From Flavobacteriales bacterium (GTDB taxonomy: Bacteria > Bacteroidota > Bacteroidia > Flavobacteriales > CAJXXR01): DNA of 64,000 bases. The stretch covers positions 1-64,000 of the forward strand of contig JAOAQX010000006.1 in the NCBI GenBank assembly GCA_025210805.1, written 5' to 3'. Below are positions 1 through 64,000 of this stretch, in pieces (positions within the stretch are counted from its first letter, which is position 1; every line of letters starts with the position of its first letter). The translations under genes were made by a program, and so were the position numbers. The notes below the pieces were generated by a model. That model saw nothing but the letters and a program-made list of their open reading frames with translations, searched no databases and was not told the origin of the DNA.

Positions 1-230
1 AGACAAGCTATTCAAAGGGGAATCAGAATAAGCCCCCTTAGAAGGGGGGAAGGGGGATGTTTCACCACGAAATACCTCAAAAAAGAAATAAAGACAAGCT
101 ATTCAAAGGGGAATCAGAATAAGCCCCCTTAGAAGGGGGGAAGGGGGATGTTTCACCACGAAATACCTCAAAAAAGAAATAAAGACAAGCTATTCAAAAG
201 GGGAATCAGAATAAGCCCCCTTCTAAGAGG
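1..230. repeat. 91-bp tandem repeat, 2.5 copies, with GC-rich palindromic core
   Basis: Two full copies (1-91, 92-182) are essentially identical. A third, partial copy starts at 183 and has one extra A. Each unit begins AGACAAGCTATTCAAAGGGG and contains an AGCCCCCTT...AAGGGGG...GGGGGATGTT core that forms a hairpin. In the third copy the core is replaced by a different short palindrome (210-238: AATAAGCCC...GGGCTTATT). The same core recurs inside the MITE-like elements near 6.6 kb and 58.4-58.6 kb. No coding capacity is apparent. The stretch lies beyond the sdh terminator. Confidence 0.9.
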
Positions 231-263
231 GCTTATTATAAAAATCTTCATCCTTTTAAACAA

Positions 264-298
264 AAAAGCATCCACTCCAATAAGGAATGAATGCTTTT
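264..298 (-). terminator. Rho-independent terminator of sdhCAB
   Basis: Inverted repeat with arms 264-278 and 284-298 and a five-base loop. Read on the minus strand it ends in a run of T, 27 bases after the sdhB stop codon. Confidence 0.8.
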
Positions 299-324
299 CA
301 AAAAATGTTTATGGATATTAGAGA

Positions 325-1083
325 CTATTTCTCTTTTCCTTTTGCAGCATAGTAGTCACGGTTCATTCTCGCGATATTTTCTAGAGAAATTCCTTTTGGA
401 CATTGGATTTCACAGTCTCCTGTATTGGTACAGTTACCAAATCCTAATGAATCCATTGTTTCTACCATATTGATTACACGTCTGTCTTTCTCAACTTGTC
501 CTTGTGGAAGGAGTGAAAGGTGAGAAACTTTAGCCGATGTAAACAGCATAGCCGAACCATTTTTACAAGTTGCTACACAAGCTCCACATCCAATACAAGT
601 TGCGGCATCAAAGGCAGCATCTGCGTCTATTTTTGGAATAGGTAATGCGTTTGCATCTTGTGTATTTCCTGAAGTATTTACGGAAACATATCCTCCTGCT
701 TGAATAATTGCATCAAACGCAGAACGATCCACCATCAAATCTTTGATGACTGGAAATGCTTCAGATCTCCAAGGTTCTATATAAATGGTGTCTCCATCTT
801 TAAAAGAACGCATGTGTAACTGACAAGTTGTGATCAAATCGTCTGGTCCATGAGGTTCTCCATTGATATAAAGTGAACACATTCCACAGATTCCTTCACG
901 ACAGTCGTGATCAAATGCGATGGTTTCTTCTCCTTTGTGAACCAATTCTTCATTCAATACATCGATCATTTCCAAGAAAGACATATCTGGTGAAATATCG
1001 GATAGTTTATAGTCCACTATACGACCCTTATCGTTTGGGCCGTTTTGTCTCCAAATCTTAAGTGTTAGTTTCATCCCTGCCAT
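325..1083 (-). CDS. sdhB: Succinate dehydrogenase/fumarate reductase iron-sulfur subunit
   Basis: This 252-residue subunit carries electrons from the flavin of SdhA to the membrane quinone in respiratory complex II. Three cysteine clusters are visible: C61, C66, C69 and C87 for the 2Fe-2S centre, then C163, C166, C169 and C173, and C218, C224 and C228 for the 4Fe-4S and 3Fe-4S centres. The length fits the non-proteobacterial SdhB/FrdB type (about 250). The ATG overlaps the sdhA stop codon by one base, so translation is probably coupled. It is the last gene of sdhCAB and is followed by a clear terminator. The sequence alone does not settle succinate oxidation versus fumarate reduction, but Bacteroidota use this type for both. 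Confidence 0.96.
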
Positions 1084-3020
1084 TACTTGTATGATCTTTG
1101 TTTTAGTTCAATATTTTCGAATGTCAACGGTTCTTTATGAAGAGCTGGATCCCCGTTGGTATGTTCCCAAGCAGCTACATAAGTATAATCTTCGTCATTA
1201 CGTAGTGCTTCTCCTTCTGCTGTTTGGTATTCCTCACGGAAGTGACCTCCACAAGATTCGTTTCTATGAAGTGCATCATGACACATCAATTCTCCAAGCT
1301 CAATGAAATCGGCAACACGAAGGGCTTTTTCTAGCTCTTGGTTCATACCGTTTGGTGTTCCTGGTACGAATACTTCTTTGTAGAATTCCTCTTTGATTTT
1401 CTTGATTTCACCGATGGCGTAAGTCAATCCTTCAGCATTACGAGCCATTCCACAGTATTCCCACATGATTTTTCCTAGTTTCTTGTGGAAAGTATCTACA
1501 GATTTGGTTCCTTTATTATTCATCAACTGCTCTATACGTCCTTTTACTTCGTTTTCGGCAGCGTCAAATTCTGGTGTATCTGTTGGGATTGCACCAGTAC
1601 GGATATGCTTTGCTAAGTAGTTCGGTACTGTATAAGGTACTACGAAATATCCATCAGCAAGACCTTGCATTAGTGCAGATGCTCCAAGTCTGTTTGCTCC
1701 GTGATCTGAGAAGTTTGCTTCCCCAGCTGAGAATAATCCTGGAATGGTAGTTTGTAGGTTATAATCTACCCAAAGACCTCCCATAGAATAGTGAATGGCT
1801 GGATAAATTTTCATTGGAAGTTCGTAAGGGTTTTCCGCTGTAATTTTTTCATACATCTGGAAAAGGTTTCCATAACGAGCTTCTACAGTATCTTTTCCGA
1901 ATCTCTTGATGGCATCTGAGAAATCAAGATAAACGGCATTTCCTGTTGCATTTACTCCGTAACCTGCATCACATCTTTCTTTTGCAGCACGTGAGGCAAC
2001 ATCTCTTGGTACAAGGTTTCCAAAGGCTGGGTATCTTCTTTCTAGGTAGTAATCTCTATCCTCTTCTGGGATATCTACACCTCTTTTTTCTCCTCTTTGG
2101 ATGGCTTCTGCATCTTCTTTCTTTTTAGGAACCCAGATACGTCCATCGTTACGAAGAGATTCAGACATCAAAGTAAGTTTTGATTGATGATCTCCTGATA
2201 CGGGAATACAAGTTGGGTGAATTTGCACATAACAAGGGTTTCCGAAGTGTGCTCCTTTTTTGTGTGCTCTCCAAGCTGCTGTTGTATTAGATCCCATAGC
2301 ATTTGTTGATAGGAAAAATACATTTCCGTATCCACCTGTTGCAAGTAGGGTAGCGTGGGCTGAGTGACGCTCTATTTCTCCTGTTACGAGGTTACGAGCG
2401 ATAATTCCTACAGCTTCTCCTTTGTCGTTCTTTACAACTTCTAGCATTTCGTGACGGTTGTACATCGTCACAGTTCCTGCGTTAATTTGTCTTGAAAGGG
2501 CTTGGTAAGCTCCAATCAAAAGTTGTTGTCCTGTTTGTCCTTTTGCATAAAAAGTACGTTTTACTTGTACTCCTCCAAAAGAACGGTTATCTAACAATCC
2601 TCCGTAATCACGTGCAAATGGTACTCCTTGAGCAACACATTGGTCTATGATATTGGCTGATACTTCTGCTAATCTATAAACGTTTGCTTCTCTTGAGCGG
2701 TAATCTCCACCTTTTACCGTATCATAAAATAATCGGTAAGTAGAATCTCCATCGTTTTGATAGTTTTTGGCAGCATTGATTCCTCCTTGTGCAGCAATAG
2801 AGTGCGCACGTCTTGGCGAATCTTGGAAAGCGAAACATTTTACATTGTATCCTTGTTCTCCCAATGAAGCTGCGGCAGCGGCTCCGGCTAATCCAGACCC
2901 AACAACAATCACATCAATCAAACGTCTGTTCGCTGGGTTTACCAATAAGCTGTCTGCTTTATGCTTAGTCCACTTTTTATCTATTGGACCTTCTGGTATA
3001 TGGCTAACTAGTTTTGTCAT
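1083..3020 (-). CDS. sdhA: Succinate dehydrogenase/fumarate reductase flavoprotein subunit
   Basis: A 645-residue catalytic subunit that oxidises succinate (or reduces fumarate) at a covalently bound FAD on the cytoplasmic face of complex II. The N-terminal dinucleotide fold [12 protein letters not shown] lies near residue 40. The FAD-linking histidine motif [11 protein letters not shown] follows near residue 70. Substrate and capping-domain motifs HPTCIP and [10 protein letters not shown] are present. The length and the long insertion fit the FrdA/SdhA group found with a single five-helix cytochrome b subunit. It sits 14 bases after sdhC and overlaps sdhB by one base. No frameshift or missing active-site residue was noticed. 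Confidence 0.96.
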
Positions 3021-3034
3021 CTCTGTGCTTGTAT

Positions 3035-3694
3035 TTATTTAATAAATCCGAAATAGATTGGGAAAGAAATAAATCCAATCGTTATCAAAATTGAAAACAC
3101 TACACCCACTTTCTGAATAAATGGTGTGTATTTAGGATGGTTAACTCCTAAAGTTTGGAAAGCGGACTGGAAACCGTGGTTCAAGTGTGCTCCTAGAACA
3201 ACAAAACTCACGATGTACAATAAAGAATACCACCATTGTTGGAAAGAATTTACCACAATTGTGTACATATCCTTTAATCCTGTGGCATCCAATGATGGAT
3301 CTCCTAGTTTGTAAGGCACAAAATAAGTTCCAATGTGAATTACCAAAAACACTAGAATTACAGAACCTGTTAGTCCCATATTTCTACTGTACCAAGAACT
3401 TTTTTTCTTGTCCATGGCATATTTTACTGGTCTTGCCTTGTTGTTGGCTTTTGTAAGTAAAATAGCATCAATGATGTGACTCCCAAAACCTAATACCAAA
3501 ACAATCTCCATCACACGGATTAAGGCGTTGGAAGACATGAATTTGGTGTACTCATTAAAGGCTACTGGATCGTAAAATAAGGCTAAATTCCCTATCAAGT
3601 GAATGACAAGAAACGAGGCTAGAAAGAGTCCAGTGATTCCCATCACCATCTTTCTACCAAGCGAACTGGAGAATAATCCCACTGTTTTGCTCAT
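3035..3694 (-). CDS. sdhC: Succinate dehydrogenase cytochrome b subunit
   Basis: A 219-residue integral membrane protein that anchors SdhAB, binds haem b and reduces menaquinone. Five hydrophobic segments can be read, with histidines in or next to them (for example [26 protein letters not shown] and [10 protein letters not shown]). This matches the Bacillus/Bacteroidota type b558 subunit rather than the paired SdhC/SdhD of proteobacteria. It is the first gene of the operon, and a good Bacteroidota promoter lies about 45-75 bases upstream of its ATG. Confidence 0.93.
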
Positions 3695-3738
3695 CGTGTT
3701 ATCGCTTTTAAGTTAAAAAATTAACAATTATTGACTCA

Positions 3739-3769
3739 CAAAGGTAGTGCTTGAACCTAAAATTTACAA
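3739..3769 (-). promoter_or_regulatory. Promoter of sdhCAB (Bacteroidota TTG / TAnnTTTG type)
   Basis: On the minus strand TTG (3767-3769) is followed after 20 bases by TACCTTTG (3739-3746). This matches the known Bacteroidota primary sigma consensus (TTG, 19-21 bases, TAnnTTTG). The -7 box lies 45 bases before the sdhC start codon. Confidence 0.75.
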
Positions 3770-3850
3770 GGATTTTTGTCCTATTTTTTATCGTTTTTTG
3801 CTATTCATAATCATTTTAAATAAGCCTCTTTTTATAAACATTTTTATTAA

Positions 3851-3994
3851 ATGAAACGTTTGTTTGAAAATGAGCTTGATCTTTTGATTGATATAGATGG
3901 GCTTTGTGTGTGCTGGGAAAAGCCAAATAAAATAGAAAATCGTTCTCAGCTCCGAATTGCTTCCTTAGAGAAAATGCAAATAAAAAAACAATAA
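3851..3994 (+). CDS. Possible small protein (47 aa), unknown
   Basis: An open frame from ATG 3851 to TAA 3994. The translation starts MKRLFENELDLLIDIDG and ends EKMQIKKQ. It has no signal peptide and no family I recognise, and it contains a two-cysteine CVCW motif. Its stop codon lies inside the first 116-bp direct repeat. It may be a short gene, the end of a decayed gene, or a chance frame. The intact reading and acidic/hydrophobic start give only weak support. Confidence 0.25.
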   Translation: MKRLFENELDLLIDIDGLCVCWEKPNKIENRSQLRIASLEKMQIKKQ

Positions 3995-4098
3995 AACACT
4001 CAATAATAAGTTATTAATAAGGGTTTTATTGTTGCAAAATGTTTAATTTAGTGTGATTCTCTGTGTGTACAACCAATTAAAAATTGGTGGTAGCGGGG
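3983..4098 (+). repeat. 116-bp direct repeat, copy 1
   Basis: This stretch is closely similar to 4510-4625, with an exact offset of 527 bases and no net length change. It holds a degraded form of the terminator hairpin seen in copy 2. It then carries an open frame (4047-4112) reading FSVILCVYNQLKIGGSGESLL before a stop. That frame parallels the coding tail of copy 2. The two repeats flank the small membrane protein gene at 4123. Confidence 0.85.
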
Positions 4099-4122
4099 AA
4101 TCGCTTTTATGAGTTCGTGAAT

Positions 4123-4461
4123 ATGAAAAAAAATATCAAGTACATATACATCGCTCTGAGTTTAATTCCGATGAGTTTTTTCTTAGCTTTCTACTCTTAT
4201 GTTTTTCGAGCTTTTTTTTCACTAGGCTACTTTCCAAGTTATAACAATCCAGATCCTAAAGAGCTTAATTTTCATATGCATCATTCAATCATCTATTATT
4301 TAGGAGAATTGATGATTTTGAGTGCTCCATTTTGGTTTATTTTATTACTGATTAATAAATTTAAATATCCCAAATGGACATATTCTTTGTATATATTGGG
4401 AGTAGCAATATCTGTGTTCATTTTAGTTGCCGATCCATTTATGGAATGGTTTGCAGATTAA
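4123..4461 (+). CDS. Small integral membrane protein, unknown
   Basis: 112 residues from ATG 4123. An upstream TTG at 4084 would add 13 residues encoded inside the repeat, so the ATG is preferred. Three or so hydrophobic segments are visible: residues about 5-30, 52-76 and 85-103 (IALSLIPMSFFLAFYSYVF; GELMILSAPFWFILLLI; YILGVAISVFILVA). No catalytic motif and no recognised family. It is bracketed by the two 116-bp repeats and follows a truncated coding tail that stops 10 bases upstream. The setting resembles a cassette gene of an accessory locus. A protective (immunity-like) membrane protein is one possibility, but this is inference from context only. Confidence 0.6.
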   Translation: MKKNIKYIYIALSLIPMSFFLAFYSYVFRAFFSLGYFPSYNNPDPKELNFHMHHSIIYYLGELMILSAPFWFILLLINKFKYPKWTYSLYILGVAISVFILVADPFMEWFAD

Positions 4462-4509
4462 ACAGACTCTTCTCAACTAAAGCTACACTTAGTAGTAAGT
4501 ATGTGAATC

Positions 4510-4625
4510 AAAAAACAATAAAACACTCAATAAAAAGCTATTATTGAGTGTTTTATTTTATGAAATGGTTAATTTAGTGTGATTCTCTGTGTGTCCAACC
4601 AATTAAAAATTGGCGACAGCGGGGA
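4510..4625 (+). repeat. 116-bp direct repeat, copy 2
   Basis: The second copy of the repeat at 3983-4098. Here the hairpin is intact (see the terminator at 4517-4557). The shared coding part continues beyond the repeat as a longer tail. The two copies diverge just after GCGGGGA, which is consistent with a shared junction followed by different 3' modules. Confidence 0.85.
4517..4557 (+). terminator. Strong hairpin inside repeat copy 2
   Basis: A perfect 17-bp inverted repeat (4517-4533 and 4541-4557, starting AATAAAACACTCAATAA) with a 7-base loop and T-rich flanks on both sides. It could terminate transcripts in either direction and lies 55 bases after the membrane protein gene. Confidence 0.7.
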
Positions 4626-4704
4626 TTATTTCGAATCATATTTCGATGATCCAAGAGATGCAACTTTCATTCAGGCAGGTTACACTCATAATCAACAAAA
4701 ATGA
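4573..4704 (+). pseudogene. C-terminal coding tail without a 5' gene
   Basis: An open frame with no start codon runs from just after TAA 4570-4572 to TGA 4702-4704. It reads NQLKIGDSGDYFESYF, then DDPRDATFIQAGYTHNQQK. The composition looks like a genuine protein C-terminus, not random AT-rich translation. Its stop overlaps the next start codon as ATGA, an arrangement typical of translationally coupled genes. The repeat-encoded first half is shared with copy 1 (NQLKIGGSGESLL). I read it as the 3' end of a lost or displaced gene. The family is unknown. Confidence 0.5.
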
Positions 4705-5366
4705 AGAAAATTATCACATACATTATTATACTAATTCTCAGTATTTCATGCACTAAAAGGATTGCATTAAGAGATCAAATGGAATTTTCTATGAGTCATC
4801 AAGAAATGAAAAACGAAATGGAGCAATATACAGATATAATTCAGCAAAAATTAAATATTCGTTTTGAAAATCTTGATGCCATTTATATCGAAAAAGATCA
4901 TTTTATTCTATCTACCAAGGGAAACAATATAAAACACGATTACTCTATTCAGGGATATCAAAAAGTTTCTAGTATTTTCTCATCTAGTTTCTTTTTTAAT
5001 TCGTATTCCGAATATAAGAATTTGAAAAGAATTCATGAATTGTTCTATCAGAACAAGATAAAATCAATTTCATTTAATCATCTTTCCGAATGTGTTTTCT
5101 TGAGTTTTTCCTATGACGAATTTCCATTTCACGATAAAATGGATAGACCTCACAAAGAAATTGTCTTACAAAACCAGTTCAATTGTTTGTCCAAAAACCA
5201 GCAAGAACAATTTATTTTCAAAAGAAGAAATAAAATTATCGTTGAGGAGAAAAATGGATTAATGCTTATTTTTATGAATCGATCTCAATTTTTATCTCTA
5301 AAATATGGAAATAGTAAACCAAAAAAATGGCAAACGCCTTCTTTAGAGGTTTATTATAAAGACTAA
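4701..5366 (+). CDS. Putative lipoprotein, unknown
   Basis: A 221-residue protein. The N-terminus MKKIITYIIILILSISC ends in a lipobox-like LSISC, so the mature protein probably starts at Cys17 and is anchored in a membrane. The rest is mixed charged and aromatic sequence without a domain I recognise. The start codon overlaps the preceding coding tail by ATGA. It is followed after 11 bases by another small exported gene. Together with its neighbours it forms a plus-strand group of small exported proteins. The function is unknown. Confidence 0.65.
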   Translation: MKKIITYIIILILSISCTKRIALRDQMEFSMSHQEMKNEMEQYTDIIQQKLNIRFENLDAIYIEKDHFILSTKGNNIKHDYSIQGYQKVSSIFSSSFFFNSYSEYKNLKRIHELFYQNKIKSISFNHLSECVFLSFSYDEFPFHDKMDRPHKEIVLQNQFNCLSKNQQEQFIFKRRNKIIVEEKNGLMLIFMNRSQFLSLKYGNSKPKKWQTPSLEVYYKD

Positions 5367-5377
5367 TGATTCAATAA

Positions 5378-5643
5378 ATGGCAACAAAATTATTCACATT
5401 ATGCTTTTTCCTTCATATAGTTTTATATGCTCAAAAAACTAAGAACAAAATTATTTTTGATGAGGGTAAAATTTATTTATTTGTTGACTCTTTATGGAAT
5501 GCTCCCTTAGATTTTGTTTTTGCAAGAAAAAATAAAAAGATATATGATTCATCACTCTTTAAGTAGAAGGAAAAAAAATTGGCTTTAGAATCGTAGATAC
5601 TTCTACATTTGAGTATTTGGAATGGGTAAAGAACAAAACGTAA
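5378..5643 (+). pseudogene. Small exported protein gene, probably frameshifted
   Basis: The frame from ATG 5378 encodes a signal peptide (TLCFFLHIVLYAQ) and stops at 5566 after 62 codons, ending KKIYDSSLFK. A good continuation exists in another frame immediately after (from about 5563 to TAA 5643), reading VEGKKIGFRIVDTSTFEYLEW. Adding one base near 5562 would join the two into an 89-residue protein. Loss of one base in an A-rich stretch, or a sequencing error, would explain this. No family is recognised. Confidence 0.45.
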
Positions 5644-5659
5644 TTTAACACTTAAAAAG

Positions 5660-6556
5660 ATGACTATTTCTTCAAAGTATATCAATAAACTCAAAGTAAT
5701 TCTAGGAGTGCTCTTATCTTCTTTGTTTTTTGAAAAAGCAATAGGACAATGCAATCATTATGAATCAAGAGGGCAAAACCTTATTGCTGTACAAGACAGT
5801 ATGATATATTTATATTTTGATAGCATTGATTTGAAACATTTACCAAAATATGACCAGTTTTTGGGAAACTACACCAACTATGGTACTCCTTGGAGAACCC
5901 TTTATGGAAAGATGGATTATATCCTTTTTGATGAGCAAAAAATCGTTTTTTATAACAATCATCCCTTTTTGGAAATCACATATACTGATAATGACAATCG
6001 TGATTATTCCATTTCAAATCCTTACCATCAGCCTAATTATACTACACCATGGGAAATTTACTCTTCGGAAAATATCCTAAAAAGTAAATTTAACAGAAAG
6101 GTGGAGAGCGGAAAACATAGGATTCAAGTAGATACTTCATTTCTTGAAGAAGATGAACAAATTATTGAAGCTTTTTATGTTTATGACCCACTTTTTGATG
6201 TATTCGATATCCAAAAAAAGATGGACGGCTTTACTGTTGATTTAGACAAAAAATTATCTCAAAAAGCTCATCGTATAGATATCACAACGGTAAAAAATGG
6301 TAAAACTAGTTCCAAATCTTTCAACTTTCCGATAGAGGAAAAAATGAATGTTTATGAAGTGAGCCATAAAAGGGAAATGAGAATATTAAACCCTTATCCG
6401 AGTACTCATTTTTTACAAACACTCTATTTTCTTAGATATAAGAAAGAAAAACGTTGCTTCATGATTCTAATGGATGGTAAGGAATATGATTTTTATCCTT
6501 TAAACAAAGGAACTGAACGATTTCTAAAAAAAATGCTCCTAAAAAACAATCAATGA
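5660..6556 (+). CDS. Exported protein of unknown function (298 aa)
   Basis: The N-terminus contains a hydrophobic export signal (VILGVLLSSLFFEKAIGQC), with likely cleavage near AIGQ or lipid attachment at the following Cys. The mature part is rich in Tyr, Asp and Lys with alternating hydrophobic residues, suggesting a beta-rich secreted or periplasmic protein. No motif is recognised. It is the longest intact gene of this accessory patch. It follows the frameshifted gene by 16 bases and ends 12 bases before a MITE-like element. Confidence 0.6.
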   Translation: MTISSKYINKLKVILGVLLSSLFFEKAIGQCNHYESRGQNLIAVQDSMIYLYFDSIDLKHLPKYDQFLGNYTNYGTPWRTLYGKMDYILFDEQKIVFYNNHPFLEITYTDNDNRDYSISNPYHQPNYTTPWEIYSSENILKSKFNRKVESGKHRIQVDTSFLEEDEQIIEAFYVYDPLFDVFDIQKKMDGFTVDLDKKLSQKAHRIDITTVKNGKTSSKSFNFPIEEKMNVYEVSHKREMRILNPYPSTHFLQTLYFLRYKKEKRCFMILMDGKEYDFYPLNKGTERFLKKMLLKNNQ

Positions 6557-6568
6557 AAATCTTAACTC

Positions 6569-6698
6569 ATACCATTTACGGTGTTAATTTACTCACTGTT
6601 TAAGCCCCCTTTGAAGGGGGAAAGGGGGATGTTACGCCAAGTAAACAAACCCGAAAAGAAGCTAAAATTTATGGGTAAATTAACAACGTAAACGGTAT
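6569..6698. mobile_element. MITE-like element, copy A (130 bp)
   Basis: Terminal inverted repeats of 27 bases (6569-6595 and 6672-6698) begin ATACCATTTACGGTG and, read inward from the other end, ATACCGTTTACGTTG. They match at most positions. Between them lies the GC-rich core TTAAGCCCCCTTTGAAGGGGG followed by AAAGGGGGATGTTAC, which is shared with the tandem repeat at 1-230 and the element at 58.4-58.7 kb. There is no coding capacity, so a transposase would have to act in trans. Confidence 0.7.
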
Positions 6699-6722
6699 TA
6701 CTTTAAAAGAATCTATATATTT

Positions 6723-6989
6723 TTGTCTATTCTGTGTTCTTTATTTCTTATTTGCTATGAAATTTTAGAAATAAAAGTTTACACAAGTTTTTTTACTTGT
6801 TTATATATTGTTTGGTTTTTAATGACTTTATTAAGTGTCCTTCCAATATTGATTAGCCTTGTTCGATCTATTAGAATTGGCAATAAGAGCATTTACCTTT
6901 CTTCATTAAACATTCTTTTTGGGACTTCAATACTATGGTTTTTTATACAATTCTTGCTTATCAGACAATTTGATTGGATTATGGGATAA
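6723..6989 (+). CDS. Small membrane protein, possibly 5'-truncated
   Basis: 88 residues if the TTG at 6723 is used. There is no ATG between the in-frame stop at 6681-6683 (inside the right end of the MITE-like element) and residue 33. Three hydrophobic segments are visible: IYIFLSILCSLFLICY (starting before the TTG), CLYIVWFLMTLLSVLPILIS and SLNILFGTSILWFFIQFLL. No family is recognised. The element ends 24 bases before the TTG, so the insertion may have removed the real start. Confidence 0.45.
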   Translation: MSILCSLFLICYEILEIKVYTSFFTCLYIVWFLMTLLSVLPILISLVRSIRIGNKSIYLSSLNILFGTSILWFFIQFLLIRQFDWIMG

Positions 6990-7062
6990 AAACACATTTA
7001 CCTAAAGACTAATGCATTATACAAATAAAAATATATCAATCCTTTTACAAAACCCTTAAGAA

Positions 7063-7173
7063 ATGGATTTTAAAAAGAAAATATTATTCGGGATTTTATT
7101 CACCTTGCTTTTGAATTGTGACCCTATTAATCTTTATCATATAACAGATAACTATTACAAGAGTAAAGTTTAG
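7063..7173 (+). CDS. Very short lipoprotein-like ORF (36 aa)
   Basis: The reading frame begins MDFKKKILFGILFTLLLNCD, an export signal with a lipobox-like LLNC. It stops after 17 further residues. It could be a small lipoprotein or the 5' remnant of a longer one. It follows 70 bases after the small membrane protein gene, in the same orientation. Confidence 0.35.
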   Translation: MDFKKKILFGILFTLLLNCDPINLYHITDNYYKSKV

Positions 7174-7249
7174 AACAGCGATTAGATATTCGCAACTGTA
7201 AGTATTCAATCTTTAAATGGCAGAGTCTCATCAAGAAAAAAAATTGAAA

Positions 7250-7600
7250 ATGATAACAAAAATTTTACTCATCCTACATTTAGTATTCAGCTTACAAACA
7301 GCTTATTCACAACTATCATTTCCTTATGTGGAATTTGAAACCCGCCATGATCTTTATAATTATCTAAGCTGTTACTATAATAAAACTGGTTCTTATTCTC
7401 ATCTCAAAGAAAAACACTTGATGATTTACAATAATTGTAAAAATGGAAAACCGATAGTTCAAGGAGTTATTTTACAAAATAGTGATTCTTTGAATAAATT
7501 TCTTGTTCTGGAAACTAATTTTTGTGGGCAAACAAACAACATAAAAACAAACACTTATTCAAATATTAAAAATCATACACTAAACAAAAAAGCCTCCTAA
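7250..7600 (+). CDS. Small exported protein, unknown
   Basis: 116 residues from ATG 7250. The start at 7217 would put 11 charged residues in front of the signal peptide MITKILLILHLVFSLQTAYSQ, so 7250 is preferred. The mature part is short, with three cysteines, and no family is recognised. The last codons run into a terminator hairpin that serves the opposite strand, so the original 3' end may be missing. A frame ending SLIKKKN* stops 3 bases before the ATG, a layout similar to that at 4702. Confidence 0.45.
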   Translation: MITKILLILHLVFSLQTAYSQLSFPYVEFETRHDLYNYLSCYYNKTGSYSHLKEKHLMIYNNCKNGKPIVQGVILQNSDSLNKFLVLETNFCGQTNNIKTNTYSNIKNHTLNKKAS

Positions 7601-7610
7601 AAGGAGGCTT
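7586..7610 (-). terminator. Terminator of the crotonase/cvfB/yaaA group
   Basis: The inverted repeat AAGCCTCC / GGAGGCTT (7590-7597, 7603-7610) has a run of T on the minus strand. It lies 28 bases after the stop codon of the 7638-8408 gene. Confidence 0.75.
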
Positions 7611-7637
7611 CATTTTATTGAAATGAATTTAAAAAGA

Positions 7638-8408
7638 CTATTTCTTTTTAAATTTATTAATGGCATTTTTGGTAAAATCTGATAAAACAAGTTTTCCACT
7701 CATAGCGGCTCTTTCCATCAAGAGATCATCCCAGTGCTCGCATCCTTCCCAAAAAATTTGCTTGAGCAAGGTCATAGCTTCAGGATTTGAATTTGCAAGT
7801 GTGTTTGCCAGTTTTTCTATTTCGGCATCCATTTCTTCGGCAGTGTCAAAGAGATCTGTATAGAGTCCTTTTTCTTTTGCCCACTGTGCTGTTTGCCATT
7901 CTGTGGCATTTATTGCCAGCTGACTCATAGCTGAGGTTCCGATTTTACGCTCTACTGCTGGTCCTACCACAAAAGGCCCGATTCCTACAGCAAGTTCCGA
8001 GAGTTTTACAGCTGCATATTTTGTTGCAAAACAATAATCTGTTGCAGATGCCATTCCTACACCTCCACCTACGGCTTTTCCTTGTACGCGCCCAATAATG
8101 AGTTTTGGACATTTTCTGGCGGCATTGATTACATTGGCAAAACCTGAGAAAAATACTTTTCCTTCTTCCAAGTTTTCGATAGCAATCAACTCATCAAATG
8201 AAGCTCCTGCACAAAAAGCTCTTTCTCCAGCACTTTTTAGAACGATTACTAATACTTCGTCATTCTGCCCAAGCTCTGTGATGGTATTTGCCAATTTTGC
8301 CAATACTTTCCCTGGCAAAGAATTACTTAATGGATGATGAAACTCTACGGTGGCTATTTTATTTTGAATAGAAACTTCTACTCCACCTAAATTAATGGCG
8401 TTTTCCAT
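7638..8408 (-). CDS. Enoyl-CoA hydratase/isomerase (crotonase) family protein
   Basis: A 256-residue crotonase-fold protein. The oxyanion-hole region RAFCAGASFDEL and the glycine-rich GKAVGGGVGMA are clear, and one candidate catalytic Glu is present in LSELAVGIGP. The glutamate that follows the GGG motif in classical hydratases (GGGCELA) is replaced by Gly (GGGVGMA). A classical two-glutamate hydratase reaction is therefore unlikely, and an isomerase- or lyase-like activity on a CoA thioester is possible. The gene overlaps the upstream cvfB-like gene by 17 bases on the same strand, so the two are co-transcribed. The substrate cannot be read from the sequence. Confidence 0.85.
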   Translation of the reverse strand: MENAINLGGVEVSIQNKIATVEFHHPLSNSLPGKVLAKLANTITELGQNDEVLVIVLKSAGERAFCAGASFDELIAIENLEEGKVFFSGFANVINAARKCPKLIIGRVQGKAVGGGVGMASATDYCFATKYAAVKLSELAVGIGPFVVGPAVERKIGTSAMSQLAINATEWQTAQWAKEKGLYTDLFDTAEEMDAEIEKLANTLANSNPEAMTLLKQIFWEGCEHWDDLLMERAAMSGKLVLSDFTKNAINKFKKK

Positions 8409-9213
8409 GGTTCAATTTTGTTTTTGTAGGTTCTAATGTAATTAATTTCTCTTTATAAAGACTTCCCAATGCTCTTTTGAATGCCTTTTTACTCATTCCA
8501 AAATTTTCGGCAATTTCTGTAGGACAACTTTTATCTGTATAATCCATTTCTCCTTCATTTTCTTCCAAAAAATCTAGGATTACTTGGGCATTGTCATCTC
8601 GGGTTTCTTTTCTGTTTTGGTAGAGAATAATGTCTAGTTTTCCATCTTCTCTAATATGTTGTACAAAGGCTTTTCTACGCTCACCACGATAGAAATCTCC
8701 ATAAATCTGATCATGATAAATGAGTCCTTCGTATTTGTTATTCACAATACATTTTACACCTAATTCGGTTTCAGAATAGATTAAAATATCTACTTCTTGT
8801 CCTTCTTTTAGTTCGCTAGTATGTGCTTGAAAATGGTCTCTGTAATCTCCATAAGCAACTAGGGAGTCCTCATCATCGGTGGTGATATAGAAAATATAAT
8901 CTTTATCGATATCTAAATCGGTTTCGGCTTTCGCCAAAAGGTTTGGCTTTCTGTCCCACTCTACGAGGTACCCTTTTGGGTGAAAACCTACTACCTCAAG
9001 GATATCAAAATATGGGATCTTTTGATCCATAAGTCTTCTGCTGGCAATCCAGTTTTTATTATGATGTTGCCATAAGAATAATTCGTATTTCTCTCCTACT
9101 TCTAGCGGTCTTTCGTCTTCTGCTAGCGTACAGGTAATGGTATCTCTTTTGGTTTTGAGTACGAGTTTTTTTTCTTCTACAGAAATTACCTCGGCTTGTA
9201 TTGCTTGGTTCAT
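8392..9213 (-). CDS. S1-like RNA-binding protein, CvfB family
   Basis: A 273-residue protein with the layout of CvfB/YitL: S1-type OB-fold repeats through about residue 200 (for example VDILIYSETELGVKCIVNN and GLIYHDQIYGDFYRGERRKA), then a C-terminal winged helix (SCPTEIAENFGMSKKAFKRAL). Family members bind RNA and influence expression of virulence or surface factors in staphylococci. The role in Bacteroidota is unknown. It overlaps the crotonase gene by 17 bases and follows yaaA by 3 bases, so yaaA-cvfB-crotonase is probably one transcript. Confidence 0.85.
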   Translation of the reverse strand: MNQAIQAEVISVEEKKLVLKTKRDTITCTLAEDERPLEVGEKYELFLWQHHNKNWIASRRLMDQKIPYFDILEVVGFHPKGYLVEWDRKPNLLAKAETDLDIDKDYIFYITTDDEDSLVAYGDYRDHFQAHTSELKEGQEVDILIYSETELGVKCIVNNKYEGLIYHDQIYGDFYRGERRKAFVQHIREDGKLDIILYQNRKETRDDNAQVILDFLEENEGEMDYTDKSCPTEIAENFGMSKKAFKRALGSLYKEKLITLEPTKTKLNHGKRH

Positions 9214-9216
9214 CTT

Positions 9217-9987
9217 TTAGTTTCTATGAAAAATGATTTGTTTCTTTTGCTCATCAATCGAATCAAAATAATATCCATCGCTATCAAAATTACATAGTTT
9301 CTCAATGGTTTCTACTTTATTTTGAATCATATATCTCACCATCATTCCTCGGGCTTTTTTTGCATAAAAACTGATGATTTTATATACTCCGTTCTTTTCG
9401 TCTTTAAAAATTGGTGTCCAGATAGGTACCTGTATTTCCTTTGTATCTACTGCCTTAAAATATTCATTGGAAGCCAAATTTATTAAGGCTGTTCCATGGT
9501 GTTTTTTTAAGTTTTTTTGAATATTTTCCCCTAATCTATTCCCCCAAAATTCATAGAGGTTTTTCCCTCCTGAGTTTTCCATTTTTGTTCCCATTTCTAA
9601 TCGGTACGGGTAGATTAAATCTAGGGGTTTTAGCAATCCATAAAGCCCAGACAAAATAAAGGTAGATTCATTGAGTCTTTCCAGTTCTTCAGTAGAAAGA
9701 CTTACTGTCTCAAGGCCTTTATAAACATCGCCATTAAAGGCAAAAGCCGCAGGAATCGTTTGTTCTTCTGTATGTTTCTTTTTCCAGTTCTGATTTCTTT
9801 CGTAATTCAAATCTGATAGTTTCTCTGATAACTTCATTAGTTTCCCAAGTTCTTCAGGACTTTTAGATTTCAAGGTTTTCATCAAGTCATTGGCCTGAGC
9901 CAAAAACTGAGGCTGAGTGCTTTCAAACCCGGTGTTTTCCCAATTTTCATTGATGTTTTTTGCTGGTGAAATGATTGAAAGAAGCAT
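9217..9987 (-). CDS. yaaA: Peroxide stress protein YaaA family
   Basis: 256 residues from the ATG at 9987. An upstream frame would add seven residues, but the family begins exactly with a MLxxxSPAK motif, here MLLSIISPAKNINEN. The hallmark ILSGLYGLLKPLDLIYPYR is present near the middle. In Escherichia coli YaaA lowers free iron and DNA damage during hydrogen peroxide stress, acting in the cytoplasm. It is the first gene of the minus-strand group with the cvfB-like and crotonase genes. Confidence 0.9.
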   Translation of the reverse strand: MLLSIISPAKNINENWENTGFESTQPQFLAQANDLMKTLKSKSPEELGKLMKLSEKLSDLNYERNQNWKKKHTEEQTIPAAFAFNGDVYKGLETVSLSTEELERLNESTFILSGLYGLLKPLDLIYPYRLEMGTKMENSGGKNLYEFWGNRLGENIQKNLKKHHGTALINLASNEYFKAVDTKEIQVPIWTPIFKDEKNGVYKIISFYAKKARGMMVRYMIQNKVETIEKLCNFDSDGYYFDSIDEQKKQIIFHRN

Positions 9988-10080
9988 GATTGACAAATTT
10001 TCGTGCAAGTTACGATATTAAAGTACAAACATTCACAATTCAATAAGTCATTCATAACTCAATCCATAACCCAGAATTTA

Positions 10081-10530
10081 ATGGTTCGCTCCTATGGAGC
10101 GATATTTACTCTTCATATTTTTTATCTACATACCTTATAGCTCCTATGGAGCTGTTTTTTTCGATATCGTATGATATTCTACATACGGTATGGCTCCTAT
10201 GGAGCTGACTTTTTTTTGATATTGCATGATATTCTACATACGGTATGGCTCCTATAGAGCGATATTTACGTTCATATTTTTTATATACATACCATATAGC
10301 TCCCATGGAGCTGTTTTTTTTGATATCGTATGATATTCTACATACGGTATAGCTCATTTGGAGCGATATTTACGTTCATATTTTTCATCTACATACCGTA
10401 TAGCTCCTATGGAGCTGTTTTTTTTGATATCATGATATCTTGCTCCAGAGGAGCAACCTATTTGTAGCCCCATTTGATACATCCCTTGTGCTCCAGAGGA
10501 GCATCCTGTTTGTAGCCCCAGCGGGGTGAT
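10081..10530. repeat. Array of REP-like palindromes (left of the transposase)
   Basis: About nine imperfect palindromes of the GCTCCTATGGAGC type occur at roughly 40-60-base intervals (near 10088, 10140, 10193, 10248, 10309, 10351, 10403, 10442 and 10490). The spacers are related, containing CTACATACGGTAT, GATATCGTATGATATT and GATATTTACGTTCATA. Units alternate in orientation. The last two carry GCTCCAGAGGAGC and TTTGTAGCCCC. The open frame across 10106-10357 is only repeat translation. Confidence 0.85.
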
Positions 10531-10533
10531 CCG

Positions 10534-10995
10534 TTAATCTATCCATTCGAATAAATATTTTTCATTGTAGTCAACCTCAAATTTTTTCAAAAAATCAAGA
10601 TATTCTTCTTCAAATGTCTTCTTGTTATGGTGTTCTTCTTGGTTAAGTATGTAATTTATTACATTATCTAATTGACTTTTGGAATAAGAAAATGCGCCAA
10701 ACCCCTCTTGCCAACTAAATTTATGTTGAATCCAATTATTGTCAGAAATGTATTTTGAAGAACCTGCCTTTATATCTCTCACTAAATCTGAGATACTGAT
10801 ATTGGGCTTTAATCCTACAAGCAAATGTATATGATCTGGCATTGCAAAAATGGCAAGTAGTTTTTGATTTCTATTGCTAACTATTCCTGTTATGTATTTA
10901 TGTAATTCTTCACGGTGTTTTTTGGGGATAAGATTTTGTCTTCCTTTTACCGTAAAAACAATTTGAACATACAATTGGGTATAAGTATTGGCCAT
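10534..10995 (-). CDS. IS200-like HUH transposase, REP-associated (RAYT-like)
   Basis: A 153-residue Y1 transposase-family protein. The HUH metal motif is H55-I56-H57 in MPDHIHLLV, and the likely catalytic tyrosine is Y115 in NVINYILNQEEHH. The length and motifs fit TnpA of the IS200/IS605 group and its domesticated REP-associated relatives (RAYTs). No TnpB and no clear IS ends are present. Instead the gene sits between two clusters of GCTCC...GGAGC palindromes, the expected layout of a RAYT with its REP/BIME sequences. The enzyme would cut and join single-stranded DNA at these hairpins. The frame appears intact. Confidence 0.9.
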   Translation of the reverse strand: MANTYTQLYVQIVFTVKGRQNLIPKKHREELHKYITGIVSNRNQKLLAIFAMPDHIHLLVGLKPNISISDLVRDIKAGSSKYISDNNWIQHKFSWQEGFGAFSYSKSQLDNVINYILNQEEHHNKKTFEEEYLDFLKKFEVDYNEKYLFEWID

Positions 10996-11007
10996 TTTAC
11001 TGATTTT

Positions 11008-11235
11008 AGTTCGCTCCTATGGAGCTGTATTTACATTCGCATTTTTTATCTACATACAATATGGCTCCTACGGAGCTAGTTTGTTGGCTATCATACGCTA
11101 TGTCGTTTACTACAGTGGAGCATCCTGTTTTTTTATTCACAGACATACAGCATGAGTATGGCTCCTACGGAGCTGGTTTGCGGGATATCACACGCTATGG
11201 CATTTGCTACAGTGGAGCATCCTGTTTGTAGCCGG
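11008..11235. repeat. REP-like palindromes (right of the transposase)
   Basis: CGCTCCTATGGAGC occurs near 11014, and GGCTCCTACGGAGCT near 11063 and 11158. A unit of about 74 bases (11058-11130 and 11157-11232) is duplicated and ends in ACAGTGGAGCATCCTGTTT. The palindromes are of the same kind as on the other side of the transposase gene. Confidence 0.85.
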
Positions 11236-11252
11236 TTATATACTATAAACAG

Positions 11253-14200
11253 TTATTTCACAATCACAATATGTTCTGTTTGGGAGAATTCACCGGGTTT
11301 TGTAAAGGTGAGGATATAAGACCCTGAAGCTAAAACACCTTGTATATTAATTTGATTAAGATCACTTTTTAGCTTTTGGTATAAGATAAATTTCCCTTCA
11401 ATAGAATATACACGCATTTCTACCTGATCATAAAGAGAAATCACTCCAAAAACACCATTATTGGGATTAGGATACACCAGAAATTCAATTTCTTTTCCTC
11501 CTGGGAGTTCTTCTGACTTAGGATTGTCTGGAGTATAACTTTTGTTTCGGTATAAGATATGATGATCTCCGTAGTTGTAACTATAATGTGGAATATGTCT
11601 CTTAGCATAAATATCGAAATCATTATCAAAATCAAAATCCATAAATCGCAAGGTATAGTCCTCTTTTGGAGCTTGTGAAGTGATAAGCTCACCCATGCTA
11701 AACTCTTGCAAACCGTCATTATAAAACCACGCAATGGTTTGGTCTTTTTTACTTAGAATATCCAAATATCCATCTTGATTGATATCAAATATTTGGGAAA
11801 TAGTTCCTACTTGATTGGAAAGCTCGTGTTTTTCAAAGTCTAAATTTCCTGTATTTTCATACCAAGCTAAGGAGCTAATGATATCAAAGTCTCCATCTTG
11901 GTCAAAGTCAATAATTTGTTTAACCACTACGTTGGAATCTATAGTATTGTAATAGCTTACCGTATTAGAGCCATCGTTTTTTAACAAAATCAAATCAGAT
12001 GATTCATTTTCGAAAAATGCAAGTACATCTTTATGACCATCATTGTCAAAATCCTTTGCAAAAGTTGCTGATTCATAGAAGAAAAAATACTTATCCTTTG
12101 GTAATTCGTGACCTATATAGAGTAATGTATCCATTGGCCCCACAGAGTCAGCTGAGATATTTTCTCGCCAACTCATTCCATTATTATAAACAAAATCATA
12201 ATCCCCATCTGCATCAATATCTTCATAGTACGATAATCTTACTAAATGCTCAGGGAGTCTATAGACGCCATAAGATGTATCATGGTGATTAATTAGTGCA
12301 AAATACTCATCCTGCCTTATATGATTACCCACAATATCTTTGTAGCCATCATGATTGAGATCCATCGTTTTGGTGACTGATGAGCTTCCTTCTCCTGTAC
12401 TACCTGGTATTGTAAAAACTCCTGGATATCCGGCAACGGGTTTGAGATTCACTCCATTCTTATGGTCAATTCTGAGTGTTTGGTGCGGTCGATACTGAGA
12501 ATGATTAATATTCGTGATGGCTCCACTATGTTTCATGGGCTCAAAAAAGCCTACTGGATCATAGCAGGAAATATATTCTTTAGCAAATGTGATGGAGTCC
12601 TTTTCTCCGTTATTAAAAAGAACCACTATTTGATCTTTTGACATTCCATTATAATAATTATTGGTACTGTAAACAATGTCTTTATTTCCATCTTGGTTGA
12701 TATCATATATTTTGGCATTGCCGACATAGGATTGATAAATTGTAACAGAATGCCAATTATAAATGGTCCTTTGGGTATAATTAAAACTGGAATCTGAAAG
12801 ATATAAATCTATACGGGTTTTTGAAGTTTTAGACCCCGTAGAGACAATAAAATCCATAAAACCATCATTGTTTAAATCTCCGAAGTCAAATTGATGATTA
12901 AATGGGTAAATAAAGTACCCTGCATAAAGACCATTTTCACCAAAAGGAGCGTATAATTCCTGAAAATTCCCAACGGAATCTTTTATATACATATATAAAT
13001 TTGTGTACAATACATCCGAAAATTTACTGGTATAACGTATTTCATATTCATCTAAATCTCCATCTTCATCCAAATCAATTTCCTTAGATTTTTCTTCCTT
13101 TTTATAAGGGTGAATAATCCGTTGGTAACCACTTTTTAATTTTACAAAAGCATATTTTTCATTTACGAGAATATCTAAAAGTCCATTATTATCAATATCT
13201 TTCAGTTCGAAATTCTCGATTTTCATTGTATCACTTACTAAAATCTCTTTATAATGATTGGCTGTAGTTTGTTCTAGGCTATAAAGCAATGTTTCATTTT
13301 CAGAAAGTACTACCATATCCAAATCACCATCTTGATCGAAATCTACCATTTGAAAATCACCAGGATTCGGTACAAAAGTTCCTAAAGTAATAGGTTCGTA
13401 ATCATTTTCTTCGTTCTCCAAGAAGACTAATTCATAATGCACTGTACTGTCGCACTGGTATTGGGTGGTGAAGGTAGTTGTTATTTCTGTATTGGACGTA
13501 TAAACTACACCATTGATATAGTATTCGTTCTTATAAGTTTCTATATATTGTGAACTTTCTTGGGGTTGAGGGCGTGTTTGTAGGTTAAGTATTATCAACG
13601 AATCACACCCATACTGATTAGTCAACAATACTTCATATTGCCCAGAGTTACTAAAAGAGCTATTACCTATGGAGTATTGATTCCCTTCGCAAATAACTTC
13701 AGCGATATGAGTGGTGTCTTTTGGAATAAATTGAATATAATTCACCAAAATAGTATCGTTGGCTAAACTATCAATATAGGTATTAGACTCCGTTATGGTT
13801 TCTCCCGAAGAATGGGTATAAAATGAATCACAAACATGGAGGTTTTTAATGATTATTTTGTTGTTATTGGTAATATTTTGGTGAACGAGATTATTATTTA
13901 CACTTACTAAATCAAGCTTTCCATCTTGGTTATAGTCTTCTGTTTTCAAGGGCGCATTCACTGCTCTATTTCCATAAAATTTTATTTGATTTGTCACCTG
14001 CAATTGATGATTTTGGTCAAATTTCAGAATATGGTGTTTCACCATCTTATTGACTGAAGTATGATATAATATCTCTAACTGATTATCGTGATCAAAATCA
14101 AATAGCACTAATTTAGAAAAATGGTGATGGGATAAAAAAATGATTCTAGGAGGAAGAAGACTGGTATTGTTCACATTTTCTATCAAGTAAATTTTACTCT

Positions 14201-14963
14201 GGTCATGATAAATAAGATCCAAATCGTTATCTTGATCAAAGTCTATCTGGTGAAAATCGTTTCTGGAGCGTATTCTTCTTTTATAAAAAGGTATTGGGTC
14301 AATAATTCCTGCCCCATTATTTAAAAATATTATACAATTATCAGAAGAGATACTTGTTTCAGAAATAAAAATAGCCAAATCTAGGTGATCATCCCCGTTA
14401 ATATCCATCATTCGCCAACTACCTCCATAAATATAAGGAATATGAGAATTAGCATTAAAAATGCTTTGCCCTTGGCTAAAAGTTAGATTTCCAAGGTTTT
14501 TGTAAAACACGATAGAATCAAAATAATTTTGCACAATATCCTGATAACCATCGCCATCAAAATCATGAAATATATCATATTCATAGATTGGAATAGAATT
14601 CACACTAGCCGTATCAAAAACACCAGAGCCATTGTTTTGAAATATCATGGTTAGCCCAGACTTGTATATCATTATTTCAGATTGTCCATCATTATTTAAA
14701 TCTACTATTTTGGTGTGCCACTTATACCATGGAAGTGTAGATCCAATAAAGTTTGTATCCGAAAGATCCTGTGGGGAATCAAACCACATAACAAAGGTAT
14801 CCGCTATAACGAAATAATCATCATCTCCATCATGATCAATATCTTCTACTTTATGAAAAAGCCCTAAAGAAGGAGCGTTTAAGCTTTGAGAAAGATACTC
14901 TTGGCTATAAGCCAAAAACGAGGTACTGATGAGTAATAAATATAAAAAAACTACTTTTTTCAT
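11253..14963 (-). CDS. Large secreted FG-GAP/VCBS-repeat protein with T9SS sorting domain
   Basis: 1236 residues. A signal peptide (VVFLYLLLISTSFLAYSQ) precedes many FG-GAP-like repeats with calcium-binding DxDxDG loops (DIDHDGDDDY, DLNNDGQSEI, DFDGDGYQDI, DFDQDGDLDMVV, DINQDGYLDIL), arranged as two blocks. Between them, at about residues 370-510, lies a segment with ICEGNQYSIG and QYGCDSLI motifs of the kind common in Bacteroidota surface proteins. The C-terminus has the type A T9SS sorting domain (VYPNPNNGVFGV ... GSYILTF). The protein is presumably exported across both membranes and attached or released. FG-GAP repeats form beta-propellers that often bind ligands or partners. No catalytic domain was seen. 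Confidence 0.9.
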   Translation of the reverse strand: MKKVVFLYLLLISTSFLAYSQEYLSQSLNAPSLGLFHKVEDIDHDGDDDYFVIADTFVMWFDSPQDLSDTNFIGSTLPWYKWHTKIVDLNNDGQSEIMIYKSGLTMIFQNNGSGVFDTASVNSIPIYEYDIFHDFDGDGYQDIVQNYFDSIVFYKNLGNLTFSQGQSIFNANSHIPYIYGGSWRMMDINGDDHLDLAIFISETSISSDNCIIFLNNGAGIIDPIPFYKRRIRSRNDFHQIDFDQDNDLDLIYHDQSKIYLIENVNNTSLLPPRIIFLSHHHFSKLVLFDFDHDNQLEILYHTSVNKMVKHHILKFDQNHQLQVTNQIKFYGNRAVNAPLKTEDYNQDGKLDLVSVNNNLVHQNITNNNKIIIKNLHVCDSFYTHSSGETITESNTYIDSLANDTILVNYIQFIPKDTTHIAEVICEGNQYSIGNSSFSNSGQYEVLLTNQYGCDSLIILNLQTRPQPQESSQYIETYKNEYYINGVVYTSNTEITTTFTTQYQCDSTVHYELVFLENEENDYEPITLGTFVPNPGDFQMVDFDQDGDLDMVVLSENETLLYSLEQTTANHYKEILVSDTMKIENFELKDIDNNGLLDILVNEKYAFVKLKSGYQRIIHPYKKEEKSKEIDLDEDGDLDEYEIRYTSKFSDVLYTNLYMYIKDSVGNFQELYAPFGENGLYAGYFIYPFNHQFDFGDLNNDGFMDFIVSTGSKTSKTRIDLYLSDSSFNYTQRTIYNWHSVTIYQSYVGNAKIYDINQDGNKDIVYSTNNYYNGMSKDQIVVLFNNGEKDSITFAKEYISCYDPVGFFEPMKHSGAITNINHSQYRPHQTLRIDHKNGVNLKPVAGYPGVFTIPGSTGEGSSSVTKTMDLNHDGYKDIVGNHIRQDEYFALINHHDTSYGVYRLPEHLVRLSYYEDIDADGDYDFVYNNGMSWRENISADSVGPMDTLLYIGHELPKDKYFFFYESATFAKDFDNDGHKDVLAFFENESSDLILLKNDGSNTVSYYNTIDSNVVVKQIIDFDQDGDFDIISSLAWYENTGNLDFEKHELSNQVGTISQIFDINQDGYLDILSKKDQTIAWFYNDGLQEFSMGELITSQAPKEDYTLRFMDFDFDNDFDIYAKRHIPHYSYNYGDHHILYRNKSYTPDNPKSEELPGGKEIEFLVYPNPNNGVFGVISLYDQVEMRVYSIEGKFILYQKLKSDLNQINIQGVLASGSYILTFTKPGEFSQTEHIVIVK

Positions 14964-15079
14964 TTTTCAATTGGTTAAGAATAGGGAAAATAGTCTTTTA
15001 TATTGGGTTTCACATGCAATATTCGATAAAATATTGATATACAATGTTCATACGCACAAAAGATCCGTTTTCTTAAAGG

Positions 15080-15967
15080 TCAATTTTTCTTCAATAAAAG
15101 GTCTATTTGGGTGTTTTTTTCCAGAAATACTAAAAATTCCTCTTTGCGAACTCCGTTGGAAATGGATAATGAGGTTGTGTTCATTTTTATACGACCTTCA
15201 TTTAGTGCTTTAATTTGAATTCTATTATTTTGATTTTTTAGCGGAATGTTTAACAAGGTATTTTGAGAAGAAATAAGCCCCGAAAACACTTCCGCTCCAT
15301 TGAGGGAAACACTCACGGAATCATTATCATTATTTGCAAAATCCCAAAGGCTTAGCTCTATGAAGTCTTTATTCCACAAGAAACTTAATTTTTCACCTTT
15401 TTCTACCCTTGTCTTACGTTTTCTTGAAACCAGCTCTGAACTTGTTTTGATAGTCTTAAGTTCTTGAGAAGAAATTCGGCCTTTTTTTGCCATTTTCTCA
15501 GCTTGAGCAATGAGCTTTTTTTGAAACACCTCTATTCTTTCAGCATTGGTTAATTGCATTTTCCCAGAAACACAGGGACTTCCATCTGGATAAGAGCTTT
15601 GGAAATCAAAAGATATTTTTTTAGCTTCTTTTCTTTTAAATGGAATTTCAAATTGAAGATTACAAAATATATTAGGATCTAATTCAGACTTTGTATAGAT
15701 GATTGAAGACTCATGAAGGAATAAAATTTTCTTTTCCCGATCTAAAAAACCAATAATTTCAGACTTTGTTTCATCAATATCCATGATATTAGATAAACTA
15801 TAACCTCGAACTGAGTCTTTTTTATCAATATAATAATCTAAATAATATGAAATAGGAGCAGTTTCCTCTATCTCTATTATCCCCATAAATGTATGAGATG
15901 TATTTTGGGCAATAAGTAGTTTAGTATTGAATAATATCGATATAATGCAGAAAATTAGTAATTTCAT
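15080..15967 (-). CDS. Exported protein of unknown function
   Basis: 295 residues with a signal peptide (LLIFCIISILFNTKLLIAQ). The central part is Lys-rich and helical. The C-terminal third contains FIELSLWDFANNDNDSVSVS, followed by a beta-rich stretch, which resembles a small beta-sandwich module found in other Bacteroidota secreted proteins. No enzyme motif is seen. Its start codon lies only 27 bases from the start of the divergently transcribed TM2-domain gene, so the two could share control. Confidence 0.6.
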   Translation of the reverse strand: MKLLIFCIISILFNTKLLIAQNTSHTFMGIIEIEETAPISYYLDYYIDKKDSVRGYSLSNIMDIDETKSEIIGFLDREKKILFLHESSIIYTKSELDPNIFCNLQFEIPFKRKEAKKISFDFQSSYPDGSPCVSGKMQLTNAERIEVFQKKLIAQAEKMAKKGRISSQELKTIKTSSELVSRKRKTRVEKGEKLSFLWNKDFIELSLWDFANNDNDSVSVSLNGAEVFSGLISSQNTLLNIPLKNQNNRIQIKALNEGRIKMNTTSLSISNGVRKEEFLVFLEKNTQIDLLLKKN

Positions 15968-15994
15968 CGCAAAGATTTAATAATTATCAAAAAT

Positions 15995-16405
15995 ATGAAA
16001 AAACTGATTATGGGTTTACTCCTATTTCTCGGAGTGATTAACACAGAAATTTCTACCGCTGCCATTCCTGTTAAGAAGACAAATACGGAGTTTGTTATGT
16101 CTGAGTTTGTTTCCAACTCAAAAGTATCTACTTTTGATGTTTCTGAATTAGCAGAAATTCAAAAAATCAATGAGGAAGCTATCGCTGTAGAACATGCTAA
16201 AAATGATGAGAAAAGCTGGACAATCGCAGTTCTTCTCGTTGTTTTTCTTGGAATACTTGGAATTCATCGTTTCTATTTAGGCTATCCCACAATAGGAATT
16301 ATACAATTGTTAACCATTGGCGGTCTAGGTATTTGGTTTCTAATTGACTTCATTAGAGTGATTACTAGAGATCTACAACCTAAAAATGATAGCTATAAAG
16401 ATTAA
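15995..16405 (+). CDS. TM2 domain-containing membrane protein
   Basis: 136 residues. After an N-terminal signal-like segment and a linker, residues about 73-130 form a TM2 domain: two membrane helices joined by a short turn with the hallmark LGIHRFYLGYPTIGIIQLL. TM2 proteins occur in all domains, and their biochemical role is poorly known. It is followed after about 50 bases by two paralogous beta-barrel genes in the same direction, which suggests a common envelope-related unit. Confidence 0.85.
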   Translation: MKKLIMGLLLFLGVINTEISTAAIPVKKTNTEFVMSEFVSNSKVSTFDVSELAEIQKINEEAIAVEHAKNDEKSWTIAVLLVVFLGILGIHRFYLGYPTIGIIQLLTIGGLGIWFLIDFIRVITRDLQPKNDSYKD

Positions 16406-16456
16406 TGATTATTAAAAAATCATTCTAAGTCATTTATTGCAATCTCATAAAAGAAA

Positions 16457-17197
16457 ATGAAAAAATATTTTACAGATATGAAGAAAATAACAATCGTTTT
16501 TTTACTTTTATTTTTTATCAAAGCAGAAGCTCAAACTGGCTCCACTGACAACTTCATGCAAGGGAGGAAATATTTTGGATCCCTAGTATTCTCTCCTTTT
16601 CATAAGGATTATATGGCATCAAATGTAAATATATCCGTAGGAGGAATGGTGAGTCCTAAACTCGCCTTGGCATTTGATTATTACATCATTGGCGCTAGTA
16701 GTAAAGACATGTATTTAGAAGGTAATATTTCCAACACAGAATTACAATCAGGAAGTTTTAGCTTTGGTGTATTTGCAAGGTATTATGCATTCAAAGGTTT
16801 ATACGGTGCTTTAGGTTCAAAATATCATACAAACTTCCAACAACACTATTCTACTATTACGAACACTTCTCTTCTTTTGGATAAAAACGGAAATCCTGTT
16901 CAAGACGAAAATGGAAATATTGTTTATACTCCTCAGAATAAAAAAATTAAATATGAATTAATCAGCGAATCTCTAGAATACTATATCGGAGTGGGATACA
17001 CACAAAGATTAATAGATGGATTTGCTATTGATATCATGCCTAAACTTTCGATACTTAGTGGTAAAAGAGACCAAGTGATTAAGGAGAAAAATAATGGATC
17101 AAATGGTGATATGGAATATTTTTACCACATCCAAGATGATGTTTCTTTTACTGAGATGATTATGGGCTGTCAATTTAGATTGATGTACTTCTTTTAA
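16457..17197 (+). CDS. Outer-membrane beta-barrel family protein, paralogue 1
   Basis: 246 residues from ATG 16457. An alternative ATG at 16478 (MKKITIVFLLLFFIKAEAQ) gives a more usual signal peptide. The mature protein has alternating polar/aromatic strands and ends in an aromatic residue (QFRLMYFF), typical of eight-strand-type porin-fold outer-membrane proteins. It carries the segment KNGNPVQDENGNIVYTPQNK, closely paralleled in the next gene (QGDFVLDAAGNTLYAIST). The two genes are 19 bases apart and evidently arose by duplication. The function is unknown. Confidence 0.7.
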   Translation: MKKYFTDMKKITIVFLLLFFIKAEAQTGSTDNFMQGRKYFGSLVFSPFHKDYMASNVNISVGGMVSPKLALAFDYYIIGASSKDMYLEGNISNTELQSGSFSFGVFARYYAFKGLYGALGSKYHTNFQQHYSTITNTSLLLDKNGNPVQDENGNIVYTPQNKKIKYELISESLEYYIGVGYTQRLIDGFAIDIMPKLSILSGKRDQVIKEKNNGSNGDMEYFYHIQDDVSFTEMIMGCQFRLMYFF

Positions 17198-17216
17198 TTA
17201 AAAAAATAACATAACA

Positions 17217-17969
17217 ATGAAGAATTTTATACTCCTACTAGCATTACTCTCTCTACAATCAGTAGTAAATGCGCAAGACAATGAATTTGTTACGAAACTA
17301 AAAGAAAGAAATTTAGGAAACTTCAGAAACAGCTCCCTGAATGTTGAATTAAACGGAATGATTAGCCCTATTGACGAAGGTGAACATCCCATTTATCTTG
17401 GAGCTCAATTAAGAATTGTCAGTCATTTATATTTAGGGCTTAGTTATAACATAGGAAACAAAATAAGGAATCCTGAAGGGGTAGATATCGAAACTTTACA
17501 AAACAAGCCTGAATTCATTAGTTTTCTAGATGCTTATCAATTTAAATTGGACTATTATTTTAAAAATGGATTAAAACTTGGCTTTTTTATTCAAAAAAAC
17601 TATGCCTCGGAAATAAAATCTGTGCTCAATACCGCTTCTTACCCTATTACAGATGATCAAGGTGATTTTGTTCTTGACGCAGCAGGGAATACTCTGTATG
17701 CCATAAGCACTAAAAAAATTCCAAAGAGTTTTTATAGTGAATATTTTGCAGTCGGATGGAATGTAGGATACTCTTTTCCTATTTACCAAAAATTATATGT
17801 AGAAATCGAATCTAGATACTGTGGATACAGTCTAGATTTCTCGGAACAGCATAGTGAAATTTTGAAACCAGAAGAACCCAAAAACCCGATGAATGTTTAC
17901 AAAACAATCCAACAACGTTTAACCGGAACTAAAGTTCAATTACTTTTTGGGCTTAGATATTTTATTTAA
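17217..17969 (+). CDS. Outer-membrane beta-barrel family protein, paralogue 2
   Basis: 250 residues with a signal peptide (NFILLLALLSLQSVVNAQ) and a C-terminus ending in an aromatic strand (QLLFGLRYFI). The overall plan, length and an internal loop are shared with the preceding gene, including Y-rich strands and an exposed loop near residues 140-165. Presumably an outer-membrane barrel, with ligand unknown. It is the last gene of the TM2-barrel-barrel group and converges on the hxlR-type gene. Confidence 0.7.
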   Translation: MKNFILLLALLSLQSVVNAQDNEFVTKLKERNLGNFRNSSLNVELNGMISPIDEGEHPIYLGAQLRIVSHLYLGLSYNIGNKIRNPEGVDIETLQNKPEFISFLDAYQFKLDYYFKNGLKLGFFIQKNYASEIKSVLNTASYPITDDQGDFVLDAAGNTLYAISTKKIPKSFYSEYFAVGWNVGYSFPIYQKLYVEIESRYCGYSLDFSEQHSEILKPEEPKNPMNVYKTIQQRLTGTKVQLLFGLRYFI

Positions 17970-17982
17970 AATCAACGACACA

Positions 17983-18390
17983 CTAAACACTTTCATTCTC
18001 CTTCATTTCCGATAAAGATTGAGCATAGGTCTTTCCCCAGTTTGAAATACTTTCAATGACGGGTTCTATGCTTTTTCCTATTTTACTTAAAGAGTATTCC
18101 ACTTTTGGTGGTACTGTTGCATAAGCTGTTCTTATTACTACTTTTTTTTCTTCAAGATGTTTTAATTCTTTTACTAACATTCTGGTAGAAATATCTGGTA
18201 TGGCACGTTCAAGTTCCTTAAATCTTAATGTACCTCGATCTAGTAAAACGTATAATATTGCAAATTTCCACTTCCCCTCCAATGTATTCATTGCTAAATG
18301 AAAAGGACAGTTCAAATATTCTTCTAAAGTTTTTTCCCTCATAAATTTTTGATTTTCAATATTACTTACACATATGTTATTACTTCCCAT
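17983..18390 (-). CDS. HxlR-family winged-helix transcriptional regulator
   Basis: 135 residues from ATG 18390. A TTG at 18408 would add six residues; an ATG at 18342 is also possible. The HxlR signature is clear: NCPFHLAMNTLEGKWKFAIL, then the wing region FKELERAIPDISTRMLVKEL and KVEYSLSKIGKSIEPVI. The conserved Cys in NCPF is typical of redox- or electrophile-sensing members. It is transcribed divergently from a SnoaL-like protein and an SDR enzyme, the usual layout for an HxlR regulator and its target genes. Confidence 0.9.
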   Translation of the reverse strand: MGSNNICVSNIENQKFMREKTLEEYLNCPFHLAMNTLEGKWKFAILYVLLDRGTLRFKELERAIPDISTRMLVKELKHLEEKKVVIRTAYATVPPKVEYSLSKIGKSIEPVIESISNWGKTYAQSLSEMKENESV

Positions 18391-18400
18391 AGAGGTAACT

Positions 18401-18417
18401 ACTTTCAAATGTAAAGT
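18401..18417. promoter_or_regulatory. Candidate operator in the hxlR/SnoaL divergent region
   Basis: ACTTTCAAATGTAAAGT is an imperfect inverted repeat with ACTTT/AAAGT arms. It lies between the ATG of the HxlR gene and the start of the divergent operon. HxlR proteins bind such symmetric sites. The assignment rests on position and symmetry only. Confidence 0.4.
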
Positions 18418-18459
18418 ATTGTTTCTATATTAGCACCATTAGTCATAAAAAAAAACAAT

Positions 18460-18981
18460 ATGAACGTTCAAAAATCAATACAAATTGCCTTATTAACCTT
18501 AGGGCTTTTCTCTGGGAATGTAAGTTGTGATAATGTCTCTATTAGCGAGGTAGATGAAATGGATACATTTAAGGTGTATAAAGAAAACCAGACTGCCAAT
18601 AAAAAATTGGTCGTAGAATTTGTGGAAGCCATGAGAACATCAAACGTCTCTAAGCTAAAAACGATGATTGCTGATGATTTTAGCTGGTGGATTATTGGAA
18701 AACCAGATTATCTTGCTACAGCAGGTGAACACGATAGCAAATACTTTTTAGATTTCTTTAAAGGCACCGCTCTTTTTCCTGATGGAGCCGATTTTAAAAC
18801 CACCTCTATGATTTCTGAAGGAAATACTGTGGCTGCCGAGGCTGAGTTTAAAGCTAAGACAGCAATGGGTACACAATATGAAAATTATTATCATATTCTC
18901 TTTGTGATCGAAAACGGAAAAATTAAACGCATGAAAGAATATATGGATACCTATCATGCAAAAATAACTTTTGGATTATAA
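18460..18981 (+). CDS. Exported SnoaL/NTF2-like protein
   Basis: 173 residues. The N-terminus (IQIALLTLGLFSGNVSC) is an export signal, possibly a lipoprotein signal ending at Cys23, though the lipobox is weak. Residues about 45-170 have the SnoaL-like cone fold pattern: VVEFVEAMRTSNVSKLKTMI, DDFSWWIIG, NTVAAEAEFKAKT, YYHILFVIENGKIKRMKEYMD. Such proteins bind small hydrophobic molecules or act as isomerases. It is the first gene downstream of the hxlR divergent promoter, and its stop codon lies 5 bases before the ATG of the SDR gene. Confidence 0.75.
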   Translation: MNVQKSIQIALLTLGLFSGNVSCDNVSISEVDEMDTFKVYKENQTANKKLVVEFVEAMRTSNVSKLKTMIADDFSWWIIGKPDYLATAGEHDSKYFLDFFKGTALFPDGADFKTTSMISEGNTVAAEAEFKAKTAMGTQYENYYHILFVIENGKIKRMKEYMDTYHAKITFGL

Positions 18982-18985
18982 TAAA

Positions 18986-19873
18986 ATGAATTGGAATCCT
19001 TCACAAATCCCTAACCAAAATGGGAAAACTGTTCTGATTACAGGAGCCAATACGGGGCTTGGTTTTCAAACCGCCTTAGAATTTGCTAAGAAAAATGCTT
19101 CTGTAATTATGGCTGGTAGAAATGAGCAAAAAATACAATTGGCTATTTCACAAATTAAATCGAAAATACCTAATGCTCAATTAGAAGCTGGAATTGTTGA
19201 TCTTTCTGACCTAGATTCTGTAAAGAATTTTGCACAAGAAATCCTTCAAAATCATGAGCAACTTGATATTTTAATCAACAATGCTGGAGTGATGTTTCCA
19301 CCTGCTAGCAAAACAAAACAGGGCTACGAAATGCAATTTGGAGTAAATTTTTTATCTCATTTTGCACTAACTGCTCACCTGTATGATTTGCTAAACAGCA
19401 CTTCCAATAGCCGAGTAGTCACTTTAAGTAGTATTGCTCATAAAAATGGAACAATTGATTTTGAAAACCTCAAACTCGAAAAACCTTATGATAAATTTCG
19501 AGAATACGGACAGAGCAAAGTAGCTGATTTAATTTTTACAATTGAGCTTCAGAGAAGACTTCAGAAGTATCAATCTAAAACCTTATCTGTTGCCGCCCAT
19601 CCTGGTATTAGCAAAACAGAATTACTAAGAACCGACAATCCCAATATGATTCACGAGTTTCCGCACATGACCGCAAATCAAGGCGCTTTTTCTAGTCTAT
19701 TTGCCGCCACAGAACCTATTTCTGGCGTTACTTATGTTGGACCCAATGGCGAAGGAGAAATGACCGGCTTTCCTGCACCTGCATTTATTGCAGAGTATGC
19801 TAAAAGTAAAGAAATTGGTAAAAAACTTTGGGAATATAGTAATCAAGAATTAGGAACGAAATTTTTACTTTAA
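18986..19873 (+). CDS. Short-chain dehydrogenase/reductase (SDR) family oxidoreductase
   Basis: 295 residues from ATG 18986 (an in-frame TTG at 18971 overlaps the preceding gene). Cofactor motif TGANTGLG near residue 20, MAGRNEQK after the second strand, NNAGVMFPP near residue 95, and the catalytic YGQSK near residue 175 are all present. This resembles retinol-dehydrogenase/WW-oxidoreductase-like SDRs that use NADP(H). It is in one operon with the SnoaL-like gene under probable HxlR control, which suggests handling of a toxic aldehyde, quinone or similar compound. The substrate is unknown. Its 3' end overlaps the convergent hydrolase gene by 9 bases. Confidence 0.88.
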   Translation: MNWNPSQIPNQNGKTVLITGANTGLGFQTALEFAKKNASVIMAGRNEQKIQLAISQIKSKIPNAQLEAGIVDLSDLDSVKNFAQEILQNHEQLDILINNAGVMFPPASKTKQGYEMQFGVNFLSHFALTAHLYDLLNSTSNSRVVTLSSIAHKNGTIDFENLKLEKPYDKFREYGQSKVADLIFTIELQRRLQKYQSKTLSVAAHPGISKTELLRTDNPNMIHEFPHMTANQGAFSSLFAATEPISGVTYVGPNGEGEMTGFPAPAFIAEYAKSKEIGKKLWEYSNQELGTKFLL

Positions 19874-20848
19874 ATCTATATCTGCTTCACTATGAACTGT
19901 GTTGTCTAAAAACTTCTCAACCTCTACTCTCCATTCATCTTTGTATTTATGGAGATAATTTTCATGTCCAGCTTTAGGAAACAGATGCTTTTTCTTTTTC
20001 CCTTTCAGGTTCTTAAAAATGGTATTTGTTTCCTCTTGGCTAACACGATTATCCTTTTCACCATACATGAGCAACGTAGGGGACTCTATTTTTTTTGCAT
20101 ATTCCTCTGGATTATGATCAAAAAATGAAAAATCGTTTTGAACACCTCCCCAAAACATTAAAACGGAAGCTAGAGGAAACGAAGGAATCCCAACAATTTC
20201 AAATCGGGCTTCTACCGTTTTTTTCATTCTTCCGAAAGGACATTCTAGAATGATTCCTTCGGGCTTAATATCCCACTCACTTAGCGCTCTCATTATCGCT
20301 GCTGCTCCCATAGAATTTCCATATAAGTAAATGGGAAGATTTTGAGTCGTTTTACTAAAACCGAAAGCCGTTACCACTTGTTGTGCCTCATGAAAACCTA
20401 TGGTAGTTTGCGAACCTTCTGAACCACCAGAGCCCATAAAATCTACTAATAGTGTTTGATATCCTAACTGATTAAAAATTTCTGCCTGCTCCAGCATATC
20501 TGATTTTTTCCCGCCATAACCATGAAACAAAATTATCGTTCCTTTTGGTGATGGAAGAGCTATTTTCCAGCATTCAATTTTTTTATTACTTTGAAGATAT
20601 ATCGTTTCGTAACTTCTTTTTGGAGTGATGGTATTAACAGGCTTGGGTTTAGAAAAACCAAAGAATAACCCTTGGATCTTTTGTTTCCAATCCATTTTCT
20701 TTTTCTTGCTTTCTGAAAAATTATCAGGACTAGAAAAGTGTGTAAATGTGTATGCATGAAAATATGCGAGAATATTTACGAATACGATAAGTCTCAAAAT
20801 ATATAAGGTGACTCTCTTGATCCATTTAGTTCTGATATTAATAATCAT
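19865..20848 (-). CDS. Membrane-anchored alpha/beta hydrolase
   Basis: 327 residues. An N-terminal hydrophobic helix (about residues 12-32) anchors the enzyme, followed by a charged linker. The hydrolase core has the oxyanion strand ILFHGYGG (107-114), nucleophile elbow GNSMGA with Ser179, probable acid Asp266 in GEKDNRVS and His295 in KAGHENYLH. It resembles the lysophospholipase/dipeptidyl-peptidase-like hydrolases. The substrate is unknown. It is a single gene, convergent with and overlapping the SDR gene by 9 bases. Confidence 0.85.
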   Translation of the reverse strand: MIINIRTKWIKRVTLYILRLIVFVNILAYFHAYTFTHFSSPDNFSESKKKKMDWKQKIQGLFFGFSKPKPVNTITPKRSYETIYLQSNKKIECWKIALPSPKGTIILFHGYGGKKSDMLEQAEIFNQLGYQTLLVDFMGSGGSEGSQTTIGFHEAQQVVTAFGFSKTTQNLPIYLYGNSMGAAAIMRALSEWDIKPEGIILECPFGRMKKTVEARFEIVGIPSFPLASVLMFWGGVQNDFSFFDHNPEEYAKKIESPTLLMYGEKDNRVSQEETNTIFKNLKGKKKKHLFPKAGHENYLHKYKDEWRVEVEKFLDNTVHSEADIDLK

Positions 20849-20897
20849 TTTAAAAAATTAAGAATAAATAAAATTAATACATTATATCGAGATAAAA

Positions 20898-20934
20898 AAA
20901 GAGATGAACCTTTCGAATTAAGACCCATCTCTTT
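20898..20934 (-). terminator. Terminator of the QVGIGT surface-protein gene
   Basis: The inverted repeat AAAGAGATG / CATCTCTTT (20898-20906, 20926-20934) is followed on the minus strand by a T run. It lies 44 bases after the stop of the 20978-22072 gene. Confidence 0.65.
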
Positions 20935-20977
20935 ATAAACGTGTTTTCTGCGATTCAGAAATTTTATAAGTCCCTCA

Positions 20978-22072
20978 TCACAATTCAGAGTACGAACACA
21001 CTAAATTTTGATTAATTAAGGTTCTCTGGGGAGCTTGCAATATTTGTTGATATAATACTAAACTTGCTATTTCTGAAGGTGCTGCACTTGAAGCAGCTCT
21101 ATTAGAAAACAAACTCAAAGTTCGAATAACCTGTTTATTTACATCAGCGAGTACTCTTGTATCTTTAAGCTCGTTATCTATTCTTAATGTAAATGTTTTT
21201 GTGCTATTCTGATAAGTAATATTGAAAATATGAAACTTACCATCAATTGCAACCCTTTTTTCTTGGCTATCGCCACAGACCATTTGATGACCAATGCGAA
21301 TTCCATAGAAAGTATTGTTACACCCAGTAGCAGGAATTAGAGAATGCCCTGTTCCAATTTGAAAAGATGCGTCTATTCCATTGAAATTACCTGGTGTAAA
21401 CTTTCGTGTATGAAAAACAGATGCATAATCCTGTTGGGCACCTGGCTCGTTAAAACGAAGTACTACAAATAATTCGAAATCAGAATTCTCAATATCTGTA
21501 ATATCTGACTCCAAAAAATTCTTTCTACCGGAGTTAACAACTGTTCTTCTTAAATGTCTCCTTGAAGAATATTGGGGAGTACCATTGGGGTTATCAATTA
21601 ATTTGAAGAGGGTATCTTGAGCCGTATTAAAACCAGCTTCATTGTTATGAATTTCATCAAATACAACAGAATTACCTTCATTTGACTCTATTTGATTAAT
21701 GAAACTATTCACCTGTGCCACAGAACCATTATTAACTTTCAAAAGATTCAAGTCCTCAAAATTAACATGAACTAATGGTGCAACTAATGAATTGATTGAA
21801 GTAGTTGTCTTTTCAACACAACAGAAATTATACCAGAAGGAAGCTTTATAAACTTCTAAACAGTTTAGTGAAGTGTTGTAAATAATTAATCCCTCTGCAG
21901 GGTTTTGAATACTGTTTTTTTCATTTTCAGAAAGTCTTGGAGGCAAAAACCCCAAAGTAGTTGATTCAACTTCCAGTACTGCGGAAGGATGTGGTGCGAT
22001 TGTTCCTATACCCACTTGTGCGGACGTGTTAAGAAACATAATACTTAATGCGAGTTGTAATATGTGCTTCAT
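20978..22072 (-). CDS. QVGIGT-type surface protein with probable LamG-like domain
   Basis: 364 residues from ATG 22072 (the open frame extends further upstream, but only this ATG gives a signal peptide, HILQLALSIMFLNTSAQ). The mature N-terminus VGIGTIAPHPSAVLEV, then GFLPPRL and EGLIIYNTSLNCLEVY with a CC pair, is a module shared with the genes at 25732 and 36394. Residues about 110-364 look beta-rich and end like a concanavalin/LamG fold (FHIFNITYQNSTKTF ... EIASLVLYQQIL). Probably a secreted carbohydrate- or surface-binding protein. It is on the same strand as, and 116 bases downstream of, the LytTR response-regulator gene. Confidence 0.75.
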   Translation of the reverse strand: MKHILQLALSIMFLNTSAQVGIGTIAPHPSAVLEVESTTLGFLPPRLSENEKNSIQNPAEGLIIYNTSLNCLEVYKASFWYNFCCVEKTTTSINSLVAPLVHVNFEDLNLLKVNNGSVAQVNSFINQIESNEGNSVVFDEIHNNEAGFNTAQDTLFKLIDNPNGTPQYSSRRHLRRTVVNSGRKNFLESDITDIENSDFELFVVLRFNEPGAQQDYASVFHTRKFTPGNFNGIDASFQIGTGHSLIPATGCNNTFYGIRIGHQMVCGDSQEKRVAIDGKFHIFNITYQNSTKTFTLRIDNELKDTRVLADVNKQVIRTLSLFSNRAASSAAPSEIASLVLYQQILQAPQRTLINQNLVCSYSEL

Positions 22073-22188
22073 CTTACGATAAAAAATGTTTGAGGCGAAT
22101 CTACAACTATTATTATTCCACAATATACATGCTTTCATGTAAGGAATAGCATGAATAGACAAACGACATTTTTGCACCGATAATCTGT

Positions 22189-22866
22189 CTAATTTTCATT
22201 TAATAATTTTTGGTATGCTGTTTTTTTAAATGCACGACCAATGGGTATCTCATGAGATCCAACTTGTATGCTATTTTTATAAATAAGCTGTACATAAGAT
22301 TGATTCACAAGATAGGATTTATGTGTACGGACAAAAGTAGGGTGAATGATATCTGAAAGTCGCATCAAACTTTTTATTGATTCCTTTTCTGTATGAAAAA
22401 TTAAATAATCTCTATCTGATTCGATATAGATTATAGAATTTATTTTAAGTTTTATGAGTCGAAATTGAGACCGAATAAAAAGGTAGTGATCTTCTTTTTT
22501 GAAACTTTTTTCAGCATCTATCTTTTGACTAATTTTATTTATTTTCTGATCAAATTCTACTTTCTCAATGGGCTTTAATAAATATCCATAAATATTTTGC
22601 TGTAACGCATCATAAGCATATTTCTGATGCCCTGTTACAAATAAAATGGGATTACTAAGTTTTGTTTCTTTCAAAATATCTAGAGCTTGCTCTCCTCCTA
22701 GTTCAATATCTAAAATTAGCAAGGCTTCGGGTTGCTTTTTTATTTCTGAAATATGCGCTCTAAAATTAGACAATGACATAGAAAGCTCAAGTTCTTTGTG
22801 GTTTTTTATATATGATTCCAACAAAATTCTCGTTTGGAGATAATCCTCAATGATGATACAATCCAT
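22189..22866 (-). CDS. LytTR-family response regulator
   Basis: 225 residues. A receiver domain (about 1-115) has the phospho-acceptor Asp53 in LLILDIELGG and the signature FVTGHQKYAYDAL ... GYLLKPIEKVEF. A LytTR DNA-binding domain follows (about 130-225: FIRSQFRLIKLKINSIIYIESD, RTHKSYLVNQSYV, IPIGRAFKK). The partner kinase gene starts the operon and is separated by 2 bases. LytTR regulators in Bacteroidota often control adjacent surface or transport genes. Here the next gene is a QVGIGT surface protein. Confidence 0.92.
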   Translation of the reverse strand: MDCIIIEDYLQTRILLESYIKNHKELELSMSLSNFRAHISEIKKQPEALLILDIELGGEQALDILKETKLSNPILFVTGHQKYAYDALQQNIYGYLLKPIEKVEFDQKINKISQKIDAEKSFKKEDHYLFIRSQFRLIKLKINSIIYIESDRDYLIFHTEKESIKSLMRLSDIIHPTFVRTHKSYLVNQSYVQLIYKNSIQVGSHEIPIGRAFKKTAYQKLLNEN

Positions 22867-22868
22867 TT

Positions 22869-23900
22869 TTAGGGTAGTTTGATGTGCAGTTGAACAGTAT
22901 ATATTGTCTCTTTCGATATAATTTTCAATTGGTGATCTTTTCCATAAAAGATCTCAAGAAGTTCCTTAGCATTTCTCAATCCTACTTGAGTAGAAAAAGG
23001 AATATCTCTTGTATTGGTAGGTTTTGAGTTTGATAGTTCCAAAGTGAAAATATTTTTTTGGACACTAATATCCAATTTTAACCATGCATTTTCAACTTGG
23101 TGAATAAGTCCACTATGCTTAACACTGTTTTCCACAAAATAAATTAAGATTAATGGCTGAATTTTCAACTCTGCAGTTGATGTTGCTTGTAAGGAATAAT
23201 TAATCTTATCATGTAATTCCCATTGATCAGCAATAAGATCTAAATAATTAAACAAATGTTGAATTTCTTTTAATAGATCAATAGAATGCGTATTTGAAGC
23301 CGATATATTATAGTTTAATATATCAGCAAGATTATGAACATAATTTAAACCATCTTCCTTATTGTTATTTTGAATAAAGGCATATAAATTTTGTAATTCG
23401 TTATTAAAAAAATGTGGCTGAATTTGATATTTAAATTGTTGACTAAATAAATTGCTAATTTGTTTTTTTTGAATTCTGTAGATATAGATAAGAAAATAGA
23501 ATGACGCCCCTAGAATAATGATACCCATTACCGTTACATTGAGAAAGTATTCAAATGTGGTGAATGGATCAACATAAATTTCAAAACCAAAATATTTTTT
23601 GACTACACTATCCAAATAAACAATAAGTTCTAATATAAACCCAGTAATAAATATCATAATTACACTGAAGAAAATAATCTTCAATTGTTTCATTTTCTTG
23701 ATATTCTTGGTTTTTTTTAATAGAGAAATATGAATATAAAAATAGAGAATTGGAAAACCCAATGCAGCAGAATAATATAGAATAAAAAAAAGAAAACTAT
23801 CCTTTGAACCGCTCATTACCCAATTACCAAGGCAAAAAAGCAACCAAAAAAAGGCATGAATAAAATAACTAGATATTTTTTTTTTGTGCAAGATAGTCAT
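22869..23900 (-). CDS. LytS-type membrane histidine kinase
   Basis: 343 residues. Four membrane segments can be read in the first 160 residues. The His_kinase (PF06580-like) region carries the phospho-acceptor motif as QIQPHFFNNELQNLYAF near residue 178; the family consensus is QxxPHFLFNxLN. The ATP-binding part (LILIYFVENSVKHSG, then GLRNAKELLEIFYG) is at the C-terminus. It should phosphorylate the LytTR regulator encoded immediately downstream. The signal is unknown and there is no large extracytoplasmic sensor domain. Confidence 0.9.
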   Translation of the reverse strand: MTILHKKKISSYFIHAFFWLLFCLGNWVMSGSKDSFLFFILYYSAALGFPILYFYIHISLLKKTKNIKKMKQLKIIFFSVIMIFITGFILELIVYLDSVVKKYFGFEIYVDPFTTFEYFLNVTVMGIIILGASFYFLIYIYRIQKKQISNLFSQQFKYQIQPHFFNNELQNLYAFIQNNNKEDGLNYVHNLADILNYNISASNTHSIDLLKEIQHLFNYLDLIADQWELHDKINYSLQATSTAELKIQPLILIYFVENSVKHSGLIHQVENAWLKLDISVQKNIFTLELSNSKPTNTRDIPFSTQVGLRNAKELLEIFYGKDHQLKIISKETIYTVQLHIKLP

Positions 23901-24099
23901 TCTCTTAAGGCGTGAATACTTCGCTGCAAAGATGCGTATTTTTAGGTAAAAAATGGAATTAATATAACAAATGAAGGTAACGGTTATATTTAAGAACTAC
24001 ATCTCCTGATATTCCGATAAAAAATGATGTTACTCTTAAAAAAGGGTACACTTTCAAAAAAACATTATCAACTGAAATACAGCACAGTAAATCTTTCTT

Positions 24100-24282
24100 A
24101 TGAAGATTTCCGATTATCGAGATAAGCTATCTTCTACATGTCAAGAAAAAGATGCTAAGAAATTCTTAACAATAGGCCATTTATCAGAGAGGTCAATTAC
24201 AAGCTACTGAAAATTATTTAAGGGTGATTCCTCAATAATTCATGTAAATTTGGTTGAATTATTTAGAATTTGTAAATGTTAA
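24100..24282 (+). pseudogene. Possible decayed small helix-turn-helix protein
   Basis: A 61-codon frame from ATG 24100 to TAA 24282 is broken by one TGA (24208-24210). It reads DYRDKLSSTCQEKDAKKFL, then IGHLSERSITSY, a stop, KLFKGDSSIIHVNLVELFRI. The second half resembles a small HTH (LSERSITSY as recognition-type helix). It lies in the otherwise non-coding 385-base gap between the lytS-type and AraC-type genes. Chance is not excluded. Confidence 0.3.
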
Positions 24283-24285
24283 GTT

Positions 24286-25425
24286 TTGAAATCGATTAAC
24301 GAATTACTTATTTTAGTTTTGGACTCCATAGAAATGTCACAGGCAATTTCTATCGGTTTGTTTTTATGTATTTTGAAAAAAAGTCGCACGAATTTTTCTT
24401 ATTTAATAGGATTATTCTTGGTCATATCGGGGTTATCATCTCTTTCTGAAATTTACAATACATTCAATGTGTCTTATGGTGGTGTTTTGATGAACTCTCC
24501 CTTTGAGTTTTACTGGTTAATACCAAGTATACTTTTTTTATACATTGAGCGAGTTTCCTTACTACAAAACAGAAGTTGGAGTAAGTATTTACTTGGACCT
24601 GGTTTTATAGAATTTATTTTTGATTTTGTCTCTTTGTTTCTTTCTGAATACCTCTTAAATAGGCTTGAAAACAGTGCTTTGTTTACTTTTTTAGACGTAT
24701 TAGGGACACTCTATGGCTTTGTTTTATTCATTGGGATCCTAATAATGATTAATAAGCATAATAAACTCATTAAAGAACAGTATAGTAATATAGAGAAAAA
24801 GGAATTGATTTGGGTTAGATTCATTTTGATTTTTGGGTTATCTTCTTTGACTATCTCTATTTTATTAGGAGAATTTGTAGGTGAAATACTACAAGAATTT
24901 ATTATGGTTATTTTTAACTTATTTATTACAATTTGGATAGCATATAACGCTTTATTTCAAGAAGTTTCTACGAATCTATTTTCACTGGAGGGATTTAATT
25001 TCACATTGGAGGAAGAACAAGTAAATAAAATAAAAGAACCTAAAAAGAATAATGAAGAACACCAAGTTGTACAAAAATATACTGACATATTCATAAAAAT
25101 TGATAGGTTAATAAGACATGAAGAACTGTACTTAAATCCAGAGTTGAGTATCGTTGCCATATCAGAAAAAATTAAAGTCCATCCACGATCTGTTTCGAAA
25201 GCAATTAATACAAATACACAAAAGAATTTTAATAACTATATAAATGATTTTAGAGTTCAAAAAGCTGTAGAAATACTAAAATCAAGAGAAATTGAGACTC
25301 TAAATATCGAGGGGATTGGGCAAAAAGCCGGATTTAAGTCAAATAGTACTTTTTACGCAGCCTTCGGCAAACGTCTAAATACTACTCCATTACGTTATTT
25401 GGAGAATTTGAATTCAGGAAAATAA
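24286..25425 (+). CDS. Membrane-anchored AraC-family transcriptional regulator
   Basis: 379 residues if the TTG at 24286 is the start; the first ATG is at 24334 and would shorten the first segment. Seven or so hydrophobic segments fill residues about 1-220. A cytoplasmic linker rich in Glu/Lys follows, and residues about 275-379 form an AraC DNA-binding domain (LSIVAISEKIKVHPRSVSKAI, FNNYINDFRVQKAVEIL, IGQKAGFKSNSTFYAAFGKR, TPLRYLE). This 7TM-HTH layout is common in Bacteroidota and implies a membrane-sensed signal. It is upstream of, and on the same strand as, the QVGIGT gene at 25732, which may be a target. Confidence 0.88.
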   Translation: MKSINELLILVLDSIEMSQAISIGLFLCILKKSRTNFSYLIGLFLVISGLSSLSEIYNTFNVSYGGVLMNSPFEFYWLIPSILFLYIERVSLLQNRSWSKYLLGPGFIEFIFDFVSLFLSEYLLNRLENSALFTFLDVLGTLYGFVLFIGILIMINKHNKLIKEQYSNIEKKELIWVRFILIFGLSSLTISILLGEFVGEILQEFIMVIFNLFITIWIAYNALFQEVSTNLFSLEGFNFTLEEEQVNKIKEPKKNNEEHQVVQKYTDIFIKIDRLIRHEELYLNPELSIVAISEKIKVHPRSVSKAINTNTQKNFNNYINDFRVQKAVEILKSREIETLNIEGIGQKAGFKSNSTFYAAFGKRLNTTPLRYLENLNSGK

Positions 25426-25617
25426 ATTCATATTTCAGAAATCTGAAGTCTTTTCAATTCAGAAAAATACCATCTTGCTAAAATAAGAATTGATATTTGT
25501 CAGACCTATCAATAAAAAAACTCGTACCATGTATTTTTTCCAAGATTTATTCTTTTCGCTGTATGTTTTTATAACAAGCGCTATAGTTGGTGCGAATGAT
25601 TTTTTTTGCTGGCAATT

Positions 25618-25654
25618 AAAATGATCAAGTACTTTCAACTTTTCTGATCATTTT
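25618..25654 (+). terminator. Possible terminator after the AraC-type gene
   Basis: Inverted repeat AAAATGATCA / TGATCATTTT (25618-25627, 25645-25654) with a 17-base loop and a weak T run. It lies in the 306-base gap 25426-25731, in which I see no gene. Confidence 0.4.
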
Positions 25655-25731
25655 GTAAGAACACTTTCAAACTAATTCGAAACAAATCCAACTAAGGAAG
25701 ACATAGCGTTTCCTGTATTAATCTTGAAATC

Positions 25732-26883
25732 ATGAAACTAAAACAGTATTTATTATTTTTGAGTTGTTCACTATTCTCGCTACAATCTAATTATGCACAG
25801 GTGGGAATAGGAATTACTAATCCGCATAGTTCAGCAATACTGGAAGTAGCATCCAGTACCAAAGGCTTTTTACCACCGAGATTGAATTCTAAACAAAGAG
25901 ATAGTATACAGAGTCCTGAAGAGGGCCTGATGATTTACAATACTGAATCATCTTGTTTAGAGTGGTTTAATGGATCTTATTGGTACAATTACTGCTGTGA
26001 CGACCTCGTATCGAATGGAATTGCCAATTTCCCGTTTGAAATATACTTTAATACAGAGACTAAGGTAAATAAAATTGATATTAATACTGGCGGTAATACA
26101 GGTACAGAGGCAGACCACAATGATTTTGTATTTTCTTATGAAAGTTTGGTAAATAATACAACAGAAATAGCTTCGTTTAGTTCTGGTGTCTTAGAAGGAA
26201 ATAATGTTTTCCAGCTAAAAAAAGAGGAAGACCCAAATCAACCATCTTATCAACATAGAAAAAGCATTTATAGAACCGTAAATAGAGACTTGATCGGATA
26301 TGTAGGGCCTATTGCTATAGCTAGTTTAGATTATGATTTCACTCCTGATTATGTTGGGGAATTCGAAATTTTTTTAATTGCTAAAGTCGATTCTGAAGCA
26401 ACTAATATTATCGAATATGGAGCTTTCTTTTCTTCTTCAGATGGAGTAAATGATAATTCACTACAATTAGGTTTGGGATCGACATCATTCAATGCGGATT
26501 TTGTAAGTGGTATTCCTTGTGAAAAAAATTATTTCAGACTATTCTATAAAAATGGTTCTTCGAATAGAAATATCTGTGGAAACACTTTAGATAATCGAGT
26601 AAGAGTTGATGATGGTAAATTTCATGTTTTTAATATTATTCAAAGAAATCATAGCAATGGTGTCAATTATATTTTAGAATTACATATTGATGGGAAATTA
26701 GTGCAAAAAGATGAAACTTTAACAGATCCTCTAAAATTCGAGAAATTAAAGTTATTTTCTAATCGTAAAGGAGATAAAGCCGTTAAAAGTAATATTTCTG
26801 ATATTTTATTTTTTTCCACTCCTCTAGATAGCATTAAAAATGAAGTACTAAACCAATATATGCTATGTAAATATGGTGAATAA
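25732..26883 (+). CDS. QVGIGT-type surface protein with probable LamG-like domain, paralogue 2
   Basis: 383 residues. Signal peptide (YLLFLSCSLFSLQSNYAQ), then VGIGITNPHSSAILEV, GFLPPRL, EGLMIYNTESSCLEWF and WYNYCC, matching the gene at 20978 almost motif for motif. The remainder is beta-rich and ends FHVFNIIQRNHSN ... ISDILFFSTPLDS, again like a LamG fold with a closing KYGE. Probably secreted and surface-exposed. It follows the membrane AraC regulator after 306 bases and is closed by a good terminator. The similarity to the other copy and the regulator-plus-target arrangement on both sides suggest an ancient duplication. Confidence 0.75.
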   Translation: MKLKQYLLFLSCSLFSLQSNYAQVGIGITNPHSSAILEVASSTKGFLPPRLNSKQRDSIQSPEEGLMIYNTESSCLEWFNGSYWYNYCCDDLVSNGIANFPFEIYFNTETKVNKIDINTGGNTGTEADHNDFVFSYESLVNNTTEIASFSSGVLEGNNVFQLKKEEDPNQPSYQHRKSIYRTVNRDLIGYVGPIAIASLDYDFTPDYVGEFEIFLIAKVDSEATNIIEYGAFFSSSDGVNDNSLQLGLGSTSFNADFVSGIPCEKNYFRLFYKNGSSNRNICGNTLDNRVRVDDGKFHVFNIIQRNHSNGVNYILELHIDGKLVQKDETLTDPLKFEKLKLFSNRKGDKAVKSNISDILFFSTPLDSIKNEVLNQYMLCKYGE

Positions 26884-26930
26884 GCTTGAGTCTTAAAACT
26901 TCTAAATAACCAATACGACAAAATAACCAC

Positions 26931-26962
26931 AAAACATTCAATAAATTATCGTTGAATGTTTT
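26931..26962 (+). terminator. Terminator of the second QVGIGT gene
   Basis: Perfect 11-bp stem AAAACATTCAA / TTGAATGTTTT (26931-26941, 26952-26962), 48 bases after the stop codon. Confidence 0.7.
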
Positions 26963-27168
26963 GTCGTTTATGATTAAGGGGTAGATTTATTAAAAACATG
27001 TTTTCTCTTGATACTTAAAAATATGTAAATTCTGAATTCGTCAATTAGATACTTTATAAAACATAATTAAGGATTAAGGGGCGCTGAAAACAATTACAAC
27101 AAACTAATTACCCAGCTCGAACTTACGCTAAATCAATACCATAAATGAGATTATAGACAAGACAAATA

Positions 27169-27220
27169 CATTCAAAAAAACTCGAAGTACAAGACACTTC
27201 GAGTTTTTTTTTTTGAATGT
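27169..27220. terminator. Bidirectional terminator between convergent genes
   Basis: Stem CTCGAAGT / ACTTCGAG (27181-27188, 27196-27203) has an A tract on the left and an 11-T run on the right. It serves the M42 peptidase operon on the minus strand and any plus-strand readthrough. The rest of the gap 26884-27239 contains only the other terminator. Confidence 0.8.
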
Positions 27221-27239
27221 GTAATTTCAGAGAGAATCC

Positions 27240-28331
27240 CTATATCCTCCAATAATTAAAATCGTGATCGTTTTCTATGGACTGGAGACTGTGATAGATT
27301 AGCTGGATAATACCTTCAACATCTTCTTGGTGAACCATTTCTACAGTAGTATGCATATATCGTTGTGCAAGAGAAATAAGAATAGAAGGAACGCCTCCGT
27401 TAGAAAAGGCAAAAGCATCGGTATCTGTTCCTGTAACTCGGGACGCTACTTTTCTTTGTGTTGGAATTTTTTTCTGTTCACAAACTTCTTCCACAAGGTT
27501 CAACAGTTTGTTATGAACAGGTGGCCCTACAGTAAGAACAGCTCCTTCACCAAGTGCTATATCTCCTTGTTGTTGTTTATTGTATAACGGACTTTGTGTA
27601 CAGTGTGTCACATCCGTAACGATAGCCACATTGGGTTTTATTTTTTCGGTAATCATTTGAGCACCTCGAAGCCCTACTTCCTCTTGCACTGCATTTACAA
27701 TATAGAGTCCAAAAGGGAGTTTTACTTTGTTTTTATGTAACAAACGAGCTACTTCAGCAATCATAAAACCACCAATACGGTTGTCCAAGGCTCTTCCTAC
27801 CCATTTGTTTCCGTTTACGATTTTGAATTGATCATTAAAGGTGATGACATCTCCAATCTGAACACCCATCTCCAAAACCTCTGCTTTATTTTTAGCTCCA
27901 ATATCGATAAAAATAGTATCCATACTGGGTTGCTTTTCATTTTTTCCTTTACGGACATGGATGGCTGGCCAACCAAAAAAACCTTCTATCTGACCTTTCT
28001 TTGTGTGGATAACAACCTCTTTTGAAGGTGCTATTTGATGATCTGATCCTCCATTTCTTTGCACATAGATAAATCCTTTGTCTGAAATATAGTGTACATA
28101 CCAAGCAATTTCATCGGCATGTGCCTCTATCACTACTTTGAACTCTGCTTCAGGATTTATGACTCCCACAGTGGTTCCATAAGAATCCACAAAGGCAGTA
28201 TCTACATAAGGTTTTATATAGTTATACCATCTTTTTTGTCCTTCTGTCTCAAAACCCGTTGGGGCATATTCGTTGAGGTATTCTTCAAGAAACTTGAAGG
28301 ATTTTTTATTGAAAATACTTTTATTCTTCAT
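27240..28331 (-). CDS. M42 family metallopeptidase (glutamyl aminopeptidase/endoglucanase-like)
   Basis: A 363-residue cytoplasmic di-metal aminopeptidase. Metal and catalytic motifs are in order: EAHADEIAW (His), GRALDNRIGG (bridging Asp), NAVQEEVGLRGA (Glu pair), VTDVTH (Asp) and RYMHTTVEMVH (His). The length fits the family (about 340-365). Members form large tetrahedral or dodecameric particles that degrade short peptides. Its ATG overlaps the preceding DUF6095 gene by 11 bases, so it is the last gene of a murQ-DUF6095-M42 operon. Confidence 0.92.
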   Translation of the reverse strand: MKNKSIFNKKSFKFLEEYLNEYAPTGFETEGQKRWYNYIKPYVDTAFVDSYGTTVGVINPEAEFKVVIEAHADEIAWYVHYISDKGFIYVQRNGGSDHQIAPSKEVVIHTKKGQIEGFFGWPAIHVRKGKNEKQPSMDTIFIDIGAKNKAEVLEMGVQIGDVITFNDQFKIVNGNKWVGRALDNRIGGFMIAEVARLLHKNKVKLPFGLYIVNAVQEEVGLRGAQMITEKIKPNVAIVTDVTHCTQSPLYNKQQQGDIALGEGAVLTVGPPVHNKLLNLVEEVCEQKKIPTQRKVASRVTGTDTDAFAFSNGGVPSILISLAQRYMHTTVEMVHQEDVEGIIQLIYHSLQSIENDHDFNYWRI

Positions 28332-28542
28332 CGTGAAATAAACCTTTTATAATTAATGAAATACTCTTTATTAAGAAACCAACAACAACCAAAACCAAAA
28401 AGGCGGCCATAATTTTTACCCAAACGGATTCAGATTGATCAAACATATAGTTCATCAAAATAGGAATTCCGAATATTGGAATCAACATATAGGAGAGCAT
28501 TCTTACGCCCTTCATCATGATCTCTTTTGCTTCTGGACTCAT
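28321..28542 (-). CDS. Small membrane protein, DUF6095-like
   Basis: 73 residues with two membrane helices: MLSYMLIPIFGIPILMNYMF and IMAAFLVLVVVGFLIKSISL. The size and layout match the small DUF6095 proteins of flavobacteria, which have no known function. The call is from memory of the family and moderately certain. It overlaps murQ by 4 bases (ATGA type) and the M42 gene by 11 bases, so its expression is tied to both. Confidence 0.7.
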   Translation of the reverse strand: MSPEAKEIMMKGVRMLSYMLIPIFGIPILMNYMFDQSESVWVKIMAAFLVLVVVGFLIKSISLIIKGLFHDEE

Positions 28543-29342
28543 AGGTTTATATTTTGAATGGCTTTTCTTACATTACCATGTGTATCTATCAATTTCTGAG
28601 CTTGTTCTTGACTAATATTACTAATTTTCATCAACATTTCTACGGCTCTTTTTTGCAATTTATGATTGCTCAATTGCATATCTACCATTTTATTTCCTAG
28701 CACATGCCCTAGTTTAATCATCACTGAAGTAGAAATCATGTTGAGGATGAGTTTTTGAGCAGTTCCTGCTTTCATTCTTGTAGATCCTGTAACAAATTCG
28801 GGTCCTACAACCGCTTCTATCGCTAAATCAACTTCTTTACTCAGTGGTGATTTTTCGTTACAGGTAATACAGGCTGTAAAAAGCTTATTTTCTTTGGCTT
28901 TTTTTACCCCTCCAATAACATAAGGCGTGGTTCCACTGGCAGCAATTCCTATTACGGAGTCTAGAGGATTAATCTCAAATTTTTGAAGATCTTTCCATGC
29001 TTGTTCTTTACTATCTTCTGCAAATTCAACAGCTTTTCTAATGGCTGAATCACCACCTGCAATCAAGCCAATTACTTTGTTATGATCTACCCCAAAAGTT
29101 GGAGGACATTCTGAAGCATCCACAATTCCTAGTCTTCCACTTGTTCCAGCTCCGATATAAAAAAGTCTTCCCCCACTTTCCATTCTTTGGTGTACTTCGT
29201 TCACTACTTTTTCTATGGTTGGAATGCATTCTTCCACCGCTTGGGCTACTTTTTGATCCTCTTGGTTGATATTACTCAAAAGTTCTTGAGTACTCATTAG
29301 GTGAAGGTCTTTGTATAGACTGTCTTTTTCGGTGGTTTTCAT
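28539..29342 (-). CDS. murQ: N-acetylmuramic acid 6-phosphate etherase
   Basis: A 267-residue cytoplasmic enzyme that cleaves the lactyl ether of MurNAc-6-phosphate to give GlcNAc-6-phosphate during peptidoglycan recycling. The SIS fold signature FYIGAGTSGRLGIVDASECP is complete and is followed by GLIAGGDSAIR and the conserved EFVTGSTRMKAGTAQK. The C-terminal UBA-like helical part of longer homologues is mostly present (about 30 residues shorter than E. coli MurQ). First gene of an overlapping operon with DUF6095 and the M42 peptidase. Confidence 0.95.
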   Translation of the reverse strand: MKTTEKDSLYKDLHLMSTQELLSNINQEDQKVAQAVEECIPTIEKVVNEVHQRMESGGRLFYIGAGTSGRLGIVDASECPPTFGVDHNKVIGLIAGGDSAIRKAVEFAEDSKEQAWKDLQKFEINPLDSVIGIAASGTTPYVIGGVKKAKENKLFTACITCNEKSPLSKEVDLAIEAVVGPEFVTGSTRMKAGTAQKLILNMISTSVMIKLGHVLGNKMVDMQLSNHKLQKRAVEMLMKISNISQEQAQKLIDTHGNVRKAIQNINL

Positions 29343-29431
29343 TGGCTTACATCAGTTTTTTTTTTTGAAATCACTCAAAACTAGTATAAAAAATATGTTT
29401 GTTAAATGAATTGTGGAACTTCCCTCTTTCT

Positions 29432-29450
29432 CCTCTTTGAATAGCTTGTC
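29432..29450 (-). repeat. Short remnant of the 91-bp repeat
   Basis: Read on the minus strand, GACAAGCTATTCAAAGAGG matches the beginning of the 1-91 repeat unit at 18 of 19 positions. It is followed by a purine-rich stretch. It lies between murQ and dgkA. Confidence 0.5.
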
Positions 29451-29461
29451 AACTAAGGGTC

Positions 29462-29821
29462 TTAGAATATTTTGGGAATATAGATAATTCCTCCAATAAT
29501 CAATGCAATAATAGCAACTATAAAAACAGCACCAGCGGCGATATCCTTGATAATTCCTATTTTTTTATGAAAATCTGGATGTACAAAATCACAAAGTTCT
29601 TCAATAGCTGAATTTGTTCCTTCAACCCCCATTACCATAGCGATTGCAAATAGTTGAGCAATCCACTCATAGGCAGAAATATCATAATAAAAACCGAGAA
29701 ATATCATGAGAATCCCGATACTGCCTTGCACCTGAATACTCGCCTCTGTTTTTATTAAATACCAAGCTCCTTTAAAGGCATATATAGCACCTTTTAATCT
29801 TCCTTCTATAAATTTCTTCAT
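29462..29821 (-). CDS. dgkA: Diacylglycerol/undecaprenol kinase family protein
   Basis: 119 residues from ATG 29821. The open frame extends 13 residues upstream, but that part crosses a terminator, and homologues start near MKKFIEGRLKGAIYAFKG. Three membrane helices and the family motif GVEGTNSAIEELCDFV (for E-N-AIE...D) are visible. In Gram-positives this family phosphorylates undecaprenol; in E. coli it phosphorylates diacylglycerol. Undecaprenol use would fit the surrounding cell-wall genes. The glmS terminator lies immediately upstream, so expression may depend on readthrough or on a promoter overlapping it. Confidence 0.9.
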   Translation of the reverse strand: MKKFIEGRLKGAIYAFKGAWYLIKTEASIQVQGSIGILMIFLGFYYDISAYEWIAQLFAIAMVMGVEGTNSAIEELCDFVHPDFHKKIGIIKDIAAGAVFIVAIIALIIGGIIYIPKIF

Positions 29822-29831
29822 AGTAAAAAAA

Positions 29832-29858
29832 GCCACTTTTCGTTTAATAAAAAGTGGC
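29832..29858 (-). terminator. Terminator of glmS, abutting dgkA
   Basis: Stem GCCACTTTT / AAAAGTGGC (29832-29840, 29850-29858) is followed on the minus strand by a 7-T run that ends about 4 bases before the dgkA ATG. It lies 40 bases after the glmS stop codon. Confidence 0.75.
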
Positions 29859-29898
29859 ATTTATGTTCGTTTATCTTTGGTTTACAAAGTTTCTATAC

Positions 29899-31743
29899 TT
29901 ATTCTACAGTAACCGATTTTGCCAAGTTTCTTGGCTGATCTACATTACAACCTCTCATTAGAGCAATATGGTAAGAAATAAGCTGTAATGGAACAGAATT
30001 CACCAATGGACTCAATGGCTCACTTACTTGTGGCACTTCTATTACATAATCGGCTATTTCTTTTACTGCTGAATCGCCTTCGTTGATCACGGCAATAATT
30101 TGTCCATTTCTTGCTTTAACTTCTTGGATATTGCTCAATACCTTTTCATGATGTCCTTCTAGGTTTGCAATAACAATCGTTGGCATATTTTCATCAATCA
30201 ATGCAATAGGCCCGTGCTTCATTTCGGCTGCAGGATATCCTTCTGCATGGATATAGGAAATTTCTTTGAGTTTCAAAGCTCCTTCCAGAGCTACTGGATA
30301 GCTATAACCTCTACCTAAATAAAGGAAATTGGCAGCATCCTTAAATTTCTCAGAAATGGCAATTGCTTGCTCATTTACCAAAAGAGCTTTTTCTATTTTC
30401 TCTGGGATAGCATCTAGTTCATGAAGCAATTTAAAATACTCTTGCTCTGCTAAGTTTCCTTTTAATCTTCCTAAATGAAGTGCGATTAAAGAAAGAATAG
30501 CAACTTGGGAAGTAAATGCTTTTGTAGAGGCTACTCCTATTTCTGGTCCTGCATGTGTATAGGCTCCTGCGTGTGCTTCACGAGCTATAGAAGATCCTAC
30601 TACATTACAAATTCCAAAAATGGTCGCACCTTTTTCTTTTGCCAGTTTTATAGCAGATAGCGTATCTGCGGTTTCTCCAGATTGAGAAATAGCAACAACA
30701 ATATCGTCTTCGTTAATGATTGGATTTCTGTATCTAAACTCAGAAGCATATTCTACTTCTACAGGGATTCTCGCCATATCTTCAATAAGATATTCGGCTA
30801 CTAAACCAGCATGCCAAGAAGTTCCACAAGCTACAATGATAATTCTTTTAGCATTCAGAAATTTATGCTCATACTCGTCTATACCACGCATCTTGATGGT
30901 TCCTTCATTAGCCAGAAGTCTTCCTCTTAACGTATCGTGAATAGATCTTGGTTGCTCATGAATTTCCTTCATCATGAAAAAGTCATATCCTCCTTTTTCA
31001 ATAGCTTCTAGATTGAATGCTACTTTTTGTACATAAGGAGATAGTATTTCATCTTGGATGGTTTTTAGGGTAATTCCCTCATGACGATCAATCAAGGCCA
31101 CTTGTTCATCTTCAAGATAAATAGCATCTTGAGTGTATTCAACAAACGGGCTAGAATCTGAGGCTATATAAAATTCTCCGTCTCCTACTCCAATAGCCAG
31201 TGGCGAACCTTTTTTGGCAACCACAACTTGGTCTGGATTTTTCTCATCTATAATTGCAATAGCATAAGCACCAATCACATGATGAAGACTACGTCTTACG
31301 GCTTCAAAAAGTGTCGTTTCAGTATGAACCATTACATCTTCAATGAAATTGATTAATACTTCGGTATCTGTTTCACTCTTGAAAGTATAACCTTTTGTTT
31401 TTAATTCTTTTTTAAGGGAATCATAGTTTTCTATAATTCCATTATGAATCATTGTCAATCTCCCACTATTACTCTGGTGTGGATGAGAATTAGTATCACT
31501 TGGAACTCCGTGAGTTGCCCAACGAGTATGCCCAATACCTAACAATGATTCTTTGTTGTATGCCTTAGAAGCATTTTCGAGGTTTACAACCTTTCCTTGT
31601 TTTTTATAGACTTCTACAGTCATATCTTTAGATAGAATAGCAACTCCTGCGCTATCATATCCTCTATATTCTAATCTTTTTAATCCTTTAATGAGTATTG
31701 GTAAAGCTTGTTTTTCACCAATATATCCTACAATTCCACACAT
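29899..31743 (-). CDS. glmS: Glutamine-fructose-6-phosphate aminotransferase (isomerizing)
   Basis: A 614-residue cytoplasmic enzyme making glucosamine-6-phosphate, the entry to peptidoglycan and LPS amino sugars. The N-terminal glutaminase domain starts MCGIVGYIG with catalytic Cys2 and includes YDSAGVAI and GHTRWATHG. Two SIS domains follow (IIVACGTSWHAGLVAEYLIED; QSGETADTLSAIKLAKEKG; GRGYSYPVALEGALKLKEIS). The C-terminus PRNLAKSVTVE is the canonical one. It starts 10 bases after the DUF4270 gene and is probably co-transcribed with it. Confidence 0.97.
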   Translation of the reverse strand: MCGIVGYIGEKQALPILIKGLKRLEYRGYDSAGVAILSKDMTVEVYKKQGKVVNLENASKAYNKESLLGIGHTRWATHGVPSDTNSHPHQSNSGRLTMIHNGIIENYDSLKKELKTKGYTFKSETDTEVLINFIEDVMVHTETTLFEAVRRSLHHVIGAYAIAIIDEKNPDQVVVAKKGSPLAIGVGDGEFYIASDSSPFVEYTQDAIYLEDEQVALIDRHEGITLKTIQDEILSPYVQKVAFNLEAIEKGGYDFFMMKEIHEQPRSIHDTLRGRLLANEGTIKMRGIDEYEHKFLNAKRIIIVACGTSWHAGLVAEYLIEDMARIPVEVEYASEFRYRNPIINEDDIVVAISQSGETADTLSAIKLAKEKGATIFGICNVVGSSIAREAHAGAYTHAGPEIGVASTKAFTSQVAILSLIALHLGRLKGNLAEQEYFKLLHELDAIPEKIEKALLVNEQAIAISEKFKDAANFLYLGRGYSYPVALEGALKLKEISYIHAEGYPAAEMKHGPIALIDENMPTIVIANLEGHHEKVLSNIQEVKARNGQIIAVINEGDSAVKEIADYVIEVPQVSEPLSPLVNSVPLQLISYHIALMRGCNVDQPRNLAKSVTVE

Positions 31744-31752
31744 AATAGTATT

Positions 31753-33012
31753 TTATTTTTGTTCAGAGTACATGATTATTAGTTTTACTCTTTTCTCTTC
31801 TTCTGTACTGGTCACTCCTTCCAAGATGGTTCTTCGGATAGAAGTTACAGAATGTGTTCGAAGATACACTTTTTCTGCTTTTCCTTTCTGTAACCATTGT
31901 TGTATTGTACGAGTGAGGGGTATTGAATAAATTCCTTTTTTTGAGTCATAGCTTACTTTTTGCCCATCTAATGGGACTGTGTAAATTTCTGTCTCGTTTT
32001 CGTTTTCTCTCAATAGGAATTGTAATTCAGTGTGATTTACCAATCCATTATTGGTATCTGGTTTCACATGAATTTCCATCAAGGCTCTATTGATTACTGT
32101 TTTATTCGTAAGGCTATCAGCAAAATTCTTAAAATGTGGTAACTCCAATACTGTTTGAATCCCTGCCATTCCCTGGATATATAAGTTTGGAGTATTGGTT
32201 TTAGAAATTTTGTTTGCAATACTTGAATTTTGATAATCGTGTTGATATTCCAAAAGGTGATTGGTACCATTGGAAGTTACAAAATCTATACTATCTTTCT
32301 TGTTTGAAGACTCTGTAAAAAAGAGCTTCATTTTTATTTTCTTATAATCAAATTGAAAAAGTCCACCCTGTCCTGAGCTCAAATTATTTTCTGATTTTAT
32401 AGCGATTCCCTTTAGGAATTCATAAAAACTGGCATCATCTTTAAGCGCTCCGTCTGGCTTTTCTTTTAGGATCTCTTCACCAAGTGCATTGTCTAATCTT
32501 ATTCTTAGCTTGTTATTCTTTGCCTGATCTCCATCTTGGTAAGTTGTCTGTGGTTTAAAGCTAATATTTGCCAACTCGGTACTGGTAAGATAATTTTCAT
32601 TGGAATACTTTTTTGTCGTATCAATCTTCTCAGATACTCTATATACTTTAAAATTTTGTTGAGCATCTTGTGATCCATAATGACTTAAATATGGGAGCTC
32701 AAGTACTAAGGAATCAAAAGTGGCATTACCAAAATCAATTTTCGACTCAGATAAAGCCAATTGCGTATAAAGATTTGAATTTGTTTTACCAAAAACGGGA
32801 TCATTGATGGCACCTAGGATGCATATTTTTCGATTAACAGTACTCGCAGAATCAACTAAATCAAAACTGGTAGCTATTGATAATGTATCTACGCTTGTAC
32901 TTCCAAAAAAGCTTCCATCTACTAAATCATCTCCTACTAAATCTTCTTCTTTAGTACAAGATTGAATTAGACTAATGGTTAAAAGTGCTATTAAAAATGA
33001 TGTTATTCTCAT
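31753..33012 (-). CDS. DUF4270 lipoprotein
   Basis: 419 residues from ATG 33012 (the upstream extension is unlikely). The lipoprotein signal ITSFLIALLTISLIQSC has a clear lipobox. The following KEEDLVGDDLV and the long beta-rich body with ALSESKIDFGNATFDSLVL are characteristic of DUF4270, a Bacteroidota-specific family that I recall next to glmS and the short glycogen synthase homologue. The function is unknown and probably periplasmic or outer-membrane. It forms an apparent operon with the glgA-like gene upstream (108 bases) and glmS downstream (10 bases). Confidence 0.88.
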   Translation of the reverse strand: MRITSFLIALLTISLIQSCTKEEDLVGDDLVDGSFFGSTSVDTLSIATSFDLVDSASTVNRKICILGAINDPVFGKTNSNLYTQLALSESKIDFGNATFDSLVLELPYLSHYGSQDAQQNFKVYRVSEKIDTTKKYSNENYLTSTELANISFKPQTTYQDGDQAKNNKLRIRLDNALGEEILKEKPDGALKDDASFYEFLKGIAIKSENNLSSGQGGLFQFDYKKIKMKLFFTESSNKKDSIDFVTSNGTNHLLEYQHDYQNSSIANKISKTNTPNLYIQGMAGIQTVLELPHFKNFADSLTNKTVINRALMEIHVKPDTNNGLVNHTELQFLLRENENETEIYTVPLDGQKVSYDSKKGIYSIPLTRTIQQWLQKGKAEKVYLRTHSVTSIRRTILEGVTSTEEEKRVKLIIMYSEQK

Positions 33013-33120
33013 GTAGTTTTCTTCTTCTGTGCTTACTTTAAACAAAAAAAAGCAGGTAGATTTCAAATGTACTTGATAACTTGATAACCTTCCTGCCTTA
33101 GATATTAATAAATGTTAAAC

Positions 33121-33933
33121 CTAACAAATCTTTTCTAGCATAGACTCATAGAATTCCTTATAAAATTCTTTAAATGCGTCTTTCTCCACGTGGTCAGCTA
33201 CATATAGACCTTTTTCGTTTGCATAATCCGTTAAGGCAGCATCAGTACTTTTTGTTTTGATGAAGGCATCAGCAAAATCAATACCCTTTTTCTGAAGGTT
33301 TTCAAAAGTAGGCTCTTCAATTCCCGCAGCAGACGCTTCACTTACTCCATCAAATAACACTTTATTCTTTAGTTTATTGTTCAAACTTCCGTCAAATCCG
33401 TCTTCTAAATCAGAAAATACAATTTGTGTATTCTTAAAAATCGGATCATCTTTAAAGTTCTCTTTCAAATACATTGGCAACATTGAGGTCATCCAACCAC
33501 TACAGTGGATAATATCTGGCGCCCATCCCAGTTTTTTAACAGTTTCCAGCACACCTCTAGAGAAGAAAAGCATTCTTTCATCATTATCTTCAAATGCATT
33601 TCCATTTGCGTCTTCAAGATTTTGCTTTCTCTTAAAATAATCCTCATTATCAATAAAATACACTTGCATTCTTGCTTGAGGAATAGAAGCAACTTTTATA
33701 ATAAGTGGCTGATCAAGATCATTTACTATTAAGTTAATTCCTGATAATCTTATTACTTCGTGTAATTGGTGTCTTCTTTCATTAATAGTCCCAAAACGAG
33801 GCATAAACATTCTCACTTCATAACCTGATTCATTCATTGCTTGAGGTAAGTGTCTCGCTGTTTCAGACATCATATTAGATGGCGTGTATGGGAAAATTGA
33901 TTGCGAAACGTATAAGATTCTTTTTTTGGACAT
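33121..33933 (-). CDS. Short glycogen/starch synthase homologue (GT5 N-terminal domain only)
   Basis: 270 residues. The start KKRILYVSQSIFPYTPSNMMSE and the segment GWAPDIIHCSGWMTSMLPMYL correspond to the N-terminal half of GlgA. The C-terminal GT-B domain with the nucleotide-sugar motifs is absent, as full enzymes are about 470 residues. The usual KxGG-type glucan/ADP-glucose motif is not evident (YVSQSIFPYTPSNMM instead). The protein is therefore unlikely to be a standard glycogen synthase. I know this short form as conserved in Bacteroidota beside DUF4270 and glmS. A TATCTTTG box lies 32-39 bases upstream (33965-33972, minus). Confidence 0.8.
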   Translation of the reverse strand: MSKKRILYVSQSIFPYTPSNMMSETARHLPQAMNESGYEVRMFMPRFGTINERRHQLHEVIRLSGINLIVNDLDQPLIIKVASIPQARMQVYFIDNEDYFKRKQNLEDANGNAFEDNDERMLFFSRGVLETVKKLGWAPDIIHCSGWMTSMLPMYLKENFKDDPIFKNTQIVFSDLEDGFDGSLNNKLKNKVLFDGVSEASAAGIEEPTFENLQKKGIDFADAFIKTKSTDAALTDYANEKGLYVADHVEKDAFKEFYKEFYESMLEKIC

Positions 33934-33964
33934 GTAGCTCGTTTTTCTATTAAATTTCTGCGCA

Positions 33965-33972
33965 CAAAGATA
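33965..33972 (-). promoter_or_regulatory. Possible -7 box of the glgA-like/DUF4270/glmS group
   Basis: TATCTTTG on the minus strand fits TAnnTTTG, 32 bases before the ATG. No good TTG element is seen at the expected distance, so the assignment is tentative. Confidence 0.45.
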
Positions 33973-34045
33973 CGAAAAACCTTGATATTATGAAAATATG
34001 TTTATATTGCACAGTTATTTAGAGAACTGTTTTTTTATAATATAA

Positions 34046-34095
34046 CAAAAGGTGATTTTATTTTGAGTAGTTCTCAAAAATAAAATCACCTTTTG
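34046..34095 (-). terminator. Terminator of the C1 peptidase gene
   Basis: A long inverted repeat (ACAAAAGGTGATTTTATTTT and its complement) with an 11-base loop, about 35-80 bases beyond the stop codon on the minus strand. Confidence 0.7.
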
Positions 34096-34128
34096 TGTTA
34101 ATACAAGAATCTATTGTTTTCTAAATAT

Positions 34129-35313
34129 TTAGATCTTCAGTTTTTTCTTCATTTTTTTATTGATTGCTTCTTTACTAATCAATATATCCATCGTTTTGTA
34201 CTTTACAAATGCCTCTGATGCGTAAAAGTAACCTTTATAAGGATTATTTGTTCCCCATGAGTTTTTTACAATATAATATTTGTTTCCCTTTTGATCTTTA
34301 GCAATACCTGTTATATGCATTCCATGATCATCAGTTGTCTCATAATTATCAAATGCTTTTTGACGCATTTCTTGAGTTATTGTTTTCTCAGGCGAAGGCT
34401 GATCAAAGATGGTTGAAATTTTTGAAGATCCTGCATCTGAGAAATTCTTGTTGTCTTTACCTTTTTTCTTTATTGTAACACCGTCTTCAGGCATTAGTGC
34501 TAAACCGTGTCTATAAGAAAATCCTTTTTCAGAAACATCACTTGCCCATGCTACCGTGTATCCATTCTTTAAAGCCTCATCTAATATTTCCATCATATCC
34601 TCAATAGGGATATTAAGATATAAACCTCCAGACCAGTTATCTGGTACTTCTAGTACAAATGGCTCATAAAAAGGATGGTGAGTATACGAAGTAAGTCCTA
34701 TAAATTGATTCTCTTGAATCCCTAGATACTGTGCATAGCTATGCGGAGTATAAGTTTTTCCATTTACCACAAATTCTTCTGGTCTTGTTCCGAAATAGGC
34801 ATCTAAGATACCGTTTACAGCTACTTTCCAGTTTTGACTAAGCTTTTTAGATTTTATGAGTCCATCTAAAGTAGATTGTAGAATATTACTGAGTTCTGAG
34901 TGATTCCTTTTCCCTCCTTCTCCAATAGGCATATCATGATAAGCTACTTCGGGCACTATTCCATACTTTTCTATAATAGGTGCTACATCATGAAAAGCTC
35001 CTCCTTCTCCAAAATTGCTTTTCCCATGCATTCTCACATACTGAATGGCTTTTTCAAAGTAAGTATGTCGTACAATCCACATTTCTGAAAGCACATGTTG
35101 TCCTTTACCTTTTTTGATAATTTCAGATTCAAAAAAAGATAGTGCTGAAAAACTCCAACAAGTTCCCGTTCTACCTTGATTTTGAACAGGAGTTGCTTCA
35201 TTGTTTACAATCTCTGTAAATTGATATTTAGAATCATCTTTTAATTCTAATTTTTCTTGAGACCATGCCCAGCTCGTAGAAAGCAAAAGAGCAGATAATA
35301 GTATTTTTTTCAT
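34129..35313 (-). CDS. Exported C1-family cysteine aminopeptidase (bleomycin hydrolase-like)
   Basis: 394 residues from ATG 35313, which gives the signal peptide KKILLSALLLSTSWAWSQ (the open frame extends upstream without one). The papain-type catalytic set is complete: Gln in PVQNQGRTGTCWSFS with nucleophile Cys52, His330 in DDHGMHITG and Asn351 in VKNSWG. Length and order fit the PepC/bleomycin hydrolase (C1B) family. Cytosolic members are common; a signal peptide places this one in the periplasm or outside. A TATATTTG box is seen at 35349-35356 on the minus strand, with a CAAA/TTTG element a little too far upstream. Confidence 0.9.
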   Translation of the reverse strand: MKKILLSALLLSTSWAWSQEKLELKDDSKYQFTEIVNNEATPVQNQGRTGTCWSFSALSFFESEIIKKGKGQHVLSEMWIVRHTYFEKAIQYVRMHGKSNFGEGGAFHDVAPIIEKYGIVPEVAYHDMPIGEGGKRNHSELSNILQSTLDGLIKSKKLSQNWKVAVNGILDAYFGTRPEEFVVNGKTYTPHSYAQYLGIQENQFIGLTSYTHHPFYEPFVLEVPDNWSGGLYLNIPIEDMMEILDEALKNGYTVAWASDVSEKGFSYRHGLALMPEDGVTIKKKGKDNKNFSDAGSSKISTIFDQPSPEKTITQEMRQKAFDNYETTDDHGMHITGIAKDQKGNKYYIVKNSWGTNNPYKGYFYASEAFVKYKTMDILISKEAINKKMKKKLKI

Positions 35314-35449
35314 CTTAAGAGAATGATTTTTTTGGTTTCTATTTATTCCAAATATATCATTATCTCTCCTTGATAAATTACAAAATGAGTTAATTATTAT
35401 AAAAAAGTAACATTTCATCGAAAAAAATGTAGCACACTAAACTTTTGAT

Positions 35450-35457
35450 TAAATTTG
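35450..35457 (+). promoter_or_regulatory. Possible -7 box of the HMA lipoprotein gene
   Basis: TAAATTTG fits TAnnTTTG, 41 bases before the ATG. The -33 element is weak. Confidence 0.45.
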
Positions 35458-35498
35458 TAATTACTAAAAAGAAAACATAAAACTAAACTCAAAAAAAG

Positions 35499-36203
35499 AT
35501 GAAAAGATTTTTTACATACGGAATGTTGGCTACCACTTTGGTATTCGCTTCATGTGGATCAGACAACAAAAAGGCTGCCGATACTCAAAAAGAAGAAGTA
35601 GCTCCTGCAATGGCTGATTTAGCTATTGCGATTGATGGAATGACTTGTGCAAAAGGATGTGCACTTCCTATTCAAAAAATGCTTAGTGAAACAGAAGGTG
35701 TTCAATCTGCAGAAGTAGATTTCGACAAAAAAGCAGCATTTATCTCTTATGACAAAAACAAAGTAACTCCAGCTGAAATTACTGCTTTATTTAAAGATTT
35801 TAAAGATGGTGCTTATACTGCTTCTGCTGCTACAACTGATCAAATTGAGCTAAGAGCTAAAACATTAATGGCTGACGCTAAGAAAAAAGCATCAGAAGAA
35901 GCTTCGAAATTAAAGAAGAAAGCGGGTGATACTAAAAAGAGAGTAGGAAAAAAAGTTACTGACAATATTGAACGTATTGAAGGTAAAGGTAAACAAGCTA
36001 TTGAAACGGTAAAAGGAAACGCTAAAGAAGTAAAAGGAAGAGCAACTAAAGCTGCAAGTAACGTTAGCAGAAATGCAAACCAAGCTGCCACTGTAATTAA
36101 AGGTGAAGCTAAAAAAGTAGAGGTAAAAGCTACAGAAATGAAGGTAAATACAGAAAAAGTTATTAAAGACAGTAAGATAAACGATCGTCTTGGAAGAAGA
36201 TAA
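35499..36203 (+). CDS. Lipoprotein with heavy-metal-associated domain and Lys-rich helical tail
   Basis: 234 residues. Signal and lipobox FFTYGMLATTLVFASC give a lipidated Cys near residue 19. Residues about 40-107 form an HMA fold with GMTCAKGCALPIQKML, a C-x3-C metal site instead of the usual CxxC. From about residue 120 to the end is a strongly basic, Ala/Lys/Glu-rich segment with heptad-like spacing (KKKASEEASKLKKKAGDTKK), predicted helical. No transporter or chaperone partner is nearby. The domain pair suggests a surface- or periplasm-anchored metal-binding protein whose tail contacts anionic polymers. The latter is inference. It is a single gene with its own terminator. Confidence 0.8.
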   Translation: MKRFFTYGMLATTLVFASCGSDNKKAADTQKEEVAPAMADLAIAIDGMTCAKGCALPIQKMLSETEGVQSAEVDFDKKAAFISYDKNKVTPAEITALFKDFKDGAYTASAATTDQIELRAKTLMADAKKKASEEASKLKKKAGDTKKRVGKKVTDNIERIEGKGKQAIETVKGNAKEVKGRATKAASNVSRNANQAATVIKGEAKKVEVKATEMKVNTEKVIKDSKINDRLGRR

Positions 36204-36240
36204 TTTTTAAGAAAAACGGAAATTCTTAAATTCCTTGAAA

Positions 36241-36271
36241 CTGTTGAACGTTTGTTCAGCAGTTTTTTTTT
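36241..36271 (+). terminator. Terminator of the HMA lipoprotein gene
   Basis: Stem CTGTTGAAC / GTTCAGCAG with a 4-base loop and a 9-T run, 38 bases after the stop codon. Confidence 0.85.
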
Positions 36272-36336
36272 GAAAAAAAATCTAGTTTCTAATGGTATAT
36301 CAAACACAGGATACCATTTTATGTTGTACATAAAAA

Positions 36337-36369
36337 AAACCATCGAAAAGTGCGAGAATTCGATGGTTT
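36337..36369 (-). terminator. Terminator of the third QVGIGT gene
   Basis: Stem AAACCATCGAA / TTCGATGGTTT (36337-36347, 36359-36369) with an 8-T run on the minus strand, 25 bases after the stop codon. Confidence 0.85.
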
Positions 36370-36393
36370 CGGTTGCAATAAAACTGCGTCGAG

Positions 36394-37629
36394 TTAATTA
36401 CAAGAGTGTATATTAGAGTTAGTTGAGTTGTTAAAGTTATTAATTACATTATAGCCAATAATCCCATTATCTACTGCCGTTTCTAAGGAATTATGAAGAC
36501 CGTTGACTCCTACATTTGTTGAAGGGAAAGTGAAATTTGGCGTTGTACTTGCTGTTGCACCTACTTCTAAAGCATCAGAACATCCATCTCCGTCAGAATC
36601 TAGGTCATACTGATTCTCATGCCCGTCATTATCAATATCTATACAATGTTCCTTTGAAGTAAACTTCCCTATGAAATGTTCTGTACCACTTTCGTTTGTA
36701 CTCACTATTTTTACTTCATTATTCCCTGGATTTAAAGTGATATTACTAAAAGGAATTACACTTCCCATAGTTCCATTTGCTTGATAACCTCTTAGTCTTA
36801 CAGGCTTTAACCCGTTGTTATAAGAAGGATGGCTAGAACTATAATGCGCCGTTCCAAAGGCCGTTACATTTCCAAACTCATTGATTACAAAACGTACTCT
36901 TGGCAGACCGTCAGACCGTGCATCCCAAGGCGAGTAAATTCTATTATCACCGGTACTATATGCTTGATCATTGGGGTTCACAAATTCCATATCTACCTTA
37001 AAGGCTTTTTTCTGTGAATCTTGTCCTTGGATATCCATACTTTTTTGTAAAGCTGTAACTCCGTTTACGGTCACTGTCTGTGCTTGAAAAATGTTTTGGT
37101 TATTGATATAAATTTCCATTGCATTATCTATTAATGCAATATCGATAACTAAATGGGATACGTTATTTATATTGTAGGTAAACACATGATTTGTGATATT
37201 CATCTGCCCGAAAGATTCAACATTAGTACCACATTGTTCATCCACATCTGGAATTCCATCATTATCATCATCAATGTCTTCAGTATTACTAATCCCATCT
37301 CCATCAAAATCATCGCCAGAATCTGGTATAAAAATGGGAATCAAATTCGTTCCACAATTTACAATTAAAGATCTCCAATCTGTTCCATTAAAAATCACCA
37401 AAGATCCTGTATTACAACAATCAGTACAATAAATCATGAGCCCTTTGGCTGCATTATTAATACTTTGAATACTGTTATTGTCCATTCTAGGAGGTAAAAA
37501 ACCCTTAGAAGTTGAGTTCACCTCCAAAATAGCAGATTCATCTGGCGAAGTTGTACCTATTCCCACCTGACCTTGGATTAATTGCGTTCCTAATACTAAG
37601 AATAAAATTGCGAGTTTCGTGCGTAGCAT
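36394..37629 (-). CDS. QVGIGT-type secreted protein with thrombospondin type 3-like repeats
   Basis: 411 residues. Signal peptide (LAILFLVLGTQLIQGQ), then VGIGTTSPDESAILEV, GFLPPRM and GLMIYCTDCC, the same N-terminal module as the genes at 20978 and 25732. It is followed by acidic calcium-binding repeats DFDGDGISNTEDIDDDNDG near residues 110-135, a central beta-rich domain, and a second pair DIDNDGHENQYDLDSDGDG near residues 340-360. The C-terminal domain differs from the LamG-like ones of the other two. Probably secreted and calcium-stabilised; ligand unknown. A TACTTTTG box lies upstream at 37654-37661 (minus). Confidence 0.75.
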   Translation of the reverse strand: MLRTKLAILFLVLGTQLIQGQVGIGTTSPDESAILEVNSTSKGFLPPRMDNNSIQSINNAAKGLMIYCTDCCNTGSLVIFNGTDWRSLIVNCGTNLIPIFIPDSGDDFDGDGISNTEDIDDDNDGIPDVDEQCGTNVESFGQMNITNHVFTYNINNVSHLVIDIALIDNAMEIYINNQNIFQAQTVTVNGVTALQKSMDIQGQDSQKKAFKVDMEFVNPNDQAYSTGDNRIYSPWDARSDGLPRVRFVINEFGNVTAFGTAHYSSSHPSYNNGLKPVRLRGYQANGTMGSVIPFSNITLNPGNNEVKIVSTNESGTEHFIGKFTSKEHCIDIDNDGHENQYDLDSDGDGCSDALEVGATASTTPNFTFPSTNVGVNGLHNSLETAVDNGIIGYNVINNFNNSTNSNIHSCN

Positions 37630-37855
37630 TTATTATTTTTTTCAAAACAATGGCAAAAGTATGCCAAAATATTGTTTTGTCTATGTCACTTTTGCAACAT
37701 AAGAACCTATTAATCACTATTATACAACGTATGATAAAATTAAAATAGATTTAACTACTTAATTAGTAATCTATTAAATCATTTTAATAAATTTTCACAT
37801 TAACACAAAAAAATACAGACGTTAGCTAATCATCACGATTATGATAATCAGTTAA

Positions 37856-38737
37856 CTAATTATTCTTTTCAGAATACTTTAAGCTTATGAGGTTTTTATT
37901 TTGGGAAACTTCGATCACCTTACCAAAACATAAAGAATTCGAATAATTGATATGTCCGACAGGGCAATCTATAAACAATGGTATACTTAATTGCACACAA
38001 AACTTCTGCATTATTTCTACTACAGTCTCTCCAAAAGGAATTTTATGATCATGAATATGAGTAAAACTCCCTAACAAAATAGCTTTTAAACCACCCAAAG
38101 AACCATTTCTATACAAGCCATACATCATTCTATCAATATGATATACATACTCATCTAAATCTTCAAGAAAAAGAATACAATTGTTGGTAGATGGATAACT
38201 CACAGAGCCCATCATGGAATAAAGAACCGATAAATTTCCTCCAATAAGCTTACCTTCGATCGAAATATTTTGTTTTTGTGAAGAGGTCCATTCAAAACTA
38301 ATTGCTTTACCCAAAAAAGCGTTTTCTAACGATATTTTTGCTGTTTCGCTAAGATCTGGTAGCTGAATAGGCATCGGAGCATGGACAGAATAGGCTCCAA
38401 AAGCCAAAATATGGTTCAAAAAAATGGTAAAATCAGAAAAACCTACAAGAATTTTAGGATTTCTTTGAAATAATTGCCAATCAATTAAATCTATCACACG
38501 AACACTACCATAACCTCCACGAACACACCAAAGTATATCTATAGAAGAATCTTCTAGCATGGCATTAAATGCTTTCGCCCTTTCTTGATCATTTTGAGCA
38601 AATTGATGATATGGATGATGAACATTACTTGATACAACCACTTGAAAACCTTTGCTTTCTAACCATTTTTTGGTACTTAAAACCTGGCTATTTTCTAAAA
38701 ATCTAGCGGTAGCTATTAACCCAATTTTCTTTAGCAT
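37856..38737 (-). CDS. LD-carboxypeptidase (S66 family)
   Basis: A 293-residue cytoplasmic serine peptidase of the LdcA/MccF family, which removes the terminal D-Ala from recycled L,D-tetrapeptides (or inactivates microcin C-like compounds). The nucleophile Ser is in VGFSDFT after the VRGGYGSVR motif, the Glu in LFLEDLDEYVYHIDRM, and the His near the end in CPVGHINYS. Length fits the family (about 300). With murQ and glmS elsewhere in the window it points to murein recycling. It is divergent from the cbb3 locus. Confidence 0.9.
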   Translation of the reverse strand: MLKKIGLIATARFLENSQVLSTKKWLESKGFQVVVSSNVHHPYHQFAQNDQERAKAFNAMLEDSSIDILWCVRGGYGSVRVIDLIDWQLFQRNPKILVGFSDFTIFLNHILAFGAYSVHAPMPIQLPDLSETAKISLENAFLGKAISFEWTSSQKQNISIEGKLIGGNLSVLYSMMGSVSYPSTNNCILFLEDLDEYVYHIDRMMYGLYRNGSLGGLKAILLGSFTHIHDHKIPFGETVVEIMQKFCVQLSIPLFIDCPVGHINYSNSLCFGKVIEVSQNKNLISLKYSEKNN

Positions 38738-38809
38738 CTTTCTGTTTTTTATATGGGGAAATTAAATATAAAACACTAATTTGCAATGTGTTTTAATCTG
38801 AATTTCAAA

Positions 38810-38827
38810 ACATGATTTATATCATGT
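38810..38827 (+). promoter_or_regulatory. FNR/CRP-family-type operator upstream of the cbb3 operon
   Basis: ACATGAT-TTAT-ATCATGT is a perfect 7+4+7 inverted repeat, the form bound by FNR/CRP-family regulators (compare TTGATnnnnATCAA). It is centred 65 bases upstream of the start site expected from the promoter at 38849-38877. That is a suitable place for activation of a low-oxygen oxidase. It also lies 73 bases from the divergent LD-carboxypeptidase gene. Confidence 0.55.
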
Positions 38828-38848
38828 GTCATTGTGAGCTAGGTCATT

Positions 38849-38877
38849 TTGTAACTCAAATTAACGAACGACATTTG
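38849..38877 (+). promoter_or_regulatory. Probable promoter of the cco operon
   Basis: TTG (38849-38851), 18 bases, GACATTTG (38870-38877): one mismatch to TAnnTTTG, and 29 bases before the ccoS ATG. A weak box is expected if the FNR-type activator is needed. Confidence 0.45.
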
Positions 38878-38906
38878 TCCTGTAAAATTATTAAAAAGGT
38901 GGTCTT

Positions 38907-39074
38907 ATGGAAATAATTTATTTACTTATAGGTGTTAGCTTTATAGTAGCTGTTTTTTTCCTAGGCGTTTTCCTATGGTCAGTGAAGTCTGGTCAGTTTG
39001 AAGACGACTATACGCCATCTGTGCGTATTTTATTCGACGACAACAAGAAAAAACAAAAAACAATTAATCAATAA
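38907..39074 (+). CDS. ccoS: cbb3-type cytochrome oxidase assembly protein CcoS
   Basis: 55 residues: MEIIYLLIGVSFIVAVFFLG, then VFLWSVKSGQFEDDYTPS. This is the CcoS pattern of one membrane helix followed by the highly conserved W-x3-GQF(E/D)D segment. CcoS is required for haem and copper cofactor insertion into the cbb3 oxidase. It is the first gene of the operon, 5 bases before ccoNO. Confidence 0.93.
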   Translation: MEIIYLLIGVSFIVAVFFLGVFLWSVKSGQFEDDYTPSVRILFDDNKKKQKTINQ

Positions 39075-39079
39075 ACTTT

Positions 39080-41221
39080 ATGGCACTGGAGAAGTTTAGG
39101 TATGACAATACCATCGTCAAGAACTTTATGTTCGCCTCCATTTTTTGGGGAGTTATCGGTATGTTGGTTGGATTAGTGGTAGCTTTCCAATTCTACATTC
39201 CAGAATTAAACTTTGAAACACCCTGGTTGACATTTGGTCGTTTAAGACCAATACACACCAATGCGGTGATTTTTGCATTTGTAGGAAACTCCATTTTTGC
39301 AGGGGTTTATTACTCTATGCAACGACTTCTAAAGACTCCAATCTTTAGTATGGCTTTGGCAAAGATTCATTTTTGGTCTTGGCAAATTATGATTCTTCTT
39401 GCAGCACTTTCGCTGTTCTTAGGAATCACTACAAGTAAAGAATACGCCGAACTAGAATGGCCATTTGATATTGCCATTGCTCTTATTTGGGTGATCTTCG
39501 GTATTAACTTGATTGGATCCATTGTAAAAAGAAGAGAAAGACACCTTTACGTAGCTATTTGGTTCTATATCTCTACTTTTATTACAATTGCCGTATTACA
39601 CATTGTAAATAGTTTTGAGCTTCCGGTAAGCTTTCTAAAATCTTACTCAGCATATTCTGGTGTACAAGATGCATTAGTACAGTGGTGGTATGGACACAAT
39701 GCCGTAGCATTTTTCCTAACAACACCGATACTTGGTTTGATGTACTACTTCCTGCCAAAAGCAGCGAATAGACCTGTATTCTCATATAGACTTTCGATTA
39801 TCCACTTCTGGGCATTGATTTTTATCTATATCTGGGCAGGACCACACCACTTGCTTTATACTGCACTTCCAGATTGGGCACAATCTTTAGGAACCGTATT
39901 TTCTATTATGCTTATTGCTCCATCTTGGGGAGGTATGCTAAATGGTCTTCTAACTCTTCGTGGAGCTTGGGATAGAGTAAGAGAAGACGCTGTACTTAAA
40001 TTTATGGTAGTAGCCGTAACCGCTTATGGTATGTCTACACTAGAAGGACCGCTTCTTTCATTGAAAAACCTTAATGCAATTGCTCACTATACAGACTGGA
40101 TTCCTGCTCACGTACACGTAGGTACTCTTGGATGGAATGGATTTATGGCTTTTGCTGTATTTTATTGGATGACTCCAAGAATCTACAACACTACCATGTG
40201 GTCTAAGAAACTGATGAATGTACACTTCTGGTTAGGAACTCTTGGAATTCTTTTCTGGGTACTTCCAATGTATTTTGCCGGATTTACACAGTCTTTGATG
40301 TGGAAACAGTTTGCCGCAGATGGATCTTTGGTTTACGGTAACTTCCTTGAAACCGTTACGCAAATTATTCCTATGTACATATTGCGTTCAGTAGGAGGTA
40401 CATTATACTTTGCAGGATTGATCGTATTCGTTGTGAATATCATTAAAACAGTAAAACAAGGAACACTCGTACCTTACGAAGAAGCTGAAGCTCCAGCAAT
40501 GGAGAAAAAGTATAAGAAACACAAAGGAGAACACTGGCACAGAGTATTAGAGCGTATGCCAAATACCTTTACCATTCTTGCTACAGTAGCCATCTTAATT
40601 GGAGGTTTAGTAGAAATTGTACCAATGCTTACTGTTGATTCAAATATTCCAAAAATTGAATCAGTGAAACCTTATACTCCACTTGAACTAGAAGGTCGTG
40701 ACTTGTATATCAAAGAAGGATGTAATAACTGTCACTCGCAAATGGTAAGACCTTTCCGTTCTGAAACTGAAAGATATGGAGAATACTCAAAAGCTGGTGA
40801 ATATGTGTATGACCATCCACACCTTTGGGGGTCTAAAAGAACAGGACCAGACTTACACCGTGTGGGTGGAAAATACGGAAACCTATGGCATTATAAGCAC
40901 ATGCTAGAACCAGAGATTATGTCATCAAACTCTATCATGCCTCCATACCCATGGATGTTTGAAAATAATTATGACAAGTCTCAAACTGAAGCCAAAATGA
41001 AAACTTTGGTAAAACTAGGAGTTCCTTATACGGATAAAGAAATAGAAAAAGCATCTGACGTACGTGAAAAACAAGCAATGGCAATTGCCAAAGACTTGAT
41101 GACAAGTGCCGATGTAAAAGAGACTTTTGAATCTGTTGAGGAATTAAAAGATAAACAAATTGTTGCCCTAATCGCTTATTTACAACGTTTAGGAACCGAC
41201 ATCAAAACGGATAAAAAATAA
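39080..41221 (+). CDS. ccoNO: cbb3-type cytochrome c oxidase, fused subunits I and II (CcoN-CcoO)
   Basis: 713 residues. Residues about 1-460 are CcoN: twelve or so membrane helices with the haem/copper histidines (RLRPIHTNAVIF, WWYGHNAVAF, GPHHLLYTALPDW, HVHVGTLGWNG). Residues about 500-713 are CcoO: one helix, then a c-type haem site C548-N-N-C-H552 followed by SQMVRPFRSE and the methionine region SIMPPYPWM. Separate genes in proteobacteria, these are fused in many Bacteroidota. It is the core of a high-affinity, proton-pumping terminal oxidase used at low oxygen. Located between ccoS and ccoQ with 5-9 base gaps. Confidence 0.97.
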   Translation: MALEKFRYDNTIVKNFMFASIFWGVIGMLVGLVVAFQFYIPELNFETPWLTFGRLRPIHTNAVIFAFVGNSIFAGVYYSMQRLLKTPIFSMALAKIHFWSWQIMILLAALSLFLGITTSKEYAELEWPFDIAIALIWVIFGINLIGSIVKRRERHLYVAIWFYISTFITIAVLHIVNSFELPVSFLKSYSAYSGVQDALVQWWYGHNAVAFFLTTPILGLMYYFLPKAANRPVFSYRLSIIHFWALIFIYIWAGPHHLLYTALPDWAQSLGTVFSIMLIAPSWGGMLNGLLTLRGAWDRVREDAVLKFMVVAVTAYGMSTLEGPLLSLKNLNAIAHYTDWIPAHVHVGTLGWNGFMAFAVFYWMTPRIYNTTMWSKKLMNVHFWLGTLGILFWVLPMYFAGFTQSLMWKQFAADGSLVYGNFLETVTQIIPMYILRSVGGTLYFAGLIVFVVNIIKTVKQGTLVPYEEAEAPAMEKKYKKHKGEHWHRVLERMPNTFTILATVAILIGGLVEIVPMLTVDSNIPKIESVKPYTPLELEGRDLYIKEGCNNCHSQMVRPFRSETERYGEYSKAGEYVYDHPHLWGSKRTGPDLHRVGGKYGNLWHYKHMLEPEIMSSNSIMPPYPWMFENNYDKSQTEAKMKTLVKLGVPYTDKEIEKASDVREKQAMAIAKDLMTSADVKETFESVEELKDKQIVALIAYLQRLGTDIKTDKK

Positions 41222-41230
41222 TCATTAGCC

Positions 41231-41395
41231 ATGATGAAATTTATCAAACAACATATGGAGACCATGGATGGGGTAGAAATCTACCCTATCATCTCCATAT
41301 TAATCTTCTTCACCTTCTTCGTAGGCGTTGGGATATATGCAGTACGAGCAAGAAAGAAGCATGTGGATAAAATGAGTAATCTCCCTTTAGAATAA
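41231..41395 (+). CDS. ccoQ: cbb3-type oxidase subunit CcoQ (FixQ)
   Basis: 54 residues with one membrane helix (IYPIISILIFFTFFVGVGIYAV) and a short basic tail RARKKHVDKMSNLPLE, the usual layout of CcoQ/FixQ, which stabilises the oxidase complex. It sits in the canonical place between ccoNO (9 bases upstream) and ccoP (5 bases downstream). Confidence 0.9.
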   Translation: MMKFIKQHMETMDGVEIYPIISILIFFTFFVGVGIYAVRARKKHVDKMSNLPLE

Positions 41396-41400
41396 ACGAC

Positions 41401-42489
41401 ATGAAAACATATACATTAATCTTTAGCCTATTGATGGGAACTACAATAGCCAGCGCAGCAGACTTTAGCTCGGCTTCAAACCCATACTTTATCATCGCCA
41501 TTTTACTATTTGTAATCTTAATAGGACTGGCTATGATACTACCTACGGTAATTAAATCTCTTGCAAGACAGGTAAGAGAAAAAAAGAAAAGTGCTTTGCT
41601 TGCATTAATCACCCTTGGAGCTGGAGCAGAAAGTTTCGCCTCTGGAGAATTAGTAGATTCAAGCCTTATCCAAGATCTTGATGCACCTGCGGTAATGCTT
41701 ATTATTGCAGCAATTGTATTGGCAGCTACTTTTATTACGATGTTTAAAACAATCTTCAAGCTTACCAATTTCCTTAAAACGGATGAGGAATTAGCAAAAG
41801 AAGGTGAGGATTCTGCAATCTCTTCTTTAATGAAAATAGCTACAGACAATGTACCTTTGGATAAAGAAGATGACATTCTGTTGGATCATGAATATGATGG
41901 AATTAAAGAACTGGATAACAATCTACCACCATGGTGGGTTGCCTTCTTCTATATTACTATTGTTTTTGCAGTAGTTTATATCTTCCAGATGCACATTAGT
42001 AATTCTATGCCACACATGGCAGATGAATACAACAATGAAATTGCTGCAGCAGAAGAAGCTTTAAACAAATTCAAAGAGTCTAGCACAAACTTTATTGATG
42101 AGAACAATGTAGTTCTTCTAGATGATGCTGCGAGCAGAGAAATAGGTAAAAAACTTTATCAAGCTTCTTGTGCCGCCTGTCATGGAAACGAAGGACAAGG
42201 TCTTGTAGGTCCAAACTTTACAGATAACTACTGGATTCATGGTGGAAGCGTAAAAGATGTGTTCTCTACTATCAAATACGGTGTACCAGACAAAGGAATG
42301 ATTGCTTGGAAATCACAACTTAAAGGACCTCAAATGCAAAAGATTGCTTCTTATATTCTATTGGATTTGGTAGGTACGACACCTGCAAACCCAAAAGCTG
42401 CTGAAGGAGAACTTTATGTACCTGAAACTGAAGAAGCACCTGCTGCTTCAGAAGAAACTCCTGCAGAGGAAACTCCTGCAGCAGAATAA
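41401..42489 (+). CDS. ccoP: cbb3-type cytochrome c oxidase subunit III (CcoP)
   Basis: 362 residues. Residues 1-20 look like a signal/first helix. Further helices occupy about 23-45 and 95-120, and the conserved CcoP N-terminal motif DHEYDGIKELDNNLPPWWVA is near residue 160. One haem c site, C257-A-A-C-H261, is followed by GLVGPNFTDNYWIHGG and the methionine region KGMIAWK. Proteobacterial CcoP has two haems; only one is seen here, as usual for Bacteroidota. The C-terminus is a Glu/Ala/Pro-rich repeat (ETPAEETPAAE) of unknown role. Confidence 0.95.
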   Translation: MKTYTLIFSLLMGTTIASAADFSSASNPYFIIAILLFVILIGLAMILPTVIKSLARQVREKKKSALLALITLGAGAESFASGELVDSSLIQDLDAPAVMLIIAAIVLAATFITMFKTIFKLTNFLKTDEELAKEGEDSAISSLMKIATDNVPLDKEDDILLDHEYDGIKELDNNLPPWWVAFFYITIVFAVVYIFQMHISNSMPHMADEYNNEIAAAEEALNKFKESSTNFIDENNVVLLDDAASREIGKKLYQASCAACHGNEGQGLVGPNFTDNYWIHGGSVKDVFSTIKYGVPDKGMIAWKSQLKGPQMQKIASYILLDLVGTTPANPKAAEGELYVPETEEAPAASEETPAEETPAAE

Positions 42490-42511
42490 ATTAAATGGAA
42501 ATTTAAACCAC

Positions 42512-42590
42512 AAAAAGTCGGGCTTATCCCATCATAAGACCATACCACCCATAACTTTGTTATTACTTCTTTAGGTAGCCCGACTTTTTT
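42512..42590 (+). terminator. Long-loop hairpin between ccoP and ccoG
   Basis: AAAAAGTCGGGCTTA (42512-42526) pairs with TAGCCCGACTTTTTT (42576-42590) and ends in a T run. The 49-base loop is unusual. It could be a partial terminator that lowers expression of ccoG-ccoH relative to the oxidase subunits. Confidence 0.5.
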
Positions 42591-42643
42591 CCACTGAATA
42601 CCAACCACCGAAGCTCATATTGCTTCAACACACAGAAACAACC

Positions 42644-44065
42644 ATGGCCGAGTTCGATTACGACAAAGAGGCTTACAGAGACACCATTGCCACTGTGGGC
42701 GAAGATGGGAAAAGAAAATTTATCTATCCCAAAAAACCAAAAGGTAGTTATTACAATAAAAGAACCTACCTTTCTTATTTACTACTCATCCTATTATTTG
42801 GATTACCTTTTTTAAAAATTGGAGGAGAACCTTTGTTCTTATTCAATATCATAGAAAGAAAATTTATTGTCTTTGGTCTTATTTTTAGACCACAAGATTT
42901 TTTTGTATTTGTACTTTCTGCCATCACAGCCATTGTAGGAATCATCGTATTTACCGTTGGTTTTGGACGAATTTGGTGCGGGTGGCTCTGTCCGCAAACT
43001 ATTTTTATGGAAATGCTTTTCAGAAAAATAGAATATTGGATAGATGGAGACTTTGGGAAACAAAAAAAACTTGCTAAACAAAAATGGGACGGTGAGAAAT
43101 TTCGGAAAAGAGCCTTGAAATTTGGAATTTTCTGGATTCTCTCATTCTTGATCGCTCATACATTCTTGAGCTATATCATTGGTGTAGATGAAGTGCTAAC
43201 TGTAGTCACTAGCCCAGTGAATGAAAACCTTGTAGGATTTATCGCACTCCTTGCCTTTACCTTTATCTTCTTTGGAGTATTCTGGTATTTTAGAGAACAA
43301 GCGTGTATTGCCGTTTGTCCTTATGGAAGATTGCAAGGTGTATTGTTAGATAAAAAATCTATTCAAGTTTCTTATGATTATGTAAGAGGTGAGAATCGAG
43401 GAAGATATCGTAAAAAAGAAGACCGAAAGGAGCTCGGAAAAGGAGATTGTATAGATTGTGGACTCTGTATTGCTGTATGCCCAACGGGGATTGATATCAG
43501 AAATGGATCACAAATGGAGTGTGTAAACTGTACAGCCTGTATGGATGCCTGTGATTCCGTTATGGAGAAAGTAAACCTTCCTAAGGGACTCATTCGCTAC
43601 GCTTCAGATGAAATGATTAAAGAAAGTAAGCCATTTACTTTTAACAAACGACTAAAGGCTTATGCCTTGGTTTTAATACTCTTGATCACTTCGGTAACTA
43701 CTTACCTTGTTACAAGGTCTGATGTAGAAGCTATTATCTTAAGAATGCCAGGAGCCAATTATAAAAAAGTAGATACACGAATTATGAATGTGTATAACTA
43801 TAAATTGGTAAACAAGTCTCATGACAACATGAAGTTGAGTTTTGAATTACTCTCACATGATGGAGAAGTTGTAGTTGCAGGAAATCAAGAAGGGATCGTT
43901 CCTGTAGATGATCAAGGTATTGCTGAAGGATCATTATTCATCTATATTCCTAGAAATCAAACAGATTCTAAAAAGACTAAAATCCGATTATCTTTGAAAA
44001 ATGGAGAAGAGGAAGTAGATCGATTGACGGTGTATTTTAGTTCTCCTTTCAAAACAAAAAAATAA
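42644..44065 (+). CDS. ccoG: Cytochrome c oxidase accessory protein CcoG
   Basis: 473 residues from ATG 42644; a TTG at 42620 is less likely. Four or five membrane helices, a quinol-oxidase-accessory motif GRIWCGWLCPQTIFMEM, and two ferredoxin-type 4Fe-4S motifs (CIDCGLCIAVCPTGIDI; CVNCTACMDAC) are present, followed by an Ig-like C-terminal domain. CcoG (RdxA/FixG) reduces Cu(II) during assembly of the cbb3 oxidase copper centre. The gene follows the ccoP hairpin by about 50 bases and precedes ccoH by 4 bases. Confidence 0.95.
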   Translation: MAEFDYDKEAYRDTIATVGEDGKRKFIYPKKPKGSYYNKRTYLSYLLLILLFGLPFLKIGGEPLFLFNIIERKFIVFGLIFRPQDFFVFVLSAITAIVGIIVFTVGFGRIWCGWLCPQTIFMEMLFRKIEYWIDGDFGKQKKLAKQKWDGEKFRKRALKFGIFWILSFLIAHTFLSYIIGVDEVLTVVTSPVNENLVGFIALLAFTFIFFGVFWYFREQACIAVCPYGRLQGVLLDKKSIQVSYDYVRGENRGRYRKKEDRKELGKGDCIDCGLCIAVCPTGIDIRNGSQMECVNCTACMDACDSVMEKVNLPKGLIRYASDEMIKESKPFTFNKRLKAYALVLILLITSVTTYLVTRSDVEAIILRMPGANYKKVDTRIMNVYNYKLVNKSHDNMKLSFELLSHDGEVVVAGNQEGIVPVDDQGIAEGSLFIYIPRNQTDSKKTKIRLSLKNGEEEVDRLTVYFSSPFKTKK

Positions 44066-44069
44066 GATT

Positions 44070-44510
44070 ATGAAAATCAATTGGGGAACAGGAATCGTAA
44101 TAACCTTCGTGATCTTTGCAGGATTACTTACATGGGCAGTTGTGGAGAGTTTTCAAGCCGATCATCACCTTGTAGATGATGATTATTATGAAGCAGAGCT
44201 CAAGTATGGAAACAGAATGGAAGAAATTAAACGCGTGAATAAACTGGGTGCCGAATTTAGCATCAAAGAATCTGCTGATTTAATTACCATTCAATTTCCT
44301 ACAAACTGGAACATCAATAAACTAACAGGAAATGTACACATGTACAAACCTGACAATGAAAGACTCGATAAAAAATATGATCTAAAACTCAATGAAGCAT
44401 CGAGGTTTTTAATTTCCAAAGAGCAATTTAAATCTGGTAAATGGAAACTCATTCTTCATTGGGAATACGAAGCGAAAACATATCATAAAGAGGAAACTTT
44501 GTTTTTATAA
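44070..44510 (+). CDS. ccoH: FixH/CcoH family protein
   Basis: 146 residues: one N-terminal membrane helix (GTGIVITFVIFAGLLTWAVV), then DHHLVDDDYYEAELKYGNRMEEI, which is the FixH signature, and a beta-rich extracytoplasmic domain. CcoH stabilises the assembling cbb3 oxidase. Only 4 bases separate it from ccoG. Confidence 0.93.
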   Translation: MKINWGTGIVITFVIFAGLLTWAVVESFQADHHLVDDDYYEAELKYGNRMEEIKRVNKLGAEFSIKESADLITIQFPTNWNINKLTGNVHMYKPDNERLDKKYDLKLNEASRFLISKEQFKSGKWKLILHWEYEAKTYHKEETLFL

Positions 44511-44528
44511 AATGTATTTCTTTATACT

Positions 44529-44555
44529 AAATTCCCCCAATCATCGGGGGAATTT
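44529..44555. other. Perfect hairpin after ccoH
   Basis: AAATTCCCCC / GGGGGAATTT with a 7-base loop, 18 bases after the ccoH stop. No T run follows, so this may be an RNA processing or stability element rather than a terminator. Confidence 0.5.
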
Positions 44556-44590
44556 GGTTCCTAAAAAGATAACCACAGCCCATTTCAAAA

Positions 44591-45301
44591 ATGTTACCAC
44601 TTCTATTATCGGCATTGTCATTAGGATTTCTCTCTAGCTTTCACTGCGTAGGAATGTGTGGACCTTTGGCATTAGCACTTCCATTAGACCGGAGTTCTAA
44701 ATCTAAAATTCTATCGGGTATTTTTATCTACCATTTTGGAAAAGCCACTACTTACGGTTTACTAGGTATCCTTATCGCTTTTATGGGCGCGTATTTTCCT
44801 ATACATATTAGCCAGCAAAGACTCACGGTAATCAGTGGTGTTTTCTTTATACTTATCGCAATTTACCCTTGGTTGAACTCCAAGAACTCATGGATTCAAA
44901 AAAGTGTCCTTAAGATATTAAGCCCTTTTCAGAAAGAACTTGCCAGTCAGCTTAAAAAAAGAAGAAAATCTGCCCTTTTGGGAATCGGATTTCTCAATGG
45001 ATTTTTACCTTGTAGTATGGTGTATCTAGCACTTGCCGTAGTATTACAATTAAACACTTGGTGGCTATCATTTGGTTTTATGTATGTTTTTGCATTAGGA
45101 ACGCTACCTGCAATGGTGAGTTTTCAATACTTCGGGGTGCAAATGAGTGGAACTTGGCGTTTTAGAATTCAAAAAATATTACCTTATCTATTGATTATTA
45201 CAGGTATATTGCTCATATTAAGAGGAATGAATCTTGATATTCCTTATATCAGTCCTTCAAATGGTGCGTTAAACACCTTAACTCCTGAAGCTTGTGATTA
45301 G
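44591..45301 (+). CDS. TauE/SafE-like sulfite exporter family protein, cbb3-associated
   Basis: 236 residues with about six membrane helices. The N-terminal SSFHCVGMCGPLALALPL is a Cys/Met/His metal-type motif typical of the DsbD_2/UreH-like group of this superfamily, which is found at the end of many cco clusters and is thought to help copper supply for the oxidase. A second motif, GFLNGFLPCSMVYLAL, repeats the pattern in the other half. Position directly after ccoH supports a role in oxidase maturation rather than sulfite export. Confidence 0.85.
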   Translation: MLPLLLSALSLGFLSSFHCVGMCGPLALALPLDRSSKSKILSGIFIYHFGKATTYGLLGILIAFMGAYFPIHISQQRLTVISGVFFILIAIYPWLNSKNSWIQKSVLKILSPFQKELASQLKKRRKSALLGIGFLNGFLPCSMVYLALAVVLQLNTWWLSFGFMYVFALGTLPAMVSFQYFGVQMSGTWRFRIQKILPYLLIITGILLILRGMNLDIPYISPSNGALNTLTPEACD

Positions 45302-45328
45302 GGATACTGATTAAATTTAAATCAGATT

Positions 45329-45682
45329 TTATGTTCCTAAAATTTCTTTTTGCTTTTTCTTTGAAAGACCATTGAGCACCAAGCAATAAGAATCTGAGAT
45401 CCAATCTTTCAGTAGGTGTTTTGGAATAGACCCGTCTGTTTTTACGGTATTCCAATGTTTTTTACTCATGTGATAACCTGGTAATACTGCCGCGTATTTT
45501 TCCCTTAATTCTATTGCTTTTTCGGGGTCACATTTAACATTAAAACTATCATTTTTTTCGATATTGATTAGGCAAAACATTTTCCCACCAACCTTAAAAA
45601 CCAAAACATCTGGTCCAAAAGGCATTTCTTCAGTCGCTTTAGGAAGGGAAAGACAAAATTCTCTGAGTTCTAAAATATCCAT
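45329..45682 (-). CDS. MmcQ/YjbR family DNA-binding-like protein
   Basis: 117 residues from ATG 45682 (a TTG at 45688 is less likely). The YjbR pattern is complete: LREFCLSLPKATEEMPFG, VFKVGGKMFCLINIE, NVKCDPEKAIELREKY and PGYHMSKKHWNTV, ending with DSYCLVLNGLSKKK. The fold resembles a phospholipase D-like or CyaY-like DNA-binding module, and the biological role is not established. It converges on the cco locus without obvious functional link. Confidence 0.9.
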   Translation of the reverse strand: MDILELREFCLSLPKATEEMPFGPDVLVFKVGGKMFCLINIEKNDSFNVKCDPEKAIELREKYAAVLPGYHMSKKHWNTVKTDGSIPKHLLKDWISDSYCLVLNGLSKKKQKEILGT

Positions 45683-45803
45683 ATACAAAAATACAATTTA
45701 TCCATTTCTAATGTTCATTAGATCAAAAGTGGTATCATTTCAAATTCCGAAATTTTATATAAAGAGTGTTGCACGGTATTATTACCAAATGAAATTCAAT
45801 AAA

Positions 45804-45829
45804 AAAGCCCAACAATAATTGCTGAGCTT
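45804..45829 (-). terminator. Terminator of the beta-propeller gene
   Basis: AAAGCCCAACAATAATTGCTGAGCTTT forms an imperfect hairpin followed on the minus strand by a T run, about 75 bases beyond the stop codon at 45901. Confidence 0.55.
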
Positions 45830-45900
45830 TCTTTGTATATAAAAAGATTATCCTCCATTAAGAATGGATATTCTCAAGGATTTTTCTGTCAAGTATTTAT

Positions 45901-47646
45901 TTACTGAATGATCATTTTTTTACGGAAGTAATTACCCAAATCATCAGAGAATTGAACAATATAAATCCCAGCAGATAGTTTACGGACATCAACTGTTTTA
46001 TTGAGCTCTGCATTCATTGAAAACTTTTGCTGGATTCGCCCCCTTAAATCATAAATCACTCCTTTTTGGTATACATCATTATTCATTTCGATATGCAAGA
46101 AATGAGTTACTGGATTTGGGTATATACGAATATTTTCACCACTGAGTTCTTCTATATCCGTTTCATTACATATTACTAAAACTGGTTGGTTTTGTGTTGT
46201 AGAATTTCCATTACCATCAGCATAAGTCCATAGAATATCCTTCACACCAGCGGTAGTGTACATTAATGAGCTATTTGTTGTAGCGGTCACAGAATCTACA
46301 CAATTATCCAATGCCATTGGTTTAAAATCAATTTGCTCATCACACGATACCTTAATCGTATCTAAAACAGAAATAGTAGGCACAGGAGGTATTGTATCTT
46401 TAACAATAACAGATTGCGTTTGACTCATACTCGCACTTCCATTACTATAGGTCCATGTAACTGTATAATTTCCTTGAGAAGTATAAGAAATAGGATCTGT
46501 TGTAGTTGCTGTAATAACACCAGAGTTTGCTGTAGGTGCTGTTAATTGTACTGAGCATTGACCGCTTACAAGTGCTAAACTATCTAGATCTGGCACTATG
46601 CTCAATGATTGATCAAATGTTTTCAAAATACATTTATTAGGAATCGCACAATTAGGGATAGAGCCTGTTTCAATAATTGAATAAGTACTTCCATCCACTA
46701 CTTGATAATGCCCTGGTGCAGAAAATGTATTCGCAGAACAAATAACAAAATCTCCAGAATTGGTATCTATATCAAATGAGCGTCCGTAAGCGAATGAATA
46801 GCTTGCACCAGGTAAAGTACTGGTAAAAACCTCAGACAATGGCAAGCTCCCAGGAGTATTGATATTATAGAGATACATTTTTTTGCTAGAAGACCAGAAA
46901 TAAAGTTTTTGATTGTAGAGTCTTAATAATTTAGTAGAACTAATTCCCGTATTGATTATCGTTCCCAATGCAAAACTATTAGCTATATCAATAGATTGTA
47001 ATTTTCCACTGCCATTAAGAATCCAAATTTTATTACCAATTTGATCATAAACCATCCCTTTAATATTTCCTAATGAAAGATTGATAACTCCTGTAACGGC
47101 ATTAGTTGAAGTGTCCACCTTAACAATGTTTTGCCCCATAGCCACGTATAAAACACCATTGATGTGCTCCATAAAGCTTGAAGAAGAACTAATTTTATTG
47201 GTAGGATCACTTACTGTTGACCAAGTATTATTGGCAAGATTAATTACCTGTAAATCCCCTGGATTTCCCATACTAACATAAGCTTTGGTAGGGCTTACGA
47301 ATTTCAATGTTTGAGGTGCATTTGAGGTCGTAAAAGTATGAACTTCATTAAGCGAAGGATAATCGGCAATTACAACTCGGCAATTACTTCCTGGTTTTTC
47401 AGCAATAATGGCCTTATTTCCAAGCACCACAAAATCTTGCAGGACATTAAAACCAGTTGTTGAGTTTGCTGTTTGGTAAACACCGCTAGAAGTAGTTGGA
47501 GGTGAAACCGTTGTGTTTCTTCTAAAAACGTCTCCGTTCGTTGTTCCAAAATTACCCTCTGCAATTAAATCGAGAGTAAATGTCGTTTGAGCAAATGATG
47601 TTGCAACCATCAGCCAAGTAAATAAAACAGTAATTTGTTTTTTCAT
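45901..47646 (-). CDS. Secreted YncE/DUF5074-like beta-propeller protein with T9SS sorting domain, B12-riboswitch controlled
   Basis: 581 residues. A signal peptide (QITVLFTWLMVATSFAQ) is followed at about 20-350 by a beta-propeller-like region: repeated strands such as VVIADYPSLNEVHTF, LQVINLANNTWSTV, NIVKVDTSTNAVTGVINL and KLQSIDIANSFALG. Two HYR/Ig-like segments come next (TVTWTYSNGSASMSQTQSV; DILWTYADGNGNSTTQ), then a type A T9SS domain (RIYPNPVTHFLHIEM ... GIYIVQFSD). The leader carries a cobalamin riboswitch. In Bacteroides, YncE-like propellers (BtuG) capture B12 at the cell surface for BtuB. This makes a B12-capture role plausible, but no btuB-like receptor is in the window. Confidence 0.8.
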   Translation of the reverse strand: MKKQITVLFTWLMVATSFAQTTFTLDLIAEGNFGTTNGDVFRRNTTVSPPTTSSGVYQTANSTTGFNVLQDFVVLGNKAIIAEKPGSNCRVVIADYPSLNEVHTFTTSNAPQTLKFVSPTKAYVSMGNPGDLQVINLANNTWSTVSDPTNKISSSSSFMEHINGVLYVAMGQNIVKVDTSTNAVTGVINLSLGNIKGMVYDQIGNKIWILNGSGKLQSIDIANSFALGTIINTGISSTKLLRLYNQKLYFWSSSKKMYLYNINTPGSLPLSEVFTSTLPGASYSFAYGRSFDIDTNSGDFVICSANTFSAPGHYQVVDGSTYSIIETGSIPNCAIPNKCILKTFDQSLSIVPDLDSLALVSGQCSVQLTAPTANSGVITATTTDPISYTSQGNYTVTWTYSNGSASMSQTQSVIVKDTIPPVPTISVLDTIKVSCDEQIDFKPMALDNCVDSVTATTNSSLMYTTAGVKDILWTYADGNGNSTTQNQPVLVICNETDIEELSGENIRIYPNPVTHFLHIEMNNDVYQKGVIYDLRGRIQQKFSMNAELNKTVDVRKLSAGIYIVQFSDDLGNYFRKKMIIQ

Positions 47647-47785
47647 TTTATTAGATTTTTACGTTAATAAAATGGAAAATAAAGGAAGAGAGTGCCTATT
47701 AAAAATAAGCCCTATCATTCAACTTTTTCTCCGAAAGTGAACTTAAAATAGTTAGCTTAATAATCTAGAAGTTCTAATTAAACTA

Positions 47786-47953
47786 ACACACTTGGGCAGG
47801 TCTCCTGACTTTGTCCATTAATTTACCTTCCCATCAAGTTTTGACAGTGGTACTCAAATTAAATACAGACATTACAGTTGCGGGAACAGTCCTTGAATTT
47901 CACAAGATTCCCTATTAATTCATTAAATGAAACCAAAATGCTGGGCAAAAGTA
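47786..47953 (-). ncRNA. Cobalamin riboswitch
   Basis: On the minus strand the leader contains, in order, TAATAGGGAATCTTGTGAAA, TGTTCCCGCAACTGTAATG (the B12 box region), ACCACTGTC, TGATGGGAAGG and AGTCAGGAGACCTGCC. These are the conserved elements of the class I adenosylcobalamin riboswitch in the right order and spacing. It ends about 140 bases before the ATG of the beta-propeller gene. A TACTTTTG box (47946-47953) sits at its 5' edge and may be the promoter -7 element. High B12 is expected to reduce expression. Confidence 0.95.
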
Positions 47954-48108
47954 GTCTTTAACCATATATAATGTTCTTTTTTTATAAAAATAATAAGGTT
48001 TTTATTTTGCCGTCCCTCTTTTTTACACTTTGAAAACAGTCGTTTTTTTGATAATTTTACCTAAAGTCGTATTAAATTACATAAGAGAATCTTAGTTTGC
48101 ATTAATAT

Positions 48109-50349
48109 ATGTTTTCAGAAAATACCGTTTACACACCAGAGAATATTAAGGAGATAGAACAAGCATATAATAAAATGCTTGGAACCATCCAGAAAGAATT
48201 ATCAAAAGCTGATAAAATTCTTGTAGGAAAAGCCTATGAAGTAGCACTCAAAGCACACCGTTTTCAGAGCAGAAAAAGTGGTGAGCCCTATATTATGCAC
48301 CCCATTGCTGTTGCTAGAATTGTATCCGAAGATATAGGTTTAGGTCCTGTTTCTGTTGCAGCGGCTCTCATTCATGATGTTGTGGAGGATTCCGATGAGT
48401 ATAGTATTGTGGATATTGAAGTTATTTTTGGAAGAAAGATTGCTAATATCATTGATGGGCTTACCAAAATCCCTAAGATTGAAGGAGAAGACATTTCTCA
48501 CGAAGCTCGAAATATTCGAAAGATTCTTATTACCCTATCAGAAGATCCGAGAATTGTTTTTATCAAACTTGCCGACAGATTGCACAATATGCGAACGATG
48601 GGTGCCCAAAAACCCGCTTCTCAAAAACGTATTTCTCTCATTACCCAATATGTCTTTATTCCTTTGGCGCACAGAATGGGATTATACTCGGTAAAATCTG
48701 AACTGGAAGACCTTTGTTTAAAATATATTGAACCTGAGATTTACAATTCCATCAAGGAAAAAATCAACAAGACCAAGCAAGAACGCAATGCGGATATCGA
48801 GGAAGTGATCAAAACGGTGTATCCAGGAATGGTCGCTCGAGGAATCACTTGCCTGATAAAAGGAAGAGCCAAATCGATCTCTGGAATCTATCAAAAAATG
48901 CAACGTCAAAATGTAGATTTTGAAGAAGTATATGATCAATTAGCCATTAGGGTGATCATTGATATGGCTGAAAGTCCTAGATATAATAACGACCCTACTC
49001 TAGCCTGTTTTGCTGCTTTCACAGCGGTATCAGATTATTACAGACCTAGCGGAAAGCGTTTCCGAAATTTTGTAGTCAATCCAAAATCAAATGGATATCA
49101 ATCACTTCACGAAACCTTTTCTACACCTGATGGAAAATGGGTGGAAGTGCAGATACGAACCATCGAAATGGATGAAATTGCTGAAAAAGGACTTGCCTCT
49201 CACTGGAGTTATAAAGAAACGCAAAGTAATCAACAGGAGAAAGAAAATAAAAATATCAATCTTTGGTATAACAAAATAAGAGAACATCTAGAAAATCCTG
49301 AAAGAGATGCAGGAGAATTTTTAGATGATATAAAATACAGTCTTTACTCTAAAGAAATAACCGTTTTTTCACCAAAAGGTGATGTAGTCATTTTGCCAAA
49401 AGGTGCATCGGTCTTAGATTTTGCTTTTGAAATTCACACAGAACTAGGTGCAAAATGCACGGGTGCAAAAATCAATGGAAAGATGGTTTCTTTTCGTCAT
49501 GAACTGCAAAATGGAGATGTAATAGAAATTCTAAAATCGGAAAATCAAATCCCTAAAGCGGATTGGCTGAATCTCGTAAAAACTTCCAAAGCAAGAAATA
49601 AAATAAAGCAGTCGCTAAATGCTACTAAAAAGCAAACAGCTACCTATGGAAAAGAGATTTTACAAAGAAAACTCAAGGCATTAAAAATTGATTTTAATGA
49701 TCGAGAATTACAAAAGATTCAAAATTTCTTTAAACTCAAAACAAGTCATGATCTTTTTTACAAAATTGGGACTAATGAAATAGACAATAAAGCCCTTAGA
49801 AAATTTAAAGATGATCAAAACCAAGGTTTTGTAGGCTTTATTAGAAAAAAACTAAGAAAAGAAGATAAAAAAGGACTTCCTACTCCTCAAACGTTTGAAA
49901 AACCTATTCTACAGTTTGGAGATAATCAATCTCAAGTAGAGTTTACCCTTTCTCCCTGTTGTAACCCTGTGCCTGGCGATGCTGTTTTTGGGGTAACAAG
50001 AACCAATGGTGGAATGAAAGTCCATAAGTATACTTGCCCCAATGCCAAAGATATACAAGCTCGTTTTTCGCATAAAATACGAAAAGCTGAATGGATAGAA
50101 GGTGCTTACTCAAAATTCAGGGCAGAATTAGAAATCAACGGAGTGGATAGAGATGGAATTGCTCATGAAGTGGGAGCCGTAGTTTTCGAGACAAAAAATG
50201 TAACTTTGCAACGTATTCATATTTGGGAAGATCATGGTATTTTCAGAGGAAAAATTGCCTTTGAAGTTAGTGCGCAAGGAGTTCTTGATGAGCTCATTGC
50301 TACCATCAAAAAAGTGAATGGAGTAAAGTCTGTAATTCGAAAAAAATAA
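48109..50349 (+). CDS. RelA/SpoT-type (p)ppGpp synthetase/hydrolase
   Basis: 746 residues of the long RSH type. Domains in order: HD hydrolase (about 45-200, with RKSGEPYIMHPIAVARI and HDVVEDSDEY), synthetase (about 240-370, with YQSLHETF and VEVQIRT), TGS (about 415-475, ITVFSPKGDVVILPKGASVLDFAFEIH), a zinc-finger/helical part with SPCCNPVPGD, and a C-terminal ACT domain. Both catalytic domains look intact, so it should both make and degrade the stringent-response alarmone. It is followed by thyA after 3 bases, which implies one transcript. Confidence 0.96.
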   Translation: MFSENTVYTPENIKEIEQAYNKMLGTIQKELSKADKILVGKAYEVALKAHRFQSRKSGEPYIMHPIAVARIVSEDIGLGPVSVAAALIHDVVEDSDEYSIVDIEVIFGRKIANIIDGLTKIPKIEGEDISHEARNIRKILITLSEDPRIVFIKLADRLHNMRTMGAQKPASQKRISLITQYVFIPLAHRMGLYSVKSELEDLCLKYIEPEIYNSIKEKINKTKQERNADIEEVIKTVYPGMVARGITCLIKGRAKSISGIYQKMQRQNVDFEEVYDQLAIRVIIDMAESPRYNNDPTLACFAAFTAVSDYYRPSGKRFRNFVVNPKSNGYQSLHETFSTPDGKWVEVQIRTIEMDEIAEKGLASHWSYKETQSNQQEKENKNINLWYNKIREHLENPERDAGEFLDDIKYSLYSKEITVFSPKGDVVILPKGASVLDFAFEIHTELGAKCTGAKINGKMVSFRHELQNGDVIEILKSENQIPKADWLNLVKTSKARNKIKQSLNATKKQTATYGKEILQRKLKALKIDFNDRELQKIQNFFKLKTSHDLFYKIGTNEIDNKALRKFKDDQNQGFVGFIRKKLRKEDKKGLPTPQTFEKPILQFGDNQSQVEFTLSPCCNPVPGDAVFGVTRTNGGMKVHKYTCPNAKDIQARFSHKIRKAEWIEGAYSKFRAELEINGVDRDGIAHEVGAVVFETKNVTLQRIHIWEDHGIFRGKIAFEVSAQGVLDELIATIKKVNGVKSVIRKK

Positions 50350-50352
50350 GAA

Positions 50353-51150
50353 ATGAAAGCCTATTTAGAACTGATAGAACGAATATTAAGCGAAGGAGTA
50401 GATAAAGAAGACCGAACAGGAACGGGAACTCGAAGTGTTTTTGGGCATCAAATGCGTTTTGACTTACAAGAGGGTTTTCCTTTAGTAACTACAAAAAAAC
50501 TTCATTTAAGATCCATTATTCATGAACTTCTTTGGTTTCTAAAAGGAGATACTAATATCGCTTACTTAAAAGAAAACAAAGTGAGAATATGGGACGAATG
50601 GGCAGATGAAAACGGAGATTTAGGTCCCGTTTACGGAAAACAATGGCGTTGCTGGACTACCCAAAATCAATCACAAACAATTGACCAAATAAGTCAAGCT
50701 GTGGAAATGATCAAAAAAAATCCAGACTCACGAAGAATTATTGTTTCGGCATGGAACCCTAGTGATTTACCAGAAATGGCTTTAGCTCCTTGTCATGCAC
50801 TTTTTCAGTTTTATGTAGCCAATGGAAAGCTCTCTTGTCAGCTCTATCAACGTAGTGCCGATGTGTTTTTGGGAGTGCCTTTTAATATCGCCTCCTATGC
50901 CCTACTTACCATGATGATGGCTCAAGTTTGTGGATTAGAAGCTGGGGAATTTGTACACACATTTGGAGACGCTCATATATACAATAACCACATGGATCAA
51001 GTGAAGCTTCAACTTAGCAGAACACCCAAAAAGCACCCTATAATGAAGCTAAATCCAGAAATAAAAGATATTTTCGGATTCACCTATGAAGATTTTCAAT
51101 TGGAAGACTATGAAAGTTATCCACATATAAAAGGAGCCGTATCAGTATAA
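50353..51150 (+). CDS. thyA: Thymidylate synthase
   Basis: 265 residues, the length of E. coli ThyA. Catalytic Cys147 in [15 protein letters not shown], phosphate-binding Arg in [12 protein letters not shown], and substrate motifs [16 protein letters not shown] and GPVYGKQWR are present. It converts dUMP to dTMP with methylenetetrahydrofolate, leaving dihydrofolate for the next gene's product. The stop codon overlaps the folA ATG by one base. Confidence 0.98.
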
Positions 51151-51674
51151 TGAAAGTAAAAATTATTGTTGCAGTTGATCAAGAGTTTGGAATAGGAAAA
51201 GACAATGACCTCATGTGGCATTTGCCAGAGGATATGCGATTTTTCAAAGAAACTACTTCGGGTCAGATTATCATTTCAGGGAGGAAAAATTATATTTCGA
51301 TCCCCGAAAAATTTCGTCCTTTACCCAATAGAGAAAATATTGTTTTAACCCGAGATAAAAACTTCCAAGAAAAACATCCTCAGTTATTTATTGCAAATAG
51401 CTGGGAAAATGTGAACAATTTTGTCAATCAACTTATTGCCAAAAATCCAAAAGAAGTATATATCATTGGAGGAGGAGAAATTTATCGCCAAGCCTTGGAT
51501 TTATTAGAGGTAGAAGAAATGTGGATTACCCATGTTCATCATACTTTTTCGGCTGAAGTATTCTTTCCAGAAATCGATCATAATCGATGGCAGAAAGTAT
51601 CAGAAAGTCATTTTCCTGAGAAGGAAAAAAGAGCTTATAGCTTCAGTATCTGCAAATACATTCCAAGAAAATAA
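51150..51674 (+). CDS. folA: Dihydrofolate reductase
   Basis: 174 residues. The start IIVAVDQEFGIGKDNDLMWHLPEDMRFF gives the substrate-binding acid in LPED, then GRKNYISIPEKFRPLPNREN for NADPH binding and EVYIIGGGEIYRQAL. It regenerates tetrahydrofolate after the thymidylate synthase reaction. The one-base overlap with thyA indicates coupled translation. Confidence 0.97.
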   Translation: MKVKIIVAVDQEFGIGKDNDLMWHLPEDMRFFKETTSGQIIISGRKNYISIPEKFRPLPNRENIVLTRDKNFQEKHPQLFIANSWENVNNFVNQLIAKNPKEVYIIGGGEIYRQALDLLEVEEMWITHVHHTFSAEVFFPEIDHNRWQKVSESHFPEKEKRAYSFSICKYIPRK

Positions 51675-51730
51675 TGTTTGGCTGAAATGTTTTTAGTACT
51701 TTTATCTTTTTAGCTTTAATGACCGTTCAG

Positions 51731-54700
51731 ATGAAGAAATTCTTATCCCTTTCAATTGTAGGTTTTGTTTTATTTTTTAGCACATTGGCGAAAGCCAATG
51801 AACTCACAAATTTCCAAGCGGAAGCACTTTCTATACAATCTTGCTTTTTTGCCGAAGGAAATTCCTTTGAGCCCATGATGATGGCTGTACCTGCTACCAA
51901 TTTTTCGGCAAGTCAAACAACCATTTGTGAAGGGCAAACTGTGAGTTTTACCGATGTATCTGCAGGAAGCCCAACCGCATGGAGCTGGGTTTTTAATGGA
52001 GGTACTCCTGCTTTTTCTAATCAACAAAACCCTGTTGTAACTTATGAAAACGCTGGAAACTATCCCGTTATATTAATTGCCTCTAATAATGATGGAGCCG
52101 ATACCTTGGTTATTGCGAATTTTATAGCAGTTCACACTTTCCCCGAAGTTGATTTTGCACTCACACAAAACGGTCTTTGTGGAGATTCAGCAATTTTGGC
52201 TTTCACAAATCTTGATACCAACTTTACCTTAGAAATTAAAAACAATGCAGGTAATGTTATTAGTACAGATACTTTAACTACTATAAAAACTTCTGGAAAC
52301 TACACCTATGAAGTAACCAATACTTTTGGGTGTACCACAGATTCCAGCTTTTTTATTACAGTAAATGACATAGAGATTACAGAAACTCTTGGACAATTAG
52401 CCTGTGGAAACGACACCAACGGAAGTATTACTTTAGCATTAGCTGGAGGACAAGGCCCTCTTACTGTAGCATGGACGGATACTAACTTAACAGGAACTTC
52501 GTTAATCAATTTGCCAGAAGGAAATTATACCGTTACAGTTACCGATACTAACAACTGCCAGAAAACAGAAACTTATACAATAGTAGGGGCAAATCCAACA
52601 CCAAGCTTTAACCCAACAATTAGTAATAATAATGTTTGTGCAGATTCTGCAACATTACTTCTGAGTAATTTAGATTCCGTTTATACCGTAAGCATTACGA
52701 ATGAAGCAGGTGTGCAAGTTTCATCGGATAGTATTTTTCATTTTCACACAAGTGGGACTTTTTCTTATGAAGTAACAGACACTAGCGGATGTAAAGTGGA
52801 TTCTACTTTTAGTATTATCGTTAATGATATAGAAATCACACAAGCCGATCTTACACACAATAATTGTTCGAATACAGAAAATGGAATCATTGATCTTACC
52901 CTAGCAGGAGGTCAAGGACCGCTCACAATTGTGTGGTCAGATGCTAGTCTATCAGGAAATACCATAGACTCTCTTGCAGAAGGACAATATATCGTGACCA
53001 TTTCAGATACCATTGGATGTAGTATTACAGATACTTTTATGATTAATACTCTTAATGGTGTGCCTGGTGTAGATTTCAATATCAACCAGAATGGACTGTG
53101 TGGAGATTCTGCAATACTTTCATTCGCTAACCTTGACACTACTTATAACGTGAGTTTCTTTGATTCACTCGATAATGTAATAGGAACCGATACCATTCAA
53201 ATAGTTAAAAACAGTGGAATGTATCATTTTGAGGTAACCGACACCAATGGATGTATCACAGACAGTACTTTTCAGATTTTTGTAAATGATATCGAAATAG
53301 TTTCTGATGTCAAACAAATAACATGTTTTGGAGGAAACGACGGAGCCATAAATATTTCTATAAATGGTGGTCAACCTCCATTTACCTTTACTTGGGCAGA
53401 TCCTGCACTTATAGGAGACACCATCACAGGATTGGATACCGGAATGTACCATTTAACAGTTCAAGATCAAAACGGATGTCAAAGAACAGATTCTTTCCAT
53501 CTTGTACACCTCAATGAACTGCCCACTGCCGATTTTACAATTCAGCAAAATACACTTTGTGAAGATTCTGTTTTAGTATTCTTTACGAATGTAGACCTTA
53601 CCACTAATATTACTATTAGAGATACCGCAAATAATGTTGTAGGTGGCGGATTATTCAGTCATTTAAACCAATCTGGAGAATATACTTATACGCTCACAGA
53701 TACAAATGGTTGTACTTTTGACTCTACCTTTTCTGTGGTTATGAATGATATTCAGATAATGGATTCATTAGTACATAATAACTGTTTGAACACTGCTACA
53801 GGTGAAATTCATTTAAGCTTTGAAGGAGGACAAGGTCCCTTAACCGTTGCTTGGGATGAAGTTCCTGCAACAACTCCAACAATTTCAGGCTTAGCAGCAG
53901 GTGTTTACCATGTGACCGTTACAGATACCAATAACTGTTCTAGAGTCGATAGTTTTGAAATTCTTACCAATTTTGGACTACCAGTAGTAGATTTCTATAT
54001 TCTGAATGATTCATCTTGTGCGGATTCTGTAGAAGTAGGATTTAATAATATAGATACCTCTTATACGGTTGAAATATTTGATCAAAATGGGTTGCCTGTA
54101 GGTGATACTAGCCAAGTATTCATTCATAGTTCAGGGAATTTCAACTATGTCATTACAGATACAAACGGGTGTTCTATCGATAGTAATTTTACGGTTCTAA
54201 TGAATGACCTACAGCTTAATGCAACAACCGTAAATGCAACCTGTGAAGGAATTCCGAACGGATCTGTAAGTGTGAATCCTACAGGAGGATCAGGTGACTA
54301 TATTTTTAGCTGGGCAGATACTACAATTACTTCAAATTCAATGACAAATCTGGAACCTGGAAACTATATTGTTACGGTAACAGACACTATACAAAATTGC
54401 TCACTCACAGATACCATTGTTCTTAGTGCAGACCAAGTAATGAGTATTCAACTTTATACAGACCACGGAACGTGTGCAGGAGTAAATGACGGATCTGCAT
54501 TCTTACAGATTCTCAGTGGAATTGCCCCTTTTGATATCAACTGGAGTTTTACAATTAATCCAAGTGATACTTTGGATGGAATAGTACCCGCAGGAAATCA
54601 TTCTGTTACAATTACCTCTGCAGTAGGATGTACTAAAACGATTCCTTTTACCATTTTGGATGGTGCCGATATCGACATTCAAATTACAAAAGATGATGTT

Positions 54701-55630
54701 TATTGTGCTGGAGATTCTAATGGATACATCAAGGCGGTAGCTTCTGGAGGAACGGCACCTTATACTTACCTATGGAGTAATAATTTAGGAACAAATAGTG
54801 AATTACACAATTTGAAAGCTGGATCTTACACCCTAGAAGTGAGAGATTCTAATAACTGTGTGGAATATGCAACTGTAGATATTATAGAAGAATCTGTTAT
54901 AGACATTCAGGCAAATATAACTGAAGAAAAATGTAGCTATACAAACGACGGAAGAATTGAACTGACACTTTCTGGAGGTGTTGGCCCCTATACCGTAGAA
55001 TGGCTGGATACAAATATTACAGGATTAGTTCTAGACAGTATTGCTGGTGGTGTTTATAATGTAAAAGTAACAGGAAGTGATGGCTGTAAAATGTTTGATG
55101 CCATAAATGTACCAATCACCTACCCTATTTCGGCATCTTATATTCCATCTGATACGGTGCTGTATTTAGATTGGAACTCTACCGTAAACTTCACCAATAA
55201 CACATCAGGAGCTTTGTCTTATTCATGGAGCTTTGGAAATGGCGACTTTAGTACCGAAGTAAATCCTACTTATAAGTACACAGACCATGGAACTTATTAT
55301 GTAACACTTACAGCATTCCATGGACCTTGTGAAGATGTCTTTACCAAAAAGATTATCGTAAGACCTAATATTGGAGTTAAAGAACAAGTTCTCATAAACT
55401 TTGAAGTATATCCGAATCCAACAAAAAATATTTTTACGATTGATTTGGCAGAAGATTACCCAGAAGTGAATATGGAGCTTTATGATATTCTTGGAAAAAA
55501 GATCTTAGAAAGAAAACTCACCGAAAAATCTAATGAAATAGCAATACCTAGCTTGGAATCAGGAACATATATTATCAGACTTATGTCTGCTGACGGAAAA
55601 ATTCAACAAAAGAAGTTGATTGTTCAATAA
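51731..55630 (+). CDS. Giant SprB-repeat/PKD surface protein with T9SS sorting domain
   Basis: 1299 residues from ATG 51731 (an ATG at 51719 adds four residues). After a signal peptide (FLSLSIVGFVLFFSTLAKA) comes a PKD domain (about 60-135, SWVFNGGTPAFSNQQNPVVTY). Five near-tandem units of about 154 residues follow (starting near 52141, 52594, 53063, 53522 and 53981). Each holds a LCxDSxxxxFxNLDT half and a SprB-type half (GGQGPLTVAWTD...GNYTVTVTDTNNC). More SprB-type repeats, a second PKD domain (SYSWSFGNGDFSTEVNPTYKY) and a type A T9SS domain (VYPNPTKNIFTIDL ... GTYIIRLMSA) finish the protein. It is probably a surface adhesin. A TTG...TATCTTTT promoter may lie in the 44 bases after folA. 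Confidence 0.9.
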   Translation: MKKFLSLSIVGFVLFFSTLAKANELTNFQAEALSIQSCFFAEGNSFEPMMMAVPATNFSASQTTICEGQTVSFTDVSAGSPTAWSWVFNGGTPAFSNQQNPVVTYENAGNYPVILIASNNDGADTLVIANFIAVHTFPEVDFALTQNGLCGDSAILAFTNLDTNFTLEIKNNAGNVISTDTLTTIKTSGNYTYEVTNTFGCTTDSSFFITVNDIEITETLGQLACGNDTNGSITLALAGGQGPLTVAWTDTNLTGTSLINLPEGNYTVTVTDTNNCQKTETYTIVGANPTPSFNPTISNNNVCADSATLLLSNLDSVYTVSITNEAGVQVSSDSIFHFHTSGTFSYEVTDTSGCKVDSTFSIIVNDIEITQADLTHNNCSNTENGIIDLTLAGGQGPLTIVWSDASLSGNTIDSLAEGQYIVTISDTIGCSITDTFMINTLNGVPGVDFNINQNGLCGDSAILSFANLDTTYNVSFFDSLDNVIGTDTIQIVKNSGMYHFEVTDTNGCITDSTFQIFVNDIEIVSDVKQITCFGGNDGAINISINGGQPPFTFTWADPALIGDTITGLDTGMYHLTVQDQNGCQRTDSFHLVHLNELPTADFTIQQNTLCEDSVLVFFTNVDLTTNITIRDTANNVVGGGLFSHLNQSGEYTYTLTDTNGCTFDSTFSVVMNDIQIMDSLVHNNCLNTATGEIHLSFEGGQGPLTVAWDEVPATTPTISGLAAGVYHVTVTDTNNCSRVDSFEILTNFGLPVVDFYILNDSSCADSVEVGFNNIDTSYTVEIFDQNGLPVGDTSQVFIHSSGNFNYVITDTNGCSIDSNFTVLMNDLQLNATTVNATCEGIPNGSVSVNPTGGSGDYIFSWADTTITSNSMTNLEPGNYIVTVTDTIQNCSLTDTIVLSADQVMSIQLYTDHGTCAGVNDGSAFLQILSGIAPFDINWSFTINPSDTLDGIVPAGNHSVTITSAVGCTKTIPFTILDGADIDIQITKDDVYCAGDSNGYIKAVASGGTAPYTYLWSNNLGTNSELHNLKAGSYTLEVRDSNNCVEYATVDIIEESVIDIQANITEEKCSYTNDGRIELTLSGGVGPYTVEWLDTNITGLVLDSIAGGVYNVKVTGSDGCKMFDAINVPITYPISASYIPSDTVLYLDWNSTVNFTNNTSGALSYSWSFGNGDFSTEVNPTYKYTDHGTYYVTLTAFHGPCEDVFTKKIIVRPNIGVKEQVLINFEVYPNPTKNIFTIDLAEDYPEVNMELYDILGKKILERKLTEKSNEIAIPSLESGTYIIRLMSADGKIQQKKLIVQ

Positions 55631-55653
55631 TTGATTTCTTAGAAATTTCATAA

Positions 55654-55696
55654 AAAACCCCGTAAGATTGTTGAATCAATAATCTTACGGGGTTTT
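55654..55696 (+). terminator. Terminator of the SprB-repeat protein gene
   Basis: A perfect 16-bp stem AAAACCCCGTAAGATT / AATCTTACGGGGTTTT with an 11-base loop, 24 bases after the stop codon. Confidence 0.9.
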
Positions 55697-55835
55697 GTTG
55701 TTCTTGTAAAAATGTTTAATTTGGAGTGTTTATCAAAGCATTCAGCCGTTGTTTCATCTATCAAAAAAAGATAACAAATAGATATTTGGAGTACTTTGAC
55801 TAAAATAAATACATGACCTAAACAATGAATTAAAG

Positions 55836-56924
55836 ATGAATAAATTAATTACAACCGTATTAACCTTACTATTTTTTTGTAATATCAACTTAGTGTTTGG
55901 ACATTTCGATAGCGAAATCCATATAGATAAAGACAAGCTTAAAAAAGCTCCAAAAACTCAACTGAAATTAGAACAACAAGGAAAGCTTAATTTAAAACCA
56001 TTTAAAGTAGATGTTGGGTTTGGTGAGGTCAATAGCTTTCTATTAACACTTCCAAAGTTCCGAAACGAGACTGTAGAATTCGAATTAAAATCTATAGAAC
56101 ATAGAAAAAAATACTATTACCCCATTATCATCAAGTTGGATAAAGAATTTGAAATTATCAATATCCAAAAAGACACTATAGAACTAGAAGGAGATGAAGT
56201 TTATGGAATTAGTCAAACAAGTAAAGTATCCATTGATACGAATACCTCGTATATTCTGATAACGACTGAAAAAAAAATTCTCTCGAAAAGAATTACTTAC
56301 TCTTATAGCTCTCAAAATCTAATGCCTGTATCCACAGGATCTTCCATAATCTACGTTCCATCGGGACAAAGCTATATGAATAAAAAGATTTACTTTTCTG
56401 ACGATCCTAAATTCTACTTTCAAATACCCAACAAAAATGGTAGAAAATTGTTTCGAAAAGAACAAGGAATATTCTTCGGATTCGGAGCTTTCTTGGGAGG
56501 AGAAAAATTAGGAAAGACTCAAATAGGAGGAGGAGCAACTATGGTTCTTGGAGCTGCTCTTCATATCACTGGTACAAGTCTTGTAGGTCGTGGGGAAATA
56601 GGGATTCGATATCAGGGAAGTAAAGATGATAAAGCAGAAAATATTGGATTTTTTACCGCTGGTGTTCTCACTTATCAGACAAAATATGTTAATCTAGGTT
56701 TTGGAGGTCAATATGATTTCGGTAGTTCTATAACGAATACAAATGGAAAAAAATATAATTTTGTTCCTCAACTGGGACCAAAGTTTCTTATTGAAGCTCG
56801 TTTAGACGGTAGACTTCATCTAGGTGTGGAATATATTCTTATGAAGGAAGTAAAAGATAAAGAAAACAGAATTTATAATGGAAATAGGTTTAGTCTTATG
56901 CTCAGAATGTTTATAGGAAAATAA
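55836..56924 (+). CDS. Exported, probably outer-membrane protein of unknown function
   Basis: 362 residues with a signal peptide (LITTVLTLLFFCNINLVFG). The first half is a beta-rich domain with many Lys/Glu strands. The second half (from about residue 205) has glycine-rich amphipathic strands (GIFFGFGAFLGGEKLGKTQIGGGATMVLG; split here into GIFFGFGAFLGG and GGGATMVLGAALHITG) and ends RFSLMLRMFIGK. This suggests a membrane-associated beta-barrel or glycine-zipper part. No family is recognised with confidence. It stands alone between the terminator of the SprB-repeat gene and the convergent dehydrogenase gene. Confidence 0.6.
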   Translation: MNKLITTVLTLLFFCNINLVFGHFDSEIHIDKDKLKKAPKTQLKLEQQGKLNLKPFKVDVGFGEVNSFLLTLPKFRNETVEFELKSIEHRKKYYYPIIIKLDKEFEIINIQKDTIELEGDEVYGISQTSKVSIDTNTSYILITTEKKILSKRITYSYSSQNLMPVSTGSSIIYVPSGQSYMNKKIYFSDDPKFYFQIPNKNGRKLFRKEQGIFFGFGAFLGGEKLGKTQIGGGATMVLGAALHITGTSLVGRGEIGIRYQGSKDDKAENIGFFTAGVLTYQTKYVNLGFGGQYDFGSSITNTNGKKYNFVPQLGPKFLIEARLDGRLHLGVEYILMKEVKDKENRIYNGNRFSLMLRMFIGK

Positions 56925-56954
56925 CTCCACCACTACAAATAAAAACACAAAAAA

Positions 56955-56989
56955 ATGATGGCTACCAAGCAGAACTTGGTAGCCATCAT
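56955..56989 (-). terminator. Terminator of the saccharopine-dehydrogenase family gene
   Basis: A 15-bp perfect stem ATGATGGCTACCAAG / CTTGGTAGCCATCAT with a 5-base loop and a T run on the minus strand, 26 bases past the stop codon. It may also stop the convergent plus-strand gene. Confidence 0.9.
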
Positions 56990-57015
56990 ATAAATCATCC
57001 AGTACTAAACCACGA

Positions 57016-58344
57016 TTAAACCATAGAGTCTAATACTGTGATTTCTTCCTTAAATACTACTCCGTATTCTTCTAGCTCTTTTAAAACGGGCTGATAAATT
57101 TCTTTGTGTATAGGTATTTGAACTCCTCTCAGATTAATATTTCCTTCTAAATAACGTTTTACACAAATGGCAAGTGGTAATCCCACTGTTTTTGCCATGG
57201 CGGTATATTTTTGATCTTCTCCTTCGATCCCAAATGATGAATGATGAAGATATTGTGATCCTTTTAATTCGTAACTAAATTGATGCTGCATAACCACTAG
57301 ATCACGGTCATTGGATTCTAATGCCCATTCTGTTTCCAAAATACTTTGAAGAACTTTTGCAGGCGAAGCTTTTTCTAGTCCAATTTCTTGTTGAGAAAAG
57401 AGTCCTAAGTTTTCAAATTTTGTGAGGTTTTCTATTCCAAGATAAGCCTTAAACTTTTCTTCTACAGATAAGTGTTCGCTATAAGGCAAAAAAGAATTCG
57501 TAAAATCTCTCAAGGTCATTGCTTGGAGGTTTTCCATTTCGTAAGAATCATCTGTCATGCCTAATTGCACAAATGCATTCCAGTTTTTCATAAAATCTGG
57601 TTTACGAATGGTTCCTCGAAACATGGTTTCTATATCGTCTAAATTATAAAAGGAACGATATCCTAAAGAATCTCTATTTGCATAAGCCTCAAAAGACCCA
57701 AAGCCCGGAATTTGTAAATCATCCTTTCTCGTAAATAAATGACTATAAGGAATATATTTGTATTGACCTTTCATTAAAAACTTAGCCGTTCCTTGCCCAG
57801 CAAGAATTACATTTCTTGGGTTCCAGCTAAATTTATATTGCCAATCATTATCACATTCGTCAGCTACAAGACCACCACAATAGGATTTAAAAGAACTGAA
57901 TTTCCCTCCTTTTTCCTGAATATCATCGATGACTAATTTGGCCGACATGTGATCAATTCCTGGATCTAAACCTATTTCATTTAAAAATAGAATATCTTTT
58001 TTCTTAGCAATTTCATCGTATTGTAAGATTTCGTCAGAAAGATAGGAAGCGGTAAAAAGGCTTTTACTATGTGTGATACAATCTTTTGCTACAATCATGT
58101 GAAAACGTGCAGGAAGCATAGAAATTACCGCTGTTGATTCCTCAATAAGTTGCCTTCTTGTTTCATCATCAAAAATATCACCCGCTATGGCTTCAAAACG
58201 ATCATGCTTATCATATTCTGCTAAATGATCGATCACACGATCGAATACTTTAAGCTGAATATCTAATTCCTCCGCTTTAGATAATAGATATTTAAAAATA
58301 TATATCGCACTTTTTCCTGCTCCAAACTGAACTATTGTTCGCAT
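57016..58344 (-). CDS. Saccharopine dehydrogenase family protein
   Basis: 442 residues. The N-terminal Rossmann fold starts TIVQFGAGKSAIYIFKYL, with FDRVIDHLAEYDKHDRFEAI as the following strand and acidic stop, and VISMLPARFHMIVAKDCI. The middle LNEIGLDPGIDHMSAKLVID is the family hallmark, as is YCGGLVADECDNDWQYKFSWNPRNV. Such enzymes act on saccharopine or related lysine derivatives (reductase or dehydrogenase). In Bacteroidota the protein may serve lysine catabolism. No lysine-pathway neighbour is present, so the substrate is inferred from family only. Confidence 0.88.
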   Translation of the reverse strand: MRTIVQFGAGKSAIYIFKYLLSKAEELDIQLKVFDRVIDHLAEYDKHDRFEAIAGDIFDDETRRQLIEESTAVISMLPARFHMIVAKDCITHSKSLFTASYLSDEILQYDEIAKKKDILFLNEIGLDPGIDHMSAKLVIDDIQEKGGKFSSFKSYCGGLVADECDNDWQYKFSWNPRNVILAGQGTAKFLMKGQYKYIPYSHLFTRKDDLQIPGFGSFEAYANRDSLGYRSFYNLDDIETMFRGTIRKPDFMKNWNAFVQLGMTDDSYEMENLQAMTLRDFTNSFLPYSEHLSVEEKFKAYLGIENLTKFENLGLFSQQEIGLEKASPAKVLQSILETEWALESNDRDLVVMQHQFSYELKGSQYLHHSSFGIEGEDQKYTAMAKTVGLPLAICVKRYLEGNINLRGVQIPIHKEIYQPVLKELEEYGVVFKEEITVLDSMV

Positions 58345-58394
58345 ATTGTTCTTATTTTAAAAAGATCATACTGATTATACCTATGCATAAATTA

Positions 58395-58718
58395 ATACCG
58401 ATTACGTTGTTCATTTACTCACTGTTTAAGCCCTCCCGAAAAGTCGGGACGAACTCTGTAATTCAGATCCCCCTTTGAAGGAGGTAAGAGAGATGTTGCA
58501 TCTTGTTTCGTAATCGAATAACATTTCTTTAGTTTCTTTTTTAGGAGGTGTTTACTTTGTGTAACATCCCCCTTCCCCCCTTCAAAGGGGGCTTAAACAG
58601 TGAGTAAATAATACCATTTATGGTGTTAATTTACTCATAGGTATAATGTCGATACATTGCTAAAAGCCAGTTATGAACGCAGTGAAATAAGTGGGTAATT
58701 TTAGCAAGTAATCGGTAT
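58395..58718. mobile_element. MITE-like element, copy B (324 bp, nested)
   Basis: The 27-base terminal inverted repeats (58395-58421 and 58692-58718) start with a perfect ATACCGATTAC / GTAATCGGTAT. Inside, TTTACTCACTGTTTAAGCCC (58414-58433) is repeated inverted (58588-58607), together with two GC-rich cores (about 58466-58499 and 58562-58594). A further terminus-like ATACCATTTATGGTGTTAAT occurs at 58611-58630. This looks like one element inserted into or recombined with another. No ORF. The rest of the 509-base gap 58345-58853 holds an additional inverted pair (near 58373-58394 and 58627-58648) and the terminator at 58745. Confidence 0.7.
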
Positions 58719-58744
58719 AACACCATAAATAGGATCTCTACCAT

Positions 58745-58768
58745 CAAAAAAAGGAAGCCGAAGCTTCC
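58745..58768 (-). terminator. Terminator of the giant gliding-associated protein gene
   Basis: GGAAGC-cgaa-GCTTCC followed on the minus strand by a 7-T run, about 85 bases past the stop codon at 58854. Confidence 0.85.
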
Positions 58769-58853
58769 CTATTTTTGATAAACCTTCCTATGCGAATTTA
58801 ATCTTATTCCTCCGTATAGAAATGAAATTTTTATTACAAATATTTTTTTTTGT

Positions 58854-61800
58854 TTAAAAAACAACAAAAGTTCCTTTCTTGAATTCTTCCTTATCATTTT
58901 CTGTTTTGTACCTCAGCGTATAAACAAAAGTTGTTGTTTCCGTAATTCCAGCATCATAAGGATTAAATACTTTATTAATATCATTGGATTTAAAAACAAT
59001 TCCTCCCCAACGATCAAAAATGAGTAATTCAAAAGAACTTAAATCGCATTCGGTCTTTGCTCTAAATTCAGCATTTTCGATATTTTCTCCTAAAACTACC
59101 GTGTTTGGAAGATAAACTGGACAAGCACAATCTTGTTCAAAAACAATAATTCTATGATTCTTTTCGCCACAAGCATTGGTCACTTTTACGGTGTACTCTC
59201 CTGGTTTTGTAAGTAACTGAGTAGACAAATCAGACCCTGTACTCCACTCATAAGTAGCTCCTTCCAAGGTAATATCAAGGAAGATTTGACTGTTTAAGCA
59301 CATCATCGTATCTGTTGGGAGATAAAATGTTGGTGCATCGGCAACAGTAAGGTACATACTGTCTCTCATGCTACAATAAGCCGTTTTCATTTCTACCCAA
59401 TACCATCCTTGCTCAGTAATAGTAATATTAGAACTGGTGTCTCCTGTACTCCATAGATAGGTTTCTACAATACTTTGAGAGGCATTTAAGAAAACAGATT
59501 CTCCTTTACAAATTCCTTGATCAAATAAAGCTTCTTTTGGTTTTTCTCTAAGGGTTGTTGCGGTAATTCCTGTGCTTTCGCACCCAAAAAGATTAATGGT
59601 TAAACTCAGTTGCTGAGAATCCCATACTTTCTTAACGGATGAAGTATCATTATCGCTCCAGAGATAGGTAGCTTCTGGGTGAACAAATACATCTAGCTCT
59701 ATGGTGTCTCCTTCACAAATATTATAATTCTTTTGAAGGTCAATTTCTGGATAAGGATGTACCACTACTTTGGTCGTGTCCGAAACGATACAACCATTTA
59801 AATTGGCTTGCACAATATAGGTTCCTGTTTGGTTCACCGTAATGGCAGAATCGGTACTATTATTATTCCACAGATAAGTAGCTCCAGGGAAATATGCATC
59901 TAAAATGGTATCATTTCCAATACATAAATTGATTGAATCTGGTAAATTAATACTTGGATACGGAAGATAATTCACGGCAATAGTGTCATAAGATGTACAA
60001 CCAAATTTGGTCACTTCTACTGTGTAAGTTCCTGCGGTATTTACCTGAATATTTTGGGTAGTTTGGTTATTATTCCAAAGATAATTTGCATTGTTTTCTT
60101 GAACAGAAAGCGTGATCGGTGTTCCCTGACAGGCACTTTGGTCGGGTCCTAAATTAATAATAGGATAATTGTGTACCAAAACAACCGAAGTATCTGAGCG
60201 TACACATCCACCTAAATCTACTTGTACAATATAAGTTCCAGACTGATTCACCATAATTGCAGAATCGGTACTTGAAGTATTCCAAGAATAACTTGCATTT
60301 GTATTAAATACATTCAAAATTGTACTATCTCCTGTACACAAGTGAACCGTATCTGGCAATAAAAGAGTTGGATTTGGTTTAAAAAGCACATTGATGGTAT
60401 CATAAGACAAACATCCAAATCTATTGGCTATTACCGAGTAATTACCTGAGGTAGTCACAGAAATACTTTGGGTATTCTGATTGGTGTTCCACAAATAACT
60501 AATATTTGAGTCTTGTACTGTTAAGTTCACGAGGTCTCCTTGGCAAGCTTCGATATCTGGTCCAAAATTAATTATTGGATATTGATGAACCTCCACAACA
60601 GTAGTATCTGAAACATCACAAGAGTTTGAACTTACTGTAACGATATACGTTCCAGATTGATTGACCATAATGGCAGAATCGGTACTAGAATTGTTCCAAG
60701 AATACGTTGCATTTGGATTAAATACATTCAATATTGTGCTATCACCTGAACAGAGATGAACGGTGTCGGGTAAGTTCACTATTGGTGCTGGTGTAAAGTT
60801 TACCACTACCGTATCATAAGTCTTACAACCCATAATATCTGCTTCTACACTATATGTTCCAGAACTTGTTACGGCAATACTTTGGGTGGTTTGATTGGTA
60901 TTCCAAAGATAGGTTGCATTAGGATCTTGTACGGTTAATGTCACGGTGTTTCCTTGACAGATCGTAATATCGGGTCCAAGATTTGTCACAGGCGGCGTAA
61001 AAACCTGTACCACTGTAGTATCTGAAATAATACAACCATTTAAATTAACCTCTACAATATAAATACCTGCTTGATTCACTGTGAGAGTAGGTGAAATACT
61101 TGAGTTATTCCAAGAATAGGTTGAGTTTGAATATGTCGCATTAAGAACCGTGCTATCACCTGCACATAAATTTACAGTATCTGGTAGATTTACGATAGGA
61201 TAAGGCTTGATTACCACTTGAACAGTATCTCTGGAAATACAACCGTTTTTGGTTACCGCTACAGAATAGATTCCAGAACTTGTAATATTAATAGACTGTG
61301 TAGTTTGGTTATTGTTCCAAAGATAGGTGGCATTATTCTCTTGTACTGTTAAATTCACCGCTGTTCCTTGACAAACTGAAAGGTCTGGACCTAAATTTGT
61401 AACAGGATATCCATGAACATTGACCACGGTAGTATCATATTTTATACAACCATCTAAATTTACAGCCACTGTATAGGTTCCTGATTGAGAAATGCTAATG
61501 GCAGAATCTGTATTGGAAGTATTCCATAAATAAGTCGCATTTGGATAAAAAGCATTTAAAATGGTGGTATCTCCTGTACAAAGATTAACGGTATCGGGCA
61601 GATTAACGGTTGCATAATTTCCAAAATCTACTGAAATAGTATCATAGGAGGTACAACCGTTTTTTGTAACCGCTACAGAATAAATCCCCGTAGTATTCAC
61701 TTGAATGGCTTGTGTGGTTTGGTTATTATTCCACAGATAGTTTGCATTTCCTTCTTGCACCATCAAAGTGGTGTTCATTCCTTGACACAAATCTTGATCG

Positions 61801-63635
61801 GGACCTAAATTAGTTATCGGAAAAGCTTGCTCAATGACTACGGCAGTATCAAAAACAGGACAAGCATCTAAATTTACTTGTACAATATAAGTTCCAGATT
61901 GGTTTACATTGATAATGGAATCGGTACTAGAATTATTCCATAAATAACTAGCTCCCGATGCCGATGTGGCATCCAAATCAACTGAAGATCCTGTACAGAA
62001 ATATACCGTATCTGGCAAATTGACCATTGGAGGAACTTTGGGCGTAATTGCGATACTGTCTCTGCTAGAACATCCTTGCTTAGTAATTTGCACCCAGTAA
62101 TTCCCAGGACTTGAGATAGAAAGTGTTTCGGTGGTATCTCCTGTATTCCACAGATAGCCTTCTGTAGTTTGAAAATCGGGATTGAGTATTAAATTATTTC
62201 CAAGACAAATACTGGTATCACTTCCTAAAGAAAAAGAAGGAGCAACAGAAGGAGCAACAGTAAACGTATCTCTAAATTCACAACCATTCAAAGTATTGAT
62301 AAAGGAATAATTCCCAGGTGAATTTATGGTTCTCACGGCATTTGTTGTCCCATTTTCCCAAGAATAAGCCGTTTGAGAATTATTAAAACTAATATCTACA
62401 GAAAGTGTTTCCCCTGGACATAAAAACAACGTATCCGCTATAGAAACAACAGGTTTTGGTCTTTCTGTTACAGAAAAAGTTTTACTAAAGCTACACCCAT
62501 CATTAGACTGAGCCGTTACCGAGTAAAGACCAGGCGTTTTTGCATAAATCAAACTATCATTTGACCCTGTACTCCAAGTTACTGATGACAGACCTACATC
62601 TGAACTTAATGCTAAAGACAATGCCACAGAATCTCCTGGGCAAAAAGAACCTACACTCGTAGAGATTCCATCTACAAACTGATTTAACGAGGTTTGAATA
62701 AAGAATGTTGTATCGCTAAGTGCTTCAGAACATAAATCTGAAGTTGCCGTTATATAAGTGGTATTTGGGTTGAGATTAACCGTTGTACTAAAATTTCCTG
62801 TATAAATATTCCCAAGGTTATCTTTCCATTCAATATTGTTTGCAGAAACGATGGGCATAAACTTCGTAGAAGTATAAATATAGTCTGAGTTTGTGTTATT
62901 AGGGATAAAACGAGTTCCCTCAATAGAAGCGGTCCAAACACTACCATGATCACGGCTTACATTTTCATCGTTATCATAAACAATGGTCGTTTTACTACCC
63001 GAACTGTTAACCACTCCATGAATAGCTAATCCATTATACCAAGTACTACAAACGGGTTTGTTGATCAAATGGGTTTCTATAACATTTGAACCTTCTTTTA
63101 ATACAATGGCAGAACAAAATGTTAAGTTCGAACAGTTAAACATCGGCACCTCTAACCATCTCACAACAAAGGCTCGGTTTGGAGCAGTTCCTATGGTAGC
63201 ATACTCGAGTTTCCCTCCATTGAGCGGATTAATATCCTGAAAAGGCGCATGAATCGCATTTTTGAGATCTGAGTTTGAGCTTGGGCCGAGAGTGTTATTC
63301 GTAGTATAAGCACTGTAAGTATTGGCTTTTGAAGCATTAAACGTGATAAAATTATTTGAACTGATGACCACACTTGAATAGTTTACTCCATAAAATTTAA
63401 AATTAAATCCTAGGTTGATCAAAGAACTGAAATCATCATCTCCTAAACTCAAGCTATCAAAAGTGGCGTTACCCACCAAGTTCAAAAAAGCAAGCTCAGA
63501 GGTATTAAAACCCATAGAAACTTGTGTACTATTCTGCCCTTCACAGATATATTTTTCTTCTGGTAGTGCAAATTGAGCGTGAGCTGTATAGAAAAACAAA
63601 AAGAGAACGCTTAATAACGCAATAATTTTCTTCAT
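58854..63635 (-). CDS. Giant repeat surface protein with gliding motility-associated (type B T9SS) C-terminal domain
   Basis: 1593 residues. Signal peptide (IIALLSVLFLFFYTAHAQ), then an N-terminal beta-rich domain (about 25-260: GFNFKFYGVNYSSVVISSNNF). About fifteen to seventeen short Ig-like repeats follow, each with LCxGDSxxLN...YLWNxxxT...GTYxVxVxxxGC. From about 62.03 to 59.75 kb these form six higher-order units of about 414 bp. Each unit has one VNLPDTVxLC half and one NLGPDxxxCQG half. The end (CPVYLPNTVVLG ... FELLIFDRWGGIVFKS ... TFVYTLRYKTENDKEEFKKG) is the CHU_C/gliding motility-associated domain, a type B T9SS signal. It is probably a long fibrous adhesin. Confidence 0.92.
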   Translation of the reverse strand: MKKIIALLSVLFLFFYTAHAQFALPEEKYICEGQNSTQVSMGFNTSELAFLNLVGNATFDSLSLGDDDFSSLINLGFNFKFYGVNYSSVVISSNNFITFNASKANTYSAYTTNNTLGPSSNSDLKNAIHAPFQDINPLNGGKLEYATIGTAPNRAFVVRWLEVPMFNCSNLTFCSAIVLKEGSNVIETHLINKPVCSTWYNGLAIHGVVNSSGSKTTIVYDNDENVSRDHGSVWTASIEGTRFIPNNTNSDYIYTSTKFMPIVSANNIEWKDNLGNIYTGNFSTTVNLNPNTTYITATSDLCSEALSDTTFFIQTSLNQFVDGISTSVGSFCPGDSVALSLALSSDVGLSSVTWSTGSNDSLIYAKTPGLYSVTAQSNDGCSFSKTFSVTERPKPVVSIADTLFLCPGETLSVDISFNNSQTAYSWENGTTNAVRTINSPGNYSFINTLNGCEFRDTFTVAPSVAPSFSLGSDTSICLGNNLILNPDFQTTEGYLWNTGDTTETLSISSPGNYWVQITKQGCSSRDSIAITPKVPPMVNLPDTVYFCTGSSVDLDATSASGASYLWNNSSTDSIINVNQSGTYIVQVNLDACPVFDTAVVIEQAFPITNLGPDQDLCQGMNTTLMVQEGNANYLWNNNQTTQAIQVNTTGIYSVAVTKNGCTSYDTISVDFGNYATVNLPDTVNLCTGDTTILNAFYPNATYLWNTSNTDSAISISQSGTYTVAVNLDGCIKYDTTVVNVHGYPVTNLGPDLSVCQGTAVNLTVQENNATYLWNNNQTTQSINITSSGIYSVAVTKNGCISRDTVQVVIKPYPIVNLPDTVNLCAGDSTVLNATYSNSTYSWNNSSISPTLTVNQAGIYIVEVNLNGCIISDTTVVQVFTPPVTNLGPDITICQGNTVTLTVQDPNATYLWNTNQTTQSIAVTSSGTYSVEADIMGCKTYDTVVVNFTPAPIVNLPDTVHLCSGDSTILNVFNPNATYSWNNSSTDSAIMVNQSGTYIVTVSSNSCDVSDTTVVEVHQYPIINFGPDIEACQGDLVNLTVQDSNISYLWNTNQNTQSISVTTSGNYSVIANRFGCLSYDTINVLFKPNPTLLLPDTVHLCTGDSTILNVFNTNASYSWNTSSTDSAIMVNQSGTYIVQVDLGGCVRSDTSVVLVHNYPIINLGPDQSACQGTPITLSVQENNANYLWNNNQTTQNIQVNTAGTYTVEVTKFGCTSYDTIAVNYLPYPSINLPDSINLCIGNDTILDAYFPGATYLWNNNSTDSAITVNQTGTYIVQANLNGCIVSDTTKVVVHPYPEIDLQKNYNICEGDTIELDVFVHPEATYLWSDNDTSSVKKVWDSQQLSLTINLFGCESTGITATTLREKPKEALFDQGICKGESVFLNASQSIVETYLWSTGDTSSNITITEQGWYWVEMKTAYCSMRDSMYLTVADAPTFYLPTDTMMCLNSQIFLDITLEGATYEWSTGSDLSTQLLTKPGEYTVKVTNACGEKNHRIIVFEQDCACPVYLPNTVVLGENIENAEFRAKTECDLSSFELLIFDRWGGIVFKSNDINKVFNPYDAGITETTTFVYTLRYKTENDKEEFKKGTFVVF

Positions 63636-63977
63636 TACCGAACTAATAGTTTAAAATTGCTACAAGACTTTTCATAAAACTGAAAAATGAATGTTTTTTT
63701 TGTTTCTAGAATGATACAATAACCTTTCCAAAAAAAATATTCCCTACCGCTAAAAAGCATTGAGGTAAATCTCTATTCTACAATCATTTCATAATTAAAA
63801 AAGTGATGCAACAGTCTTAGTTTGTGGCAAAGATAATCATTATCAAAGAGTTTTGAGCTAAGTTTTTAGAGGCTTCATTTCAGCTTTCTTCACAAAGTCT
63901 TATTTGTAGAAAAAAATAAAGCCTGAATGAGTGTTTTTTGATTTAAGTATAGAACACATTTAAGAAAACTATATCTA
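63636..63977. other. Intergenic region upstream of the giant protein gene
   Basis: 342 bases without a convincing gene. A TATCTTTG box on the minus strand (63828-63835) fits TAnnTTTG but has no clear TTG partner and lies about 190 bases from the ATG. Otherwise AT-rich sequence. Confidence 0.4.
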
Positions 63978-64000
63978 ATACTGTTTATGGCATTATACCG
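63978..64000. mobile_element. Probable start of another MITE-like copy, cut by the window edge
   Basis: ATACTGTTTATGGCATTATA resembles the terminus ATACCATTTACGGTGTTAAT of copies A and B at most positions. Only the first 23 bases are visible. Confidence 0.4.

Follow-up and report, generated by a model that had tools for sequence, protein, structure and literature searches.

Organization of the Locus

The window analyzed in this work is a stretch of 64,000 nucleotides from a Flavobacteriales bacterium (GenBank assembly GCA_025210805.1, contig JAOAQX010000006.1, positions 1 to 64,000). It carries on the minus strand a gene for a secreted beta-propeller protein, preceded by a cobalamin riboswitch and followed by a terminator. 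The features of this unit are the following:

47778..47952 (-), cobalamin riboswitch aptamer (RF00174, model positions 1-189 of 189)
47647..47777 (-), leader from the aptamer up to the start codon, the putative expression platform
45901..47646 (-), gene for the secreted BtuG-like propeller protein of 581 aa, ending in a T9SS tail (ORF; orthology with L036)
47590..47646 (-), signal peptide, residues 1-19, ending SFA/Q (read by eye)
46609..47589 (-), propeller domain, residues 20-346, divergent DUF5074/BtuG family (PF16819, model, Foldseek)
46171..46599 (-), Ig/HYR-like middle region, residues 350-492 (HYR_4C 17.8 bits, below cut-off)
45904..46125 (-), type A T9SS sorting domain, residues 508-581 (PF18962, TIGR04183)
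45801..45833 (-), intrinsic terminator, 15-bp stem then T-rich (pattern scan and fold)

The initial annotation had read a cobalamin riboswitch in front of the gene and suggested a covariance-model check, which returned a full-length RF00174 match of 104.6 bits (E 3.9e-25; gathering score 31.5). It is the sole Rfam match in the 64-kb window, it outscored the related models of its clan at this aptamer, and it is one of two cobalamin riboswitches found genome-wide. The aptamer is separated from the ORF by 131 nt. Within this leader the block CTTTCGGAGAAAAAGT is identical in the ortholog L036 by leader alignment, and 3' of it folding gives possible hairpins, the final one potentially pairing with the start codon. 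Hairpins can be drawn for both termination and start-codon blocking; the leader of the window folds no better than its shuffles (z -0.96), and that of L036 has a z of -4.8. We assume that B12 represses the gene because the cobalamin riboswitches measured in Bacteroides are repressing (PMC12751083).

The upstream neighbour is a divergent RelA/SpoT-like gene. Downstream, the terminator sits 68 bp beyond the stop codon (one found by the pattern scan vs 0.1 expected; fold z -4.3), and an MmcQ/YjbR gene comes after it. With a divergent gene on one side and a strong terminator on the other, the propeller gene is therefore a monocistronic unit with its own riboswitch. There is no TonB receptor near it (btuB is on contig 5), so the gene stands alone as first annotated. 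A promoter scan upstream of the gene was empty, which says little because it used the sigma-70 consensus, from which Bacteroidota promoters differ.

Domains of the 581-aa Protein

The T9SS sorting signal and the missing lipobox, both proposed from the sequence at the outset, were borne out. The C-terminal domain scores above cut-off with Por_Secre_tail (PF18962, 49.9 bits) and with TIGR04183 (41.6 bits), and the signal peptide is a plain one by eye, with no lipobox cysteine at its end. The genome encodes the T9SS component SprA (2178.7 bits), which together with the C-terminal sorting domain places the protein among predicted type A T9SS substrates. The middle region, below the HYR_4C cut-off in the window protein, is above it in the ortholog L036 (28.7 bits) and is 35-45% identical to repeats of a 2199-aa frame in another genome (G001); it is probably a spacer or stalk. 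Elsewhere in the window there are two repeat-rich secreted proteins with PKD/SprB-like repeats recognized by eye, one of 1303 aa at 51719-55630 (+) with a T9SS-type tail, also seen by eye, and one of 1593 aa at 58854-63635 (-).

The Propeller Is a Divergent BtuG Relative

DUF5074 is absent from the matches of a whole-protein Pfam scan, and a single-sequence PDB search with the 581-aa protein gave no link to BtuG. When the propeller was isolated (residues 20-346), it matched DUF5074 (PF16819) at 34.2 bits vs a cut-off of 27.2, and a six-frame search gave 30.9 bits at the propeller; BtuG homologues are likewise matched by this Pfam family. A profile made from the window protein and its ortholog alone (the two orphans) found BtuG 3DSM first among 177,635 PDB sequences (E 2.8e-4). 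Matches to PINK1 were rejected as weak.

The propeller-like fold had been predicted with a suggestion to compare a model with BtuG, and it held. An AlphaFold model of the propeller, built from a 23-sequence alignment that includes BtuG-like relatives, is all-beta with a pLDDT of 85 and a pTM of 0.86; the first full-length model was poor (pLDDT 65). In a Foldseek search against the PDB, BtuG structures take all of the first 16 places (E 1.4e-16 to 9.9e-13, TM about 0.75), with about 17-18% identity in the structural alignment, and the best unrelated match follows at E 1.3e-9. BtuK1 (9s6c), another B12 binder, is matched more distantly than BtuG (E 1.6e-9 vs 1.4e-16), level with general propellers. 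BtuG was likewise the best match of an earlier four-sequence model of lower quality. We regard the family link as solid: the propeller is a divergent relative of BtuG.

An Ortholog Also Preceded by a Cobalamin Riboswitch

The sole close ortholog found is L036 in a Crocinitomicaceae MAG, with 49-50% identity over the full length. It stands alone as well: a tRNA precedes it, a prfC-like gene follows it, and a cobalamin riboswitch of 105.7 bits lies 90 nt before it on the same strand. As judged from these two sequences the riboswitch-propeller pairing is conserved, because the ortholog too is alone behind a cobalamin riboswitch; the neighbours differ yet the riboswitch stays, which is good evidence that the riboswitch controls the propeller gene. 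A two-row profile found no second ortholog in 396 genomes of the order, only ordinary BtuG-like proteins. Broad BLAST matches in relatives were set aside, since they covered mostly the T9SS tail or the Ig repeats.

Other B12 Uptake Genes in the Genome

On contig 5 the second cobalamin riboswitch stands ahead of genes that encode a T9SS-tailed DUF4465 protein, a protein of 307 aa and a TonB receptor of 605 aa with weak but specific matches to BtuB models. The DUF4465 protein (L003:8994-10328 (-)) is BtuJ-like and comes first in this riboswitch operon. The 307-aa protein (L003:8067-8990 (-)) belongs to no known family, and a similar 319-aa protein is found beside btuB in a related genome (L038). 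A third locus on contig 34, which has no riboswitch, encodes a lipoprotein of the DUF5074/BtuG type at 16690-17697, followed by a BtuF-type periplasmic binding protein and by a FecCD permease, for which BtuC is the best match in NCBIfam. Three large proteins of the genome contain B12-binding domains, and therefore the cell uses corrinoids. Because the btuB operon and the BtuG/BtuF/BtuC-type locus lie elsewhere, the uptake system is a split one, and the window gene is one more member of it with a switch of its own.

The initial annotation had suggested a different design for the same task as BtuG. The design part stood, with a T9SS tail in place of the lipobox; the idea of a lone replacement for BtuG did not, as the genome has a lipoprotein BtuG of its own.

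T9SS-tailed Propellers in Related Genomes

The initial annotation had suggested checking whether orthologues in related genomes lie beside TonB receptors. The ortholog L036 does not; other homologues do, following btuB in nine related loci. Lipoprotein BtuG-like propellers follow btuB behind cobalamin riboswitches at three of these loci (L038, L039, and L091), T9SS-tailed ones do so at three more (L037, L088, and L089), and at the remaining three (L090, L084, and L085) the T9SS-tailed and lipoprotein forms occur together behind riboswitch and btuB. The T9SS-tailed BtuG-like design is recurrent and the window protein is not its sole example, because such proteins are found inside riboswitch-btuB operons of related genomes as well. 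Four changes of the T9SS tail are needed on the tree, of which well-supported branches force at least three; the export route has therefore been gained or lost repeatedly. A literature search that reached few subscription papers found no description of a T9SS-tailed BtuG.

The T9SS-tailed DUF5074 proteins of L037, L088, L089, L090, and L084 resemble the window protein in combining a propeller with a type A T9SS tail under a cobalamin riboswitch. They differ in that they lie in a btuB operon and keep most BtuG positions, whereas the window gene stands as an orphan behind a riboswitch of its own and its propeller has diverged. The window protein is distinctive in this isolation behind a private riboswitch, in its Ig/HYR-like stalk and in its diverged propeller.

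Several other arrangements were seen in the order. Two operons of riboswitch and btuB with a lipoprotein BtuG encode 750-aa T9SS-tailed proteins that match DUF5074 at over 390 bits (L084:2054-4312 (-) and L085:2287-4575 (-)), and proteins of this kind are frequent in two families of the order (f6 and f3). A 630-aa BtuG-like propeller (L087:4110-6002 (-)) has no cobalamin riboswitch in the surrounding 11 kb. Among 30 high-scoring riboswitch loci of the order most precede btuB, and none directly precedes a propeller. At seven of the 30 (L097, L101, L104, L106, L114, L116, and L125) the first gene encodes a conserved 127-aa protein like a hotdog-type acyl-CoA thioesterase, with no obvious role in B12 uptake or in replacing B12.

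Replacement of Conserved BtuG Positions

Positions were counted as family-conserved when kept in at least 75% of the 21 other family rows, which gave 45. Each of the two orphans has 43 of these positions in the alignment and keeps 22 of them. The other full-length homologues keep 33-44 of 45 (73-98%), a range that favours these rows because the conserved columns were defined from them, and the lipoprotein BtuG of the same genome (L040) keeps 82%. The losses are common to both orphans and fall on polar motif residues. With BtuG2 residue numbers taken from the alignment, the first N of NEGN (N54) is A, P-R-Y is P-Q-T and the D of DA (D331) is S in both orphans. L-G-D has become G-F-N in the window protein (G-(F/L)-N across both), N-N-S has become K-P-G (K-P-(G/S) across both), and the conserved E180 is S (S/Q across both). 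E-G-N-F, Y316 and a Q are kept, and most other motif residues of blades 1-4 are replaced. In the window propeller Tyr335 is F. Trp194 and Trp272 are absent from it, as from most other aligned members, and the beta-5A loop is deleted, a loop that is short in some other members too.

In BtuG2 it is the beta-5A loop that clamps B12. The BtuG2 study (PMC10404256) reports that the Asn54-Thr64 loop holds the ligand, and it places the hydrogen-bonding residues, described as highly conserved, in blades 1 to 4. Because of the last point, some of the lost residues are probably corrinoid contacts. The Asn54-Thr64 loop corresponds to the partly kept EGNF motif, and some of the changed positions are inside it. 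With many near-invariant BtuG-family positions gone in both orphans, corrinoid binding or its specificity may differ in them. In a close Bacteroides pair, BtuK1 binds B12 and BtuK2 does not (PMC12751083).

Proposed Function

The best explanation, which we hold with moderate confidence, is a monocistronic B12-repressed unit for a surface-delivered corrinoid-capture protein that feeds a distant BtuB. At low intracellular B12 the riboswitch would permit expression of the gene; the product would pass through Sec and then the T9SS, and the latter would leave the propeller at or close to the cell surface, carried on its Ig-like stalk. There it would trap scarce corrinoid and hand it to the BtuB encoded elsewhere under the second riboswitch. 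Bacteroides BtuG binds B12 and sits on BtuB (PMC6143338, PMC10404256); for the window propeller B12 capture is inferred.

The main rival is a propeller whose specificity has changed or whose binding has been lost. A change of specificity or function is a possible though less probable reading, in which the protein is made under B12 limitation and the altered pocket binds another ligand; candidates are a different cobamide or a precursor, a protein that carries B12, or a B12-bearing surface or particle. Both orphans share substitutions at family-invariant polar positions, yet their propellers are about 55% identical to each other, and they sit on a long stem branch of the tree (3.16 changes per column), which suggests a maintained but different surface. 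The riboswitch is kept in both, and the genome also has a BtuG (L040) with most canonical residues. Against this, fold and regulation fit corrinoid uptake, and no direct evidence points to another ligand. A narrower form, to which we give only tentative credence, is an orphan, riboswitch-driven BtuG offshoot, exported by the T9SS, with a pocket remodelled so as to capture a different form of cobamide or a macromolecule that carries B12; it would act as a surface or released cobamide trap away from a BtuB partner.

Loss or weakening of binding is unlikely: a degenerate BtuG paralogue with no or weak corrinoid binding, a surface protein still wired to its riboswitch, would fit the lost conserved residues and the lack of an ortholog in the other genomes searched in the order, with one among the genome contigs searched (L036), but the frame is open with all domains intact in two genomes, the changes are shared and not scattered, and riboswitch and leader are conserved (74% aptamer identity between window and L036, no more than some unrelated pairs). 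That the riboswitch belongs to another gene and precedes the propeller by chance would accord with the predominance of btuB and the lack of propellers directly behind the 30 high-scoring riboswitches of the order, but it is highly improbable, given that L036 in another neighbourhood has the same arrangement and strand and that the propeller gene is the only one between riboswitch and terminator.

Comparison With Known B12 Binders

To our knowledge, the accessory binders of gut Bacteroides, where surface B12 capture has been worked out, are lipoproteins. A capture protein for BtuB as favoured here would belong to a known class, BtuG-type capture under a B12 riboswitch; its export route, orphan layout and altered propeller together make it a variant within that class. 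The window protein is like BtuG (BtuG2/BT1954 of B. thetaiotaomicron and relatives) in its modelled propeller fold, PF16819 match, cobalamin-riboswitch control and predicted secretion to the outside of the cell. Unlike BtuG, it has a T9SS tail and an Ig-like stalk instead of a lipobox and lipoprotein export signal, about half of its family-conserved positions are replaced, and its gene, unlike that of Bacteroides BtuG, is not beside btuB. BtuJ (DUF4465) and BtuH/BtuK are riboswitch-controlled surface B12 binders, as the window protein would be if it binds B12. They differ from it in that the Bacteroides proteins are lipoproteins and DUF4465 is a jelly-roll fold; a tie to BtuJ is the T9SS-tailed DUF4465 protein in the btuB operon of the same genome. 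These results indicate that elsewhere in the Bacteroidota BtuG-type and DUF4465 proteins take a different export route, and that a binder need not stay coupled to the gene for its receptor. With its divergence, the propeller also offers a natural way to test which residues BtuG needs to bind corrinoid.
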